The position numbers were made by a program, and so were the translations under genes. From the NCBI RefSeq assembly GCF_004366375.1, contig NZ_SOEF01000009.1:1-64000 (forward strand): a stretch of 64,000 nt of DNA, read 5' to 3'. This stretch comes from Halanaerobium congolense (lineage in GTDB: Bacteria; Bacillota; Halanaerobiia; Halanaerobiales; Halanaerobiaceae). Under the pieces are notes generated by a model. That model had not been told where the DNA came from. It was given only the letters and a program-made list of their open reading frames with translations, and made no database searches. Below, one piece after another: positions 1 through 64,000 of the stretch (position 1 is its first letter; every line of letters begins with the position of its first letter).

Positions 1-40
1 ATTTAATATTATAAAATAACACTGATTTTAATAAAAATAA

Positions 41-69
41 TTTACACATTATGGTTTCATTGCTATATT
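41..69 (+). promoter_or_regulatory. Predicted sigma-A promoter for the small ORF / fba
   Basis: TTTACA at 41-46 and TATATT at 64-69 are separated by 17 nt, giving a predicted transcript start near 76. It would drive the small CxxC protein at 111 and probably the aldolase gene behind it. Prediction from consensus only. Confidence 0.5.
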
Positions 70-110
70 TTTTAAGCTTTTTGTGGTAGAATCATATCAT
101 AAATATAGAA

Positions 111-257
111 TTGTTTTCTGATAAAATTCAATTAATTTGTAATGATTGTGGAGCACGCTTAAATATAGCAGCTGTCAATGAAAATGATCTTAAAAGATTG
201 AGACAGCTCAACAAAGTGTGTATTCACTCTATTCAGGGAAAACCAAATAACTTTTAA
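111..257 (+). CDS. Small putative zinc-ribbon protein (48 aa)
   Basis: An open frame of 49 codons from a TTG at 111 to a TAA at 255-257 encodes a 48-residue basic peptide with a CNDCG knuckle (two Cys two residues apart) and a further Cys about 25 residues later. A paired-Cys motif in a short basic protein suggests a metal-binding ribbon. It lies between a predicted promoter (41-69) and the aldolase start at 297, so the two may be co-transcribed. No good ribosome site precedes the TTG, and the reading frame is open only from position 90. It could be the C-terminal remnant of a longer gene. Function unknown. Confidence 0.4.
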   Translation: MFSDKIQLICNDCGARLNIAAVNENDLKRLRQLNKVCIHSIQGKPNNF

Positions 258-1154
<897 letters not shown>

Positions 1155-1166
1155 GTAGTTGTTGGT

Positions 1167-1249
1167 GCCGGGTATCTGCGAAATATTTCCAAGTTGATTA
1201 ACTTATGCTAGAATTTTGGAAATATTTCATAGATGCCCGGTATCTTTAT
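1167..1249 (+). terminator. Long imperfect hairpin after fba, likely terminator
   Basis: Arms 1167-1192 and 1216-1241 are inverted copies of 26 nt with about three mismatches, separated by a 23-nt loop and followed by ATCTTTATTT. The right arm reaches to within about 15 nt of the ribosome site of the exchanger gene. It probably ends or attenuates fba transcription, though the stem is longer than usual for an intrinsic terminator and the U tract is short. Confidence 0.55.
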
Positions 1250-1269
1250 TTCAGCTAAGGAGGATTCAG

Positions 1270-2286
1270 TTGACACAGCTTTGGTTAGAATTTATTTTGA
1301 TGGCATTATTCATTATTATTTCGGGAACATATTTATCACGCTTTGGAGATATAATTGCAGATAAAAGTGGTTTGGGACAGGCTTTTATCGGTGGGATTTT
1401 AATAGCAATGGCAACTTCACTACCTGAACTGGTAACAAGTATCAGTTCAGCACTTGTTGGTGCTCCAGATATTGCTGTTGGTAATGCTTTTGGAAGCAAT
1501 ACCTTTAATCTTGTTATTTTAGCCTTTGCAGATTTACTCCAGGGCAAAGGTCCTTTACTACTTCGAGTTAACTACAGCCACATTCTTTCCGGCCTTGTTG
1601 GTGTTTTACTTTCAGCTTTGGTAGTTTTCAGCTTGATATTATCCCATTTTATGAACTTTAATTTAAATGTTTTCGGAGTAGGATTAGATAGTATAATTTT
1701 ACTATTAACTTACCTTGTTAGTGTTAGGATGATTTATCGTTATGACCAGAATAATCCTCTTGATGCCAAAGATGAGGAAAAAGAAAACCTAAATTCAGAA
1801 TATACATTAAATAAAGCTCTGCTTGGTTTTGCTGCCTGTGCAGTTGTGATAGTATTCAGCGGTTATCGTCTAACACTAACTGCAGATCAGATATCAGCAG
1901 TGACTGGTATTGATCAAAGTTTTATTGGTTCTATTTTAGTGGCTGCAGCTACTTCACTGCCGGAACTGGTTGCTACTATTTCAGCTATTAGAATTGGAGC
2001 CTATAATATGGCGGTTGGAAATGTTTTTGGCAGTAATATCTTTAATATGACAGTTATTTTCTTTGCCGATGTTTTTTATCGTCAGGGAGTTTTGCTGCAG
2101 GATGTCCGGATAGTTCATATTTTAACTGCAACTGTTGGTATAGTAATGGCAACAATAATTTTGATTGGTTTATTTTACCGTTCACGCCGTTCTTTTATGT
2201 GGATGGGCTGGGATGCAATTGCAGCAGCAGTCGTTTATTTTTTAGGAGTATATTTGCTGTTTCAGCTGGGCTTGAATGTGATTTAA
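1270..2286 (+). CDS. CaCA-family sodium/calcium (cation) exchanger
   Basis: Integral membrane antiporter of the Ca2+:cation family (YrbG/NCX type), expected to export Ca2+ or another cation in exchange for Na+ or H+. The two inverted alpha repeats are clear: GGILIAMATSLPELVTSIS with AVGNAFGSNTFN in the N half, and GSILVAAATSLPELVATIS with AVGNVFGSNIFN in the C half. The conserved acidic residue of each PEL motif is present. About ten hydrophobic segments are split by a charged loop near residues 155-175. The TTG at 1270 is chosen because AAGGAGG ends 6 nt upstream; the frame stays open upstream to a TTG at 1216, but that lies inside the fba hairpin. Ion specificity cannot be read from sequence. 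Confidence 0.87.
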   Translation: MTQLWLEFILMALFIIISGTYLSRFGDIIADKSGLGQAFIGGILIAMATSLPELVTSISSALVGAPDIAVGNAFGSNTFNLVILAFADLLQGKGPLLLRVNYSHILSGLVGVLLSALVVFSLILSHFMNFNLNVFGVGLDSIILLLTYLVSVRMIYRYDQNNPLDAKDEEKENLNSEYTLNKALLGFAACAVVIVFSGYRLTLTADQISAVTGIDQSFIGSILVAAATSLPELVATISAIRIGAYNMAVGNVFGSNIFNMTVIFFADVFYRQGVLLQDVRIVHILTATVGIVMATIILIGLFYRSRRSFMWMGWDAIAAAVVYFLGVYLLFQLGLNVI

Positions 2287-2353
2287 GTTAAAATTATTAG
2301 ATTTTTAATTATTTTATAAAAACAAGGTAGAATTTAAGAAAGGTGGACTCGAT

Positions 2354-3613
2354 GTGCTTAACATCAGTGAACTAGAGAGAAAGACAATTACAGAATTACA
2401 TGAAATAGCAAAGGAAATGGATGTCAGCGGTTATTCGCAGATGCGGAAAAAGGATTTAATCTTTGCTATTTTAAAAAAAGGGACAGAAAAAGGGGGTAAT
2501 ATTTTTGCTGAAGGAGTTTTAGAGATTATTCAGAGTGAGGGCTATGGTTTTTTAAGACCTTCTAAATATATTCCTTCCAGTGATGATATTTATATCTCTG
2601 CTTCTCAGATTAGACGTTTCGATTTAAGAACCGGAGATGTTGTTTCCGGTCAGGTGAGGGAGCCTAAAGATAATGAAAAATATTTTGCGATTTTAAGAAT
2701 TGAAGCTGTTAATTATCAGGATCCAGAAAAAGCAAGAGAACGCTCCTATTTTGAAGATTTAACTCCACTTTATCCCGAAGAAAGATATAAGCTGGAATAT
2801 CACAAAAATGAGATTTCCTCACGAATGATTGATTTGATTTCTCCTATTGGTAAGGGGCAGCGGGGACTATTAGTTTCCCCCCCTAAGGCGGGTAAAACGG
2901 TATTGTTAAAGAAAATAGCAAACAGCATCCGTTATAATTATCCAGAAAGTAAAATGATGATTGTACTTATTGATGAGCGGCCGGAAGAAGTTACAGATAT
3001 GAGGCGCTCGGTTGATGCTGAAGTAATTGCCTCAACCTTTGATGAGCCGCCAGAAGAACATATTCAGGTAGCAAAACTGGTTCTGGAAAAAGCTAAGCGG
3101 CTGGTTGAACACAAAAATGATGTAGTGATTTTATTAGATAGTATAACCAGATTGGCTCGAGCTGCCAATGTTACAATTCCACCCAGCGGCAGAACTCTTT
3201 CCGGTGGTTTGGATCCAACTGCAATGCACTTTCCTAAAAGATTTTTTGGGGCTGCTAGAAACATTGAAGAGGGAGGCAGTTTAACAATAATTGCGACTTC
3301 TTTAGTTGATACTGGAAGCAGGATGGACGATGTAATTTATGAAGAATTTAAGGGCACCGGTAATATGGAGCTGCACTTAAGCCGCCGTCTTGCCGAAAGA
3401 AGACTGTTTCCTGCTATTGATATTAATCGCTCGGGAACCAGAAAAGAAGAAATGCTGTTAGAAGAAAAAGAACTGGAAATAATTTGGAAACTTCGCCAGC
3501 AAACTGCAGATATGACTGAATATGAGTTAATGGATACTTTTTTAAAGCAGCTGAAAAACACCACAGATAATAAAGAGCTGCTGCAGATACTGGATAAAAT
3601 ATTTAAGAGCTGA
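2354..3613 (+). CDS. rho: Transcription termination factor Rho
   Basis: Hexameric RNA-dependent ATPase that ends transcription at Rho-dependent sites. It is 419 residues. The N-terminal Rho_N helical segment (about 1-45) is followed by the cold-shock-like RNA-binding domain (about 50-120, with YGFLRP). The RecA-like motor has Walker [13 protein letters not shown] near 173, Walker [15 protein letters not shown] and the [12 protein letters not shown]-loop region. The GTG start at 2354 lies 7 nt after AAAGGTGG; an ATG two bases earlier is out of frame and closes quickly. Its position before rpmE and tdk is the standard Firmicutes order. No long N-terminal insertion of the kind seen in some Clostridia is present. 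Confidence 0.96.
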
Positions 3614-3640
3614 GCTTGAAATTTTGATTTGCTTTTTTCC

Positions 3641-3669
3641 TTGCATAGCGAAAAAGCCTGTGTTATAAT
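3641..3669 (+). promoter_or_regulatory. Strong predicted promoter for rpmE
   Basis: TTGCAT (3641-3646) and TATAAT (3664-3669) are 17 nt apart, with an extended -10 TG at 3661-3662. The predicted start near 3676 leaves a leader of about 90 nt before rpmE. Confidence 0.75.
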
Positions 3670-3675
3670 AAATCT

Positions 3676-3764
3676 TAGCTTGAAGATTTATGTCTTCAGT
3701 CCGGTTGTTGAGACAGAAGTCAATCGGTGTATCAATAATTATGTGTGCAAGAGAGGTGATATAG
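3676..3764 (+). promoter_or_regulatory. Structured 5' leader of rpmE, candidate r-protein autoregulatory element
   Basis: The leader can form TGTCTTC (3691-3697) with GAAGTCA (3716-3722), one mismatch. The loop segment CCGGTTG (3701-3707) can pair over 7 bp (one G-U) with CAATCGG (3721-3727), just 3' of that stem and sharing two bases with it. The arrangement suggests either an H-type pseudoknot or two alternative folds. Ribosomal protein L31 leaders, including a Firmicutes class, have been reported; whether this belongs to that class is inference. Confidence 0.45.
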
Positions 3765-3992
3765 ATGCGTGAAGGAATCCACCCAGACGTAAAAGAAACC
3801 ACAATAACCTGTGCCTGCGGCGAGGTTTATAAAACTAAGTCAACTAAAGAAGATATCAGGGTTGAAGTTTGTTCTAGCTGTCATCCATTCTATACAGGAA
3901 AACAGCGTAAAGCTAAAAAAGGTGGTCGTGTCGAAAGATTTAATAAAAAATATGGGATTTCAGACGAAAGCTCAGAAGAAGATGATGAGTAG
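3765..3992 (+). CDS. rpmE: 50S ribosomal protein L31, zinc-binding form
   Basis: Component of the large ribosomal subunit, in the bridge to the 30S head. The 75-residue protein carries the C+ (zinc) signature: Cys16 and Cys18, then Cys36 and Cys39, matching CxC...CxxC. The HPFYTGKQ segment follows, then a basic stretch and an acidic C-terminal tail (SSEEDDE) longer than in Bacillus L31. The ATG at 3765 follows GAGAGGTG. It is preceded by its own strong promoter and structured leader and followed by an intrinsic terminator, so it probably forms a single-gene transcript. The zinc form is the one normally replaced by a zinc-free paralog when zinc is scarce; no paralog is visible here. Confidence 0.96.
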
Positions 3993-4019
3993 AACGGGAA
4001 AGAAATCCTTTTTTCTACT

Positions 4020-4048
4020 GCAGGGCTTAATTGCTCTGCTTTTTTTTT
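4020..4048 (+). terminator. Intrinsic terminator after rpmE
   Basis: GCAGGGC (4020-4026) pairs with GCTCTGC (4033-4039) around a TTAATT loop, followed directly by a run of nine T residues. Confidence 0.85.
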
Positions 4049-4170
4049 AGAAAATTTTTTATGAATTGCCTTTAAAACTATATATTTTGATAAAGCTTAA
4101 ATTCGAAAAAAATATTCATTTGCTTAAATTTTTTCAAAATAGATAAGTAAAAAATGACGAGGTGGCATAA

Positions 4171-4749
4171 TTGTACAAAATAACAAAAAGCGGCTGGTTG
4201 GAAGTGATTACTGGTCCAATGTACTGTGGTAAGAGTGAAGAATTAATTAGAAGGCTGAGAAGAGTAAAAATAGCCAAACAGAAAATTAAAGTTTTCAAAC
4301 CTGTCTTAGATAACCGTTACAGTAAAAAAGATGTTGTTTCTCACAGTGGAGACAGTATAGAAGCAGTTCCGGTTGATCACCCGGAAGAAATTTTAGAGAG
4401 AATTGACAATACAGTTGATGTTGTAGGTATTGATGAAGCTCAATTTTTTCATGAAGATTTAGTGCCAATTTGCGAAGAACTGGCAGATCAAGGGATTAGA
4501 GTTATTTTAGCCGGTTTAGATCGAGATTTTCGTAACCAACCATTTGGACCAATGCCGGAATTGATGGCAAGAGCCGAATATGTTGATAAACTGCATGCTA
4601 TCTGTATCCAGTGTGGAGAACCTGCAAGTAGAACTCAAAGACTAATTGATGGTGAACCAGCAGCAGCAGATGATCCTGTTATTCTTGTTGGAGCAGCGGA
4701 AGTTTATGAAGCTCGCTGCAGAAGCTGTCATGCCATTAAAGGAGAATAA
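4171..4749 (+). CDS. tdk: Thymidine kinase
   Basis: Phosphorylates deoxythymidine to dTMP in pyrimidine salvage. It is 192 residues, the usual size of type II (TK1-like) kinases. The P-loop [11 protein letters not shown] is at about 16-26, DEAQF near 90 holds the catalytic Glu, and the C-terminal lasso has four Cys (CIQC near 145 and CRSC near 183) that bind structural zinc. The TTG start at 4171 follows GAGGTGG. It sits between rpmE and prfA, exactly as in Bacillus. The spacing of 120 nt from the rpmE terminator implies its own, weak promoter. Confidence 0.94.
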
Positions 4750-4786
4750 CTTTTTAATTTAAAGATAAATATGAGGTGAAATATAA

Positions 4787-5869
4787 ATGTTTGATTTAAA
4801 TGACTTAGAAGAAAAGCTGGATAAATTAGTTGATAATTATAAAAAGCTTAATTCTAAACTGAGTGATCCAGAAGTAATTAATGATAGCGATAAATATCAA
4901 AAATTATTAAAAAAACATGCTAAATTAAAAAAAATTGTAGATAAATACAAAGAATACAAAGAAGCAAAAGAGGGAATTGAAGAAGCAGAAGAAATGATGG
5001 AGCTTGATGATGATCCAGAAATGCAGGCTTTATTTGAAGAAGAAATTGCAGAATTGAAACCTAAAAAAGAAAAATTGCAGGAAAGGCTGCCAATTATGCT
5101 GCTGCCTGATGACCCCAATGATGAGAAGAACGTTATTGTGGAAATTAGAGCTGGAGCTGGTGGTGATGAAGCTGCACTCTTTGCAGCAGATTTATATCGA
5201 ATGTATACCCGTTACGCAGAAAGCAAAGGTTGGAAAGTAGAGGTCATGAGCGCCAATGAATCGGGAACTGGTGGTTTCAAAGAAATTATCTTTACTATTG
5301 AAGGTACAGATATTTTTAAATATCTAAAGTACGAAAGTGGAGTTCATAGAGTCCAGCGTGTCCCTTCAACTGAATCCAGCGGTAGAATTCACACTTCAAC
5401 TGCTACTGTAGCTGTGCTGCCGGAAGCTGAAGAAGTTGATGTAGAAATTAATACTAATGATTTAACAATAGATACTTTTCGCTCTAGTGGCCCAGGTGGT
5501 CAGAGTGTAAATACTACTGATTCAGCAATCAGGATTACTCACAAGCCAACTGGACTTACTGTCTCCTGTCAGGACGAAAAGTCACAGCATAAAAACAAGG
5601 CAAAGGCGATGCGTATTTTACGGGCCCGTCTGCAGGAGAAAAAAGAGCAGGAAAAACAGCAGGAAAGAGCAGAAGCTAGAAAATCTCAGGTTGGTACTGG
5701 TGACCGTAGTGAAAAAATTAGGACCTATAATTTTCCACAGGGAAGGGTCAGTGATCACCGAATTAATTTAACCATTCATCAGCTTGATAAAATTTTAGAT
5801 GGTGACCTCGATCCGGTAGTTGAAGCTTTAATTGAGGAGGATAATATCAAGAGATTGGAGAAGATCTAA
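4787..5869 (+). CDS. prfA: Peptide chain release factor 1
   Basis: Reads UAA and UAG and triggers peptide release on the ribosome. It is 360 residues. Domain 1 is a lysine/glutamate-rich helical N terminus. The stop-codon-reading PxT tripeptide appears as PST within [14 protein letters not shown], typical of RF1 rather than the SPF of RF2. The universal GGQ is in [12 protein letters not shown] near residue 235. The ATG at 4787 follows GAGGTGAAA. The stop is separated from prmC, its own methyltransferase gene, by a single base, indicating co-translation. Confidence 0.96.
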
Positions 5870-5870
5870 A

Positions 5871-6731
5871 ATGAATATTAAAGAACTTCTTAACCGCAGT
5901 GATCAATTTTTAGCTGCAAGAGGGATCGAAAGTTCCCGCCTTGATGCAGAAGTACTGATGGCAGATCTGCTTGATATGGAAAGAATTAATCTTTATGTAA
6001 AATATGATTATCCTTTAAAAAATGTTGAGATTGATAATTATAGAGAAAGAATAAAGAAAAGAGCTCAGAGGATTCCTGTTGCTTATATTACTGAAAAAAA
6101 AGAGTTTATGTCTTTAGAATTTAAAGTAAAGGAAGGGGTTTTAATACCTCGTCCGGATACTGAAAATCTAGTTGAGGCTGTAATAGAGTACTGCCGTAAA
6201 GAGGAACTTCAAAGCCCACAGATTATTGATGTCGGCACCGGCAGTGGAGCAATAGCAGTCAGCTTGGCCCACTATCTTGAGGATGCAAAAGTAGTCGGGG
6301 TTGATCTTTCGACAGAGGCGATAAAAGTTGCCCGTCAGAATATGGATGAACATGAACTATCTGAGAGAATGAGTATTTTAAAAAGTGATTTATTAAAAGA
6401 ATTTATCAAAAGAGAAATCACGGGAATAGATATTATAGTTTCTAACCCGCCCTATATTTCTAAAAGTGAAATGGAAAAACTGCCGCCTGAAGTAAAAAAA
6501 GAACCTAAAACTGCACTAGCTGCAGGAGAAGATGGACTTGCTTATTATAAAAAACTTATTCCACAAGCTGAGAAAGTTCTTAAAAATGGAGGTAAATTAT
6601 TTTTAGAAATAGGTTACCAGCAGGCAGAAGCTGTCAAAGCACTTTTCGGCAGCAGCTGGGTTGAAGTTGAGGTCAAAAAAGATTATTCAGAAAATGATCG
6701 GATAGCAGCTGCTCAGTTTAAAAAAGAATAA
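5871..6731 (+). CDS. prmC: Release factor glutamine methyltransferase
   Basis: S-adenosylmethionine-dependent enzyme that N5-methylates the Gln of the GGQ motif in release factors. It is 286 residues. The SAM-binding motif I is DVGTGSGAIAVS (about 120-131) and the catalytic NPPY is at about 192-195, preceded by DIIVS. Length and motifs match PrmC/HemK. The ATG at 5871 is chosen because it follows GGAG and starts one base after the prfA stop. An in-frame TTG at 5832 lies inside prfA and would add 13 residues not typical of the family. Confidence 0.93.
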   Translation: MNIKELLNRSDQFLAARGIESSRLDAEVLMADLLDMERINLYVKYDYPLKNVEIDNYRERIKKRAQRIPVAYITEKKEFMSLEFKVKEGVLIPRPDTENLVEAVIEYCRKEELQSPQIIDVGTGSGAIAVSLAHYLEDAKVVGVDLSTEAIKVARQNMDEHELSERMSILKSDLLKEFIKREITGIDIIVSNPPYISKSEMEKLPPEVKKEPKTALAAGEDGLAYYKKLIPQAEKVLKNGGKLFLEIGYQQAEAVKALFGSSWVEVEVKKDYSENDRIAAAQFKKE

Positions 6732-6783
6732 ATTAGTTTACTTTTAAGCTGAGACTGCAGCATTAAAAATTAGGTGAAATTAA

Positions 6784-7917
6784 ATGCAATTTAAGACTGT
6801 AATCAAAAAAACTGAATATCAGGCTGAATTAGAAGTGGGGTCTATAAAACTGTTGGCTCTGGATTCTTTTTTTCTAGAGAAATTAAAGCAGGATGCAGCA
6901 GTTGCTGAAGCTGCAGAATTTCTGCAGAAGGGGGAAGTTGTTGGTCTGCCGACAGAAACAGTTTATGGTCTGGCAGCTGATGCTCTGAATCCGAAAGCAG
7001 TTAGAAAGATATTTCAGGCAAAGGGTCGCCCTCAGGATAATCCTTTAATTGTACATATAGCAAAAAAAATACAGCTGCAGCAGCTGATAAATGAGGATAT
7101 TTCTGAGAAGGCTGAGAAATTAATGTCTAAATTCTGGCCCGGACCCCTAACAATCATTTTTTCTAAAAATAAAATTGTGCCGAGTGAGACATCTGCTGGT
7201 CTGGAAACAATTGCAGTCAGGATGCCTGCCCATCCGCTGATTTTAGCGGTGATTGAAAAGACAGGACTGCCTCTTGCAGCCCCCAGTGCAAATACTTCTG
7301 GTTTTCCCAGCCCAACTCGAGCCCGTCATGTTTATAATGATTTAAAAGGGAAGATCCCACTTATTTTAGATGGTGGATCTTGTCAGGTGGGAGTTGAATC
7401 TACAGTGATAGATATCAGAAGTAAGCAGGTTAAAGTTTTAAGACCGGGCGGGATCAGCCGAGAAGAGCTTTCTCAATATTTAGGAGAAGAAGTAATTCTG
7501 GCATCTGACTTAAAAGATAAAAAAGTATTATCACCGGGGATGAAATACCGTCATTATGCTCCACAAAAAAAACTATATATTTTTAATTTTACTGATAAAA
7601 ATTACGTATTAAAACAGGCTTTAAAAAAAGCTGAGATAAAAAAAGTAGCTATAATAACTGCTAGAGAAAGTAAATTTGAGGCTGAAGAGCTTGCAGATAA
7701 AAAAATTGAGATTTTAAAGGTTTTCAGTCACGATCAGCCGGAAGAATTGGCTCAAAAGCTATTTCATTTACTTAGAAAACTTGATGCTGATGACAGTATT
7801 GCTGAAATTTATATTGAAGAATTAAATTCGGAGGGTATTGCTGAAGCTGTTATGAATAGAGTTTATAAGGCTGCTGCTGCCGAAAAATATTCTCAGCCAG
7901 GAGGTGGAGACAATTAA
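6784..7917 (+). CDS. Threonylcarbamoyl-AMP synthase, Sua5 type
   Basis: Makes threonylcarbamoyl-AMP from threonine, bicarbonate and ATP for the t6A37 modification of ANN-decoding tRNAs. At 377 residues it is the two-domain Sua5 form rather than the short TsaC form. The YrdC domain carries GLPTETVYGLAADA (about 54-67), KGRPQDNPLIVHI (about 81-93) and APSANTSG; the C-terminal Sua5 domain begins after SPGMKYRHYAP near 250. The first 30 or so residues precede the usual start of the domain. The ATG at 6784 follows AGGTGAAA. It corresponds to Bacillus ywlC in position, just before ywlE. Confidence 0.92.
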   Translation: MQFKTVIKKTEYQAELEVGSIKLLALDSFFLEKLKQDAAVAEAAEFLQKGEVVGLPTETVYGLAADALNPKAVRKIFQAKGRPQDNPLIVHIAKKIQLQQLINEDISEKAEKLMSKFWPGPLTIIFSKNKIVPSETSAGLETIAVRMPAHPLILAVIEKTGLPLAAPSANTSGFPSPTRARHVYNDLKGKIPLILDGGSCQVGVESTVIDIRSKQVKVLRPGGISREELSQYLGEEVILASDLKDKKVLSPGMKYRHYAPQKKLYIFNFTDKNYVLKQALKKAEIKKVAIITARESKFEAEELADKKIEILKVFSHDQPEELAQKLFHLLRKLDADDSIAEIYIEELNSEGIAEAVMNRVYKAAAAEKYSQPGGGDN

Positions 7918-8401
7918 AAGGATTTTATTTGTTTGCACAGGAAACACATGTCGGAGTCCGATGGCAGAGTATTTATTTAAAGATTTAATTAAAAATAATA
8001 AAGAATTTAAAGAAGAAAACTGGGAAGTTTTTTCAGCAGGAATTTCAGCTGTTAAGGGAGCTGAGGCCCACGATAAGGCAAAATTTGTGATGGAAGAAAT
8101 CAATATTGATCTTTCAGATCACAGCTCTCATAATATAGATGAGATTGAATTAAAAAAAGAAGACATAATTATCACTATGACCCGCAAACACAGTCGAGCT
8201 TTAGTTCTCAGGCATCCTGATCTAGCTGATAAGATATTCACCTTAAAAGAGTTGAGTGGGCTGGAAACTGAATCTAAAGATATTCAAGATCCTTTTGGTC
8301 TTTCTAAAGAGTTTTATAGGGAAACTAGAGAGGAAATCAAAGAAAATTTAAAAAAACTTTTAAAAAAATTGAAGAACATTGAGCTGATAGAGAAGGATTA
8401 A
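7904..8401 (+). CDS. ywlE: YwlE-type low-molecular-weight phosphatase (probable protein-arginine phosphatase)
   Basis: Member of the LMW protein phosphatase family. The P-loop is CTGNTCRS, with catalytic Cys and Arg, and the acid loop is DPFG near residue 128. In Bacillus YwlE the Thr of GNTCR favours phosphoarginine, whereas tyrosine phosphatases usually carry a bulkier residue there; that Thr is present here. Position next to the ywlC and upp homologs also matches Bacillus. The start is doubtful: GTG 7904 overlaps the AGGAGG at 7899-7904, while the in-frame ATT at 7913 lies 8 nt downstream of it and would begin the protein as in homologs (KRILFVCTGNTC). Overlaps the sua5 gene by 14 nt. Confidence 0.87.
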   Translation: METIKRILFVCTGNTCRSPMAEYLFKDLIKNNKEFKEENWEVFSAGISAVKGAEAHDKAKFVMEEINIDLSDHSSHNIDEIELKKEDIIITMTRKHSRALVLRHPDLADKIFTLKELSGLETESKDIQDPFGLSKEFYRETREEIKENLKKLLKKLKNIELIEKD

Positions 8402-8444
8402 GCCTCTTTTAGTAGAATAATATTATATGAAGGGAGAAATTATT

Positions 8445-9074
8445 TTGAGTGAATTACATGTAATGGAACATCCGTTAATTAGACACAAAATTGCAATTAT
8501 GAGGGATAAAAATACCGGTCCTAAAGAATTTAGAGAGCTTGCTGATGAGGTAGCCACTTTAATGGCCTATGAGGTAACAAGAGATATGCCATTAGAAGAT
8601 GTAGAAATTGAAACACCAATTACCAAAGGTAAGTTTAAAATGATTGCTGGTAAAAAAATGGGTATTGTACCGATTTTAAGAGCTGGTCTGGGAATGCTGG
8701 ATGGAGTTTTGAAACTAATTCCTGCGGCTCGGGTTGGTCACATTGGTTTATATAGAGATCCTGACACTTTAGAAGCAGTTGAATATTACTGTAAGCTGCC
8801 AACTGATGTTGAAGAGAGAGATCTGCTGGTAGTAGATCCAATGTTGGCCACAGGTAATACGGCTATGGAAGCTATTAAGTTTATCAAGAAGAGAAATCCA
8901 CGCAGTATTAAGATGATGGTTTTAGTTGCAGCTCCTGACGGTATAAAAAAAATCCAGGATGCACATCCGGATATTGATATTTGGACAGCTGCTTTAGATG
9001 AAAAGTTAAATGATCATGCTTATATTGTTCCTGGTCTTGGGGACGCAGGAGATAGATTATACGGTACTAAGTAA
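8445..9074 (+). CDS. upp: Uracil phosphoribosyltransferase
   Basis: Converts uracil and PRPP to UMP in pyrimidine salvage. The 209-residue protein aligns by eye along its whole length with Bacillus Upp: [13 protein letters not shown] at the N terminus, [16 protein letters not shown], the PRPP loop [15 protein letters not shown] near 130, and the C-terminal uracil-binding segment [15 protein letters not shown] 8445 is chosen because AAGGGAG ends 8 nt upstream; the in-frame ATG at 8427 has no ribosome site and contains that AAGGGAG in its own codons. Bacillus has upp just upstream of atp, as here. Confidence 0.95.
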
Positions 9075-9138
9075 ATGAAATTGGCACCGGCTGCTTGTAA
9101 AAATATACCAAATTACTAAATTTATAATGGATTATTTT

Positions 9139-9153
9139 TACAAATGATTTGTA
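9139..9153. promoter_or_regulatory. Perfect 15-bp palindrome upstream of the wecA/tagO-like gene
   Basis: TACAAAT-G-ATTTGTA is a perfect 7+1+7 palindrome, 11 nt downstream of a TATAAT (9123-9128) and 8 nt before the ribosome site. The position, just after a possible transcript start, suits an operator; it could also form a small mRNA hairpin. No protein is assigned. Confidence 0.35.
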
Positions 9154-9178
9154 CTTTTTTAAAGGGGAGTTGAGGGAA

Positions 9179-10219
9179 TTGCTATATCTAGCTGCTTTTT
9201 TAATAGCTTTAGTTTTAGCTTTAGGAATAACTCCAGTCGTAATTAAGCTGGCTAATAGGTTTAATTTTGTTGATAAACCTGGAGAAAGAAAAATAAATAA
9301 AAAGATTGTGGCAACAGCTGGTGGTACAGCAATTTATCTTGCCTTTATGATTCCATTAAGATTTTTTATACCTCTTAATCAAACAATCAAAGGTATTATA
9401 ATCGGCGGCAGTTTCATGCTTGTTTTAGGGCTGCTGGATGACAAATTGGAGATCTCAGCTCCGATAAAATTCGGGGGACAAATAATAGGTGCCTTGATTT
9501 TAATTTTTTATGGTGTTAAAATTAATTTTATAACCAATCCCTTTGGTGGTTTTATTTATCTGGGTATTTATACAATACCATTCACTGTTTTTTGGATTGT
9601 TAGTATTATTAATACTATCAATTTAATTGATGGACTTGATGGCTTAGCTGCTGGAGTTTCAATAATAGCAGTTTTAACTCTTTTTGCAGTGGCTTTACAG
9701 GAAAATCAGCTTGTCGCTCCGATGCTCGCAGTTTTGCTTGCTGGAAGCTGTCTTGGGTTTCTAAAATATAATTTTAATCCTGCTGAAATTTTTATGGGTG
9801 ACACTGGCTCAATGTTTATCGGTTATATAATTGCGGCTGTTTCGATTACAGGAGCTTTAAAAAGTGCGGCGGCAGTGACGATTTTTGTACCGATGCTGGC
9901 CCTAGCGGTCCCGATTCTTGATACAACTTTTGCAATAATTAGACGAGTTTTTAATGATCGTCCAATTGGAGAAGCAGATCACGGCCATATTCATCATCGA
10001 TTACTGGCGATTGGTATGAACCAAAAACAGGCAGTTATTTCAGTCTATATAATTAGTGCATTTCTTGGAACAGTTGCTTTTATAATAAATGGAATTAAAT
10101 TTGATCAGGCTTTAATAATTTTTATTGCTGTTATTTTAACTGTTATTTATGGAGCCAAAAAAATAGGTATTTTTTCTGTTGAACTCCCTCAGGAAGGGTG
10201 TTCTTTAGAAGATAATTAA
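9179..10219 (+). CDS. Undecaprenyl-phosphate N-acetylhexosamine-1-phosphate transferase (WecA/TagO family)
   Basis: Membrane enzyme that loads GlcNAc-1-phosphate or a similar sugar phosphate on undecaprenyl phosphate, starting a surface polymer such as O-antigen or teichoic acid. About ten or eleven hydrophobic segments are present. The MraY/WecA hallmarks are visible: LGLLDDK (DDxxG-type), NLIDGLDGLAAG, EIFMGDTGS, and the cytoplasmic HIHHR loop characteristic of WecA rather than MraY. TTG 9179 is chosen because AAGGGGAG lies 9 nt upstream; upstream TTGs have no such site. In a bacterium with LPS genes the polymer is uncertain: O-antigen or a secondary wall polymer binding SLH domains are both possible. 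Confidence 0.87.
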   Translation: MLYLAAFLIALVLALGITPVVIKLANRFNFVDKPGERKINKKIVATAGGTAIYLAFMIPLRFFIPLNQTIKGIIIGGSFMLVLGLLDDKLEISAPIKFGGQIIGALILIFYGVKINFITNPFGGFIYLGIYTIPFTVFWIVSIINTINLIDGLDGLAAGVSIIAVLTLFAVALQENQLVAPMLAVLLAGSCLGFLKYNFNPAEIFMGDTGSMFIGYIIAAVSITGALKSAAAVTIFVPMLALAVPILDTTFAIIRRVFNDRPIGEADHGHIHHRLLAIGMNQKQAVISVYIISAFLGTVAFIINGIKFDQALIIFIAVILTVIYGAKKIGIFSVELPQEGCSLEDN

Positions 10220-10243
10220 AAAGTTTGTTGTTAAATTTACAAA

Positions 10244-10272
10244 TTTACTTGCAACTTTAGCTTTTATATAAT
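10244..10272 (+). promoter_or_regulatory. Predicted promoter of the ATP synthase operon
   Basis: TTTACT (10244-10249) and TATAAT (10267-10272) with a 17-nt spacer lie 28 nt upstream of atpZ. Confidence 0.6.
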
Positions 10273-10299
10273 AAAATATTAAAAAAAGGTAAGATTAAA

Positions 10300-10521
10300 A
10301 TGGATAACAAAGATTGGCGTCAAATTATGAGAGGACTTTCTTTGCTGACTGAAGTTGGATTGATAATAGTTTCTGCTGCCGGAATTGGTTTTGGTTTTGG
10401 TTATTTAATTGACAATTTTTTTAATCTTAATCTTTTTTTCAAATTAAGTGGTTTAATTATTGGACTGGCAGCTGGATTTTATTCTGTTTATAAATTGTTG
10501 ATGTCAACTTTTGAAGATTAA
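10300..10521 (+). CDS. atpZ: AtpZ-like ATP synthase accessory protein
   Basis: Small 73-residue membrane protein with two predicted transmembrane helices (about 15-37 and 43-67) joined by a short polar loop. The glycine-rich first helix (GIGFGFGYLID) and the N-terminal WRQIMRGLSLLTEVG match the AtpZ/ATPase_gene1 family. AtpZ and AtpI are linked to assembly of the c ring and to Mg2+/Ca2+ transport in other bacteria. It is the first gene behind the operon promoter, with AAAGGTAAG before its ATG. Unusually, AtpI is not adjacent but sits between the two c-subunit genes. Confidence 0.85.
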   Translation: MDNKDWRQIMRGLSLLTEVGLIIVSAAGIGFGFGYLIDNFFNLNLFFKLSGLIIGLAAGFYSVYKLLMSTFED

Positions 10522-10617
10522 AAAGTTTATTTTCTGATTATTTCATTTATTTAAATTGTTGATTTAAACTCTATTGAACTTTAAATTTAAAATTATTTGA
10601 AGAGAGGAGGAAACATT

Positions 10618-11277
10618 TTGAATCCAGGTCCACAGATACAATTTTATTTATTTGGTAATGAATTATTTCCAATAACTGATACTCTAATTGTTGGCTGGGT
10701 TTCTGTTATTATAATTTTGCTTGGAGCTAAGTATTTAACTTCACAATTAAGTATTCGCCCGAATGGGAAACAAAATATAGCAGAATTTATGATAGAGCTA
10801 ATCTATCAACAGATCGAGCCAATGCTGCCGGGTGAAGGATGGAGATTTCTTCCTTTTATCGCAACTATTTTTATTTATATTGGAGTTGGGAATTTAATTG
10901 GAGTTGTTCCTGGTGTTACTAGCCCGACTGGTGATTTAAATACGACACTTGGTCTTGCTCTTGTAGTTTTTATTGTTGTTCAGTATGAAGGAATGCGGGA
11001 GTATGGTGTTTGGGGTTATATTAAAGGTTTTGCAGAGCCAGTTATTTTCTTGCTTCCAATTAATGTGATTGGAGAATTAGCAAAACCAATTTCACACTCT
11101 TTCCGTCTTTTTGGTAACATAGTTGGTGGTGGAATTATAATTACCTTAATTTATCAGGCAGCACCTGCTTTAATACCAGTTCCTTTACATGCTTGGTTTG
11201 GTGTTTTTGTAGGAGCAATTCAGGCTCTAATCTTTGGTATGGTTGCTATTGCCTATATATCAGTGGCCAAGTCTTAA
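10618..11277 (+). CDS. atpB: ATP synthase F0 subunit a
   Basis: Stator channel subunit that passes ions to and from the c ring. It is 219 residues with five or six hydrophobic helices. The essential arginine is Arg163 in ISHSFRLFGN, within ELAKPISHSFRLFGNIVGG, and the last helix carries the usual GAIQALIFGMVAIAYI. The TTG at 10618 follows GAGGAGGAA by 6 nt; an in-frame ATG at 10597 lies upstream of that site. Ion choice is set mainly by subunit c, and the second c subunit here is of Na+ type. Confidence 0.94.
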   Translation: MNPGPQIQFYLFGNELFPITDTLIVGWVSVIIILLGAKYLTSQLSIRPNGKQNIAEFMIELIYQQIEPMLPGEGWRFLPFIATIFIYIGVGNLIGVVPGVTSPTGDLNTTLGLALVVFIVVQYEGMREYGVWGYIKGFAEPVIFLLPINVIGELAKPISHSFRLFGNIVGGGIIITLIYQAAPALIPVPLHAWFGVFVGAIQALIFGMVAIAYISVAKS

Positions 11278-11556
<279 letters not shown>

Positions 11557-11640
11557 CTTGTATTTTATTAATTAATTCATTTTGTTTTTAATGCTTAAGA
11601 GAAGTAAAGAACAAATTATATTAAACTGAAGGAGTATTAG

Positions 11641-12048
11641 ATGAAAAACATTGATGATCCACAGAAATTACAGAAGGAAATCTTGAAAATTACATATTTG
11701 ATTTCTCTTCTGCCAATAATTTCTTCTCTGCTCTTTGGTGAATATGACATAACCTTAGGTTTTGTTTTTGGCCTGGTTATTGCCACTCTTCTTTTAAGAT
11801 TAAAATATAATAACATAATTAGGGCATTGAGTATGGAGGAAGATTCAGCAGAAAAATTTATTCGTAACAGGTATTTTATAGAATATGCCCTTTATTTTGT
11901 TGTGCTTTTCAGTGCAGCTAAAAATGCAAATTTAAATTTTTTGGCTGCAGCAGTAGGACTATTTATGATAAAATTTGTAGTCATACTGATGTCAATTGTT
12001 GATTTACTTAAGGATACTTTTCAAAGGAAATTTGATGAGTATAAATAA
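11641..12048 (+). CDS. atpI: AtpI-like ATP synthase accessory membrane protein
   Basis: A 135-residue protein with four predicted transmembrane helices (about 15-31, 36-50, 75-93 and 98-116) and a charged C terminus, in the ATP synthase I family. AtpI acts in c-ring assembly or stability in other bacteria, including the Na+ enzyme of Acetobacterium. The location is unusual: normally atpI precedes atpB, whereas here it is between the two c-subunit genes. The ATG at 11641 follows GAAGGAG. Sequence similarity within this family is weak, so the name rests on topology, size and context. Confidence 0.72.
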   Translation: MKNIDDPQKLQKEILKITYLISLLPIISSLLFGEYDITLGFVFGLVIATLLLRLKYNNIIRALSMEEDSAEKFIRNRYFIEYALYFVVLFSAAKNANLNFLAAAVGLFMIKFVVILMSIVDLLKDTFQRKFDEYK

Positions 12049-12070
12049 GACTTTTTGTTTTTAATATTGA

Positions 12071-12343
<273 letters not shown>

Positions 12344-12353
12344 TACAGAGTAG

Positions 12354-12385
12354 ATTAAGTCGGGAGATCATTCTCCTGACTTAAT
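12354..12385 (+). other. Strong intercistronic hairpin after atpE
   Basis: ATTAAGTCGGGAGA (12354-12367) pairs with TCTCCTGACTTAAT (12372-12385) over 14 bp with one G-U, around a TCAT loop. No T tract follows, so it is probably an mRNA stabiliser or processing site rather than a terminator. A second, shorter hairpin (CCCATC 12414-12419 with GATGGG 12425-12430) follows before atpF. Confidence 0.7.
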
Positions 12386-12459
12386 AATACTTACTATATT
12401 ATGCAACTATTTTCCCATCCGATAGATGGGTAATTATATTTCAGGAGGTGAATGTACTC

Positions 12460-12960
12460 TTGGTTAATATTAACACTACAATGTTATGGCAGTTATTTAA
12501 CTTTTTTGTTCTTCTTTTCTTACTGCGAAAATTTCTCTATTCACCAGTTAAAGAGATACTTGATAAAAGAGCAGCACAGATTAATGGTGATTTAGATGAT
12601 GCTGAAGCCCGCAGAAAAGAGGCTGAAGAAATTAAGGCTGAATATGAGCAGAAATTAAAGAATGCTCATACAGAGGCACAGGAAATTGTAGATAAAGCAG
12701 AAACTAGAGCTAATAAAAAAGCTAAGAATATTATAAATGAAGCAGAAGAAAAAGCTGAGAACTTAAAGGCTAAGAAGTTAGAAGAAATTGAACAGGCTAA
12801 AAAAGAGGCAGCAGCTGAACTTAGAGACAGCATAGCTAATTATACTGTTCTGGCAGCAAACAAACTAATCCGAGAGCAGTTAGACGAGAACAAACATCAG
12901 CAGATGATTATGGATTTTATTGATGATTTAGATAAAGAAGAACTAGGTGAGCTGCGATGA
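12460..12960 (+). CDS. atpF: ATP synthase F0 subunit b
   Basis: Peripheral stalk subunit linking F0 to F1. It has one N-terminal membrane helix (about 8-25), then the FLYSPVKEILDKRAAQI segment and a long charged coiled coil rich in Glu, Lys and Ala up to the C terminus, 166 residues in total. TTG 12460 is chosen because AGGAGGTG (12443-12450) lies 9 nt upstream; the GTG at 12448 falls inside that ribosome site. The stop overlaps the atpH start by 4 nt (ATGA), implying translational coupling. Confidence 0.92.
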   Translation: MVNINTTMLWQLFNFFVLLFLLRKFLYSPVKEILDKRAAQINGDLDDAEARRKEAEEIKAEYEQKLKNAHTEAQEIVDKAETRANKKAKNIINEAEEKAENLKAKKLEEIEQAKKEAAAELRDSIANYTVLAANKLIREQLDENKHQQMIMDFIDDLDKEELGELR

Positions 12961-13517
12961 GAAATGAAGTAGCCTCAAAATACAGCCGTGCTTTATTTGG
13001 ACTAGGTAAAGACCATGATAATCTGGTAACTTTAAAAGAAAACATAAATGAATTCTGGGAGCTTGTCTTAGAAAATGAAGATTTAAATGAAGTTCTTTTT
13101 CACCAGCGAATCACTCCCGAAGATAAGAAAGGTATTCTGAAAAAGTTATTTGCTGAAGAAATGAATGAGGATGTTTTACATTTTCTTTTTATTTTAATTG
13201 ACAAAAGAAGAGAATTCTTTTTGGAATCGATTATTAAAGAGTTTAATAATCTTGTTGATGATGCTGAAAGTATCTTACATGTAGAAGTTACATCAGCTGT
13301 AGAATTAAATGATTCGATACTTGATAAATTAAAAGAGAAACTGGATTCACTATTAGATTATAATATTCAGATCAAAAATAATGTTGATGAGGAAATTATT
13401 GCTGGTATTGTTCTGAAAATTGAAGATTACATTATTGACGGCAGTTTGCGGAATGAACTTAACTCATTGAAGCAAAAACTGCAGGCAATTCCAGTAAGTA
13501 AGTTAGGGGTGAATTAA
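12957..13517 (+). CDS. atpH: ATP synthase F1 subunit delta
   Basis: Connects the b subunits to the top of the alpha-beta hexamer. It is 186 residues. The N-terminal [13 protein letters not shown] and the C-terminal stretch with [20 protein letters not shown] are the two conserved ends of the OSCP/delta family. It overlaps atpF by 4 nt and ends 1 nt before atpA. Confidence 0.94.
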
Positions 13518-13518
13518 T

Positions 13519-15147
13519 TTGAAACTGAGACCTGAAGAAATAAGTTCTATTATAAAAAAAGAAATAGAAAATTATGGACAGAAATTAGAAGCCGTAGGAG
13601 TAGGTACTGTATTAGATGTTGGAGATGGTATTGCTCATGTTTACGGACTTCAAGATGCTATGTCCGGAGAACTTCTAGAATTTCCTAATGAAGTATTCGG
13701 GATGGCTTTAAACCTTGAGGAAGATAATATCGGGGTTGTTTTACTCGGTGACGAGACATTAGTTGCAGAAGGTGATGATGTAAAACGTACCGGACGTGTG
13801 GTTGAGGTTCCTGTTGGAGATGCTCTCTTAGGTCGAGTAGTAAATCCACTAGGTCAGCCACTTGATGGAAAAGGGACTATTGACAGTGATATATATCGTC
13901 CTGTAGAATCTGAGGCTCCTGGTGTTGTTGAGCGTCAACCTGTAGAAGTTCCTTTACAAACTGGTTTAAAATCAATTGATGCAATGACACCAATTGGTAG
14001 AGGCCAGCGTGAATTAATTATTGGTGACCGTCAGACTGGTAAAACAGCGATTGGTATTGATACAATTATTAATCAGAAAGATAATGATGTAATCTGTATT
14101 TATGTTGCTATTGGTCAGAAAAACTCAACCGTAGCCCAGCTTACAGAAAGATTAAGAGAAGAGGGAGCAATGGACTACACTATTGTAGTTTCTGCTACAG
14201 CAAGTGAGCCGGCTCCAATTAGATATATCGCTCCTTATGCCGGTTGTGCCATGGGTGAGCATTTCATGTACGAAGATGATAAAGATGTATTAGTTATTTA
14301 TGATGATCTTTCCAAACATGCGGTAGCTTACCGTGCCATGTCACTTCTTTTAAGAAGACCACCTGGACGTGAAGCCTATCCGGGAGATGTTTTCTACCTC
14401 CACTCACGTTTATTAGAACGTGCGGCTAAGTTGAATGATAATTTAGGTGGCGGTTCTTTAACAGCTCTGCCGATCATTGAAACCCAGGCCGGAGATGTTT
14501 CTGCTTACATTCCTACCAATGTAATTTCAATTACTGATGGACAGATTTATCTAGAGAGTGAGTTATTTTTCTCAGGTGTAAGACCTGCTGTTAACGTAGG
14601 TATTTCTGTATCTCGTGTTGGTGGTAATGCTCAGATTAAAGCGATGAAGGATGTTGCTGGTACACTGCGTCTTGACTTATCTCAGTATCGTGAACTTGAG
14701 GCTTTTTCACAGTTTGGATCTGACCTTGATAAGTCAACTCAGCAGAAGCTGGCTCGTGGTGAAAGAATTGTAGAGATTCTAAAACAGAATCAATATTCAC
14801 CAATGCCGGTAGAAGAACAAGTTATTATAATTTATACTGTAACCAATGGTTATTTAGATGATCTTCCGGTTGATAATCTACAGCGTTTTGAAGAAGAATA
14901 TCTTAACTTTGTAGACAGTAATTATGTTGAAGTAAAAGAAGAAATTGTAGAAAGTGGAAAATTATCTGATGAACTTAAAGAAAAATTAGATGAAATGGTA
15001 AAAGAGTTTAAAGAGATGTTCCAGGTTCAAAAAAATACTATTGTAGATTTGGACACTGATGAATCTGATGATGCTGGAGAAACTGCAGCTGAATCTAGTG
15101 ATTCTAATGAGTCTGATACCGAAGCAGAGGAAGCTGAGGTGAAATAA
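13519..15147 (+). CDS. atpA: ATP synthase F1 subunit alpha, with acidic C-terminal extension
   Basis: Non-catalytic nucleotide-binding subunit. The P-loop [13 protein letters not shown] is near residue 171, and the [10 protein letters not shown] segment with the conserved Arg is near 355-365. At 542 residues it is about 35-40 residues longer than usual. The extra length is a C-terminal tail from about residue 505, dominated by Asp, Glu, Ser and Ala (for example [17 protein letters not shown]). Such a tail is unusual in AtpA; it may be a salt adaptation. The TTG start at 13519 follows AGGGGTGAA and is 1 nt after the atpH stop. Confidence 0.95.
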
Positions 15148-15149
15148 CA

Positions 15150-17506
<2,357 letters not shown>

Positions 17507-17509
17507 CCA

Positions 17510-17941
17510 ATGGCTGCTGCACCAAAAATTCAGTTTGAAGTAGTAACACCGCAAAAATTGGTTTACAGTGAAAAAATTGATAAATTAGAAGCACCTGCAA
17601 TTGACGGTTTGATTGGTATTTGGCCTAAACATGCTCCTTTAGTGACTGCAATGAAAATTGGAGTCGTTAGAGTTGTAAAAGATGGTGAAGAAAGCCAGAT
17701 TGCAATCAGTGAGGGTTTTATGGAAGTTCAGCCTGATAAAATTAATTTAGTTGTTCGAACAGCAGAATTACCAGATCAGATTGATATTGACCGTGCGAAA
17801 TCTGCAAAAGAACGAGCAGAAGAGAGATTGGAAAAAGAGCGTGATAATATCGATTTTGCTCGTGCAGAAGCATCCTATGATCGTGCACTAGCCCGACTAA
17901 AAGCAGCTGGACACCAAGATCATGGTTATGACCGTCTATAA
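17510..17941 (+). CDS. atpC: ATP synthase F1 subunit epsilon
   Basis: Rotor subunit that couples gamma to the c ring and can inhibit hydrolysis. It is 143 residues: an N-terminal beta sandwich (about 1-88, with the [19 protein letters not shown] motif) and a C-terminal helical hairpin rich in Glu, Arg and Ala. The start follows the atpD stop by 3 nt. A terminator at 18064-18090 ends the operon about 120 nt downstream. Confidence 0.95.
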
Positions 17942-18063
17942 TCACCGTGCACCTTCCGGGTACGCGACTAATTTATGAAAAAATAATATAAAATTATATT
18001 TATCAGCTGAATAACCTGATTTAGGTCAGGACATTTAAAACGCTGAATTAGCAAAAACATACA

Positions 18064-18090
18064 AGAAGGCCCCTGTGCAGGGGCTTTTTT
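18064..18090 (+). terminator. Terminator of the ATP synthase operon
   Basis: GCCCCTG (18069-18075) pairs with CAGGGGC (18078-18084), followed by six T residues. A second, weaker hairpin (CCTGA...TCAGG, around 18013-18029) lies upstream without a T tract. Confidence 0.88.
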
Positions 18091-18205
18091 GTATTTAATT
18101 AAGATTACTTAATCCCCAATAATTAATACCATTTATTGGAACGATAAACGGAAGGTGTACATCCTAAACTTAAAATGTTAAAATAATAAAAGGAGGGTAG
18201 AATTT

Positions 18206-18769
18206 ATGAAAAACAATAATGGAGAGAGCAAACTTGAAAAAACTGCCCGTGAGGGTGCTTTTGGTTCAAAAGAGATCAAAAAAGGCGAAAAAAATAGATT
18301 TCTGGGAGAATTTGAAGAAAGAGTAATTACCTATTTAACTGATAAACAGGTTAAAGAAAAAGCATTATACCCTGAGATTAAAGAAGCCTTAAAAAATAAA
18401 GAAGCAGCTAAATTAATTATTAGAGGAGATATTGACAAAGAATATATCTCAGATTATATAAAATGGGCCCGACAAACGGGAGTAAGATTTAATAGGAAAA
18501 ATTCTCCTGAATTCCGTGGAAATGTAGCTCTGGCAGTAGTTGGAAAAGATGCAGTATCTCAACAATTTGGTGTGATTCCAGAGCGAGAAGAAAAGTTGCA
18601 AAAAAAGGGCGTATCTGATAACATTATAGAGAATGCAGGCTCTTTGCTCTGCAGTGATTGTTGGAATGAATTAATGGAAAAAGCGCCGGAAGAAAAAATC
18701 AATTATAAAAAAGCCGGCATTTTAGATAAAATAACTGGTACAAGCTGTATAGGCTGCAGGAAAAAATAA
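18206..18769 (+). CDS. YueI-family (DUF1694) protein with C-terminal Cys pairs
   Basis: Resembles Bacillus YueI: GAFGSKEIKKGEKNRFLGEFEERV near residues 18-41 is the family's most recognisable block, followed by the KLIIRGDID and NVALAVVGKDAV segments. The function of the family is unknown. The N domain (about 1-130) is extended here by about 50 residues with CSDCW (about 149-153) and CIGC (about 181-184), a possible four-Cys metal site. The ATG at 18206 follows AAAGGAGGG. It stands alone between the atp terminator and the murA promoter, so it is probably monocistronic. The DUF1694 call is by eye and moderately sure. Confidence 0.7.
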   Translation: MKNNNGESKLEKTAREGAFGSKEIKKGEKNRFLGEFEERVITYLTDKQVKEKALYPEIKEALKNKEAAKLIIRGDIDKEYISDYIKWARQTGVRFNRKNSPEFRGNVALAVVGKDAVSQQFGVIPEREEKLQKKGVSDNIIENAGSLLCSDCWNELMEKAPEEKINYKKAGILDKITGTSCIGCRKK

Positions 18770-18790
18770 TTATCATCAGTAAGATGATAA
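18770..18790 (+). other. Hairpin between the yueI-like gene and murA
   Basis: TTATCATC (18770-18777) and GATGATAA (18783-18790) form a perfect 8-bp stem with a 5-nt loop immediately after the stop codon. No T tract follows (GAAAATG), so terminator function is doubtful. Confidence 0.5.
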
Positions 18791-18804
18791 GAAAATGATA
18801 AGGT

Positions 18805-18833
18805 TTGATTGACGCGGCCTTTAAAGGTATAAT
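18805..18833 (+). promoter_or_regulatory. Predicted murA promoter with palindrome in the spacer
   Basis: TTGATT (18805-18810) and TATAAT (18828-18833) are 17 nt apart. The spacer holds a perfect 10-bp palindrome, CCTTTAAAGG (18818-18827), which would sit between the two recognition elements as an operator might. Confidence 0.6.
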
Positions 18834-18854
18834 TTTAGAAAGGGGCTTTTAGAG

Positions 18855-20105
18855 GTGGACAAGTATATAATTCAAGGTTTGAATCCACTTAAAGGAGAAA
18901 TTAAAGTTGGGGGATCTAAAAACGCAGCACTACCAATTATAGCTGCATCACTACTTGCTGATTCTGAGGTAGTATTAGAAGATATCCCAAGACTGAGAGA
19001 TGTTACAAATTTATGTAGTATAATTGAAGATATGGGTGCAAAAGTAATAAGAGACAAAAATCGGATAGAAATTGACCCCAGATTAGTTTCTAAAACAGAG
19101 GCTGATCATGAACTTGCTAGAAAATTAAGAGCATCATATTATATTTTAGGAGTGATGCTTGCTAAATCAGGACATGCAAGAACCACCCTGCCTGGGGGCT
19201 GTAACATCGGTAACCGTCCTATTGATCTTCATCTTAAAGGTTTTAGAGCTTTAGGAGCAGAGGTTAATCTTGACCATGGAGTTGTGGATGTTAAAGCTGA
19301 TAATTTAACTGGAGCCGAAATTTATTTGGACTATCCAAGTGTTGGAGCGACAATTAATATTATGATTGCTGCCAGCCGGGCTGAGGGTAAAACAATAATT
19401 GAAAATGCAGCTCGAGAACCTGAGATTGTAGATTTGGCAAACTTCCTAACTGTAATGGGAGCTAACATTAAAGGTGTAGGTACAGATATCATAAAAATTG
19501 AGGGTGTAAATGAGATGCATGGAGTTGAGCATCGAATTATACCTGATAGAATTGAAGCAGGTACATATATGATTGCATCTGCTATTACTGGTGGAGATGT
19601 TTATATCCGCAATGTTTTAACTGAACATGTTAAACCACTGATTGCAAAAATGCATGAGATGGGAATTATTGTCGAAGAAGATATAGCAGGGGTTAAAGTT
19701 AAAGCAGACGGTAAATTAAAAGCTGTTGATGTCAAAACTCTGCCCTATCCTGGCTTTCCGACAGATATGCAGTCTCAAATGATGGCTTTATTAACCCAGG
19801 CTGATGAGACAAGTTTAATCATTGAAACAGTTTGGGAAAATCGTTTTATGCATGTAGATGAATTAAAAAGAATGGGAGCAGATATCAAGATTGATGGACA
19901 CAGTGCTCTCGTAAAACCTGGTTGCCTAACCGGTGCTGAAGTAAGAGCTACAGATTTGAGGGCAGGAGCTGCACTTATTCTGGCCGGATTAGCTGCTGAA
20001 GGTCAAACAGAAGTTAAAGATATCTATCATGTTGAGCGAGGTTATGAAAATATAGAAGAGAGGCTCAAGGAAGTTGGGGCTTCAATAAATAAAGTATCTG
20101 AGTAA
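18855..20105 (+). CDS. murA: UDP-N-acetylglucosamine 1-carboxyvinyltransferase
   Basis: First committed step of peptidoglycan synthesis, transferring enolpyruvate from PEP to UDP-GlcNAc. It is 416 residues. The start GGSKNAALPIIAASLL and the fosfomycin-target cysteine Cys116 within LPGGCNIGNRP are visible, as is the late block ATDLRAGAALILAGLAAEG. The GTG at 18855 is preceded by AAAGGGG. The location between atp and mbl is the one of Bacillus murAA. The promoter upstream and a terminator downstream indicate a single-gene unit. Confidence 0.96.
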   Translation: MDKYIIQGLNPLKGEIKVGGSKNAALPIIAASLLADSEVVLEDIPRLRDVTNLCSIIEDMGAKVIRDKNRIEIDPRLVSKTEADHELARKLRASYYILGVMLAKSGHARTTLPGGCNIGNRPIDLHLKGFRALGAEVNLDHGVVDVKADNLTGAEIYLDYPSVGATINIMIAASRAEGKTIIENAAREPEIVDLANFLTVMGANIKGVGTDIIKIEGVNEMHGVEHRIIPDRIEAGTYMIASAITGGDVYIRNVLTEHVKPLIAKMHEMGIIVEEDIAGVKVKADGKLKAVDVKTLPYPGFPTDMQSQMMALLTQADETSLIIETVWENRFMHVDELKRMGADIKIDGHSALVKPGCLTGAEVRATDLRAGAALILAGLAAEGQTEVKDIYHVERGYENIEERLKEVGASINKVSE

Positions 20106-20115
20106 ATAAAACCTG

Positions 20116-20144
20116 CCGCTGATATTTCAGCGGTTTTCTGTTTT
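20116..20144 (+). terminator. Intrinsic terminator after murA
   Basis: CCGCTGA (20116-20122) pairs with TCAGCGG (20127-20133) around a TATT loop, followed by TTTTCTGTTTT. Confidence 0.85.
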
Positions 20145-20187
20145 GAAATTGATTTTGGTTCTTCAATAAAACAAGGTGGTGAATAAA

Positions 20188-21141
20188 ATGATTACAACGG
20201 TAACGTTAAACCCGTCAATTGACCGTGAGTACTTTGTTGAAAAAAATGAGGTTATGAAAAACCAGTTTATTTACAATGAAGAAAATCTAAAGGTTTATCC
20301 AGGTGGTAAAGGCTTGATTAGTGCGATTAACTTTAAAGAACTGGGTTATGGTGATGTGCAAAATATTGGTTTTGTTGGCGGCAAACAGGGTTTATTTTTC
20401 GAAAAAATGGTTCAAGAACATAATATTATAAGCAACTATATTCATACTGAAAGAGAAATAAGAAACAATGTAAAAATTATTGGTAAAGAACCTGCAACCT
20501 ATACTCAGTACAATGATTATACATTTGAGGTTGAAAAGGAAGAAGTTGATGAGCTGATAATTAGGTTTAAAAGATCAATTTCGGAAAGTGAGTGTATTTT
20601 AATTTCTGGATCAGTTCCAGTTGGAGTAGATTTTGATATTTATCAGCGTTTAATTAAAATTGCTAAAGATAAAGGAAAAAGTGTTTTTCTGCAGGCCAGT
20701 GGTGAAGCTTTAAAATTAGCTTTAGAGTCAGAACCAGATGTTGTAACCCCATATTTCAAACATCATAAAACTATTTTAGATATGGAGATGGAAGAGAAAA
20801 AAGATTATATCAAAGCAGGAAAAAAAATGCAGGAAATGGGAGCCAAAAGAGTTATGATTCCCTTCCACTGTGACCGTATACTCTTTGATAAAAATGGTGA
20901 TGTTTATCAGCTTTCACCCAGAGGATATTGTATCATTAACTGGTTGGGAGCAGGTGATGCCTATAACACGGCCTATTTAGATTATGCTTTTAAAACAGAT
21001 AAATTTGATTTTATTGAAGCTAATTTAAGAGGGGGAGCTGCTGCCTTATGGATAGCAGAAAATAGAGCAGTTTATCTAAAAGAAAGAAAAGATTATAATG
21101 GTTGTTCAGATAGATTAGAAGTCACTAAGCTGGAGGTGTAA
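20188..21141 (+). CDS. Divergent PfkB-family sugar kinase (1-phosphofructokinase-like)
   Basis: A 317-residue ribokinase-fold protein. The start TVTLNPSIDREYFV and PGGKG (38-42) are typical of FruK/LacC kinases, and the catalytic GAGD (254-257) with its general-base Asp is present. Two conserved positions differ: GGKGLISA replaces the usual GGKGxNxA, losing the substrate-binding Asn, and NWL replaces the usual DTT/S just before GAGD. It may act on another substrate or be regulatory. ATG 20188 follows AAGGTGG; a GTG at 20176 overlaps that site. The stop is 3 nt before a CBS-pair gene, and an antiporter gene follows. Confidence 0.78.
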   Translation: MITTVTLNPSIDREYFVEKNEVMKNQFIYNEENLKVYPGGKGLISAINFKELGYGDVQNIGFVGGKQGLFFEKMVQEHNIISNYIHTEREIRNNVKIIGKEPATYTQYNDYTFEVEKEEVDELIIRFKRSISESECILISGSVPVGVDFDIYQRLIKIAKDKGKSVFLQASGEALKLALESEPDVVTPYFKHHKTILDMEMEEKKDYIKAGKKMQEMGAKRVMIPFHCDRILFDKNGDVYQLSPRGYCIINWLGAGDAYNTAYLDYAFKTDKFDFIEANLRGGAAALWIAENRAVYLKERKDYNGCSDRLEVTKLEV

Positions 21142-21144
21142 AAG

Positions 21145-21606
21145 TTGAGCCTAGTAAAAGATTATATGATTAGAACAATGAATTCAGTAACTCCTGATGA
21201 TAATATCCGCAAGGCAATAATTTTAATGTATAGATCAGAACAGTCTGTATTGCCGGTAGTAGATCATCAAAACCAGTTTGTGGGAACTATTTACAGTAAT
21301 AATATCCTTAAAAATATAATTCCTGAGAGCTTTGGATTTTTAGACAGCAGCCGCCTTTTTTATGAAGTAAATGAAGCAGTAGAAAATCTAAAGCATGTAA
21401 AAGATGAAAATGTTGATAAATATATGGCCCGCAACAGAGATGCTGTTAAAGAAAATAGTGATATGAAAAAAATTGCTGATATTATGCTAAACAACAAAGA
21501 ATCATTACTTTTTGTTGTTAATGATCAAGGGTATTTGCGCGGTTTTATTGAAAGATCGAACCTGCTTCACTACTTACTAGATGAAGTAGAAAATAATTAT
21601 GAGTAG
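21145..21606 (+). CDS. Stand-alone CBS-domain pair protein
   Basis: A 153-residue soluble protein with two CBS domains, about residues 4-60 (VKDYMIRTMNSVTPDDNIRKAI, with LPVVDHQNQFVGTIY) and about 90-148 (KYMARNRDAVKENSDMKKIADIML, with LLFVVNDQGYLRGFI). CBS pairs bind adenosine nucleotides or c-di-AMP and control partner proteins. The TTG at 21145 follows GGAGGTG, and the gene begins 3 nt after the PfkB-like gene, so the two are surely co-translated; the antiporter gene lies 87 nt downstream. Ligand and partner are not known. Confidence 0.82.
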   Translation: MSLVKDYMIRTMNSVTPDDNIRKAIILMYRSEQSVLPVVDHQNQFVGTIYSNNILKNIIPESFGFLDSSRLFYEVNEAVENLKHVKDENVDKYMARNRDAVKENSDMKKIADIMLNNKESLLFVVNDQGYLRGFIERSNLLHYLLDEVENNYE

Positions 21607-21693
21607 TTATATTTGAAAATATAGTTTTGGTTGGTTAGACTGCTGATAGCTTAATAATTGTATTATAGGATTGGATAAAATGAGGTGTATTTT

Positions 21694-22977
21694 ATGAACG
21701 AATTAATTAACTTTTCTGCCCATGAGGTTGAAGAATGGTTGGTGTTAAATGATGTTGCCAATAAAGAACTTTATTTAATTTCTTTATTGTTATTATTTGC
21801 ATTTTTAGTAGTTTTACTGGCCAAAAAATATAGAATTCCAATAGTAGTTGGTTATGTATTTTTGGGTATCCTATTAAGTCCAGATATTATTTCTATTTTT
21901 TCAGTAATAGATTCGGAAACAGTTAACATGTATACTTTTGTTCTGTCTAATTTAGATTATGTTACAAATATTGCTCTGGCATTTATTGCTTTTACAATTG
22001 GTAGTGAACTTTCAATCAAAACACTAAAAAGGCTGGGGAAAAGTATATTTTCAATTGCAATAATGGAATCTGTTTTAGCCTTTGTAGTTGTTACAGCAGC
22101 ATTGTATTTTATTGGTCGTCCTCTTTATATGGCACTTTTATTTGGAGCAATTGCTTCTGCTACTGCACCAGCTGCAACTGTAATGGTTTTAAAAGAATAT
22201 AATGCTGAAGGTCCGCTAACTTCAACAATTATGGCTGTTGTAGGTCTTGATGATGCCTTTGCTTTAATAATCTTTTCATTAATTAACCCAATTGCTTATT
22301 CACAGTATAGAGGAGAAGGAGCAATTAAATTATCAGAGATCATTGTTTTACCTTTAATTGAAATTTTTGGAGCCATAATTTTAGGGCTGTTTTTTGGCTA
22401 TATTACCCAATATTTGCTAACTAAATTTAATGAAAAAACTCGCAAAATATTAACTATTGTTACTTCCATTACTTTAAGTTCTGCTGTGTCTATTTTCTTT
22501 GGCTTATCAGCATTGATAGCAAATATGTCAGTTGGTTTTGCAGTCCGTAATTTTGCCAAAAAGAATTTGGAAATTTCTGAAGAGATGGACACACTAACAG
22601 TACCTCTTTATGCAATGTTTTTTATAATTGCTGGTACAGAAATTCGATTTTCAGAGATGGGTTCCCTCAGTTTTCTGCTGATAGCTTTTACTTATTTAAT
22701 TGCGCGTATCATCGGTAAGGTGGGGGGGTCAACCCTGGCGGCGAGAATCTCTGGAGCTCCTGAAGCAGTCCAAAAATTTATTGGTTTTGGACTTTTACCT
22801 CAAAGTGGAGTAGCGATTGCTTTAGCCTATTCAGTTCAGAAACAGTATGTACAGGATACTAAGGTTGGACTATTGATTTTTAATACTTTACTGCTTACAG
22901 CGGCAATGACTGAAGTTTTTGGTCCATTGTTAACAAAATATGCAGTGATTCAATCAGGAGAAGGTAAAATAGATTAG
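21694..22977 (+). CDS. Cation/proton antiporter (CPA2-type Na+/H+ exchanger)
   Basis: A 427-residue membrane protein of the Na+/H+ exchanger fold with about twelve hydrophobic segments. Recognisable parts are PIVVGYVFLGILLSP in an early helix, ATAPAATVMVLKEY, and VVGLDDAFALIIFSL, which carries the paired Asp residues expected at the ion site. LLPQSGVAIALAYS lies near the C terminus. No C-terminal TrkA-type domain is present, so regulation might come from the separate CBS protein upstream. ATG 21694 follows GAGGTG; the GTG at 21685 is inside that site. A Na+ exit route fits a halophile with a Na+-type ATP synthase. Confidence 0.86.
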   Translation: MNELINFSAHEVEEWLVLNDVANKELYLISLLLLFAFLVVLLAKKYRIPIVVGYVFLGILLSPDIISIFSVIDSETVNMYTFVLSNLDYVTNIALAFIAFTIGSELSIKTLKRLGKSIFSIAIMESVLAFVVVTAALYFIGRPLYMALLFGAIASATAPAATVMVLKEYNAEGPLTSTIMAVVGLDDAFALIIFSLINPIAYSQYRGEGAIKLSEIIVLPLIEIFGAIILGLFFGYITQYLLTKFNEKTRKILTIVTSITLSSAVSIFFGLSALIANMSVGFAVRNFAKKNLEISEEMDTLTVPLYAMFFIIAGTEIRFSEMGSLSFLLIAFTYLIARIIGKVGGSTLAARISGAPEAVQKFIGFGLLPQSGVAIALAYSVQKQYVQDTKVGLLIFNTLLLTAAMTEVFGPLLTKYAVIQSGEGKID

Positions 22978-23128
22978 CAGGAGAAGGTACAACAGATTAG
23001 TTATTTTGATCTTAACCAAATAATTATATTATTTTAATTTTATTTTAAGATTAATAGTCTATAATGAGGTGTAAGAATGGGAAATAATATAGAAGCAGCA
23101 GAATAAGTATTATGGAAGGAGTAATCTA

Positions 23129-24163
23129 TTGAGTTTTCTAAATAAATTTAGCAAAAAAATTGCAATTGATCTTGGAACAGCAACAGTAATTATTTACGAA
23201 AGCGGTAAAGGAATTGTTCTGCAGGAGCCTTCCTTTGTGGCTTTGGATTCCAAGTCAAATAAAGTAATTGCTGTAGGAGAAGAGGCGCGTAGAATGTTAG
23301 GTCGAACTCCTGCAAACATAAAAGTAGTACGACCTCTAAAAGATGGGGTAATAGCAGATTTTGAAATAGCAGAAATGATGCTTAAAAGTTTTTTGGAAAA
23401 AGTGGGTGTTAAAAGTAGGTTTATCAAACCACAGATAATGGTCTGTATCCCGGTTGGTGTAACTGGTGTAGAAAGTAGAGCTGTTTTGGATGCAGCAGTA
23501 CAGGTTGGAGCTCGCAAGGCTTATCTAATTGAAGAGCCAGTAGCAGCCGCAATTGGAGCTGGTCTCCAAATTGAAAAAGCTGAAGGAAATATGGTGATTG
23601 ATATCGGTGGTGGAACTACTGAAATTGCTGTTCTTTCGTTAGGTGGAATTGTTGTTGGCGAATCAATTAGAGTTGGTGGCGATAAGTTTGATGCTGCCTT
23701 AGTTCGTTATGTTCGAGAAAACTATAATTTAGTTATTGGAGAATCCACAGCTGAAGAAATAAAAATAAATATTGGCAGTGCTGGCCCAGGATATTCAGCC
23801 ACATACGAAGTTAAAGGGAGAGATTTAATGACTGGTTTACCAAAACATATAGAATTATCGGCTGAAGAAACAACTAAAGCTTTTAAGGAGCTTCTGGATA
23901 ATATTGCCCAGGCAGCTCGAAGAGTACTTGAGCAAACTCCGCCAGAACTCTCGGCTGATATTGTTGAAAAAGGAATTATTTTAACAGGAGGGGGTTCTTT
24001 GCTAAAAGGAATAGAAAGTTTTATTAGCAGCCGAACAGAAGTTGGGGTTTTTGTCAGTGATGATCCCTTAACCTGTGTTGCTGAAGGTACAGGACAAGCT
24101 TTAAGTGAATTAGATAAAATTTCAAATGTTTTAAGTACAGGGAATCAAGGCATTTTTTCCTAA
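23129..24163 (+). CDS. mreB: Rod shape-determining protein MreB/Mbl
   Basis: Bacterial actin that guides cell-wall synthesis along the cylinder. It is 344 residues. The phosphate-1 motif is IAIDLGTATVIIY, the phosphate-2 motif VIDIGGGTTEIAVL, and the adenosine motif GIILTGGGSLLKGI; IEEPVAAAIGAGL is also present. The TTG at 23129 follows GGAAGGAG. Its place downstream of murA suggests it corresponds to Bacillus mbl rather than mreB proper. It is followed by outer-membrane biogenesis genes in the same direction. Confidence 0.93.
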   Translation: MSFLNKFSKKIAIDLGTATVIIYESGKGIVLQEPSFVALDSKSNKVIAVGEEARRMLGRTPANIKVVRPLKDGVIADFEIAEMMLKSFLEKVGVKSRFIKPQIMVCIPVGVTGVESRAVLDAAVQVGARKAYLIEEPVAAAIGAGLQIEKAEGNMVIDIGGGTTEIAVLSLGGIVVGESIRVGGDKFDAALVRYVRENYNLVIGESTAEEIKINIGSAGPGYSATYEVKGRDLMTGLPKHIELSAEETTKAFKELLDNIAQAARRVLEQTPPELSADIVEKGIILTGGGSLLKGIESFISSRTEVGVFVSDDPLTCVAEGTGQALSELDKISNVLSTGNQGIFS

Positions 24164-24186
24164 AAGTTACTGGAGAGTGATCAAAG

Positions 24187-26082
24187 TTGAATAAAAACAG
24201 AAGAAGAGTTTTATTATATATTTTAATAGTATTAGTTTTTCTTAATGCCCCAGTACTTGCTGCAGAAGATATTATGTCTTTAGAAGAAGTAGAGGCAGGA
24301 ATGACAGGTTATGGGAAGACGGTTTTTTCTGGCAATGAAATAGAAAAATTTGAAATTGAAGTTATTGATGTACTGGATAACCGCAGTTTAGATGAAGATC
24401 TAATTTTAATTAAATTAACTGGTGATAAAGCAGAAGAATTTGGAGGTATTGCTGCTGGAATGAGCGGCAGCCCGATTTACATTGAAGACCGGCTAATTGG
24501 AGCAATTGGTTATGGTTGGAATAACAGCAGTCATCGTTATGGCCTGGTGACTCCGATTGAAAGAATGCTTAAACTTTTAGATAAAAATGATGTAAAAGCT
24601 AGAAATGATAATCTTAGTGATTTAGAAATTGATATCGATAAATTTACCCCAGATAAAAATTTAATCAGAAGTTCAAGTCCAATAATGGTCAGTGGGATCA
24701 AAGGCAGAGCTCTGGATAGATTAGAAAAAACTTTATCAGAACTTAATTTAAAGGTTGTACCATCTTCAGGAATAAAAGAAGAGGATAAAAGTTATAAAGA
24801 ACCCAAACCAGGGGAAGCAATTGCTGTCCAGCTGGTTCGAGGTGATATCAGTGTTGCTTCTATAGGTACCCTGACTTATATTGACCAGGGGAACTTTTTA
24901 GCCTTTGGTCATCCATTTACAAATAGAGGTAATGTTAATTATCTTTTAAGTAGGGCTAATATTAGTGCTGTAATACCAAGTTCAGAACAGCCATTTAAAT
25001 TAGGTTCCCCCTATCACAGATTATTGGGTTCAGTAACCCAGGATAGAGGAGCGGGAATTGCGGGCAGGATGAATAGTTATCCGCATATTACCCCACTCTA
25101 TATCAATATTTCTGAAAATGGAGAACTGCTGAAAGAAGTTAGCTTACAGATTATCAATGATGAATATTTATTTTCATCACTTGCTAATAACTCTGCTCTG
25201 CAGGCGGTTGACTCTGCTTTGGATAGAATTGGCCCTGGCTCAGCTGAATCAAGGGTTAAGATTATGGGGAGAGGTTTACCACAGCTGCAGATAGAATCAA
25301 CTGATATGTACTACAGCCAAAATGATATCGGCAGTATGGCACTCTCTGATTTCTCACAACTTTTGGATTTAATCTTAACAAATCCATTTAAAGAAATTAA
25401 TCTAATAGATATTCGCTTAGAATTAGATTTTCAGAAAAAAGACAGTGTTGCTTTAATTCAGGAGGCAAAAGTTTTAAATGAGGAAATTTATCCTGGAGAT
25501 GAATTAGAAGTAGAGGTAATTTTACACCGTTATCGAAATGGAACTGAAACTAAAACATTGACTATGAAGGTTCCAGAAGATGTGGAGCCGGGAATAGCGA
25601 CTCTATTTATTGACGGTGGCTATACAGGAGAAACAATGCGGCCTGAAAACACTGCTCCCACACAAAGTCAGGGTGGATTAAATGAAGCTGAAATATCCGG
25701 TCATAAAAGTTTTGAATCAATTTTAAACGCTTATCTTGAGTCACCGGATAATAATGATCTAATATTACAACTTTATCCTTCTTATGCAGCCCCTGTTTAT
25801 CAAGAAAGCAGTGCAGAAGCACCTGTTAAAAATTCAGATAAAAAGAAGCAGGGAGAAGAATCAAAAGAGCAGGATCCTGATAATAAAAGCAATCAGGATT
25901 TACCTGCCGCCGAAAATGAAATTAAAGAAACTTTTGCTACAGAGTATGTTTTAGAAGGAAGCTTGAACCTTGATTTAGAAATTCTAAACCCAGCAGAAAC
26001 AGAAACTGCTGCAGACTCAGAAGCTGAGTCATCTGAATCGGATTCGGCTCAAGCTCAAGGCAAAACAAAAAACAAACAGTAG
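24187..26082 (+). CDS. SpoIVB-type S55 peptidase family protein, exported
   Basis: A 631-residue protein with a signal peptide or anchor (about 1-25). The serine-protease signature GMSGSPIY holds a probable nucleophile at Ser93, and a second conserved block, GTLTYIDQGNFLAFGHPF, has a His at about 242. In SpoIVB the His block precedes the Ser block; here the order is reversed, as in family members I recall from Acidobacteria and Deltaproteobacteria. A C-terminal region rich in Glu, Ser and Asp ends the protein. The TTG start follows GGAG and lies 23 nt after mreB; tamB follows. A role in envelope-protein processing is likely but the target is unknown. Confidence 0.75.
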   Translation: MNKNRRRVLLYILIVLVFLNAPVLAAEDIMSLEEVEAGMTGYGKTVFSGNEIEKFEIEVIDVLDNRSLDEDLILIKLTGDKAEEFGGIAAGMSGSPIYIEDRLIGAIGYGWNNSSHRYGLVTPIERMLKLLDKNDVKARNDNLSDLEIDIDKFTPDKNLIRSSSPIMVSGIKGRALDRLEKTLSELNLKVVPSSGIKEEDKSYKEPKPGEAIAVQLVRGDISVASIGTLTYIDQGNFLAFGHPFTNRGNVNYLLSRANISAVIPSSEQPFKLGSPYHRLLGSVTQDRGAGIAGRMNSYPHITPLYINISENGELLKEVSLQIINDEYLFSSLANNSALQAVDSALDRIGPGSAESRVKIMGRGLPQLQIESTDMYYSQNDIGSMALSDFSQLLDLILTNPFKEINLIDIRLELDFQKKDSVALIQEAKVLNEEIYPGDELEVEVILHRYRNGTETKTLTMKVPEDVEPGIATLFIDGGYTGETMRPENTAPTQSQGGLNEAEISGHKSFESILNAYLESPDNNDLILQLYPSYAAPVYQESSAEAPVKNSDKKKQGEESKEQDPDNKSNQDLPAAENEIKETFATEYVLEGSLNLDLEILNPAETETAADSEAESSESDSAQAQGKTKNKQ

Positions 26083-26120
26083 AGCATTAATTAAAGTCAG
26101 GGCTTTGTGGAGGTTTTTAA

Positions 26121-29100
26121 ATGAATAAGCAAATAAAATATCTTTTGGGGGTTTTGATTTTAATGCTGATTGCAGCTTATTTTTTAAGTCTGTTAAGCGG
26201 TTTACCCCAATATTTCAAAAATGATATTATTGCTTTTCTGGAAGAGAGATTTTCAGGTGAAATTTCTTTCAGCTCTGTTTCTTTATGGCCTCTAAATCGG
26301 CTCCGGCTTGAATCATTTTCTTTTGCAGATCAAAATGGAAATCTTGTAAAAATAGAGCAGCTTAATCTTGACTATAATTTTAATTTTAGCGATTTTGATA
26401 ACTTAATCAAAATTTCATTTTTAGAAGCTGAAAATGCAGAAATCATCCTGACTGGAGATTTTTCAGCTGTTGAGAAAGGAAGTCAGTCAGCTAACTTAAA
26501 TAATCAAAATTCGGAAGCGGGAGAATTTAAGCTTGCTAGTTTTGATTTACCAAAATTTTTGGGAGATATTAATGTCAATCTAGTTAATTCAAAATTAACT
26601 ATAAAAAATGAAGATTATGATTTAGAGCTTTCCAATTTGAATCTTGGGGCTGCTGCTCAGAGTTCTAAAGATTATGTTTTGAATTTGTCAACTTCTATTT
26701 TTATAGATCAGTTAAGTTATAATAATTTTAAATTAAATGATTTTGAAGCAGAAAAACTTGAGCTGCAGCTGAAACGAGAAAGCGAAAGTGCTGATTTATA
26801 TTTTAAGACTGATAACTTGGCCGTTAATTCAATGGTCAATCTATTAGAGCAAAAAAATTATAATTTTGAAGGTTTTAACATTGACTTAAATACTTTAACT
26901 GGACTTTTTTCTGCTAAAGGTGAAATTAAATTTGCTAAAAATAAAATTTTAAATTATAAATCAGAAATTGACTTTTCTGAATTAAAAATGACTGCTTTTT
27001 ATCAGCGTCAAAATCAAAGTGAAAACTTTAATTTAAGCTTTAATGACTTAAAGCTGGTCCTGTCAGGTCCCGAATTTAATTTGGCAGCAGCAGATAACAG
27101 TTTTTTGCTTGACGGTAATCTGGTTGATTTTTCTTTCAAACTGGATCAGAACTATCAGTACCAGCTCGAATTAGCAGCCGCTAACTTTAATTATAACTAT
27201 GATTTATTAAAACCGGAGCTTAGCTCGGGGAATATAAGCTTTGCTCTAAAAGTTGAAGGAGATCAGCAGCAGCTTAAACGAGCTCAGGCAGATATAACTG
27301 CCGAAAATGTAGTAAGCAAATATGCTGAGCTTCAAAACTCACATTTAATTGTAAAATTAGTTGATAAAGAAATATTTGTTGAAAAAGCTGAATTTGAGCT
27401 GGCAAACAATTCAAAACTTAATCTTCAGGCAAGCTATAACCTGCAGGATGGCAATTATCTTTTAAGTGCGGAAGCCGCAGAAATGAAAATTTCTAATAAC
27501 CTGATTTCTCTACTTGAAGAATACAATTTGGCTGCTGATTATTTAAATCAACTGCGAAAAATTGAAGATGACAGTCTTGATTTTATTTTAGATATTGCCG
27601 GTTATTATAACCATGAAAGTGGGATTTCTGCTGCAGGTGATCTTGACTTCGACTTCAGCTTTGTCGAAGAAGAGAGCGAAATTCAGCTGGAAAGTAAGTT
27701 TTGGTATACTGATCAGAAATTATTCTTTGATTCCTTAAAATTGATTAGTGATTTTGCATATTTGGATTTGTTAGGAGAAATAGATTTTGCAGCAGAAAAC
27801 TTTGATCTTCGTTATGCTGCTAAAAATATTGAGCCTGCTTTTTTGAATCAGCTTTTTGACTTAAATCTTAATTATTTGACTGAGATTAATCCAACAATTA
27901 ATTATATAGAAGGCCATCTGGCTGATAGTTTCAGCAACCCGACTTTTAGTTTAGATTTGGAGATGGACGAACTTCGCTATCAAAACTATGTTCTAAAAGA
28001 TATTAAAATGAGGGCTGATTATGCCGATGATAAACTGGAATTAGCTGAAGCAAAAGCTTCCGTTAGTCAGGCGCTGCTGCGGGCAAAGGGTAAAATTACT
28101 GATCTCACAGGAACAGCAGCAGTAGACTTTAATATTAGAAGTGAAAACTTATATTTTCAAGATATAGCGGCTGCGGCAGGAACTGAGATCCCTTTAACAG
28201 GACAGCTGCAGTTAAATGCTGATTTAAGCGGTCCTCTTAGAGATTATGATTTAGATTTTAGTATCAACACTTCAAATCCTGCATTTACCTTTGGTGATCG
28301 GGAATTTGAACTCTCAAATTTAAGCAGTAATATTAAAAAGGAAAATGGAAATTTTAAGATTGAAAATTTTTCTTTTAAATATCAAAATTTAAATTTTAAA
28401 GCTGATGGAATTTATAATCCGGCAGCAGGTTTTGATTTGAACTATCAATTAACAGGTTTGGAAATTCAGAGTTATTTAAATAGTTATCCCAACCTGACTG
28501 AAAAAATTACAGGAAGCTTAAATTTAAATGGAAGCTTAAATGGTCCTTTAGAAGCATTAAGTCTCAATTTCAAGCTTGGATCTGAAGCTTTATATTTTGA
28601 TGGTTTTGAATTAGATATTCAAGAAAACAATTTTGAATATAGTTTCCAGGCTGATCAGCTTGATATTAATCAATTTAACTTTAGTTTTGCTTCAGGCAGC
28701 TATCAAATAACAGGTGAGGCCTTTGATTTTAATACAGTACCTCAATCAAAGCTTAACTTTAAACTGCTTGAGGTACCAACTGAAGAATTTTTTCAAAAAT
28801 ATTTAACCTTTTATCCTTTTGCCCAGGAAGTAATTTTAAAGGGAGAAAGCGAGATTGAAACAAACGGCAGTGAATATAATATTTTCTTAGATATTGCAGC
28901 TTATTTGGGACAATCAGCTCAAAGTAGTTTTGCTATAAATGGTGAAATAGGAAAAGAGATAGCTTTAAATTTCAGCGGCTCAGAATTACCACTTGCAGTT
29001 GCAGTTGATCAGTATGGTTTTAATTTAGATTTACAATCAGATCTTGATCTTAGTGGTAATATAAGTGGTGGTTTAATGACACCAGTTTTAAACTTGAGCC

Positions 29101-30557
29101 ATACTCTGACCAATATTGAAATCAATGAAACTATTATAGAATCAATAACAGGTGATATTTTAGTTGAAAACCGCAGAAGATTTTCTGCCTCCGAAACTGT
29201 TAACTTTAGTGAGGGTGGGAATCTAACTCTAGATGGTAGTTATTCTTTAAATGACAAGCAGCTGAGTTTGACTTCCGATCTGCAGTCACTACCTCTGGCC
29301 TTTATTTTATCTTTCTTTGGCGAAGAGATTTCCAGTGATGGCCATCTAAATGGTAACTTAAGGGCTGAAGGAAACATTGATGATCTGCAGTTTAGCGGAG
29401 AATTAGCAGCACGGGGAGAGACTCTGGAAGTTGGAATCTGGTCCCCAATAAAGAATTTTGAGGCTGAGATTAATTTCCAGAATGAAAAAGCTCTGCTGCA
29501 AAATGTAAACGGTCAATTTGGAGAGGGAAGATTTGAAATCGGAGGTGCTTTTAATCTCTTAGATTCAGATAATTTTTGGGATCTAACTCTAACCGGTCAG
29601 GATTTATACTTTGACTATGGATCTTTAACTGGAAACTTTGACAGTCAGTTAAGCTTTAGTGGTTCTCTTCAGGATCCACTCTTGGCAGGAGAACTGCAGA
29701 TATTTGATTTTATAATTGGCATTCCTTTTAAATGGCCTGCTGGGGGAGGAAAAACTGGAGCTGAAGCTGATGGAGCTGGAGGCAATACGTTCATCCCGCG
29801 TATTGATTTAAAACTTGTTCCGGGAAACAATGTAAGGGTAAAAAATAATAACATGGATATTTTAGTTCAAAATGGTGATTTGCACCTTGACTTTAACCAC
29901 CGCCGTGAAAATCGGTTGATGATGGAAGGCAGACTTAGAAGTAGTGAAGGTAGATTTACTTACTATAATTCTCGCTTTACTTTAAATAGTGCAGAAATCA
30001 CATTTACACCGGTTGATGAGGGAGATATTCCTAACCTACTGGTTAATGCGACAACTTATGCTGGTGGTAGAGAAATTAATATAATCCTTAATGGACCGGC
30101 AAACAATATGCGGATTAGTTTTAGTTCGAATCCCGAAATGACAGAAGAAGAAATTTTAAACCTTCTTTCAAGTAGAGGCGCTCTGGGTTCGGCAATAATT
30201 GGCGGTGAAAACATTGGAATCCAGCAGATAATCTTACAGGAACTAATTAGAATTGCTAGTGGATTTCTGCAGGAAAATTTAATTTCCGGTATTGAATCCG
30301 ACTTTAAAACAGTTTTATCATTAGATAGAATAGAAATTGATACCCTGCAGTATGGTACAGAAAGAGAAGTTGCAATTTATCTCGGTAAAAATCTCAGTCA
30401 GCGCTTTTATCTTGAGTATGCAGCATTTTTTGGTGAGGAAGAAAGAAATAACGAGATATCTTTTCAATATAGATTAAATGAGATTACGACCTTAAAAGGA
30501 AGTTATTTAGGTGAAGATGAATATCAGATAACTTTAGAAAATGAAATTGAATTTTAG
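26121..30557 (+). CDS. tamB: TamB-family envelope bridge protein
   Basis: At 1478 residues, with one N-terminal membrane anchor (about 7-25), this is a giant AsmA/TamB (DUF490) protein. The body is made of repeated short amphipathic beta strands with DG, SG and NG turns. The C-terminal part (about 1235-1478) has the family domain, including FNHRRENRLMMEGRLRSSEG and FSSNPEMTEEEILNLLSS. TamB-like proteins form hydrophobic grooves between inner and outer membrane and help barrel assembly or lipid transport. The stop precedes bamA by 10 nt, the usual TamB-BamA pairing in bacteria without TamA. Confidence 0.9.
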   Translation: MNKQIKYLLGVLILMLIAAYFLSLLSGLPQYFKNDIIAFLEERFSGEISFSSVSLWPLNRLRLESFSFADQNGNLVKIEQLNLDYNFNFSDFDNLIKISFLEAENAEIILTGDFSAVEKGSQSANLNNQNSEAGEFKLASFDLPKFLGDINVNLVNSKLTIKNEDYDLELSNLNLGAAAQSSKDYVLNLSTSIFIDQLSYNNFKLNDFEAEKLELQLKRESESADLYFKTDNLAVNSMVNLLEQKNYNFEGFNIDLNTLTGLFSAKGEIKFAKNKILNYKSEIDFSELKMTAFYQRQNQSENFNLSFNDLKLVLSGPEFNLAAADNSFLLDGNLVDFSFKLDQNYQYQLELAAANFNYNYDLLKPELSSGNISFALKVEGDQQQLKRAQADITAENVVSKYAELQNSHLIVKLVDKEIFVEKAEFELANNSKLNLQASYNLQDGNYLLSAEAAEMKISNNLISLLEEYNLAADYLNQLRKIEDDSLDFILDIAGYYNHESGISAAGDLDFDFSFVEEESEIQLESKFWYTDQKLFFDSLKLISDFAYLDLLGEIDFAAENFDLRYAAKNIEPAFLNQLFDLNLNYLTEINPTINYIEGHLADSFSNPTFSLDLEMDELRYQNYVLKDIKMRADYADDKLELAEAKASVSQALLRAKGKITDLTGTAAVDFNIRSENLYFQDIAAAAGTEIPLTGQLQLNADLSGPLRDYDLDFSINTSNPAFTFGDREFELSNLSSNIKKENGNFKIENFSFKYQNLNFKADGIYNPAAGFDLNYQLTGLEIQSYLNSYPNLTEKITGSLNLNGSLNGPLEALSLNFKLGSEALYFDGFELDIQENNFEYSFQADQLDINQFNFSFASGSYQITGEAFDFNTVPQSKLNFKLLEVPTEEFFQKYLTFYPFAQEVILKGESEIETNGSEYNIFLDIAAYLGQSAQSSFAINGEIGKEIALNFSGSELPLAVAVDQYGFNLDLQSDLDLSGNISGGLMTPVLNLSHTLTNIEINETIIESITGDILVENRRRFSASETVNFSEGGNLTLDGSYSLNDKQLSLTSDLQSLPLAFILSFFGEEISSDGHLNGNLRAEGNIDDLQFSGELAARGETLEVGIWSPIKNFEAEINFQNEKALLQNVNGQFGEGRFEIGGAFNLLDSDNFWDLTLTGQDLYFDYGSLTGNFDSQLSFSGSLQDPLLAGELQIFDFIIGIPFKWPAGGGKTGAEADGAGGNTFIPRIDLKLVPGNNVRVKNNNMDILVQNGDLHLDFNHRRENRLMMEGRLRSSEGRFTYYNSRFTLNSAEITFTPVDEGDIPNLLVNATTYAGGREINIILNGPANNMRISFSSNPEMTEEEILNLLSSRGALGSAIIGGENIGIQQIILQELIRIASGFLQENLISGIESDFKTVLSLDRIEIDTLQYGTEREVAIYLGKNLSQRFYLEYAAFFGEEERNNEISFQYRLNEITTLKGSYLGEDEYQITLENEIEF

Positions 30558-30567
30558 GAGGAAAAAA

Positions 30568-32295
30568 ATGCGGAAGAAGTTGTTTTTGGGTGCAATAATT
30601 GTTTTAGCTGCTCTGTTATTTTTTACAGGAATAACTGCAGCGCAAAATATTCCTATTGATGAGGTGACTAAAATTACAGTTGATGGGAATCAATATGTCA
30701 GTGATTTTGAAATTTTGACTGCTGTTACAACAGAGGTTGGAGATCAAACTGACCAAGAATCTTTAAGAGCAGATATGCAGTCTATCTTTGAGCTTGGTTA
30801 TTTTTCAGATGTGAATATTGTTTTTGAAAATTACCAGGGAGGACTTAATGTTATTTTTGAAGTTGTAGAAAACCCGGTTTTAGAAGAAATAGAGATATCG
30901 GGTAATGAGCCTATTTACAGTCGAGATAAAATTATCGAGATTTTGGATCTGGAATTAGGTGCTGTTTTAAATGTAAAAAAAATGAATAAAAATCTTAAAT
31001 CCCTGCAGGAAAAAATGCAGAATGACGGCTATATATTAGCACGGTTTAAGGATGTCAATATTTCTGAAGAAGGAGTATTAACAATAGATATTAGCCCAGG
31101 TTATTTAGCCGATGTAAAAATTAAGGGTAACACTAAAACTGACGATAAGGTTATCTTAAGAGAAATTCCGATTACAGCCGGTGATGTTGTTAATATCAAC
31201 AAGATTCAAAAAGGTTTTCAGAACTTAAGCCGTTTGGGTTATTTTGTTAACCTTAATCCAACTTTAGAGCGAGTAGGTACAGAAGGAAACACAGTAAATT
31301 TAGTTATTAATTTAGAAGAAGGGAAAACAGGTAACTTAAAGTTTGGTGGAGGTTATAGCTCCAGTGATGGCTTGATAGGTTTTGTAGATGTCAGCGAAAA
31401 GAACCTTTTTGGTAATGGTCAAAATATAGGGGTTAAATGGCAGTTTGGTGATACTACAACTTATTCACTTAATTTTTATGAACCTTATCTCTGGGACAGT
31501 GATTTTTCCTTTGGTTTCAGCATCTATGATCGAGAAACAGATAGAACAACTTTTGAAGACTTAGATTACATTAAAAAAAGTAAAGGTGGCAGTATTAGTT
31601 TAGGCCATCCACTGCCTAATGATTGGAGAACTTCTTTAAGATATAGAATTGAAGACACAGAAGAGACTTGGGACGAAACAAATCTCAATTATAATGATGT
31701 TGTAGAGGGAAATACTTTTTCTGATAATAAACTGCGCTCGATAACTCTTTCTTTTAATCGCGATACTTCAAATAATAGATTTCACCCGACCTCAGGTTCG
31801 ATAAATAATGTTAGCTTCGAAAATGCTGGCGACTTTTTGGGTGGAAATATGGATTTCACTAAAATTCAATGGGATACCAGAAGATACTTCCCTGGTTTTA
31901 GCGATCATGCCTGGGCTCTGAGAATGAAAGTGGGTTTAAGTGACCCACGTACTGATTCTGGAGGTCTGGAAAACGAAGAATATGACCTTGGTGGATCAGA
32001 TACCCTCAGAGGTTATGACCGAAGTGACTTTGACTTTGAAGACCGTTATAATAACGATCTCTTATTATTTAATGTAGAATATAGAATACCATTTAATGAT
32101 AGTTTTACTGGAGTTTTATTTACAGATGCTGGTAATGTCTGGGAAGAAAGAGACAGCATCTCTCTAAATGATTTATACTATGGTTATGGATTAGGAGTTC
32201 GGATGAATACACCTGTCGGTCAGCTGAGACTTGATTATGGTTGGAATGAAGATTCTGATGGTCAGCTGCATTTCAGTATCGGAAATACATTTTAG
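30568..32295 (+). CDS. bamA: Outer membrane assembly factor BamA
   Basis: Omp85-family protein that folds beta barrels into the outer membrane. It is 575 residues: a signal peptide (about 1-26), about three POTRA domains (about 28-265, with ITVDGNQYVSDFEI, IEISGNEPIYSRDKI and VKIKGNTKTDDKVI marking their starts) and a 16-strand barrel. The conserved lid-loop motif appears as DTLRGYDRSDF near 480-490, and the chain ends in Phe. Proteobacterial BamA has five POTRA domains; the shorter form is usual outside that group. ATG 30568 follows TAGGAGG; an in-frame ATG at 30541 lies inside tamB. Confidence 0.94.
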   Translation: MRKKLFLGAIIVLAALLFFTGITAAQNIPIDEVTKITVDGNQYVSDFEILTAVTTEVGDQTDQESLRADMQSIFELGYFSDVNIVFENYQGGLNVIFEVVENPVLEEIEISGNEPIYSRDKIIEILDLELGAVLNVKKMNKNLKSLQEKMQNDGYILARFKDVNISEEGVLTIDISPGYLADVKIKGNTKTDDKVILREIPITAGDVVNINKIQKGFQNLSRLGYFVNLNPTLERVGTEGNTVNLVINLEEGKTGNLKFGGGYSSSDGLIGFVDVSEKNLFGNGQNIGVKWQFGDTTTYSLNFYEPYLWDSDFSFGFSIYDRETDRTTFEDLDYIKKSKGGSISLGHPLPNDWRTSLRYRIEDTEETWDETNLNYNDVVEGNTFSDNKLRSITLSFNRDTSNNRFHPTSGSINNVSFENAGDFLGGNMDFTKIQWDTRRYFPGFSDHAWALRMKVGLSDPRTDSGGLENEEYDLGGSDTLRGYDRSDFDFEDRYNNDLLLFNVEYRIPFNDSFTGVLFTDAGNVWEERDSISLNDLYYGYGLGVRMNTPVGQLRLDYGWNEDSDGQLHFSIGNTF

Positions 32296-32375
32296 GTAGA
32301 TTATAATTTAACTAAATAAACTTGGCAGTAATCAATCCAGCAGAGTGATAAAATAATTTTTGGAGGCAGATAGTA

Positions 32376-32828
32376 ATGGAATGGAGTGATCGCAAGTTTC
32401 AGTTAGCAGTAATTTTACTGCTGCTTGTTATCTTAACATCAATCTTTCTTTTGGACTTTTTAAAGCAGGATGAAAGCGTTGATAGTGTAGCTTATGTAAA
32501 TTTAAAAAGGGTTTTTGCTGAGCATCCTGCCAAAACAGCAGCTGAAAAAAAGCTGAATCAAAAGGCGGCAGAATACCAACAGCAGCTTGAGCAGAAAGGT
32601 GAAGAACTAACTGGAGCAGAACAGAAAGAGCTCCTGCAGTCATACCAAAAAGAGCTCGAGAACTTAGAAGCTGAATTGCTGGCTTCAGTTTTAAACGAAG
32701 TAGAAACAATCATTATCGAAACAGCCGCAGCAAAAAGGGTTAAGTTTGTACTAGAAGAAGAAGACGTGCTTTATGGCGGCTATAATTTAACTGATGATGT
32801 ACTGGCTGAACTAAAAGCCAATTGGTAA
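32376..32828 (+). CDS. OmpH/Skp-like periplasmic chaperone
   Basis: A 150-residue protein with an N-terminal membrane segment (about 9-27), the OmpH start signature VAYVNLKRVFAEHP, a Gln/Glu/Lys coiled coil (about 55-115) and the family ending VKFVLEEEDVLYGGYNLTDDVL. Skp forms a three-armed trimer that carries unfolded outer-membrane proteins to BamA, whose gene is just upstream. The N-terminal segment has no clear cleavage site, so it may stay anchored. The ATG follows TTGGAGGC. Confidence 0.88.
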   Translation: MEWSDRKFQLAVILLLLVILTSIFLLDFLKQDESVDSVAYVNLKRVFAEHPAKTAAEKKLNQKAAEYQQQLEQKGEELTGAEQKELLQSYQKELENLEAELLASVLNEVETIIIETAAAKRVKFVLEEEDVLYGGYNLTDDVLAELKANW

Positions 32829-32862
32829 AAAGCAAACTTAGAAATTTAAAGGAGGGGGCTTA

Positions 32863-33750
32863 ATGCTGGATGCAAAAGATTATCATCTAATTTCACTTAA
32901 ATTTTTATATGCCATTTTGCTGGCCCTGTTTTTTGCCTTCCTCTTTGTTTTTGTTTTTATACCAGAGACCAAAGATAGTTATCCGATTTACAGTTTTGAG
33001 CGAGAAAGCATAGCTGACTCGAAGAAAATTGAGGTTTTTTCAGAGAATAAAAATGGCAGTTTGCTTTTAGATCTTTCTAAGCAGGAGAACTTTGAGACAG
33101 AACTCAAAAATCGGAGTTTTCAAATTATGGAAGCAGCTAAAGGAGCAGTTCTAATCGTTTTAACAAGTAATCATTTAGACAGAATCAATGGTTTACAGGA
33201 AAAGGAAGAGCTGCTTTTAACCGAACTAAAAATGCGTTTGAATAATGAAAGTGAAGAACTGCTGCAGCAGAAAAGGCAGGAGCTAGAAGCCAAGCTCTCA
33301 GATAAACTACAGACTGTTAGAAGAAATATTCGAGAAAAATATTCTGATTACAGTCAGCAGAAAATTAGAGATAATTATTTAAAAATAATTAATTTAAGGA
33401 TTGCAGTTGAGGTTCTAGCCAGTAATGAAAGTGAAAAAGAAAAATATCAGTCAGAGCTGAAGCAGGTGCAGCAGCAGCAGAATCAGCTGTTGGCAGAAAA
33501 AAATAGTGTTTTAAATGAAGATATTTCTGCTGAAACTAGAACTTTAATTATGGATTTCAACCGTGAATATGCTGAATACAGACAGCAGCTTGAAAACAGA
33601 CATCAGGAATTAATTGCGGCAAGAGAGGCTGAAATTGAAGAAAAAGTAGCAGCCTACAGACAGGAAATCAAGGCAGAACTCAGCACTAAAAGAGAAGCAA
33701 AAGTGGCAGCAATGGATCAGCTGATTGCTAAAAGCAGAAAATATTATTAA
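32863..33750 (+). CDS. Membrane-anchored coiled-coil protein, Skp-like context
   Basis: A 295-residue protein with one hydrophobic segment (about 13-33), a short globular part (about 40-110), then long Gln/Glu/Lys/Arg-rich coiled coils (about 113-290). No family motif is certain. Composition, topology and position between two OmpH-like genes suggest an enlarged periplasmic holdase or scaffold. The ATG follows AAAGGAGGG. Part of the middle (EAAKGAVLIVLTSNHLDRI) resembles the core strand of OmpH-like proteins only loosely. Function not assigned. Confidence 0.7.
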   Translation: MLDAKDYHLISLKFLYAILLALFFAFLFVFVFIPETKDSYPIYSFERESIADSKKIEVFSENKNGSLLLDLSKQENFETELKNRSFQIMEAAKGAVLIVLTSNHLDRINGLQEKEELLLTELKMRLNNESEELLQQKRQELEAKLSDKLQTVRRNIREKYSDYSQQKIRDNYLKIINLRIAVEVLASNESEKEKYQSELKQVQQQQNQLLAEKNSVLNEDISAETRTLIMDFNREYAEYRQQLENRHQELIAAREAEIEEKVAAYRQEIKAELSTKREAKVAAMDQLIAKSRKYY

Positions 33751-33775
33751 GAATAAAAAATAGGGGTTAAAGCAA

Positions 33776-34096
33776 ATGGAATATTATCGAAAAGCAGCAG
33801 CAATTTTTATTGTAATTATTACACTAACACTTCCCTTTTATTTGGAAGTTGAATCAGAGGTAGCGGTGGTTGAAATCGAAGCTTTGATTGCAGAAAGTGA
33901 ATACCTCAGTCAACTAGCAGCTCAGGATATAAAAAAAGAGGCTGTTGAAGCTGAGATAATGTCAGTAATTAAAGAATCTGCAGCAGAATATGCGGCCGCA
34001 AATAATTACAGCAGTGTGGTTACAAAACATCTTATTTATAAGGGTGGTAAAAATATAAGCAGCCAATTGGCTCAAAAAATTGATGCTGAAAATTAA
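33776..34096 (+). CDS. Miniature OmpH/Skp-like protein
   Basis: Only 106 residues. An N-terminal hydrophobic segment (about 7-23) is followed by a strand (VAVVEIEAL), a short helix and a C terminus, YSSVVTKHLIYKGGKNISSQL, that matches the end of OmpH proteins (compare VLYGGYNLTDDVL in the gene at 32376). The usual long coiled-coil arms are almost absent, so it cannot form full tentacles. It could cap or mix with the larger family members. The ATG follows a weak AGGGG. It precedes lpxD by 31 nt. Confidence 0.68.
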   Translation: MEYYRKAAAIFIVIITLTLPFYLEVESEVAVVEIEALIAESEYLSQLAAQDIKKEAVEAEIMSVIKESAAEYAAANNYSSVVTKHLIYKGGKNISSQLAQKIDAEN

Positions 34097-34127
34097 TTTT
34101 ATCTAAAAATGGGGAGGACATATTACA

Positions 34128-35192
34128 TTGATAGCAGAAAACGTGAAAGAAAATAAATATAAAATATCTAAATTAGCAGAGATGACAAACTCTGAGGTTA
34201 AAGGTGATCAGGAAATTGTTGTAGATAATGCATGTGGGGTTGCTGAAAGTATAAACAGCTCTGTCACTTTTGCTGATCAAAAAGAGTATTTAAGTGAAGC
34301 TTTAAAATCTAAAGCTGCAGTGATTGTCAGCAGTTATAAAATTTGCGAAGAGATGGAATCTGATTTAAAAGCTAAAAAAACATTTTTATTAACAGATCAT
34401 CCACGTCGAGTTTATGCTAAGATTGCTGACATTTTAACACCTCGTCCTTATGAAAATGGAAAAATTTCTAAAAGAGCAGTAATTGATCCAAGCTGTCAAC
34501 TGGGTAAGGGACTTTCTATTCACCCGGGAGTTGTGATTGCAGAAAATGTTAAAATCGGTGATAACAGTATTATTGCCCCAGGAGTAATTATAGGACCGGA
34601 TGTTGAAATTGACGAAAATTGTCTGCTTCATCCAGGAGTAATAATAGAAAGAGATACTATTATTAAAAATCATGTTATTATCCAATCCGGTGCTGTAATT
34701 GGTTCTGACGGCTTTGGCTTTGCTACAGATAAGAGTGGACATCATAAGATTCCCCAGCAGGGTAATGTAATTATTGAATCAGAAGTAGAAATTGGAGCCA
34801 ATGTAACTATTGATAGAGGTGCAAGCGGCCCCACAATTATTAAAAAAGGAACAAAACTTGATAATTTAATTCAAATCGGTCATAATGTTGAAGTAGGAGA
34901 GGAATCTTTACTTGTGGCTCAATCTGGAATTGCAGGCAGCACAAAATTAGGCCGCAGAGTTACCTTAGGTGGTCAGGCAGGAGTTGTTGGTCATATTAAT
35001 CTGGCTGATAATACTATTGCTGCCGCTAGAGCAATGGTCACTTCCAGAACTAATGAGGGTGATTTCATTTCTGGCGCTCCAGCTCAACTTCACCGTGATG
35101 CGCTTAAGGAACAGGCTTATTTAAGGCGTTTGCCCAAATATATTGAGCGAATTAAAGAACTGGAAAAAAGACTTTCTGAATTAGAAAAATAA
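34128..35192 (+). CDS. lpxD: UDP-3-O-(3-hydroxyacyl)glucosamine N-acyltransferase
   Basis: Third step of lipid A synthesis: adds the N-linked hydroxyacyl chain from acyl-ACP. It is 354 residues: an N-terminal uridine-binding domain (about 10-100), a left-handed beta helix of hexapeptide repeats (about 110-310, for example IGDNSIIAPGVIIG) and a C-terminal helix (KYIERIKELEKRLSELEK). The catalytic His is at about 252 in IQIGHNV. DGFGFA near 194 is a family motif. The TTG start follows GGGGAGGA. Confidence 0.95.
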   Translation: MIAENVKENKYKISKLAEMTNSEVKGDQEIVVDNACGVAESINSSVTFADQKEYLSEALKSKAAVIVSSYKICEEMESDLKAKKTFLLTDHPRRVYAKIADILTPRPYENGKISKRAVIDPSCQLGKGLSIHPGVVIAENVKIGDNSIIAPGVIIGPDVEIDENCLLHPGVIIERDTIIKNHVIIQSGAVIGSDGFGFATDKSGHHKIPQQGNVIIESEVEIGANVTIDRGASGPTIIKKGTKLDNLIQIGHNVEVGEESLLVAQSGIAGSTKLGRRVTLGGQAGVVGHINLADNTIAAARAMVTSRTNEGDFISGAPAQLHRDALKEQAYLRRLPKYIERIKELEKRLSELEK

Positions 35193-35199
35193 ATAATTC

Positions 35200-35228
35200 T
35201 TGAATTCTACTGTCAGGAAATATATAAT
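35200..35228 (+). promoter_or_regulatory. Predicted internal promoter before lpxC
   Basis: TTGAAT (35200-35205) and TATAAT (35223-35228) are 17 nt apart in the 74-nt gap between lpxD and lpxC, allowing lpxC and later genes to be transcribed apart from the bam/skp part. Confidence 0.65.
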
Positions 35229-35266
35229 AGACTATTGAAAGGCATTAGAAAGAAAGGATGACGGAT

Positions 35267-36124
35267 TTGTATATAGAAAATGAAGTACAGCAGACGCTAA
35301 AAAAAGAAATTGTTGTTCAGGGAATTTCCCTGCATTCTGGTAAGGATGCAGAAATTAGACTGATACCTGCAGCTGAAAATACTGGTATAGTATTTTACCG
35401 TGCAGATTTAGATAAAAAAATAAAGATATCAGCTGAACCAGCTTCAGTTGTTAACTTAATCAGAAATACTACAATTGGAAGTAAAGAAATAAAAGAAGCT
35501 AAAATAAGCACGATAGAACATCTTATGGCGGCAATCTGGGGTAGTGGGATTGATAATTTAGAAATTGAGGTATCTGGTCCGGAAATACCGGTAATTGATG
35601 GCAGTGCTTTTCCATATTATCAGGAAATGATCAAAAGTGGTTTAAAAAAACAGCAGGCTAAAAGAAAAGTCTACCAAATAGAGGAAACAATTTTTGCTAG
35701 AGAAGAAGATTCATATATAGCTATTCTCCCTTATGATGGTTTTAAAATTTCATATACTTTAGATTATGATCATCCTGTAATTGGCAGCAGCTACTTTGAA
35801 TTTGATGCTGCAAAAATGAATTTTGCTGAGGAAATTTCTAAGGCTAGAACATTTGGTTTTGCTTTTGAGATAGAAAAACTGCACGAACAGGGATTAGCCC
35901 TGGGTGGAAGTCTTGATAATGCAATTTTAATAGAAGAAACGAAAACAGTTAATTCACTTAGATTTGAAAATGAATTTGTAAGGCATAAGATTTTGGATGT
36001 TGTTGGAGACATGTTTTTAAATGGTAGGATCAGGGGTCACATTATGGCCGTTAAATCAGGCCACAGGCTCCATGTAAAATTAGCAGAAAAAATCAGAGAA
36101 AAAATGCTTGAGGAGGAAAATTAA
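35267..36124 (+). CDS. lpxC: UDP-3-O-acyl-N-acetylglucosamine deacetylase
   Basis: Zinc enzyme of the committed lipid A step, removing the acetyl group before LpxD acts. It is 285 residues. The zinc site is visible as STIEHLMAAI (His near 85) and FVRHKILDVVGDM (His and Asp near 235-242), and the catalytic His as GHIMAVKSGHRLH. VQGISLHSG opens the fold. TTG 35267 lies 9 nt after AAAGG; the in-frame ATG at 35258 touches the same AAAGG, too close for use, so the start is uncertain by three residues. The stop is 1 nt before fabZ. In some bacteria lpxC and fabZ are fused; here they are separate. Confidence 0.95.
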   Translation: MYIENEVQQTLKKEIVVQGISLHSGKDAEIRLIPAAENTGIVFYRADLDKKIKISAEPASVVNLIRNTTIGSKEIKEAKISTIEHLMAAIWGSGIDNLEIEVSGPEIPVIDGSAFPYYQEMIKSGLKKQQAKRKVYQIEETIFAREEDSYIAILPYDGFKISYTLDYDHPVIGSSYFEFDAAKMNFAEEISKARTFGFAFEIEKLHEQGLALGGSLDNAILIEETKTVNSLRFENEFVRHKILDVVGDMFLNGRIRGHIMAVKSGHRLHVKLAEKIREKMLEEEN

Positions 36125-36125
36125 T

Positions 36126-36575
36126 TTGAATGAGGTAAACGAAATAATTGATATCAGTGTAATAAGATCGATACTCCCACATCGTTATCCTTTATTATTA
36201 GTTGATAAAATTGAGGAAATAAAGAAGAAAGAATCTATTGTAGGAATCAAAAATGTTACTATTAATGAGGAGTTTTTTCTGGGACACTATCCAGAACATC
36301 CAATTATGCCGGGAGTTCTAATTGTAGAGGCTATGGCCCAGGTTTCGGGCATTTTAATCTATTATAGCTCTGAAGAAATGGAAGGGAAACTTCCAATCTT
36401 TACCAGCATAGATAAGGCAAAATTTAGAACACCTGTTAAGCCAGGTGATCAACTAAGAATAAAGGTTGAAATAGTAAGATTACGCAAAAAGATTGCCAAA
36501 GTTCGTGGTGAAGCTTATGTGGGCGATGATCTTGCTGCAGAAGCCGAAATGATGTTTACTTTTGAAAAAATATAG
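36126..36575 (+). CDS. fabZ: 3-hydroxyacyl-[ACP] dehydratase
   Basis: Dehydrates 3-hydroxyacyl-ACP in fatty-acid elongation and so competes with LpxA and LpxD for hydroxyacyl chains. It is 149 residues in the hotdog fold. The catalytic pair is His54 in GHYPEHPIMPG and Glu68 in VEAMAQ. LPHRYPLLLVDKI is the N-terminal signature. TTG 36126 is chosen because AGGAGG (36111-36116) lies 9 nt upstream; the TTG at 36108 precedes that site. Sits between lpxC and lpxA as in many diderms. Confidence 0.94.
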   Translation: MNEVNEIIDISVIRSILPHRYPLLLVDKIEEIKKKESIVGIKNVTINEEFFLGHYPEHPIMPGVLIVEAMAQVSGILIYYSSEEMEGKLPIFTSIDKAKFRTPVKPGDQLRIKVEIVRLRKKIAKVRGEAYVGDDLAAEAEMMFTFEKI

Positions 36576-36638
36576 TTCGGAGACCTAGGAAGGGGAATGA
36601 TAGTCTTGGCAGCAGAAAAAAAGGGGAAAGTGCTCCAC

Positions 36639-37415
36639 ATGAGCAATATTCATAAAACAGCAATTGTTGCTCCTGGAGCTAAAATTGGGAAAAATGTAGA
36701 AATTGGTCCTTATGCTATTATTGAGGAAAATGTTGAAATAGGAGAAGGAACAGTAGTTGGTCCTCACGTTGTAATCAAAGGTTGGACCACTATTGGCAAG
36801 AATAACGAAATATTTCATGGAGCATCTATAGGTTTTGAACCTCAGGACTTAAAGTTTGACGGAGAAAAGAGTTATCTCTTTATTGGAGATAATAATACAA
36901 TAAGAGAAAATGTAACTATTCACCGGGGGACTGCTGATGGTGGTGGGGAGACAAGAATTGGTAATGATAATTTAATTATGGCCTACTGTCATGTAGCACA
37001 TGACTGTCAATTGGGCAGTCATATTGTAATGTCTAATGCGACAAACTTAGCAGGTCATGTAGTAATTGAAGATCATACAGTTATTGCAGGTATGGTTGGA
37101 GTCCACCAATTTGTCCGCATCGGTAAGATGAGCATGGTTGGTGCCCATTCTAAGGTTGTAAAAGATGTACCTCCTTATATTTTAGTAGACGGTCATCCAG
37201 CTGGAGTCAATGGAATTAATGTAGTTGGCTTGAGAAGAAATGGCGTGACCCCTGAAAAAAGAAGAGAAATTAAAAGAGCTTATAAAACTCTTTATAGATC
37301 TAAATTAAATATTGATGAAGCAATAGAAAAAATGGACCAGGAATTAGATGCCAGTGAAGAAATTGAGCATTTCCTGCGTTTTTTACGCAATGCCAGCCGC
37401 GGAATTTGCCGGTAG
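36639..37415 (+). CDS. lpxA: UDP-N-acetylglucosamine O-acyltransferase
   Basis: First step of lipid A synthesis. It has a left-handed beta helix of hexapeptide repeats over about residues 3-190, then a helical C terminus. The catalytic His is in [10 protein letters not shown] (about His121) and the [16 protein letters not shown] block is typical of LpxA. From ATG 36639 the protein is 258 residues, close to the E. coli length, and begins like homologs ([13 protein letters not shown]). The frame is open up to ATG 36597, which also has an AGGA at suitable spacing, so 14 extra residues are possible. Acyl-chain length cannot be told from sequence. Confidence 0.94.
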
Positions 37416-37425
37416 GTGAAAATAA

Positions 37426-38256
37426 ATGACTAAAAAAGCTTTAATTGCAGGCTGGGGTGATTTACCAGATCTCTGGGCCGCAAGGGCTCAGGCGGTAGGA
37501 GAAGATTTTATAATTTTAAAAATAGCAGAAGAAATTACAGCCGATTTTTCTGAGCTGTCTGTGGAAGAGTATACTGTTAATTTAACTCAATTTGCAGAAA
37601 TCATAAAAATTATAGAAGAAAATAAGATTGAGGAGATTATCTGGCTGGGTAAAGTGCAGAAGGCTCATTTGTTTGATAATTTTAATCCTGATCAGGTTCT
37701 ACAGCAGATATTGACTGAGCTGCCTGATTATAACGATGATACAATTTTATTAGCTCTGGCCGAAGAATTTATAAAACGAGATATTAAACTTTTGCCTCAA
37801 ACTTATTTACTGGAAGATCACTTAGCTGAAGCAGGTATTTTAGCAGGTGAACCTGATTCCCAAATAAAAAAAGAAATGAAATTTGCCTTTGAGGTTGCTT
37901 ATAATTTAGGCCGTTTTGATATTGGTCAAACTGCTCTGGTTAAAGAGGGGGCAGTAATGGCTTTAGAGGCAATAGAAGGAACTGATGCAGCGATCAAAAG
38001 AGCTGCCAAATATGGTGGACCGGGTGTTGTGATGGCTAAATGTAGTAAGAAAGAGCAGGATATTCGTTTTGACCTGCCAACTGTTGGCTTAAAAACTCTG
38101 GATAATCTGATCGAAGCTCAGGCTAAAGCTCTAATTATTGAAGCAAATAAAACATTTATTTTAAATAAAGAAGAGTTCTGTCAAAAAGCAGCTGCTAATG
38201 ATTTAATTGTGGCGGCAGCAGAATTTAATAAAGGAGAATTGATTCTACCTTGCTGA
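37426..38256 (+). CDS. lpxI: UDP-2,3-diacylglucosamine pyrophosphatase, LpxI type
   Basis: Cleaves UDP-2,3-diacylglucosamine to lipid X and UMP. It is 276 residues and belongs to the LpxI (DUF1009) family known from Caulobacter, unrelated to LpxH. The conserved C-terminal region includes FDIGQTALVKEGAVMALEAIEGTDAAI (about 165-191), KCSKKEQDIRFDLPTVG and the ending DLIVAAAE. The ATG follows TAGGTGAAA and the 3' end overlaps lpxB by 7 nt. No lpxH-like metallophosphatase occurs in the window, so LpxI probably does this step alone. Confidence 0.93.
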   Translation: MTKKALIAGWGDLPDLWAARAQAVGEDFIILKIAEEITADFSELSVEEYTVNLTQFAEIIKIIEENKIEEIIWLGKVQKAHLFDNFNPDQVLQQILTELPDYNDDTILLALAEEFIKRDIKLLPQTYLLEDHLAEAGILAGEPDSQIKKEMKFAFEVAYNLGRFDIGQTALVKEGAVMALEAIEGTDAAIKRAAKYGGPGVVMAKCSKKEQDIRFDLPTVGLKTLDNLIEAQAKALIIEANKTFILNKEEFCQKAAANDLIVAAAEFNKGELILPC

Positions 38257-39395
38257 AAATAATGGTTTCTGCAGGAGAAATATCTGGTGATATGCATGCT
38301 GCTGCAGTGCTGAAAAAAGTAAAAGGAAAATATCCGGAAGTTGAAATTTTTGGGATGGGATCTACTGCCTTAAAAGAAATGGGAGCGGAAATTTTAATTG
38401 ACCCAACTGAAATTAGTACGATTGGCTATATTGAGGCTCTCAAAAATCTAAGGCAGCATTTTAAGCATTTATCTAAGATGAAAGAACTGCTTCGAGAAAG
38501 AAAGCCGGATCTAGTTTTTTTGGTAGATTATTCTGCTTTTAATATGAAATTAGCTAAAGCCTGCAGTCAGGCTGGGGTTAAAGCGGTTAATTATTTTCCT
38601 CCATCTGCCTGGGTTTATAATAAAAAAAGAGCAGCTAAGATGGCTTCTTATGGGACTAAAATTGCGGCTGTTTTTCCGATGGAAAGGGAAGTCTACGCAG
38701 AAGCGGGTGCAGATGTGAGCTTTGTCGGTCACCCACTTTTAGATATGGTTTCAGTTGAGGCTGAACCCGAAGAACTGAGAAAAGAATTTAAACTTTCTGA
38801 TTCAGAACGGTTGATTGGTCTTTTCCCCGGCAGCCGCCGCGGAGAAATAGAATCATTATTACCTGAGATGCTGAAAGCAGCTTCTGAACTAAAGAAAGAA
38901 AAGGACGATCTCAAATTCTTAGTTTCAGCTGCTGATGGAATTAAAGAGGAATATCTACAGTCTTTTGTTGATCAGAGTCAAATTAAAGCTCAGATAATAG
39001 GTGAAAGTAATTATAAGATTATGAAGGCAGCGGAATTTATAATTACAGCTTCCGGGACTACTGCACTTGAATCTGCAATTTTAAATACACCGCAGATTAT
39101 CTGTTATCAGGCAGCCTGGACCTCTTATTTTCTGGCTAAGTATGTTTTTAAGATTGAATTTGTTGGTCTGCCAAATATTATTTACGGCAGTCAGATTGTT
39201 CCAGAATTACTGCAGAATGATTTTGAAGCAGCAAAGATTGTAGAAATTGCTTTAGAGTGGTTAAACGATCAAAACCAATTAAATAAAATAAAAAATAAAC
39301 TGCAGATCGTCCGAGAAAAACTTGGCGGTGGTGGTGCAGTAAATAAAACAGCAGAATTACTGCTAAAAGAAGGAGGGCTAAAAAATAGTGGATAA
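38250..39395 (+). CDS. lpxB: Lipid-A-disaccharide synthase
   Basis: GT-B glycosyltransferase that joins lipid X to UDP-diacylglucosamine. It is 381 residues. Family landmarks are VSAGEISGDMHAA at the N terminus, VNYFPPSAWVYNKKRA, FVGHPLLDMV, LFPGSRRGEI and ITASGTTALESAI. TTG 38250 is preferred over ATG 38262 because it gives the usual few residues before SAGE, though AAGGAG is a rather distant 13 nt upstream. It overlaps lpxI by 7 nt and lptC by 8 nt. Confidence 0.95.
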   Translation: MLKIMVSAGEISGDMHAAAVLKKVKGKYPEVEIFGMGSTALKEMGAEILIDPTEISTIGYIEALKNLRQHFKHLSKMKELLRERKPDLVFLVDYSAFNMKLAKACSQAGVKAVNYFPPSAWVYNKKRAAKMASYGTKIAAVFPMEREVYAEAGADVSFVGHPLLDMVSVEAEPEELRKEFKLSDSERLIGLFPGSRRGEIESLLPEMLKAASELKKEKDDLKFLVSAADGIKEEYLQSFVDQSQIKAQIIGESNYKIMKAAEFIITASGTTALESAILNTPQIICYQAAWTSYFLAKYVFKIEFVGLPNIIYGSQIVPELLQNDFEAAKIVEIALEWLNDQNQLNKIKNKLQIVREKLGGGGAVNKTAELLLKEGGLKNSG

Positions 39396-39990
39396 AAAAA
39401 GTATTTTTTTAGTGCTCTTTATTTTTATCATTATAGCCTTGGCTTTTTATTTCAGCCTGGATGAAGTTGGTGTTGTTCCCGAAGCAGCTCCACCAGCAGA
39501 TAATTCTGCCGAAGAAAAATTAAAAGGTGTTAACTTTACAGTTTATAATGACCAAAAAAATCAGCGGTTAAAGCTGATCAGTGAAGAGGTAGATAATTTT
39601 AAGAGTGAAAGCCGGATGGAATTAAAACCTATTAAAGGCGAGGTTTATTCTACTGAAAGTGGAAAACTGCTTTATACCTTAGATGGTGATTTTGGTACTT
39701 ACTACACTGAACTCAAGTATTTAGAAATTAGAGATAATGTTGTTTTAGCTAGTGAAGAATATCATATTCTGGCAGATGAGCTGGATTATGATATGCAGCA
39801 AAACTACCTGGAAGGTAGAGGCTCGGTTAAAATTACGGGCAGTGAATTCAAATCATTTGCTGAGGCTTTTAATTCTAATCTTAATTTAAATGACCTTGAG
39901 TTATCCAAAAAAAGCAGCCCGGAAAGAGCAAAAATAATTTTTGATGAGCTGCCGGAGGATTCTAAAACAGAGGAGCCTAATAATGAATAA
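39388..39990 (+). CDS. lptC: LPS export protein LptC
   Basis: Inner-membrane-anchored periplasmic protein that receives LPS from LptBFG and passes it to LptA. It is 200 residues: one N-terminal membrane helix (about 5-23), then a beta-jellyroll (about 48-160) with strands such as GDFGTYYTELKYLEIRDNV and LEGRGSVKITG. The GTG at 39388 follows AAGGAGGG. It overlaps lpxB by 8 nt and lptA by 8 nt. Sequence similarity is low in the family, so the call leans on topology, strands and position directly before lptA and lptB. Confidence 0.87.
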   Translation: MDKKSIFLVLFIFIIIALAFYFSLDEVGVVPEAAPPADNSAEEKLKGVNFTVYNDQKNQRLKLISEEVDNFKSESRMELKPIKGEVYSTESGKLLYTLDGDFGTYYTELKYLEIRDNVVLASEEYHILADELDYDMQQNYLEGRGSVKITGSEFKSFAEAFNSNLNLNDLELSKKSSPERAKIIFDELPEDSKTEEPNNE

Positions 39991-40642
39991 AAAAATTTTT
40001 CTTATTTTATTAATAATATTTTTAATTGTACCTGCTGGAGCAGATGCAGCCAGAGAACTGAATGGTGACCAGCTGGACCTGCAGCAGACTGAAGCCGGTC
40101 AGGTAATAATTGCCAAAAATAATGTGGAGCTGATCTACGATGAACTTCGGATTACAGCAGAAGATGAGGCTATTTACCGCCGCTATAATGGTGAAATTGA
40201 ATTCAGAAATAATGTGGAGTTCTTTTACCGCCAGTATGAAGGACAGTCAGTTGAACTAACAGGTAACTTAGAGCAGGAAATTATTCACTTAATCGGTGAA
40301 GCTCAAATCACAGGCCCTACTTCTTATATAGAAGCTGATAAAATCGATTTTTATCAGGCTGAAAATAGAATAGAAGTGCAGGGTAATGTTTATCTAGAAT
40401 ATCAAGATTTTTGGGCTGAGGCTGATCAGCTGACATATTATACAGAGCGAAAGTTTATGCATTTAGAAGGAAATGTTAAAGGAGAAAGAAATGGTGAAAG
40501 CTTTACAGCTGATGCTGCAGATATAAATCAAAAGACAGAAGAGGTTAAGCTGCAGGGACAGGCACGGGTAACTCTGCCGCGAGCAGAAGAATCAGAAAGC
40601 TCTACTGATGAGAATTCGGAGGCAGCAGAGAATGACAATTAG
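39983..40642 (+). CDS. lptA: LPS export periplasmic protein LptA
   Basis: Bridge protein of the Lpt machine. It is 219 residues: signal peptide (about 1-22, AGADAARELNG at the cut region), then an OstA/LptA jellyroll made of repeated strands (LNGDQLDLQQTEAGQVIIAK, YIEADKIDFYQAENRIEVQG, FWAEADQLTYYTERKFMHLEG) and an acidic Ser/Glu tail. ATG 39983 follows GAGGAG; the longer frame from 39941 would start inside lptC and spoil the signal peptide. Overlaps lptB by 11 nt. Confidence 0.9.
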   Translation: MNKKIFLILLIIFLIVPAGADAARELNGDQLDLQQTEAGQVIIAKNNVELIYDELRITAEDEAIYRRYNGEIEFRNNVEFFYRQYEGQSVELTGNLEQEIIHLIGEAQITGPTSYIEADKIDFYQAENRIEVQGNVYLEYQDFWAEADQLTYYTERKFMHLEGNVKGERNGESFTADAADINQKTEEVKLQGQARVTLPRAEESESSTDENSEAAENDN

Positions 40643-41351
40643 AGCAGAGGCTTTAATCAAAGAATATAATAAAGAAAGAGTAGTTAACGAAGTCGATCTG
40701 CAGGTAGAAAGAGGAGAGATCGTTGGCCTTTTGGGTCCCAATGGTGCTGGTAAAACAACAACCTTCTATATGATTCTGGGTTTAATTAATCCTGATGGAG
40801 GCGAAATTTATCTTGACCAGCATAATATTTCTAAGTTTCCGGTTTACAAAAGAGCCCGACTCGGTATCGGCTATTTACCACAGGAAGCTTCTATCTTCCG
40901 CAAGTTAACAGTTGGCGAAAATTTAAAAGCAATTTTAGAGTATAGAGATTTAAGTAATCAGGAAATGGAATCAATTATTACTGAACTTTTAGCTGAATTT
41001 CATATAGAAAATTTAAGAAATCGTAAAGGTTTTCAGCTTTCAGGTGGAGAAAGAAGAAGGGTTGAAATTGCCAGAGCCCTCGCAGCTGATCCGGCTTTTA
41101 TTCTGCTTGATGAACCTTTTGCCGGGGTTGATCCAATTGCGGTTAATGATATCCAGGAGATTATTAAATATTTAAAAAATAGAGGTCTGGGAGTTTTAAT
41201 AACCGATCACGGTGTTCGGGAAACCCTGTCGATTACAGATAGAGCTTATATTATGCATGAGGGTAAGATACTTTTATCGGGAACTGCAGACGAAATAGCA
41301 GATAATGAACTGGCCCGGAAATTCTATCTGGGCGATAAATTTAAAATTTAG
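40632..41351 (+). CDS. lptB: LPS export ABC transporter ATPase LptB
   Basis: ATPase powering extraction of LPS from the inner membrane. It is 239 residues. Walker A is GPNGAGKTTTFYMI (about 38-51), the signature is LSGGERRRVEIARAL, and Walker B is FILLDEPFAGVDPIAV, with the switch His in ITDHGVRETL. The FAGVDP sequence and LPQEASIFRKL are typical of LptB. ATG 40632 follows GGAGGCAGC; TTG or other upstream in-frame starts lie within lptA. The LptF-type permease gene follows 15 nt later. Confidence 0.95.
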   Translation: MTIRAEALIKEYNKERVVNEVDLQVERGEIVGLLGPNGAGKTTTFYMILGLINPDGGEIYLDQHNISKFPVYKRARLGIGYLPQEASIFRKLTVGENLKAILEYRDLSNQEMESIITELLAEFHIENLRNRKGFQLSGGERRRVEIARALAADPAFILLDEPFAGVDPIAVNDIQEIIKYLKNRGLGVLITDHGVRETLSITDRAYIMHEGKILLSGTADEIADNELARKFYLGDKFKI

Positions 41352-41366
41352 TGAGGTGCATCTTTT

Positions 41367-42467
41367 TTGAAAACAATTAACAAATATATTTATAAGGAAT
41401 TGATTGCACCATTTTTCTTTGGCGTAGCAGCTTTTACCGGTATTTTTATCGGGACTGATTTAATTTTTGAGCTGACAGAATTTTATACTGAATGGGGAGT
41501 AGATGTTTTTACCCTGATTAGACTTTTCTTTTTAAGTCTGCCCGAAATTATAGTGCTTACCTTCCCCATGGCTTCACTTCTGGGAACTATTATGGCCTAT
41601 AACCGGCTTTCGGGTGACAGTGAGATTACAGCAATGAGAGCTGGAGGGATCAGTATTATTTCTCTGGTTTTACCTGCTTTAATTATGGGGCTTGTGACCA
41701 GTGGGGTGACCATCGGTATTTCAGAATTTCTAGTTCCCAATGCCAATTATCAGGTGGAACAGATAATGTATCGGGCCCGCCACGGAGAGCAGCGGCCGGA
41801 AACTCAGTACGATTTGTTTTTAACACCAATGGACAGCAGCACCCGCCGCCCTGATTACATGCTCTATGCTCACAGTTTTAATGGAGATAATGGAGTAATG
41901 AAAGATGTAGTTATCCAGAGCTTTGAAGACGGCAGGCCCGATTCAGTGCTGGAGGCAGAAAGTGCTGAATGGTTAAGTGATGGCTGGCATTTCTATAATG
42001 GTACGGTCTATTTTTTAGATCAAGAAAACAGACAGCCGGCCCTGAAATTCAGCACCTATCGTTCACGGGAGGAAATTCATTCTCCCTCTCAGACTGGAAA
42101 ATTGGGTAAGGATATAGATGAAATGAATATTCGGGAGTTAAATGAATATATAGCCTTAAAAGAGAAGCAGGGTAGTACGGCTTATGAGGAGAGAGTTGAG
42201 CTGCACAACCGTTTTTCTATTCCTTTGGCCAGCTTTATCTTTGCTCTGCTGGCAGCACCGCTTGGAATTAAACCCCAGCGCTCTGCCGGTTCAGCTACAG
42301 GTTTTGGAATCTCAATTATCATCATTTTTATTTATTATGTTTTAATGACAGTCGGTGATGCCTTAGGCAGTCAGGGCAGTATTCAACCCTGGTTTGGTGC
42401 CTGGCTGCAGAATATAGTTATCTTTATTGTGGGAATTGGACTGCTTATTAAAACAGCCAGACAATAA
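41367..42467 (+). CDS. lptF: LPS export permease of the LptF/LptG family
   Basis: A 366-residue YjgP/YjgQ-family permease with three hydrophobic segments in the N third, a periplasmic jellyroll (about 135-265) and three in the C third (from SIPLASFIFALLAAPLGI). The N-terminal INKYIYKELIAPFFFG and the LTFPMASLLGTIMAYNRLSGDSEITAMRAGG region are diagnostic. Only one such gene is present in this locus, where Proteobacteria have an LptF-LptG pair, so the transporter may be a homodimer unless a partner lies elsewhere. The TTG start follows GTGAGGTG. Confidence 0.9.
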   Translation: MKTINKYIYKELIAPFFFGVAAFTGIFIGTDLIFELTEFYTEWGVDVFTLIRLFFLSLPEIIVLTFPMASLLGTIMAYNRLSGDSEITAMRAGGISIISLVLPALIMGLVTSGVTIGISEFLVPNANYQVEQIMYRARHGEQRPETQYDLFLTPMDSSTRRPDYMLYAHSFNGDNGVMKDVVIQSFEDGRPDSVLEAESAEWLSDGWHFYNGTVYFLDQENRQPALKFSTYRSREEIHSPSQTGKLGKDIDEMNIRELNEYIALKEKQGSTAYEERVELHNRFSIPLASFIFALLAAPLGIKPQRSAGSATGFGISIIIIFIYYVLMTVGDALGSQGSIQPWFGAWLQNIVIFIVGIGLLIKTARQ

Positions 42468-42493
42468 TTTAGAATAACACAATAGGAGAGGAG

Positions 42494-43789
42494 GTGGAGA
42501 TTATTAACGCATTTGTCATTATAATTTCATTAGTTATCTTAAGTGGTTTAATAGCCTTTATTGGTGATAAAATTGGAATGAAAATGGGTAAAAAGAGGGT
42601 TTCGCTATTTGGTCTCCGCCCCCGTTATTCATCAATTATTATTACAATTTTAACTGGTGTTTTAATCGCTGTTCTTTCGATTACTATTCTGCTTGGAGTT
42701 TATTCTGAGCTGAGAAATGCTTTATTTAATATCAATGATGTTTTAAATAGATTAGAAAGATTGGACCAGCAGCTTGCAGAAAGAGACAAGCAGTTATCGG
42801 AAAGAGATCAAAAACTGGCAGCAAGAGACAAAGAATTATCTAAACTGCAGCAGGAAATTGAAAGCAGGGAAGCAGAAATCAAGGCTAAGGAAAATGAAAT
42901 CGCTGAAAAAGAAGCGGAACTGGCAGTTAAGGATCAGGAGCTGCAGGAGGTAGAAAATGAGCTGCAGCAGCTGACCAAAAATCGAAATGAGCTGCAGAGC
43001 CGAGTTAATGAACTGAGCTCCCAGCGAAATGATTTGGAGGAACAGGTATCTGAACTTGAAAATCAAATTGCAGACTTAGAAGCTGACTATGATGATTTAA
43101 GAGAGGTTGCAAATCAGCTGCAGGCCGGTGTGATCTATTATATGGGTGAGGATATGGTCTATCAGAAAGGTGATGTTATCTACAGTGATGTTCTGGAAGG
43201 CGGCCGCAGTGAGCAGGAAACTATTTCTGCTTTAAATAGATATCTGCAGGAAGCAAATCAGGTTGCAATGGAACAAGATATTCAGGTTAATGAGGAAACA
43301 GGAATGGCTTTACGCCTACAGACAGAGGATATACTAAATGCAGCTAGAATTATTTACAATATGGATCAGGGAAGCAGAGTCATTGTTTCTTTAATTTCTC
43401 GGGTTAATGTTCCTAAAAATGACTGGCTTTATGCAAACTTTCAGCTCTACGAAGATTTTGTTGTCTTCAAAAAAGATGCGTTAATCAGCAGCCGGGTTAT
43501 TAGCTCTGCTCAGAGCAGTGAAGAAATAGAAACTGAATTAGAAGCTTTACTGCAGGACGTTAATGAAAAAGCAGTTAATCAGGGCTTACTACCTGATAAT
43601 TCAGGTCAGGTTGGCTCAATTAACTTCAGTCAGTTTTATGAGCTTGTAAACAGAGTTAGATCCAGTGAAGCTGAGGTTAAAGTTAATGTCTATGCAGCTG
43701 CCAATATCTGGCGTGAAGATCGACTGAGCGATAATCTTAAGTTTGAACTGGAAGAAGTTAAAGCTGAGGAGCAGAATAATGATGGATAA
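42494..43789 (+). CDS. DUF3084 membrane-anchored coiled-coil protein
   Basis: A 431-residue protein. Two hydrophobic segments (about 3-23 and 46-70) flank MKMGKKRVSLFGLRPRYSS, a strongly conserved block of DUF3084 proteins. A long coiled coil follows (about 75-205, repeated ERDKQLSERDQKLAARDKEL), then a globular domain (about 210-425). The family is known from Cyanobacteria and diderm Firmicutes; its function is not known. The GTG start overlaps GAGAGGAGG. The place right after lptF suggests envelope work, perhaps bridging the periplasm. The 3' end overlaps the next gene by 11 nt. Confidence 0.83.
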   Translation: MEIINAFVIIISLVILSGLIAFIGDKIGMKMGKKRVSLFGLRPRYSSIIITILTGVLIAVLSITILLGVYSELRNALFNINDVLNRLERLDQQLAERDKQLSERDQKLAARDKELSKLQQEIESREAEIKAKENEIAEKEAELAVKDQELQEVENELQQLTKNRNELQSRVNELSSQRNDLEEQVSELENQIADLEADYDDLREVANQLQAGVIYYMGEDMVYQKGDVIYSDVLEGGRSEQETISALNRYLQEANQVAMEQDIQVNEETGMALRLQTEDILNAARIIYNMDQGSRVIVSLISRVNVPKNDWLYANFQLYEDFVVFKKDALISSRVISSAQSSEEIETELEALLQDVNEKAVNQGLLPDNSGQVGSINFSQFYELVNRVRSSEAEVKVNVYAAANIWREDRLSDNLKFELEEVKAEEQNNDG

Positions 43790-44198
43790 GTATTTACTTG
43801 CTTTAGATCCCGGTAGTGATAAAGTCGGCACAGCTGTTTTAGATTATCAAGCTCAGGAAAAAGAAAAAACTATTGTTAAAATAGATGAATTAATTGACCA
43901 TTTAAAGGAAATATTTAAACACTATCAGATAGCAGAGATTATAGTTGGCAATGGGACTGGAGCTGAAAAAATAATAAAGATGGTTAAGAATAATTTTAAG
44001 CAGAGTAAAATTTCTTTAGTGGAAGAAGAATTTACTACAGAAGAGGCTCAGGCCCGTTACCTGCAGGAAAAACCAATGTCTAATTATGAGAAGCTGCTCA
44101 GGAAGATTGTCAGCTGGAAGCTAAAAAAGCCTCTAGATGACTATGCAGCCCTAATCATTGGCGAAAAATATCTCGAAAAACTTGACAAAAAGCAATAA
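43779..44198 (+). CDS. YqgF/RuvX-like RNase H-fold nuclease
   Basis: A 139-residue protein beginning LLALDPGSDKVGTAVLD, the first catalytic-Asp strand of the YqgF/RuvX family, followed by IAEIIVGNGTGAEK and a C-terminal LDDYAALIIGEKYL with the last acidic residue. YqgF acts in pre-16S rRNA processing in E. coli, and relatives are Holliday-junction resolvases. Spacing of the motifs is more like the Firmicutes stand-alone variants than RuvX proper. ATG 43779 (or 43782, next codon) follows GAGGAG and overlaps the DUF3084 gene. It ends the long outer-membrane gene series. Confidence 0.72.
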   Translation: MMDKYLLALDPGSDKVGTAVLDYQAQEKEKTIVKIDELIDHLKEIFKHYQIAEIIVGNGTGAEKIIKMVKNNFKQSKISLVEEEFTTEEAQARYLQEKPMSNYEKLLRKIVSWKLKKPLDDYAALIIGEKYLEKLDKKQ

Positions 44199-44210
44199 AA
44201 CCTTTACAAT
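44182..44210 (+). promoter_or_regulatory. Upstream tandem promoter P1 of the SLH porin
   Basis: TTGACA (44182-44187) and TACAAT (44205-44210), 17 nt apart, begin inside the last codons of the YqgF gene. A small hairpin (AACCTTT 44199-44205 with AGGGGTT 44211-44217) overlaps its -10. Confidence 0.6.
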
Positions 44211-44243
44211 AGGGGTTGAAGATAAAGTTTATAAAAATTAAAT

Positions 44244-44273
44244 TTGACAGGTATATAAATTTGCTGTTATAAT
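44244..44273 (+). promoter_or_regulatory. Main promoter P2 of the SLH porin
   Basis: TTGACA (44244-44249) and TATAAT (44268-44273), 18 nt apart, with an extended -10 TG at 44265-44266. This is the best promoter match in the window and gives a start near 44280. Confidence 0.8.
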
Positions 44274-44279
44274 TTAATT

Positions 44280-44521
44280 TGCAAATTGATAATTTAATAA
44301 TGCTTATCAACTCAAAGCTAAAATGTGGCGGAAAGGAGGTGCCCCCGAAGCTGCGGAGCTGTAGAGTTATAAGAGTTCTATAATACTTATATTTACATCG
44401 ATTGGACAGATGAAGAGGAAACTAGGAAACTCGCTCGGATGTCCTCTATGATTGTATAGGTTATATTAGAACTTATATATGAAAAAAGAAAGATTACAAA
44501 CAATCAAGGGGGATTTTAATA
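44280..44521 (+). promoter_or_regulatory. Long structured 5' leader of the SLH porin mRNA
   Basis: About 240 nt without a confident gene between P2 and the porin start. Candidate helices: TTGATAA (44286-44292) with TTATCAA (44304-44310); GGACA (44404-44408) with TGTCC (44440-44444); and, exclusive with it, AGAGGA with TCCTCT around 44414-44447. An orphan perfect ribosome site, AAAGGAGGTG near 44332-44341, has no start codon at normal spacing. A 13-codon frame from ATG 44323 to TAG 44364 overlaps it. The porin's own site is AAGGGGG near 44507. The leader matches no riboswitch class I can name. Confidence 0.55.
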
Positions 44522-46504
44522 ATGAAGAGACTTACAATTACAATTGCTTTAATGTTAGTCGTAGCGTTAGCTATGCCAGCATTTGGTGCTTCTTTCTCAG
44601 ATGTACCTTCTGATCACTGGTCATATAATGCTATTAACAAGTTGGTTGCTGCTGGTATCGTTGAAGGATATCCAGATGGCGAATTTAAAGGTGAACAGTC
44701 AATGACTCGTTACGAAATGGCTGTTATGGTTAGCCGTGCTCTAGATAACATTGTTGATGAAATGGAAGCTATGGGTCAAGGTCTAACTACAGGTCAAGCT
44801 GAAGACGTAACTGCTATCGTTAAGTCCTTAATGGAAAAGAACACTAATGAAACATTAAGCGATGCTCAAGCTGAAGAAGTAGCAGATATCGTTGATGCTT
44901 TAACATTCGAACTAAGATCTGAACTTAAAGTTCTAGGTGCAGACGTAGATGCTTTAGGTAAAGATATGGACGAATTAGAAGCTAAAGTAAATGCTTTAGA
45001 AACAGATATGCCAAAAGATAACATTGAATTTAGTGGTAAAGTTACTGCTGTTTTCCAGGCTGGTAGCTATGGTGATGATAAAAGTGCAACAGCTGAAGCT
45101 CTAGCTGATGGTGATGCACTGGATATTGATTTACCACGGGCTGAAAGAACTGATGCAAATGGTAATGTTCTTTACCCTGGAAATGATGGTGGCGACTATG
45201 ATGATTTTCCAGCTGAACAGGCATTTTACCAGGAATTTGACTTTGTTGTAAATGCTGAGGTTAGCGGAATCAATCTGGATTTTGTTGTTGATACTATTAC
45301 CAATGGTTTTACTGATTACGAAGGTTATAGATATGATAACTATGAATATGTACTTGGTGACCAGGGTGATGGTAAAGATATAATGATGGATACCGGACGT
45401 TTAGATATTTCCAAAGATAACTGGATGCTTAAAATTGGAGATATGGACGATTATGATGTAGATGAGAATGCATACTTCTTTGATGTAGAAGATGCTGAAG
45501 GTGTAGAATTTACCGGTCCTGTTTATGGTCTGGATCTTAAAGCCTTTGCTATCGGTCTTGATGAAGGTGATGAAGATGAATATTATGGTGCAGCTGCTAC
45601 CAAAGACTTTGGTAAAACTCAGGTAACTGGTAAAGTCTATCAGGGAAGCATTGACAGTGAAGGTGAAAGAGTTACTGATGTTGCAGTAGCAGTTCAATCT
45701 GCTCTAACTGATGCTCTGACTGTAACTGGAGAAGCTGTTTATAATGAGTTAAACGAAGCTGATACTGATGACAGTCTATTCCAGATTGGTGCAGATTATA
45801 AATTGAGTGATATCTGGAGTTTCCGCGGTAGTTACCAGACTGTTGGTGATGAATTCAACGGTGGTGAAGATTATTATACTGGTGTTGAATCAGATCTGGA
45901 AGAAGACTATGATTTTGATAAATATACACTGGGTACTTCCTATGTTGTAAATGATAATAATAGTCTTGATTTTGATGTAATGATGGTTGAACATGAAGCA
46001 GATCAGCCACCTGTACAGGGACTGTACAACACAGGAAAAACTGATGAAGATAAGATGGAATATACTGTAGGCTGGAATAATGTTTACGGTAAATTTACCA
46101 ATCACTTCAGGGTTTCTTATATAGAAAATGACTATTATACTGATGCGATAGATGATGATGCAACAGTAGTTGAACTGGGAACAGAGTTTCCCTGGACAGA
46201 AAAAACTACTGTAAGTGCCAGTGTAGTTAACAAACAGGCAGACCTTTATGATAATGAAGGTATCTGGGACAAAGATATGCAGTATACCTATCTTACAGCC
46301 GGTTTTGATCACAAGTTAACCGATAATGTAAGCTGGTTGACAGAGGTAATGTATATTACTGGTGATGTTGAACAGTTAGATAACGAAGCCGATGATTATG
46401 ATAGTGCTGTCGATGCCGCAGGATTTAGTGACAGAATTATTGGTGAGGGCGATGCTGATATCGATGGTAGCTTTATCACAACATCTCTATCAATTAGCTT
46501 CTAA
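44522..46504 (+). CDS. SLH-domain outer membrane porin (OmpM type)
   Basis: A 660-residue protein with a signal peptide (about 1-23), one S-layer-homology domain (about 24-72: FSDVPSDHWSYNAINKL, VEGYPDGEFKGEQSMTRYEMA), a coiled coil (about 95-160) and a long C-terminal beta barrel of acidic alternating strands ending LSISF. This is the plan of OmpM/Mep45 porins of diderm Firmicutes and of Deinococcus-Thermus SlpA: the SLH domain binds a peptidoglycan-linked polymer and the barrel sits in the outer membrane. Two strong promoters, a long leader, an AAGGGGG site and a clean terminator suggest very high expression. The barrel's Asp/Glu excess fits a halophile. Confidence 0.9.
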   Translation: MKRLTITIALMLVVALAMPAFGASFSDVPSDHWSYNAINKLVAAGIVEGYPDGEFKGEQSMTRYEMAVMVSRALDNIVDEMEAMGQGLTTGQAEDVTAIVKSLMEKNTNETLSDAQAEEVADIVDALTFELRSELKVLGADVDALGKDMDELEAKVNALETDMPKDNIEFSGKVTAVFQAGSYGDDKSATAEALADGDALDIDLPRAERTDANGNVLYPGNDGGDYDDFPAEQAFYQEFDFVVNAEVSGINLDFVVDTITNGFTDYEGYRYDNYEYVLGDQGDGKDIMMDTGRLDISKDNWMLKIGDMDDYDVDENAYFFDVEDAEGVEFTGPVYGLDLKAFAIGLDEGDEDEYYGAAATKDFGKTQVTGKVYQGSIDSEGERVTDVAVAVQSALTDALTVTGEAVYNELNEADTDDSLFQIGADYKLSDIWSFRGSYQTVGDEFNGGEDYYTGVESDLEEDYDFDKYTLGTSYVVNDNNSLDFDVMMVEHEADQPPVQGLYNTGKTDEDKMEYTVGWNNVYGKFTNHFRVSYIENDYYTDAIDDDATVVELGTEFPWTEKTTVSASVVNKQADLYDNEGIWDKDMQYTYLTAGFDHKLTDNVSWLTEVMYITGDVEQLDNEADDYDSAVDAAGFSDRIIGEGDADIDGSFITTSLSISF

Positions 46505-46538
46505 ATATAGCTTACAGCTAAAAGATAGATAAAAAAAC

Positions 46539-46569
46539 AACCCGGGGGATTTATTCCCTCGGGTTTTTT
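46539..46569 (+). terminator. Terminator of the SLH porin gene
   Basis: AACCCGGGGGA (46539-46549) pairs with TCCCTCGGGTT (46555-46565) around TTTAT, with one mismatch, followed by a T tract to 46569. Confidence 0.88.
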
Positions 46570-46615
46570 ATGCCTTAAGAAAAAAATAACAAAATATAGA
46601 GGAGGAATTCAAAAA

Positions 46616-47362
46616 GTGAAGAATAAAATTATAGTATTAATGATGGCTTTAATGATAGTAGGGCTTGCAGCAGGTAATGCAGCAGCATCTGAATGGGAAG
46701 CAGTTGGTGGGCTGGCAATTACAGAAACAACTTTAGATGTTTGGAATGATGTAATAGATGATCTGAATTATTCATTTGAAAATGGATTCAAAAATGAATC
46801 GGGATCTGTAATTCCAACAAGAAATGAAGAAGAGGTAGATAATATAGATAGAGTGCCGATGTTATATTTGGGTGCTAGAAAAGAAATAAATGATAAATGG
46901 ACTGGAGAACTCAGATATGAGTATATTTTTGGAACAGTTGAAGGGGAAGCAGAAGCTGTAATTGCTGGAAACACTCCTGCTGATTTTGTTTGGCAAAAAC
47001 AAGAAGCTAAAATTGATGTTAAATTACATGGAATAACTGCTCTAGCTGATTATCAATTTAATGATAGGTGGACAGTTGGTGGTGGTATTGGGTTTTATAA
47101 AGGTACTAAAAATAAAGATTTTGAAGGAGCAATTTTTCAAGCAATTAATGCAAGTGGTGCGAAAGTAACGCCAGATGATAAAGATTTCGATCTTGATGCA
47201 GTAAGTTATCGTCTTGGTGTAGGATATGAAAAACCTTTTGCAGAGAACTGGGATTTTAATGCTAATCTGGATTATCTCTATATGGAAATAGATGATGAAG
47301 ATGACGGAAATATTTACAGTAACGGATTTTCATATGGTGTTGGTGTAACTTATAGTTTCTAA
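46616..47362 (+). CDS. Small outer membrane beta-barrel protein
   Basis: A 248-residue protein with a signal peptide (about 1-24, AAGNAAASEW at the cut region). The rest is made of alternating amphipathic strands (VPMLYLGARKEIN, WTGELRYEYIFG, ITALADYQFNDRWTVGGGIGFY, YRLGVGYEKPFAENW) and ends YGVGVTYSF, a terminal-Phe barrel signal recognised by BamA. Eight strands are likely, like OmpW or OmpX. Substrate and role are unknown. The GTG start follows GAGGAGGAATT. It lies between the porin terminator and a bidirectional terminator, so it is a separate unit. Confidence 0.8.
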   Translation: MKNKIIVLMMALMIVGLAAGNAAASEWEAVGGLAITETTLDVWNDVIDDLNYSFENGFKNESGSVIPTRNEEEVDNIDRVPMLYLGARKEINDKWTGELRYEYIFGTVEGEAEAVIAGNTPADFVWQKQEAKIDVKLHGITALADYQFNDRWTVGGGIGFYKGTKNKDFEGAIFQAINASGAKVTPDDKDFDLDAVSYRLGVGYEKPFAENWDFNANLDYLYMEIDDEDDGNIYSNGFSYGVGVTYSF

Positions 47363-47390
47363 ATTAGATAAATTTGTATAGTATTGAGAA

Positions 47391-47431
47391 AAGCCCTTAA
47401 GGCAGAGATTTTAATTCTGCTTTAAGGACTT
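47391..47431. terminator. Bidirectional terminator between the barrel gene and ccdA
   Basis: Arms 47391-47406 and 47416-47431 pair over 16 bp with two imperfections. The plus strand continues into TTTTGT and the minus strand into TTTTC, serving two convergent genes. Confidence 0.8.
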
Positions 47432-47447
47432 TTGTACTTAAATTTAA

Positions 47448-48140
47448 TTATAATAGCATTCTATTTAATACTTCCAAATAACCTGTGGCCATCATTAAAC
47501 CAAATATAATTAAAAGTATCCCAGTTATTTTATTTACTACAGGTAAATACTTATTAAAAGTCTTCAATTTTGGCAAAAAATAATCCATAAAGACTGCTGT
47601 TAAAAAGAATGGTACTGCCAGTCCAACTGCATAAAAAAACAAGAGCACTCCACCTTCAGCTATATTAGCTCTGCTGCTGGCTGCAATTAAGATTGAACTT
47701 AGAATAGGACCAATACAGGGTGTCCAACCTAAAGCCAGAACAATTCCCATCACAAAAGCTTTGAAATTACCATTTAGATAGGGTGGAAGTTCTAATTTTT
47801 TTTCTCGATAAAAATAATTTATTTCAAAAATACCGGTTAGATGAAGCCCAAAAATAATTATTATAATTCCGCCAACTGTTGTTAAAAAATTTTGGTTTTG
47901 AATTAAAAACTTTCCTAAAAAAGTTGCTGATAAACCAAGCAGTACAAAAATAACTGTGAAGCCTAAAATAAAACTGATTGAGCTAATAATTAAAGATAAA
48001 TTTCTTTCTTTTTTCTTAGTTTTAGCATAATCACCCAATAGATATGATAAATAAGTAGGGATTAGGGGTAAAATGCAGGGTGAGAAAAAGGAAAGTAATC
48101 CCGCTGAAAGTGCAGCTATCAAAGAGACTTCAACCGCCAT
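47448..48140 (-). CDS. ccdA: CcdA-family thiol-disulfide transport protein
   Basis: Polytopic inner-membrane protein that carries electrons from cytoplasmic thioredoxin to periplasmic thiol proteins. It is 230 residues with six predicted helices and the two conserved Cys, in FFSPCILPLIPTY (about Cys22) and GWTPCIGPILSS (near 140). The family has roles in cytochrome c maturation and in disulfide isomerisation. It stands alone on the minus strand among envelope genes. The nearby LptD has two Cys, so a role in its disulfide balance is possible. The ATG follows AAAAGGAGTGATC. Confidence 0.9.
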   Translation of the reverse strand: MAVEVSLIAALSAGLLSFFSPCILPLIPTYLSYLLGDYAKTKKKERNLSLIISSISFILGFTVIFVLLGLSATFLGKFLIQNQNFLTTVGGIIIIIFGLHLTGIFEINYFYREKKLELPPYLNGNFKAFVMGIVLALGWTPCIGPILSSILIAASSRANIAEGGVLLFFYAVGLAVPFFLTAVFMDYFLPKLKTFNKYLPVVNKITGILLIIFGLMMATGYLEVLNRMLL

Positions 48141-48261
48141 TTGATCACTCCTTTTTTATATTTCCTTTAATTATAACATAGTTAATTTCTCTTGTATAAT
48201 ATTTGAAAAGTACAATCTGAAATATTTTTTCAACTATCTGGATTATTCTATAAATATCTGT

Positions 48262-48267
48262 TATACT
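48262..48267 (+). promoter_or_regulatory. Extended -10 promoter element
   Basis: TATACT at 48262-48267 is preceded by TG at 48259-48260, an extended -10 element; the -35 is weak. It would drive the barrel/repeat-protein genes starting at 48307. Confidence 0.4.
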
Positions 48268-48306
48268 TAAAGTGTGTAAATAGATTTAGAAAGGAGGCAG
48301 GTAGAG

Positions 48307-49359
48307 ATGAAAAAAATAATTGCATTACTAATTGTTTTTCTGCTCTTAGTTTCATTTAATGTTTTTGCTCAAGAAAATGATCAATTAAATACTGAAGCGA
48401 CAAGTTTAGAAGATCTTAACCTGTCTCAGGAGAAGAATTTTTCTCGATCTGCAAGAGAGGAACTGCTTGGTATTGCCTCACAGTTTGACAGTGCAGAAGA
48501 TCAGGAAATAGATCAATTAACTTTTGAGAGTGAGAATTTCTCATTAACAGAGTCAACACTTAATAATTCGCAGCAGTTAAATATTTTAAATGACTTAACC
48601 TTTGATGCAGATTATTCTAAAGCAGAAGATGAAAAATTGGAAACAGCAGCTGATTTTCAATTAGAATATGCTCTTAACTCCAGAACTTTACTTAGAGCAG
48701 GTTATTCCATCTTAAATGAAGAATGGTGGGATGTTCGCAGTAAAACTGCCGCTGCTGAAGAGCCGTCAACAGCTGATGATGGTAGTGATTCTGTTTCTAA
48801 AAATAATATTATTAGTGATGGAAGTGCTGCTGAAGATTTCAGTCCAGAAAATGATAATCCTGCTGCAGCCAATAACAATGTGCGTAAGGTTTATCAAAAC
48901 GAATTGGAGAGCAGCCGCAGTCTTGGTGTAGCTTACAGAACTAACAACCGATTTACTTTATCAGCTGATTTTATAGATAATAATGAATTTGGAAGTTATT
49001 ATGATGAGGACTGGGAGATTGCGGGAGAATCAACAGTTTTTGGAGTAGAATATAGTTACCCGAAAGGTTCTTCAATTAGAGCTCGTTATCAGGTTGACAC
49101 TGCAGATGATATTACTCAAAGAGTAACCGGTTTTGATTTTGATTTTAATAACTTAGCAACCTTTAGTGCTTCTTACAAATTACTAGATTTAAATCGATTA
49201 GCTAATGATTTAAATCAGCAAAAGACTGCCTGGGATTTAGGTTTGGGAGTTAACATTAGTGAAAATTATGGGTTGAATTTTGGTTATGAGAGAATAGAAG
49301 CTGAAGGCGAGGAAGAAGCTGAACAGAAAGTTAGAGCTTCTTTTGAAATAAACTTTTAA
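48307..49359 (+). CDS. Putative outer membrane beta-barrel protein
   Basis: A 350-residue protein with a signal peptide (about 1-21, NVFAQEND). A low-complexity acidic segment (about 22-75), strands, a Ser/Asp/Asn/Ala-rich loop (about 145-195) and then a run of amphipathic strands (SLGVAYRTNNRFTLSADF, TVFGVEYSYPKGSSIRARYQ, WDLGLGVNISENYGLNFGYE) follow. It ends KVRASFEINF, with the terminal aromatic of outer-membrane barrels. No family recognised. The ATG follows GAAAGGAGGC. The repeat-containing periplasmic gene starts 27 nt later and is probably co-transcribed. Confidence 0.72.
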   Translation: MKKIIALLIVFLLLVSFNVFAQENDQLNTEATSLEDLNLSQEKNFSRSAREELLGIASQFDSAEDQEIDQLTFESENFSLTESTLNNSQQLNILNDLTFDADYSKAEDEKLETAADFQLEYALNSRTLLRAGYSILNEEWWDVRSKTAAAEEPSTADDGSDSVSKNNIISDGSAAEDFSPENDNPAAANNNVRKVYQNELESSRSLGVAYRTNNRFTLSADFIDNNEFGSYYDEDWEIAGESTVFGVEYSYPKGSSIRARYQVDTADDITQRVTGFDFDFNNLATFSASYKLLDLNRLANDLNQQKTAWDLGLGVNISENYGLNFGYERIEAEGEEEAEQKVRASFEINF

Positions 49360-49386
49360 ATAAATATATAAGGATGGTGTAGTTCT

Positions 49387-50319
49387 TTGTCATTAAAAAT
49401 CAGAAAGATAATCAGTATTTTTGTACTAGCAGTTTTAGTTTTCACACCTTTTTTGAAATTTAGCTCTGTTCAGGCAGCAGGGATCATTCCGTTGGCTGAG
49501 CTGGGAGAAATTGAAAAAATTCTTTACGGATCTGTTTCTGAAAAACCAATCTTAACTAGAGTTGATGATGTAGAAAAGACGGTTTATAAGACTAATCAGT
49601 CAGGTTCAATATTAGAGCGGACAGACAAATTAATTGATGACATTTTAGTTACTACTGAAAAATCTCCTTCACTCTTATTTTTATACAACACCATTGAATG
49701 GTCAATTAAAGGAGAACTTGCAGGGGGAAATCTAATTCAGAGATTAGATGGACTGGAAAAAATGGTAAAGGGTGAAGTAAACAAAGGTCCGATCAAAGCT
49801 AGGATTGAGGAACTGTATAAATTAACCATTAAGGGCCAGGAAATGCCGATTAAGAAGGTAGAAACTAGAAATAAGCAATTAATCAGGGTTGAATTATTAG
49901 ATAAAATTAATTCTAATACTGCCCGCCGGGGAGAAAAAGTTTCCTATAAAGTGTTGGAAGATATTAAAGTTAAAAACACTTTAATTATTCCTAAGGGTAC
50001 TAGAGGTCAATTAGAAATTACAGAAATAGAAGAAGCTGGCCGGATGGGTAAGGATGGGGATATAAAAATAGGTTTCCCGCATTTGGAAACAATAGATGGT
50101 ACCGATTTGGCTGTAGCCATCCAGCAAGAAGCCCAGGAAAAGAATGAAAGTCAAAAGCTTGCAATTGGAGCTAGTGTCTTAGGTACAGCTATCCTTGGTT
50201 TACCAGGAGTAGTTGCCGGTTATTTTGTAGAAGGTAAAGAGGAAGAAATACCTGCGGGTTCTGAAATGTATATTCAGGTAACTGAAGTTAAAGAACTATA
50301 TGGAATAGTTGTCAAATAA
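49387..50319 (+). CDS. Exported protein with tandem short repeats and a C-terminal beta domain
   Basis: A 310-residue protein with a signal peptide (about 1-31). Residues about 41-150 hold about four imperfect repeats of roughly 24-28 residues sharing the pattern EK-x2-x-G-x5-PI-x2-R-x3-LE (examples IEKILYGSVSEKPILTRV and LEKMVKGEVNKGPIKARI). The C-terminal domain (about 165-310) has IPKGTRGQLEITEIEEAGRMGKDGDIKIGF, a glycine-rich hydrophobic segment (about 257-278) and a final PAGSEMYIQVTEV. That last part looks like a domain found near outer-membrane genes of diderm Firmicutes. Function unknown. The TTG start follows AGGATGG. A terminator follows the stop. Confidence 0.68.
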   Translation: MSLKIRKIISIFVLAVLVFTPFLKFSSVQAAGIIPLAELGEIEKILYGSVSEKPILTRVDDVEKTVYKTNQSGSILERTDKLIDDILVTTEKSPSLLFLYNTIEWSIKGELAGGNLIQRLDGLEKMVKGEVNKGPIKARIEELYKLTIKGQEMPIKKVETRNKQLIRVELLDKINSNTARRGEKVSYKVLEDIKVKNTLIIPKGTRGQLEITEIEEAGRMGKDGDIKIGFPHLETIDGTDLAVAIQQEAQEKNESQKLAIGASVLGTAILGLPGVVAGYFVEGKEEEIPAGSEMYIQVTEVKELYGIVVK

Positions 50320-50332
50320 ATCTTTAATTATT

Positions 50333-50368
50333 AACCTGCCTTGAGCTGTTTAACTCGGGCAGGTTTTA
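50333..50368 (+). terminator. Intrinsic terminator before lptD
   Basis: AACCTGCCTTGAG (50333-50345) pairs with CTCGGGCAGGTT (50354-50365) with one bulge and one G-U, followed by TTTT. The lptD start lies only 23 nt later, so some read-through may supply lptD. Confidence 0.8.
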
Positions 50369-50390
50369 AAAATTAATTAGGAGAATTATT

Positions 50391-52082
50391 GTGCTAAATA
50401 ATATCTTAAAAAATAAATTAATTTTAATATTTTTTTTCTGCCTAATTTATGCTTTGGCTTTTTCTGCAGCAGTCTCAGCTGCAGAAGAGCCAGGAGATAA
50501 CTATATTTTGACTGCTGATCAAATAACATTTATGGAAGCAGCAGGTATCGTAATTTTTGAAGGTAATGCTTCTTTTAAATCTTCTGACTTTGTGGTGGAA
50601 TCAAATAAAATGACAGTTGATACAAACACAAAAACTGTTAAGTCATCAGAAAAAGTGGTAATTCACTCTGATAAAAATGACATTTATGGAGACAGCTTAA
50701 CTTATAATTATGAAAGCGAAGAAGGAAAACTCTATGGAGCAGAGGGAAGTTTGGGTGAACTAAATTTTTCCGGAAAAACTTTAAAAATACTTTCGGTTAC
50801 TCCGATAAAAGCTGAAATTAATTCTGCTGCTTTTACTCCCTGTATCAGAGAGGATCCACACTATCATTATAAGGCTAAAGAAATCAAAATCAATGAAGAT
50901 GGGACTCTGGATATTTTTCATATAGTTCCTTATCTCTGGAAAATACCCGTTTTTTACCTACCTTATTATTCGGCTACATATGATCCTGATGACGAAGAAA
51001 AACCTTTAAAAAGTACATATCCAATGCCTAAGTTCGGTTATGATAGTGACCGGGGAATTACAGCAGAACTTAATTATCCTTATCAGCTGAGTCAGCGCAG
51101 CAGTGGAGAAATTTACTATTTAACAGAGGGTAGAGATTATGATCGATATGAGCTTCGCCGTTTTATTAATAATTACAAACTGACAGACCGGCTGACCCTT
51201 AAGAACCGCTATGACTATTTATATAATTATGACCTTGATGATGAGGAACTAGACGATCATGAGGAAGAATTTTTTAGTTCCTTAGAATATAGTACCGGCA
51301 AATATGCTTTAGAGGCCGGTATTGGGCAAGATTTAATGGCTGAAGATGAAGATAATGAGAGATATCTATTTGCAGGGCACTATTACTTTGATAATGGTTT
51401 AAATACCAGCTTCAGACAGGAGTATAATTTCGATTGGAAAAGGGTTAAGGAAAGATACATAATGTCTTACAATCAGCACTCAATCAACTGGAATCTGAAA
51501 TATATTGATGGAGAAAGCTATAACTATTATCCCTACTTAACCCTCAATTTACCACCGCTAATGGGGGTTAGAACAACTCTTGGTACTGGCCGGGTAGAAA
51601 ATGGCGGGGTAGAGCTGAATAAAGAAAGAGTTAATTTGCGCTACAACTTTGCTTATCCCTTAGGAGCGGGACTTTCTTATCACTTAGGTTATAGTTATCG
51701 CTTGGATCATTACCGCAGTTCTTATGATTATAATTATTATTATACCACTTTAAATACGGGCTTCAGATATAATAAACGTTTAAATCAAAAAGTAGGACTA
51801 AATTCTTCTCTCTTTTTTGAAAAAAATTATCCCTGGGGTAAAAGTCCGCTGCCAGATGATAGGGAAGATCAGGATAGATTAATCAAATCTGCTTTGAGTT
51901 TAAATATTGACCGTGATTTAAAACAGTCATCTTATAGTATTTCGGTTAATGCAGATTATGATTTGGATTTAGAGGACTGGGATGAAATCAATTTAAGATT
52001 AACTCAAAAAGAAGACTGTTACAACCTTTATCTTAACTATGAGTTTATAGATCAAAGCATCAGTTTTGGCTTTGAAATTTAA
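50391..52082 (+). CDS. lptD: LPS-assembly protein LptD
   Basis: Outer-membrane translocon that delivers LPS to the cell surface. It is 563 residues: signal peptide (about 1-31), an LptA-like N-terminal jellyroll (about 38-145, with AGIVIFEGNASFKSSDFVVE) and a large Tyr-rich barrel. LptD motifs include DPHYHYKAKEIKI near 155 and PYLWKIPVFYLPYYSATYDP near 180. Two mature Cys are present, Cys151 in FTPCIRED and Cys543 in KEDCYNLYLNYEF, placed to form the N-C disulfide; E. coli has four. It is shorter than Proteobacterial LptD (~780). The GTG follows TAGGAG. No LptE-like lipoprotein is visible. Confidence 0.9.
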   Translation: MLNNILKNKLILIFFFCLIYALAFSAAVSAAEEPGDNYILTADQITFMEAAGIVIFEGNASFKSSDFVVESNKMTVDTNTKTVKSSEKVVIHSDKNDIYGDSLTYNYESEEGKLYGAEGSLGELNFSGKTLKILSVTPIKAEINSAAFTPCIREDPHYHYKAKEIKINEDGTLDIFHIVPYLWKIPVFYLPYYSATYDPDDEEKPLKSTYPMPKFGYDSDRGITAELNYPYQLSQRSSGEIYYLTEGRDYDRYELRRFINNYKLTDRLTLKNRYDYLYNYDLDDEELDDHEEEFFSSLEYSTGKYALEAGIGQDLMAEDEDNERYLFAGHYYFDNGLNTSFRQEYNFDWKRVKERYIMSYNQHSINWNLKYIDGESYNYYPYLTLNLPPLMGVRTTLGTGRVENGGVELNKERVNLRYNFAYPLGAGLSYHLGYSYRLDHYRSSYDYNYYYTTLNTGFRYNKRLNQKVGLNSSLFFEKNYPWGKSPLPDDREDQDRLIKSALSLNIDRDLKQSSYSISVNADYDLDLEDWDEINLRLTQKEDCYNLYLNYEFIDQSISFGFEI

Positions 52083-52179
52083 CATTTATGGAAATAATTA
52101 AAAATATTTCATAAAAATCACTAAAAAATAAAGGATATTCTTTATAAGTCGGGAACTTAAAAAAGAAAGGGTGATTTTT

Positions 52180-52875
52180 GTGAAAAAGAACACAATTAAG
52201 TTAGGCATGAGTTTTCTTTTAGTTTTAGCTATTTTAACTCTTTCAATTTCGACTTCGACAGCAGTGGCTAAAAAGTACCAGCCTGAAATCAGCGGCAGTA
52301 TTGAAAAAGGTGATCGACTTTATAGTGACCCTGGTAATTGGGAAAATGATGATCCTTTAGACTATTACCGCTATGATAAACAGTGGCTGAAATACAGGCA
52401 AAAGCTGGCAGTTGGCGAATACTACTACTTGAAAGTTCAGCGTCAGGAGAAAATTTATGAGCAGAGCCAGAGCTACAACAGCCTTAACTTAGAAACAGAA
52501 GCTAATTATACATTCTATTTAAACGATAAATTGAGAAATAGATTTAAAGTATTGGTTAGAGATAAAGATTATCTAGAAGAAAAATATGATTATAAGGATT
52601 ATCAACTGGCTCGACTGCAGTACACTCTGCAGTATAAAAGAAATAAAATTCATGATTATGAGCTAATCTTACAAAAGCAGTGGACTCAATATCAGCTGAG
52701 CCCTGATTCTGACTATCAGCGCGAGCGAATAGCTTTAAAATGGGGCTGGAAGCTGAGTCAGAATTTAGAGTTAAACAGTAAAATACAGTATGACTGGCAG
52801 CGAAATGATAATGACTCGAGCCGATCTAATAAAGATGGACGTAAAATTTCAATGAACTTCAAATACAAACTCTAA
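52180..52875 (+). CDS. Putative exported beta-barrel protein
   Basis: A 231-residue protein with a signal peptide (about 1-31). The rest consists of Tyr/Lys/Gln-rich alternating strands (QWLKYRQKLAVGEYYYLKVQRQEK, TEANYTFYLNDKLRNRFKVLVRDKDYLEEKY) and ends GRKISMNFKYKL. It resembles the barrel part of the upstream lptD gene in composition but no family is recognised; a terminal Phe is lacking. GTG 52180 follows AAAGGGTG by 7 nt; the GTG at 52171 is inside that site. Role unknown. Confidence 0.68.
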   Translation: MKKNTIKLGMSFLLVLAILTLSISTSTAVAKKYQPEISGSIEKGDRLYSDPGNWENDDPLDYYRYDKQWLKYRQKLAVGEYYYLKVQRQEKIYEQSQSYNSLNLETEANYTFYLNDKLRNRFKVLVRDKDYLEEKYDYKDYQLARLQYTLQYKRNKIHDYELILQKQWTQYQLSPDSDYQRERIALKWGWKLSQNLELNSKIQYDWQRNDNDSSRSNKDGRKISMNFKYKL

Positions 52876-52967
52876 AATATCTCAAATTTTTTAATGATTT
52901 TTTAAAATCGCTGTGATTGTTAAATTGTATAATTAAATGCACGGGCTGATTTGATTTCTACAAAAAC

Positions 52968-52996
52968 TTTATAAAAAAAATTATTTGTGATATAAT
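52968..52996 (+). promoter_or_regulatory. Predicted promoter of the phosphohexomutase gene
   Basis: TTTATA (52968-52973) and TATAAT (52991-52996) are 17 nt apart, with an extended -10 TG at 52988-52989. Confidence 0.65.
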
Positions 52997-53055
52997 ATTT
53001 TCAATGAGTAGAATAATAATTTAGCAGTGTTAATCAACAAAGGAGTTGATCAATT

Positions 53056-54801
53056 TTGAATTATATGTCTAAATATCGTGATTGGCTTGTAAGTGATTAT
53101 TTTGACGAAGAAACCAAAAAAGAATTAGAAGCTATTAAGGATAACGAAACAGAAATTGAAGATCGTTTTTATAAAAATTTAGAATTTGGTACCGGTGGAA
53201 TGAGAGGTAAAATGGGGGCTGGAACCAACAGAATTAATAAGTATGTAGTTCGTAAAGCTACCCAGGGACTAGCAAATTATATAATCAATTATAGTGATAA
53301 TGGGCAGGACAAAGGAATTGTTATTGCTTATGATTCTAGACATAATTCACCAGAATTCTCTTTAGAGGCAGCTTTAGTTTTGGCCGCTAATGGAATTAAA
53401 ACATATTTATTTACCGGAATGAGAGCAACTCCAGAGCTTTCTTTTGCAGTAAGAGAACTAGATGCTATTGGTGGAATAGTTATTACTGCCAGCCACAACC
53501 CACCCGAATACAACGGCTACAAGCTGTACTGGGAAGATGGGGGTCAGGTTGTACCTGAGCAGGCAAGAGATATTATTGCAGAAATTGAAGAAATAGATGA
53601 TTTTTCTATTGTTAAAACAATGGACGAAATGGAAGCAGTTAACCAGGGACTTCTAAATTATATTGGTAGTGAAGTTGATGCAAGTTATCAGAAAACTTTA
53701 AGAGGAGTTTTACCAGAAACTGGGCTTGCTGCTGAAAAAGGTAGTGACCTCTCAGTTGTTTATACACCCTTACATGGAACAGGAAGTACAGTTGTACCAC
53801 AGCTTTTAAGTGATTTAGGTTTTTCTAACCTGCATGTTGTAAAAGAGCAGGCAGATGGAGATTCCGATTTTTCAACTGTAGATAGTCCTAATCCTGAAGA
53901 TCGAGATGCCTTTGAACTGGCTTTAAAACTGGCTGAGGAAAAAGATGCAGATTTAATTATTGCTACTGATCCTGACTGTGATCGAATGGCACCTGCTGTT
54001 AAAGATGCTGCTGGTAATTATCAGTTCTTAAACGGGAATGAAGCAGGAGTTTTATTTGCAGATTATCTTTTACAAACCAAAAAAGAAGCAGGTACTTTAG
54101 GAGATAATGGGGTAATTGTTAAATCTATAGTATCTACAGACATGGTTGCTGACATTGCAGCTGATTATGGAGTAGAAGTTCAGGATGTTTTAACTGGATT
54201 TAAATTCATTGGAGAAAAAATGACCGAGTTTGAAGAAACAGGGGATAAAGAATTTATTTTAGGATTTGAAGAAAGTTTAGGTTATTTAATTGGCAAATAT
54301 GCCAGAGATAAAGATGCTGCTGTTGCAGCTGGTCTGGCTGCTATTATGGCCTTGAAGTATAAGGAAAAAGGAATGACTCTCCTTGACAGACTGGCCGAGT
54401 TGAGAGCTGAATATGGTTATTATTTAGAGGACCTTCACTCAATCAGACTTGAGGGTAAGGAAGGTCAGGAGATTATAACTAAAACTATCGCTCACTTAAG
54501 AGAAAAGAGCCCGGAACAAATTGCGGGCTATAATGTCGAGATTGCCAGAGATTATAAGGAATCTAAGATTTCTTATCTTAAGGAAGATAGAGAAGAAGAG
54601 CTCAAACTGCCTAAATCTAATGTGCTGCAGTATGTGCTTGAAGGCAATTCTAAACTAACAATTAGACCATCTGGAACTGAGCCAAAGTTAAAGTTCTATT
54701 TTGCAGTAAAAGATAAAGATCAGGCTGCTGCTGAAAGAAAACTGGCTGAGTTTAAAGAAAAAGTTATAGCTCAGATGGACGAAATAATGGAGAATGTTTA
54801 A
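53056..54801 (+). CDS. Phosphoglucomutase/phosphomannomutase
   Basis: Interconverts hexose 1- and 6-phosphates, supplying glucose-1-phosphate for UDP-glucose via the galU product encoded next. It is 581 residues, the size of PgcA-type enzymes. The active-site serine loop is TASHNPPEYNGYKLYW (about 139-154), the metal loop ATDPDCDRMAP near 303, the sugar loop FEESLGYLIG near 400, and the phosphate loop RPSGTEPKLKFY near 535. The TTG at 53056 follows AAAGGAG; an ATG two codons on is possible. Glucose versus mannose preference cannot be fixed by eye. Confidence 0.92.
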   Translation: MNYMSKYRDWLVSDYFDEETKKELEAIKDNETEIEDRFYKNLEFGTGGMRGKMGAGTNRINKYVVRKATQGLANYIINYSDNGQDKGIVIAYDSRHNSPEFSLEAALVLAANGIKTYLFTGMRATPELSFAVRELDAIGGIVITASHNPPEYNGYKLYWEDGGQVVPEQARDIIAEIEEIDDFSIVKTMDEMEAVNQGLLNYIGSEVDASYQKTLRGVLPETGLAAEKGSDLSVVYTPLHGTGSTVVPQLLSDLGFSNLHVVKEQADGDSDFSTVDSPNPEDRDAFELALKLAEEKDADLIIATDPDCDRMAPAVKDAAGNYQFLNGNEAGVLFADYLLQTKKEAGTLGDNGVIVKSIVSTDMVADIAADYGVEVQDVLTGFKFIGEKMTEFEETGDKEFILGFEESLGYLIGKYARDKDAAVAAGLAAIMALKYKEKGMTLLDRLAELRAEYGYYLEDLHSIRLEGKEGQEIITKTIAHLREKSPEQIAGYNVEIARDYKESKISYLKEDREEELKLPKSNVLQYVLEGNSKLTIRPSGTEPKLKFYFAVKDKDQAAAERKLAEFKEKVIAQMDEIMENV

Positions 54802-54849
54802 TTTAAAAATTAAATTTTGAAAATATCAGTTGAATATTTATGCTTAATT

Positions 54850-54878
54850 AAAGAGAGGCTCTGCGGCCTCTCTTTTTT
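54850..54878 (+). terminator. Terminator after the phosphohexomutase gene
   Basis: AAAGAGAGGC (54850-54859) pairs with GCCTCTCTTT (54866-54875) around TCTGCG, ending in a T tract. The tail overlaps the -35 of the galU promoter. Confidence 0.85.
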
Positions 54879-54905
54879 AACATTTATTTAAAAAAATGTT
54901 ATAAT
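54877..54905 (+). promoter_or_regulatory. Predicted galU promoter
   Basis: TTAACA (54877-54882) and TATAAT (54900-54905) with a 17-nt spacer and an extended -10 TG at 54897-54898. Confidence 0.72.
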
Positions 54906-54938
54906 AGAATTGATAATAAAAATGTTAGGAGTGGTATA

Positions 54939-55808
54939 ATGAAAATTAAAAAAGCAGTAATCCCAGCGGCAGGTTGGGGAACCAGATTATTACCTGCAAC
55001 TAAAGCTCAGCCTAAAGAAATGCTGCCAATTGTTGACAAGCCTGCAATTCAGTATATGGTCGAAGAGGCAGTAGCAGCAGGAATTGAAGATATATTAATA
55101 ATTACCTCAAAAAATAAACAGAGTATTGAAGATCATTTCGACAAATCTCAGGCCTTAGAACTGGTCTTAGAAAAACAGGGGAAAACTGAACTGCTGCAGG
55201 AAGTGCGGGATATATCGCAAATGATTACTATTCATGCTGTCAGGCAGAAAGAACAAAAAGGATTGGGTCATGCCATCTACTGTGCAAAAACTTTTGTTGG
55301 AGATGAACCCTTTGCTGTTTTATTAGGTGATGATATTATTCATTCTAAAGAGCCGGTAATTAAACAGATGATTGAGGTTTATGAAGAAAAAGAAACAGCA
55401 ATTTTAGGGTGTCAAACTGTTGCTAAAAAAGATGTTAATAAATATGGAATTGTAGATTTCAGTCAAAAAGAGGGCGATATTTATAAGGTGGAGGATCTAA
55501 TAGAAAAGCCAGCTCTGGCTGAAGCACCATCTGAACTGGCTATTTTAGGCCGCTATATTATTACACCTGATATTTTTGAGATATTAGAAAATACTCCTCC
55601 GGGTAAGGGGGGCGAGATTCAGCTGACTGATGCTTTAAAAACCTTATTGGACAAACGCGCAGTTTATGGTTATGACTTTGAAGGTAAACGCTATGATATT
55701 GGTAATAAGATGGGCTTTCTGAAAACAACGGTAGAGCTGGCCCTGGCCCGTGAGGATTTGGGACCTGAATTCAGAGAATATCTCAAGGGAATAGCCAAAG
55801 AGCTTTAA
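54939..55808 (+). CDS. galU: UTP-glucose-1-phosphate uridylyltransferase
   Basis: Makes UDP-glucose from UTP and glucose-1-phosphate for glycans and LPS core. It is 289 residues. The nucleotide-binding start is VIPAAGWGTRLLPATKAQPKEMLPI, followed by KPAIQYMVEEAVAAGI, a GLGHAI motif, LLGDDI with the metal Asp, and VEDLIEKP with the sugar-binding Glu and Lys. The ATG follows TTAGGAGTGG. Its own promoter and the gap from the mutase gene indicate a separate transcript, although the two enzymes act in sequence. Confidence 0.95.
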   Translation: MKIKKAVIPAAGWGTRLLPATKAQPKEMLPIVDKPAIQYMVEEAVAAGIEDILIITSKNKQSIEDHFDKSQALELVLEKQGKTELLQEVRDISQMITIHAVRQKEQKGLGHAIYCAKTFVGDEPFAVLLGDDIIHSKEPVIKQMIEVYEEKETAILGCQTVAKKDVNKYGIVDFSQKEGDIYKVEDLIEKPALAEAPSELAILGRYIITPDIFEILENTPPGKGGEIQLTDALKTLLDKRAVYGYDFEGKRYDIGNKMGFLKTTVELALAREDLGPEFREYLKGIAKEL

Positions 55809-55865
55809 TTAGCAATAGATCTAGCCAATCATATTAGTTTTTATGGTTTTAAGTCTGATAAATTT

Positions 55866-57503
55866 TTAGAATTTAAAAAACTGCTCAAATATTTTAGATT
55901 CGAAATTAGCTCCTAAGAGCTGTGTTAGTTCAGATTGTGTTTCAGGTTTTTTAAAAATAATGCTGGAAGCTCTTTTGCTGCCAATACCCGGAATTGATTC
56001 CAATTCCTTTTTGCTGTACTCGCTGACCTTTTTTGGCCATTTGAGTGCAGTAATTGATCGATAGCCGTGATCAATAACTTTGACCTGTTCAAAAAAATCA
56101 TCATTTTGGTCAATAATTGCTGTTAAAATTGGATAAGTTCCCAGCTGTCTGCAGTAATTTAGGCTTCCTTTCTTTTTTTCTGAATAAAGATCTTTTAAAA
56201 TAACTCCAGTGGGGAAGACTCTTTTCAGCATCTGCTGATTAATTTTCTGATTTATTTTTTCTTTGTATTTTTTAAATTCACCCAGGCTGTATTTAACTTC
56301 GGGATAACTGCCCAGTCTTACAACCTGGCGAATATTGATTCGTCTGAGCATTAAATCATCCTGCAGCAGTTTTTTTAGAAATTCATAGTTATAGTTTAGG
56401 GTTTCTTTTCTTTCGCCAATTAACCCATGGAGAAAGTTTAATCCCGGCAGCAGTTTAGGAACACCATCTTTGCGTTTGCCGCCAATTTCATTCATTAATT
56501 TAATAGCAAAGTAATTTTCTTCAGCTGTACTATCAATATTATTTTTTTTAAGTACCAGGGGGTCAGCAGATTCCAGACCAAAAGCTGCAGTATCACCTGC
56601 GGTATTGTATTTAGTGATTATTTCAATTATTTCGGCGGCCTGATCGGGATTTCTTGCTATTTCAGCAGGATTCATATTGTCCATATGCAGAACCTTAAGT
56701 TCGGGATCTGCCTTTCTAATTCCCCGATAAAGTTCTCTGATCTGAGCTGGATTTAGCTTAAAATCATTACTTTTTCTCTGTGCACCATAAAGAAGCAGAT
56801 CGGTTTGGCTGCCAAGTCTGTAGTGGTGCAGACCAGCTGCAGCCAATGCTTTAACTTCAGAACTGACTGCTTCAGGCTGCCGACTGTAGGTTAATTTTTT
56901 TAGTCTTTCACTGCAGAAGCTGCAGTGGCTTGCTCTTGGACAGCCCCTAAAAGTTTCCAGTTCTGCTATCAGATGGGGATAGTTAGGGTGTTTTTTAACA
57001 ACCTGAGCCCCTCTAACTGCAAATTTATTGATATAATCGTTTCTTTCAGCTGCAGATATTTCTGCTGACTGCAGACGCTGGTAAAGGTCTAAGGCTGCAA
57101 TTTCAGCAGTCAAAATATCATAGTCAGCTTCAAATTTTTCTCTCATTTTTTTAATCAATGTAATCGGTCCAGCTAAAACTTTAGTTGGATAAAATATTTT
57201 TTCGCCAATTTCTTTAATTTCAGCTGCTGAAGCTGGTTGGCCGCCTAGATAATGGCCGGGGACTGTAGTTCCGGCAACCAAAATAACAATATCCAGCGCC
57301 TCCATTTTTTCTAATTCATCATTTTGGTTCTGACGCAGCTGGTCAATTGTGATATAATTTAAATTGACAGGGCTAATCCCAGCTTCCAAAAGTGCTCCCC
57401 AGAGGTAACGAATGTGGGGAGAGATATAGGGAGGGACTCCCAGACAGGAAGGTTCATCTAGATAACCATCGATTACAGTTATTTTTATTTTATTATTTTT
57501 CAT
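55866..57503 (-). CDS. Radical SAM protein with C-terminal helix-hairpin-helix (COG1031-like)
   Basis: A 545-residue protein. Residues about 1-130 look like a B12-binding-type Rossmann region. The iron-sulfur site is RGCPRASHCSFCSE with Cys188, Cys194 and Cys197, that is CX5CX2C rather than the usual CX3CX2C. The barrel follows (GLESADP near 315), then a C-terminal helix-hairpin-helix, ELESIPGIGSKRASSII, about 505-521. This plan matches COG1031, which is mostly archaeal and of unknown function. ATG 57503 follows AAAGGA; ATG codon 57524 is upstream of it. It is the only long minus-strand gene in this half, suggesting possible transfer. The nucleic-acid-binding HhH hints at an RNA or DNA substrate. 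Confidence 0.78.
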   Translation of the reverse strand: MKNNKIKITVIDGYLDEPSCLGVPPYISPHIRYLWGALLEAGISPVNLNYITIDQLRQNQNDELEKMEALDIVILVAGTTVPGHYLGGQPASAAEIKEIGEKIFYPTKVLAGPITLIKKMREKFEADYDILTAEIAALDLYQRLQSAEISAAERNDYINKFAVRGAQVVKKHPNYPHLIAELETFRGCPRASHCSFCSERLKKLTYSRQPEAVSSEVKALAAAGLHHYRLGSQTDLLLYGAQRKSNDFKLNPAQIRELYRGIRKADPELKVLHMDNMNPAEIARNPDQAAEIIEIITKYNTAGDTAAFGLESADPLVLKKNNIDSTAEENYFAIKLMNEIGGKRKDGVPKLLPGLNFLHGLIGERKETLNYNYEFLKKLLQDDLMLRRINIRQVVRLGSYPEVKYSLGEFKKYKEKINQKINQQMLKRVFPTGVILKDLYSEKKKGSLNYCRQLGTYPILTAIIDQNDDFFEQVKVIDHGYRSITALKWPKKVSEYSKKELESIPGIGSKRASSIIFKKPETQSELTQLLGANFESKIFEQFFKF

Positions 57504-57572
57504 ATTCAAATCCTTTCTTAACAAATTTATTTGATCGATTTTAAGTGATTAATTTCAGGTTCTGCTAAATAT

Positions 57573-57601
57573 AGTATAACACAAATAGCTTTTAGTAAAA
57601 A
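57573..57601 (-). promoter_or_regulatory. Predicted minus-strand promoter for the radical SAM gene
   Basis: On the minus strand TTTTTA and TATACT are 17 nt apart, with an extended -10 TG. The transcript would start about 65 nt before the ATG at 57503. Confidence 0.45.
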
Positions 57602-57702
57602 AATAGCTAAATAAATGTTTTTTAGGCAGGATTTAGGCTTTTGAGATTAAATATATATAAGTAAGGAAAAATTTAATTCTTTTATTAATGGAGATGAAAA
57701 TT

Positions 57703-59946
57703 TTGAAGAAATTCAGAAAAATTTTATGTACAATTTTATTTACTTTAGTTGTACTCTTAAGTTTAAGTGTTCCTATCTCTGCGGAATTTTTTCAGGCCAA
57801 TTTAGTTGACTTTGTTAAAAGCGAGAGAATAATAACTATCCCGATTTTTGCTCCTGCAGAAAAAATAGAAATAACTGCAGGTAACGATACAGTTTTAGCT
57901 GCTGCAGGTAGTGGAGAGTTGAGTTTAGAACCAGGAAAGAAATATATAATCAGCCAAAATAAAATTGAGCTGTCAACAGAAGAACAAACTGCTGTAGAAA
58001 ATCAAACCAGTACTGAGTTTCCAACTGTTCCAGTTGTGCTCAATCCAGGCTGGGGAATTCAAATCATGGCCAGTTCAACTGAGGAAAAAGCTGCAGCTTA
58101 TAAAAAAGAAGCAGCAGCGGAGATCGAAGCTGAGTTAAGAATTATCGAAGAAGATCAGCTGTTTAAGGTTATTGCAGGTCTTTATCCAGAGCGGGCTCAA
58201 GCTGAAAAACTTCAGAAAGAAATTGAAGCTGAAGGTTATAAGGGTTGGCCGCGAGAAATTGAAATCAAAGGAAAAGAACAGCAGACAGCTCCAGATAAAG
58301 TAGAAACTGAGTCAAAAGAACAAGCAGAATCTGAAACAGAAAGCAGTGAAAATAACAGTTCAGATAGTAAAGGATTAATTTTATATAATCAGGACGGCAA
58401 AAAACTAAGAGAGGCTTATGTTTTTGAAATTAAGGGTGAATTTAAAGCAAATTCTAAAGAAATGAGGGGCAGCTATCAGTTTGGTCCGTTAGCTAATTCA
58501 GTATTATTTTCTTACAAAACTGATATTGAAGAATTGACCGCTCATTTACTTCAGAACTACTTCAGCCCTGCAGCTCCTATGGATGCTTTAAAGGCTCAGG
58601 CTGTAGTTTATAGAACTACAATTTTATACCAGCTCGAAACACAGGGAGCAAAACTTGAAAAATTAGGTTATATAGATTTTAGCTCGTTAAGCCCCCTCTT
58701 TAAAGAAGCTGCTGCAGCTGCTGCAGACGAAGTTTTAATCAAAGATAATGAGTTTTTTTATAACCATGATTTTTCTTTAAGAAAAATTAACAAACCTAAA
58801 ACTGGAACTGTGGCTTTGGCCCAGGCTGAATACAGTTATCAGGAGATAATTAATTATTATTATGAAAGATCGAATATAGCTAATTTAAATGATTTAATAG
58901 ATAGTGAAGAAAAATTTTCAGCTCGGATAACTCAAGGTCTGCATCTAAAAGAAATTAGACAGATGAGCTGGTCTGGTCCAAGAGTGATTACAATTATCGA
59001 CTATGATTTAAATAATGAGAGCCTAAAATTGAAGCCAGTTTTAGCACAGAGCACTGTTCCCGGACGAGAAGATTTAGCTGATTTAATTAAAGAACATCAG
59101 GCTTTAGCTGGTGTTAATGGAGGTTATTTCCATTATAGTGGTAGGCCGCTTGGACTGCTCTATATAAACGGAGAGTTGGTGAGTGAACCGCTATATAACA
59201 GAAGTTCTATTTTAATAGATCAAGAGAACAATATTTCTTTTGCTCAGGTTGACTGGCAGGGGGAGCTGCTGGTTAATAATCTTGATTTTAAGGTAAAGTT
59301 GGATGGGGTTAATAAAGAAGTTAAAGCAGAAGAAATAATTTTGTTTAACTATTTTTATGGGCCCAGAATGCCGGCTTTAGATAATCAGCATTATGATATT
59401 GTAGTCAGAGATGATAAAATTTTGGGTGTGGAAAGTGAAGCTGGGGTCCAGACAGCGATTCCACCTGATGGATTTGTAATTAGATTTCCCACTCAAAGAA
59501 CAGATATCAGAAATAGGATTTCTGAATTAAAGAATAAGGAGATTACTTTAAATTATAATTTTACTCCTGACTTAAGTAAAAAGAATATAATACATGCGGT
59601 TGGTGGGGGTCCTCGACTTTTAGAAGCAGGAGAGCTCAAAATTACCGGCCAGGAGGAAGGGTTTCAAAATGACATTCTTAATGGAAGAGCTCCGAGAACA
59701 GCTGTAGCCTTAACTGGAGATAATCATCTTTTGCTTTTAACTATTGATGGCCGACAGAATAACTTCAGTGTTGGAATGACTTTAGCAGAAGTAGCTCAAA
59801 CCCTTAAAGATTTGGGTGCTGTTGATGCTGTTAATTTGGATGGTGGTGGCTCAGCAAGAATGGTTATTCGAGGTTTTACGATGAATAATCCCAGTGAAAA
59901 AAGATTAATTTCTAATGGAGTAATAGTTGATGAACGTGATAATTAA
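57703..59946 (+). CDS. Exported SPOR + SpoIID-like + phosphodiester glycosidase (NAGPA-type) protein
   Basis: A 747-residue exported protein with a signal peptide (about 1-27). A SPOR-type domain (about 113-185: WGIQIMASSTEEKAAAYKKE, FKVIAGLYPERAQAEKL) is followed by an acidic linker. A SpoIID/LytB-like segment (about 268-385) has MDALKAQAVVYRTTILYQL. A C-terminal phosphodiester-glycosidase domain (about 415-747) has GVNGGYF, GRAPRTAVALTGDN and AVNLDGGGSARMVI. SPOR domains bind denuded peptidoglycan, so the enzyme is likely wall-targeted, trimming a glycan or phosphodiester polymer. TTG 57703 follows GGAG; ATG 57688 and 57694 precede or overlap it. The SpoIID part seems short, perhaps degenerate. 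Confidence 0.8.
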   Translation: MKKFRKILCTILFTLVVLLSLSVPISAEFFQANLVDFVKSERIITIPIFAPAEKIEITAGNDTVLAAAGSGELSLEPGKKYIISQNKIELSTEEQTAVENQTSTEFPTVPVVLNPGWGIQIMASSTEEKAAAYKKEAAAEIEAELRIIEEDQLFKVIAGLYPERAQAEKLQKEIEAEGYKGWPREIEIKGKEQQTAPDKVETESKEQAESETESSENNSSDSKGLILYNQDGKKLREAYVFEIKGEFKANSKEMRGSYQFGPLANSVLFSYKTDIEELTAHLLQNYFSPAAPMDALKAQAVVYRTTILYQLETQGAKLEKLGYIDFSSLSPLFKEAAAAAADEVLIKDNEFFYNHDFSLRKINKPKTGTVALAQAEYSYQEIINYYYERSNIANLNDLIDSEEKFSARITQGLHLKEIRQMSWSGPRVITIIDYDLNNESLKLKPVLAQSTVPGREDLADLIKEHQALAGVNGGYFHYSGRPLGLLYINGELVSEPLYNRSSILIDQENNISFAQVDWQGELLVNNLDFKVKLDGVNKEVKAEEIILFNYFYGPRMPALDNQHYDIVVRDDKILGVESEAGVQTAIPPDGFVIRFPTQRTDIRNRISELKNKEITLNYNFTPDLSKKNIIHAVGGGPRLLEAGELKITGQEEGFQNDILNGRAPRTAVALTGDNHLLLLTIDGRQNNFSVGMTLAEVAQTLKDLGAVDAVNLDGGGSARMVIRGFTMNNPSEKRLISNGVIVDERDN

Positions 59947-59992
59947 TTATTAATTTTGTTTTAAATAAAATATTAGATAAAGGAGTAATCAA

Positions 59993-60520
59993 ATGCTTAA
60001 AAAATCAATCATTCTACTAATCACAGCAGTGTTTTTAGTTATTTCATTTTTGCCGGTTAGTGCTGCTAATTTAAATTCAGTTACATATTCTATCTCAGGT
60101 GATTCTCTTGATATTGACACACTTGAGCTGGAGCCGGAATTTTTAATTAATAATATTCATCCAGCAGTAATCAATCTGGCATTTGACGGAGATGATTTTT
60201 ATTTTGGAGCAAATATGGGCTTGAATATGTTGATGGAAGAAAACTTCAGAATGGATTTGAACCTGATGTTTACCAATGAGGTTGATGGTCGTGATTTTGG
60301 TAAGGCAATTGGATTAGCGGCTGCTACCTTGGGTCAGGATTTAAGTTTTTTCTGGCAGACATATTATTTTATGGATGATGATTTAGATGATCATGCTTAT
60401 TATAAGGGTGGAGTAGATTACAGCATCGGTCCCAGGAGTGATCTGCAGGTAAGTGTAGCAAATCAGTACTGGGATTTAGACAACAACGTTATAAAACTAG
60501 GAATAAAAGTTAAGCTCTAG
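59993..60520 (+). CDS. Small putative outer membrane barrel protein
   Basis: A 175-residue protein with a signal peptide (about 1-25, PVSAANLN). Short amphipathic strands follow (NLAFDGDDFYFGANMGLNML, FRMDLNLMFTNEV, LSFFWQTYYFMDDDL, DLQVSVANQYWDL), ending VIKLGIKVKL. Eight strands are plausible, in the manner of small barrels, but the final residue is Leu not Phe. The ATG follows AAAGGAGTAATC. The hldA start is 9 nt after the stop, suggesting co-transcription with core-sugar synthesis. Function unknown. Confidence 0.68.
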   Translation: MLKKSIILLITAVFLVISFLPVSAANLNSVTYSISGDSLDIDTLELEPEFLINNIHPAVINLAFDGDDFYFGANMGLNMLMEENFRMDLNLMFTNEVDGRDFGKAIGLAAATLGQDLSFFWQTYYFMDDDLDDHAYYKGGVDYSIGPRSDLQVSVANQYWDLDNNVIKLGIKVKL

Positions 60521-60529
60521 GGGGATGAC

Positions 60530-61540
60530 ATGGATAATTATCAGGCAGAAGAACTTGTAAAATATATAAAAAAATTTAAAAATAAAAAAATTATGGTTTT
60601 AGGAGATTTAATTGCAGATAAATTTATCATAGCTGATCCAGAAAGACTTTCGCGAGAGGCTCCAGTTTTAATCTTAAAACATCAGCAGGAAAAAGTACTG
60701 CCAGGTGGGGGTGCTAATGCCGCTGCAAATATTGCTAGTTTAGGAGCAGAAGTTGATCTGCTGGGTGTAGTTGGAGATGATCTGGCTGCAGAAGCCCTAA
60801 AAAAAGAATTAGATCAGCGTAATATTATAACTAAGGGTATTTTTAAAGATGAGACCCGTCCTACAGCTGAGAAAACTAGAATTTTGGCTGGGGGAGAGCA
60901 GATAGTAAGACAGCAGGTTGTTAGGGTAGATAAGGTAAAAAGTTTTGATATTAGTGAAGAATTGAGTCAAAAGCTGAGCAGCTATCTGGAAAAAAAAATT
61001 GCTGCCAGTGATGCGGTCTTATTTTCTGATTATGGCAATGGTATTTTTAATCAAAAGACCACGCCAAAGTTTGTAGAAACTGCTGCAGCTGCAGGCAAGT
61101 ATTCTGCAGTAGACAGCCGTTATCAACTGCCTCAATTTAAGGGCTCAGTGATTGCTACTCCAAACTTAGAAGAGGCATCTGAAATTTATGGTTCAAAGCT
61201 AAAAACACAAGCAGAGGTCGAAAAAGCTGGTATAGAAATGAGGAAAGAGCTTAAATTGGAATATTTATTAATAACTCAGGGTGGAGATGGAATGACTCTT
61301 TTTGCTCCCGGAGATCAGATAGACCATATTCCGGCAGCTAATTTCTCAGAAGTTTTTGATGTAACCGGAGCTGGTGATACAGTAGTTGGTACTTTAATTT
61401 TAGCTCTTGCTGCAGGTGCACCGGTAAGAACTGCAATTAGAATTGCAAATTTAGCCGCTGGAATTGTTGTCCGCAAAAGTGGAGTTGCTGTAGTAACCGC
61501 TGAAGAATTAATCAGGGAAGTGAATAAAAATGCCGGCTAA
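60530..61540 (+). CDS. hldA: D-glycero-beta-D-manno-heptose-7-phosphate kinase
   Basis: PfkB-family kinase of ADP-heptose synthesis, making heptose 1,7-bisphosphate. It is 336 residues and matches the N-terminal half of E. coli HldE: KKIMVLGDLIADKFIIADPERLSREAPV at the start, PGGGANAAANIASLGAEV, ATPNLEEA and the catalytic DVTGAGDTVVGTLILAL. Here the two HldE activities are on separate genes, as in hldA/hldC organisms. The ATG follows AGGGGGATG. The end overlaps hldC by 11 nt. gmhA and gmhB are not in the window. Confidence 0.92.
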   Translation: MDNYQAEELVKYIKKFKNKKIMVLGDLIADKFIIADPERLSREAPVLILKHQQEKVLPGGGANAAANIASLGAEVDLLGVVGDDLAAEALKKELDQRNIITKGIFKDETRPTAEKTRILAGGEQIVRQQVVRVDKVKSFDISEELSQKLSSYLEKKIAASDAVLFSDYGNGIFNQKTTPKFVETAAAAGKYSAVDSRYQLPQFKGSVIATPNLEEASEIYGSKLKTQAEVEKAGIEMRKELKLEYLLITQGGDGMTLFAPGDQIDHIPAANFSEVFDVTGAGDTVVGTLILALAAGAPVRTAIRIANLAAGIVVRKSGVAVVTAEELIREVNKNAG

Positions 61541-62015
61541 AATTATGGAATTAACTGAACTTAAAACCGAAATTGAAGCCAAAAAAGAAACTGGGGAATT
61601 AATTGTTTTTACCAACGGTTGTTTTGATATTTTACATGTGGGACATATCCGCTATTTAAAAAAGGCAGCTGCTTTAGGAGATAAGTTAGTGCTGGCTGTT
61701 AATAGTGATAGTTCTGTGAGGGAATTAAAAGGTAAAAATAGGCCCTTTGTTCCGGAAAATGAAAGATTGGAGATGCTGTCTGCTCTAGAAATGGTTGATT
61801 ATTTAGTTCTTTTTTCAGAAATAGACTGTAGGGCTGTATTGGCAGCAATTAAGCCTCAAATTTATGTTAAGGGTGGAGATTATAGAATTGCAGATTTACC
61901 TGAAGCAGAAACTGTCTACAGTTACGGTGGTAAAATAGTTTTGATTACTGAAGTCAAAGGTAAATCGACAACTAATATTATAAAAAAGATAAGGCTGAGT
62001 AAGGATGAAAAATAA
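61530..62015 (+). CDS. hldC: D-glycero-beta-D-manno-heptose 1-phosphate adenylyltransferase
   Basis: Makes ADP-heptose from heptose 1-phosphate and ATP. It is 161 residues, equal to the C-terminal half of HldE. The nucleotidyltransferase motif HxGH appears in FTNGCFDILHVGHIRYLKKA, followed by GDKLVLAVNSDSSVRELKG and PQIYVKGGDY; the ISTSS-like signature appears as KGKSTTNIIKKI near the C terminus. It overlaps hldA by 11 nt and the small frame at 62005 by 11 nt. Confidence 0.92.
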   Translation: MPAKIMELTELKTEIEAKKETGELIVFTNGCFDILHVGHIRYLKKAAALGDKLVLAVNSDSSVRELKGKNRPFVPENERLEMLSALEMVDYLVLFSEIDCRAVLAAIKPQIYVKGGDYRIADLPEAETVYSYGGKIVLITEVKGKSTTNIIKKIRLSKDEK

Positions 62016-62109
62016 TCAGCTGCATATTCTTATACTGCTGACCCTCTTGCTTTTAGGAGTGACAATGCTAGAATTGGGAATTTCACTTCAGGATTTGCTG
62101 AGTTTTTGA
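62005..62109 (+). CDS. Possible 34-residue membrane peptide
   Basis: A short frame from ATG 62005 to TGA 62109 encodes 34 residues: a polar start (MKNNQLH), one hydrophobic stretch of about 14 residues (ILILLTLLLLGVTM) and a mixed tail. It overlaps the end of hldC by 11 nt in the way the neighbouring genes overlap. The ribosome site is poor (AAGG directly before the ATG). Such small membrane proteins do occur, but chance cannot be excluded. Confidence 0.35.
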   Translation: MKNNQLHILILLTLLLLGVTMLELGISLQDLLSF

Positions 62110-62142
62110 GGGAAAAACTAGTATCAGGATGGGGGGATACTC

Positions 62143-62769
62143 TTGTTTAAAGAGAAAGAAGAAGAAGAGATTATAGAAATGGCCCAGGCTGGAAATGACT
62201 TTGCAATTGAATATTTAATAGATCAAAATATGGATATAGTTTATGCCAAGGCCAGATTCTTTTTTATCAAAGGGTTGGATCGAGATGATGTAATCCAGGA
62301 GGGGAGAGTTGGCTTATATAAAGCTATAAGAGACTTTAGAGAGGACAAAGGTGCTTCTTTCAGAGGTTTTTCACAACTTTGTGTTCACCGACAGTTGGTT
62401 TCTGCAATTAAGAAGGCAAATAGGCAAAAACATATGCCGCTTAATACATCTGCTTCTCTTGATAAAAATCTGGATTATGGGAATGAGACAGGAAGAACTT
62501 TTAATGAGATTTTACCAGATGAGGGAGAAGACCTGGAAAGAAAGTTTATCTGTCAGGAAACATTAATTACAATTGTGGGTGAACTTTCAGAGGAATTAAC
62601 AGATTTAGAATGGAATGTATTTATGCTCTACTTAGACAATCAGTCTTATCAGGAAATATCTGATGAGCTTGATATTAATGTTAAAACTGTTGATAATGCT
62701 CTGCAGAGAGCCCGCAAAAAAGTTGATGAGCTCCGTGAGCATTACAACCTTAAAGGAGTTGTTAATTAA
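62143..62769 (+). CDS. sigH: RNA polymerase sigma factor SigH (Spo0H)
   Basis: Alternative sigma factor of post-exponential and early sporulation genes in Bacillus. It is 208 residues with region 2 (about 15-85, including GLDRDDVIQEGRVGLYKAIRDF) and region 4 (about 150-200, SYQEISDELDINVKTVDNALQRARKKV). The length and the RDFREDKGASFRGFSQLCVHRQL block are typical of SigH, not of extracytoplasmic sigma factors. The TTG start follows GGGGGG. comFC starts 2 nt after its stop, and hpf, a classic sigma-H target, follows. Confidence 0.92.
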   Translation: MFKEKEEEEIIEMAQAGNDFAIEYLIDQNMDIVYAKARFFFIKGLDRDDVIQEGRVGLYKAIRDFREDKGASFRGFSQLCVHRQLVSAIKKANRQKHMPLNTSASLDKNLDYGNETGRTFNEILPDEGEDLERKFICQETLITIVGELSEELTDLEWNVFMLYLDNQSYQEISDELDINVKTVDNALQRARKKVDELREHYNLKGVVN

Positions 62770-62771
62770 AA

Positions 62772-63518
62772 TTGAAAGTACTTGATATTTTAAAAGACCT
62801 AATCTATCCTGAAAAGCCGGTTTGTCTTGCCTGCGGCCGTAGGTATGATCATTCCGAAATTGAAGGGGTTTGTGATCGCTGTCTTTCTCGTTTTTCATTT
62901 ATTACAGAGTCCTGTCCAGTCTGTGGTCGAGAAGTAGTGCCTGCAGCTTTAATTGATGGTCAGCACTGTCCTGAGTGTAAAGAGGAGCGACCACCGTATA
63001 ATTTTGCCCGCAGTGTTTTTGCTTATTCAGGTTATGCACGTGAGGTTTTATTGGAATACAAGTATGGACATCGCCCGGATTTAGCCGAACCTTTTTCCCA
63101 TATGTTATTTCTTTATTATGAAGAATATTTTAGGGACCAGAATATAGATTATATGATTCCGGTACCGATGCACGGTGAGCGCAAAAATTATCGCGGTTAT
63201 AATCAGGCAGCAAGATTGGCTCAGGCTCTTTCAAAAAAAAATAAAATTGAATATAAAGATGTACTTTTAAGAGTTAAAAATTCACTGCCCCTCTATACCT
63301 TAACTAAAAAAGCAAGAAAATTAGAGCTGGAAGGTGCTTTTGAACTCAAAGAAGATATAGATCCAACAATTTTTAAAGATAAGAATATTTTAATTATTGA
63401 TGATATTATTACAACGGGTACAACAGCTTCTGAAATCTCTCATTTTGTTTTAGAAGAAATGAAAGCGGCTAATGTTTATGTGCTGACAACCGCCTCTGTG
63501 CCGGTAAAAATAGATTAA
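62772..63518 (+). CDS. comFC: ComFC-family phosphoribosyltransferase-like protein
   Basis: A 248-residue protein of the ComF/GntX family. An N-terminal zinc ribbon holds several Cys pairs (CLACGRRY, CDRC, CPVCGREV, CPEC). A phosphoribosyltransferase fold follows, with MIPVPMHGERKNYRGYNQ and the PRPP loop ILIIDDIITTGTTASE near 210-225. ComFC is needed for DNA uptake in competent bacteria. comFA and comFB are not adjacent. The TTG follows TAAAGGAG. The pairing of comFC with hpf is the Bacillus order. Confidence 0.9.
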   Translation: MKVLDILKDLIYPEKPVCLACGRRYDHSEIEGVCDRCLSRFSFITESCPVCGREVVPAALIDGQHCPECKEERPPYNFARSVFAYSGYAREVLLEYKYGHRPDLAEPFSHMLFLYYEEYFRDQNIDYMIPVPMHGERKNYRGYNQAARLAQALSKKNKIEYKDVLLRVKNSLPLYTLTKKARKLELEGAFELKEDIDPTIFKDKNILIIDDIITTGTTASEISHFVLEEMKAANVYVLTTASVPVKID

Positions 63519-63599
63519 ATTTAAAATACAGGGATTTTATAGCAAAAGCTGCTGCAGAGATTAAAATTTAATTAAGATTTTTAATAATTAGTTTTTAAA

Positions 63600-63628
63600 G
63601 CAGGAATTATATCTGATTTGTAGAATAA
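63600..63628 (+). promoter_or_regulatory. Predicted sigma-H promoter upstream of hpf
   Basis: GCAGGAATT (63600-63608), an 11-nt spacer and GTAGAATAA (63620-63628) match the Bacillus sigma-H consensus RnAGGAwWW-N11/12-RnnGAATww at every defined base. The transcript would start near 63635. In Bacillus hpf (yvyD) is a sigma-H target, and sigH is encoded 0.8 kb upstream here. Confidence 0.72.
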
Positions 63629-63684
63629 TATACTATACAGAAGTAAAATATAATAATAATAGTTGTATGAGAGGAGTGAGCTTC

Positions 63685-64000
63685 ATGAAAATTATGACCT
63701 ATGGTAAAAACATTGATGTTACCCCGGCTCTAAAGAGGCACGCAGAGGAGAAGGTACAGAAGCTAGAGAGGTATTTCAATGGAGAACCGATGGAAGTTCA
63801 GATCTCCATGGAAGTAGAGAAAGAAAGACATATTGTTGAAGTAACTGCCTTTGTTAAGGGTTTAATTCTTAGAGGGGAAGAAGCTTCTGGTGATATGTAT
63901 GCTTCTATTGATGGTGTAATGGATAAACTTGAGCGCCAGGTTAGAAAATATAAAACTAAGATTCATGATAGATACATTGAGAAAAAGCAGGAATATAAAG
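63685..64000 (+). CDS. hpf: Ribosome hibernation promoting factor (5' part)
   Basis: Partial gene running off the window end; 105 codons visible. It begins MKIMTYGKNIDVTPALKRHA and has the S30AE/sigma54-modulation domain (beta-alpha-beta fold, VEVTAFVKGLILRGEEASGDM and IDGVMDKLERQVRKYKTK, about 55-95). HPF dimerises 70S ribosomes into inactive 100S particles. A linker rich in Lys follows, as in the long form of Firmicutes, but the C-terminal domain is outside the window. The ATG follows GAGGAGTGAG. Confidence 0.9.
   Translation, partial: MKIMTYGKNIDVTPALKRHAEEKVQKLERYFNGEPMEVQISMEVEKERHIVEVTAFVKGLILRGEEASGDMYASIDGVMDKLERQVRKYKTKIHDRYIEKKQEYK

Follow-up and report, generated by a model that had tools for sequence, protein, structure and literature searches.

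Translational riboswitches and ribosomal-protein leaders include pseudoknots in which a leader loop pairs with the Shine-Dalgarno (SD) sequence and sequesters the ribosome-binding site (RBS). In Thermus thermophilus HB8, the 5′ UTR of slpA is said to bind protein and reportedly mediates translational autocontrol by SlpA. The STAB-SD of cry3A is a non-initiating SD-like site in the 5′ UTR, on which a parked 30S subunit stabilises the mRNA (PMC4113751). The Cyano-1/Yfr2 RNAs (RF01701) are free-standing cyanobacterial sRNAs with a 12-nt loop GAAACAAGGAAA on a long stem; the loop sequence was taken from the primers and a figure legend of PMC2662882, and the consensus of the covariance model agrees with it. 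For Synechocystis, the same paper describes Yfr2b and Yfr2c as transcripts that begin at the start sites of genes downstream of them (PMC2662882).

The leader studied here precedes an SLH porin gene of Halanaerobium congolense in a window (the whole stretch of DNA analysed) of 64,000 nt. It resembles riboswitches and ribosomal-protein leaders in having a loop predicted to pair with the SD, but differs from them in that an SD mimic adjoins the anti-RBS and that Rfam has no match for it: at the gathering score, Rfam 15 gave no hits in the window and none in 20 diverse loci. No description of the leader was found in a literature search of open-licence papers. With the cry3A STAB-SD it shares a non-initiating, 16S-complementary SD-like sequence in the 5′ UTR; the former is an isolated sequence, whereas the mimic is part of the loop of a conserved hairpin, next to an anti-RBS. 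The slpA 5′ UTR of T. thermophilus HB8 likewise precedes an SLH porin, and slpA leaders of the Thermus, Meiothermus and Deinococcus type (L294–L304) carry the same capped hairpin ~60–100 nt before the start codon, but an SD-mimic loop was not found at the expected place. Common to the leader and Yfr2 are the 12-nt loop GAAACNNGGNNA, a long hairpin, and an upstream G-rich motif of the AGGAG type; however, Yfr2 is a free-standing sRNA for which an RBS pseudoknot has not been described, whereas the leader is located in cis before porins.

The 5′ neighbour of the leader is a RuvX-like gene (43782–44198), and the leader, ~240 nt in length, ends at the porin ATG at 44522. The porin (44522–46504; features of the leader and porin are on the + strand) has 660 aa, an SLH domain at residues 24–67 and a C-terminal phenylalanine. 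By analogy with relatives (PMC9388160), it is plausibly the most abundant outer-membrane protein. Its RBS AAGGGGGA (44506–44513) has a GGGGG core (44508–44512), which is rare as an SD core (3 of the 57 ORFs of the window). A previous sequence-only reading had proposed tandem near-consensus promoters, and both were recovered as the top two of 24 promoter-like sites between 43000 and 46500. The main promoter, TTGACA-18-TATAAT with TG before the −10 box (44244–44273), matches the consensus at 12/12 positions, and the upstream promoter, TTGACA-17-TACAAT (44182–44210), at 11/12. The upstream promoter was in place in 8/8 close relatives inspected and the main promoter in 7/8, with the pair kept at constant spacing to the start codon in 7/8. 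Transcription from the main promoter is predicted to start at ~44280. The upstream promoter has its −35 box within the final codons of the RuvX-like gene (44182–44198).

Hairpin A (44303–44373) is formed by three stems: P1 (44303–44307/44369–44373 and 44309–44313/44364–44368, with C44308 bulged), P2 (44316–44319/44357–44360) and P3 (44324–44329/44350–44355). P1 and P2 were recovered by local minimum free energy (MFE) folding, and P3 was not. As a lone sequence, the leader folded better than shuffles with z = −2.7, which is weak taken alone; the structure proposed earlier for it is nevertheless firm through sequence comparison. A covariance model of hairpin A built on 12 order-level sequences (R1) gave an alignment with 92% of cells paired, compared to 40–57% with one arm slid, and 7/19 pairs showed changes on both sides. 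Arm complementarity was also seen in the pan-phylum set described below. RNAalifold on the raw MAFFT alignment returned almost no structure because the genus and order registers are offset by a bulge; the order-level alignment was used instead.

The loop of hairpin A carries the SD mimic AAAGGAGGTG (44332–44341) followed by the anti-RBS CCCCC (44342–44346). The mimic is perfectly complementary to the 3′ tail of the 16S rRNA of its own genome (CACCTCCTTT) and was found in most class-level homologues recovered without specifying its string. The same earlier reading had described it as an orphan SD without a usable start codon, the true start (ATG 44522) lying ~180 nt further, and both statements held. 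ATG, GTG or TTG occurred 4–11 nt past the mimic in only 19 of 51 non-redundant related leaders and the lengths of the ORFs were not conserved, so there is no conserved start after the mimic. We therefore give almost no credence to translation of a leader peptide or short ORF from this site: the SD is strong, but start-like codons are present in a minority of the leaders, the ORF lengths are scattered, and the segment past the mimic is constrained as an anti-RBS instead. A STAB-SD is characterised by strong complementarity to the 16S rRNA and the lack of an initiation codon; the mimic shows both, and it lies near the predicted 5′ end. A stabiliser of the cry3A type, with a 30S subunit on the mimic blocking the 5′–3′ RNase J, a long-lived porin mRNA and a secondary role for the loop:RBS pairing, has a precedent (PMC4113751). 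As the whole explanation, we regard it as unlikely, though worth keeping in mind: it does not require a conserved fold and leaves both the covarying anti-RBS and hairpin B unexplained.

The pairing of the anti-RBS with the GGGGG of the RBS was examined in the 51 non-redundant leaders by calculating duplexes between the 17 nt following the mimic and the 21 nt preceding the start codon. The mean energy of each loop with its own RBS was −13.1 kcal/mol, compared to −9.7 kcal/mol for re-paired leaders, and none of 5000 re-pairings was as strong as the own partners. Composition confounded this simple re-pairing test, and G+C-matched and shuffled controls were therefore added. When re-pairing was restricted to leaders of like G+C, the z-score was −7.1; with dinucleotide shuffles as the control, z was −11.9 and −13.1. 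In a sliding-window test, the excess of own partners appeared solely in windows over the RBS. Compensating pairs of loop and RBS, the letters of which were not part of the search pattern, were ACCUUUUGAAC/GUUCAAGGGGU (L128), CUCUCGAC/GUUGAGAG (L159), CCCUAAGU/ACUUAGGG (L126), CUUGGUAG/CUACCAAG (L137) and CGUUCCCC/GGGGAACG (L184). In two paralogues from the same genus (L038 and L039), both sides had switched jointly to AACACUUC/GGAGUGUU. The fourth porin of a Negativicutes MAG had a loop that matched its own RBS alone (−9.3 vs. −0.7). Pairing was poor in some leaders (L129, L139). In the genus of the window, the CCCCC:GGGGG core was invariant across the leaders read; the GGGGG core should still pair with the anti-SD via G-U, which would fit a double constraint. 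As in RBS-sequestering leaders, comparative evidence thus shows an element of the leader that pairs with the RBS. The mutually exclusive helices suggested earlier stood in one sense only, namely the MFE fold against the evolutionary fold, and CCCCC:GGGGG against ribosome access.

Hairpin B (44374–44473) lies between the two partners. Its stems (44374–44380/44467–44473, 44385–44392/44454–44461, 44404–44408/44440–44444 and 44415–44417/44430–44432) were predicted by MFE folding and supported by cross-phylum covariation of the arms, the complementarity of which was far above controls (z from −11 to −18). The hairpin is topped by the cap GAGGAAACNNGGNNACUC, also given as GAGGAAACTAGGAAACTC (44415–44432), inside which the 12-nt loop (44418–44429) is identical to that of Cyano-1/Yfr2. 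Hairpin A, hairpin B and the loop:RBS pairing were all shown by sequence comparison to covary. Paralogues L040 and L042 from the same family and genus kept a covaried cap AAGGAAACNAGGCAACUU and lost the mimic AAGGAGGTG. Since these paralogues and the slpA-type leaders keep the cap without the mimic, the modules of hairpins A and B are separable. The sequence-only reading mentions neither the anti-RBS next to the mimic nor the invariant cap.

With the Cyano-1 model, the leader of the window scored 16.1 bits and the best relative 28.7 bits (E = 0.007 for one genome), both below the cut-off of 41 bits. Twelve Deinococcota genomes were chosen as being without the full pattern, and in 10 of these the best Cyano-1 match lay directly 5′ of slpA, with none over the cut-off. 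Homology to Yfr2 is therefore a serious possibility and not a result. The identical loop, together with the use of start sites of downstream genes by Yfr2b and Yfr2c in Synechocystis, could mean that the leader is cleaved off to work in trans, as Yfr2 does, and that its SD-like loop and cap serve as interaction surfaces. We consider this improbable: the loop and the RBS of the same gene covary, which is a signature of action in cis, and a terminator looked for downstream of the leader was not found. The invariant loop strings and the RBS-sequestering pseudoknot also make up a typical layout of a translational riboswitch, in which the loops of hairpins A and B would form an aptamer and a small molecule or ion would lock or open the pseudoknot. 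The target, however, is a porin and no metabolic or transport set indicates a ligand, and free-standing Yfr2 sRNAs have this loop too, so that we find a riboswitch rather unlikely. Among candidates tried and rejected, a lysine-riboswitch-like core had no Rfam match even at a permissive E-value. CsrA sites (GGA motifs) were discarded on the second GGA of the cap, which is not conserved (GGC and GGU occur). A cap made of tandem GNRA mini-loops, each closed by one pair, conflicted with the Yfr2 closing pair as deduced from the primers in PMC2662882.

We consider it probable that the leader is a cis-acting translational switch, in which a pseudoknot masks the porin RBS and docking of a 30S subunit on the mimic opens it. 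The comparisons support the structure and the masking; we infer the docking and the factor as well as the signal and the direction of the effect. In this reading, the anti-RBS pairs with the true RBS ~165 nt downstream, and the resulting pseudoknot has hairpin B inside it and keeps the RBS hidden. By means of its 16S tail, a 30S subunit could dock on the mimic. The mimic complements this tail and the anti-RBS follows it immediately, so a docked subunit should require an unpaired anti-RBS, single-stranded in its mRNA channel. Docking and the pseudoknot would therefore compete. Docking would then free the RBS and bring the 30S subunit near it (standby loading). A trans-acting factor may bind the invariant loop of hairpin B and shift the balance between docking and masking; the most likely signal would be feedback, from the porin or from the state of the envelope. 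The porin itself is the first candidate for the factor because the slpA leader of Thermus is reportedly a target of SlpA autocontrol. A STAB-SD function could coexist with the switch. The standby or stability element suggested earlier is possible, as the sequence of the mimic fits the STAB-SD/standby definition, but it would be part of the story only. The switch offers a testable account of the orphan SD.

The leader is present in a single copy in its own genome. The 11 remaining genomes of the genus have it ahead of the porin with 78–93% identity, and shorter matches, found in further families of the order and class, were likewise 5′ of SLH proteins. R1 matched in 45/59 genomes of the class and in 17/299 genomes sampled from the phylum. 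Where the downstream gene was read, a porin was next in nearly all cases, with the SLH domain present or absent; matches L097, L102, L118 and L119 were treated as false, the porin being absent downstream. The pan-phylum pattern, which combined the SD mimic with the hairpin B cap, was searched over 84,980 species and gave at least 117 stretches, 80 of which were readable as loci among the matches listed. In this set, the invariance of the mimic and the cap is by construction because both (AAGGAGGT and the cap) were fixed as strings; independent support for it comes only from the protein-anchored and R1-anchored sets. At least 69 elements from these 80 loci were ahead of a gene encoding a signal peptide. 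Pfam domains of ten sampled downstream proteins included SLH, SlpA-barrel and Porin_4, and two of the ten were without a match. Eight matches from Ruminococcus/Oscillospiraceae (L131, L145, L146, L150, L158, L170, L177, L179) were removed, being rpsC/rplP coding sequence by translation. They fall at the end of rpsC and the start of rplP, a conserved coincidence misleading to a string search. Matches L165, L190 and L201 were treated as chance.

By record label, the Bacillota hosts among the matches listed were Halanaerobiales, Limnochordales, Negativicutes and others; further hosts were Deinococcota (mostly Trueperaceae), Candidatus Atribacteria, Synergistetes and one MAG labelled Planctomycetales. 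These labels are provisional because many hosts are MAGs. A shorter pattern was found in 34/398 genomes of the phylum of the window, compared to two for its reversed form, and in 35/111 Deinococcota genomes, compared to one match when reversed. Temperature or ionic strength could melt a structured leader that masks the RBS, and an RNA thermometer or salt sensor had been among the roles first suggested. The same architecture, however, occurs in non-halophile lineages and across G+C extremes, including digester Bacillota, Trueperaceae, Atribacterota and Synergistota, which disfavours a salt sensor, and nothing specific supported a thermometer; the chance of such a halophile-specific device seems very slight. 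The suggestion of a previously undescribed cis-regulatory RNA controlling the porin is strongly supported, as the leader is conserved, covarying, located before porins and not in Rfam. Conservation and covariation among relatives, on which that suggestion hinged, were both clearly present in R1, the loop:RBS pairing and the arms of hairpin B.

Such leaders represent a common, previously uncatalogued control point on the main porin of bacteria with SLH-tethered outer membranes, and they tie the little-understood Yfr2/Cyano-1 loop to porin leaders. Because the design precedes porins in at least four phyla, this control on an outer-membrane protein is probably old and widespread. Tentatively, it could be an ancient class of cis-regulatory RNA that predates the split of several deep-branching diderm phyla and, through competition between SD mimic and anti-RBS, links free 30S subunits with the synthesis of the outer-membrane-tethering porin, its shared loop having become the trans-acting Yfr2 in cyanobacteria; we find this conceivable but doubtful. 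If vertically inherited, the leader would be a molecular trace of outer-membrane regulation in early diderm bacteria.

In the window, the porin gene is followed by genes of two more secreted proteins. The second (48307–49359) had no Pfam match, and the first (46616–47362) matched the outer-membrane beta-barrel domain PF13505.
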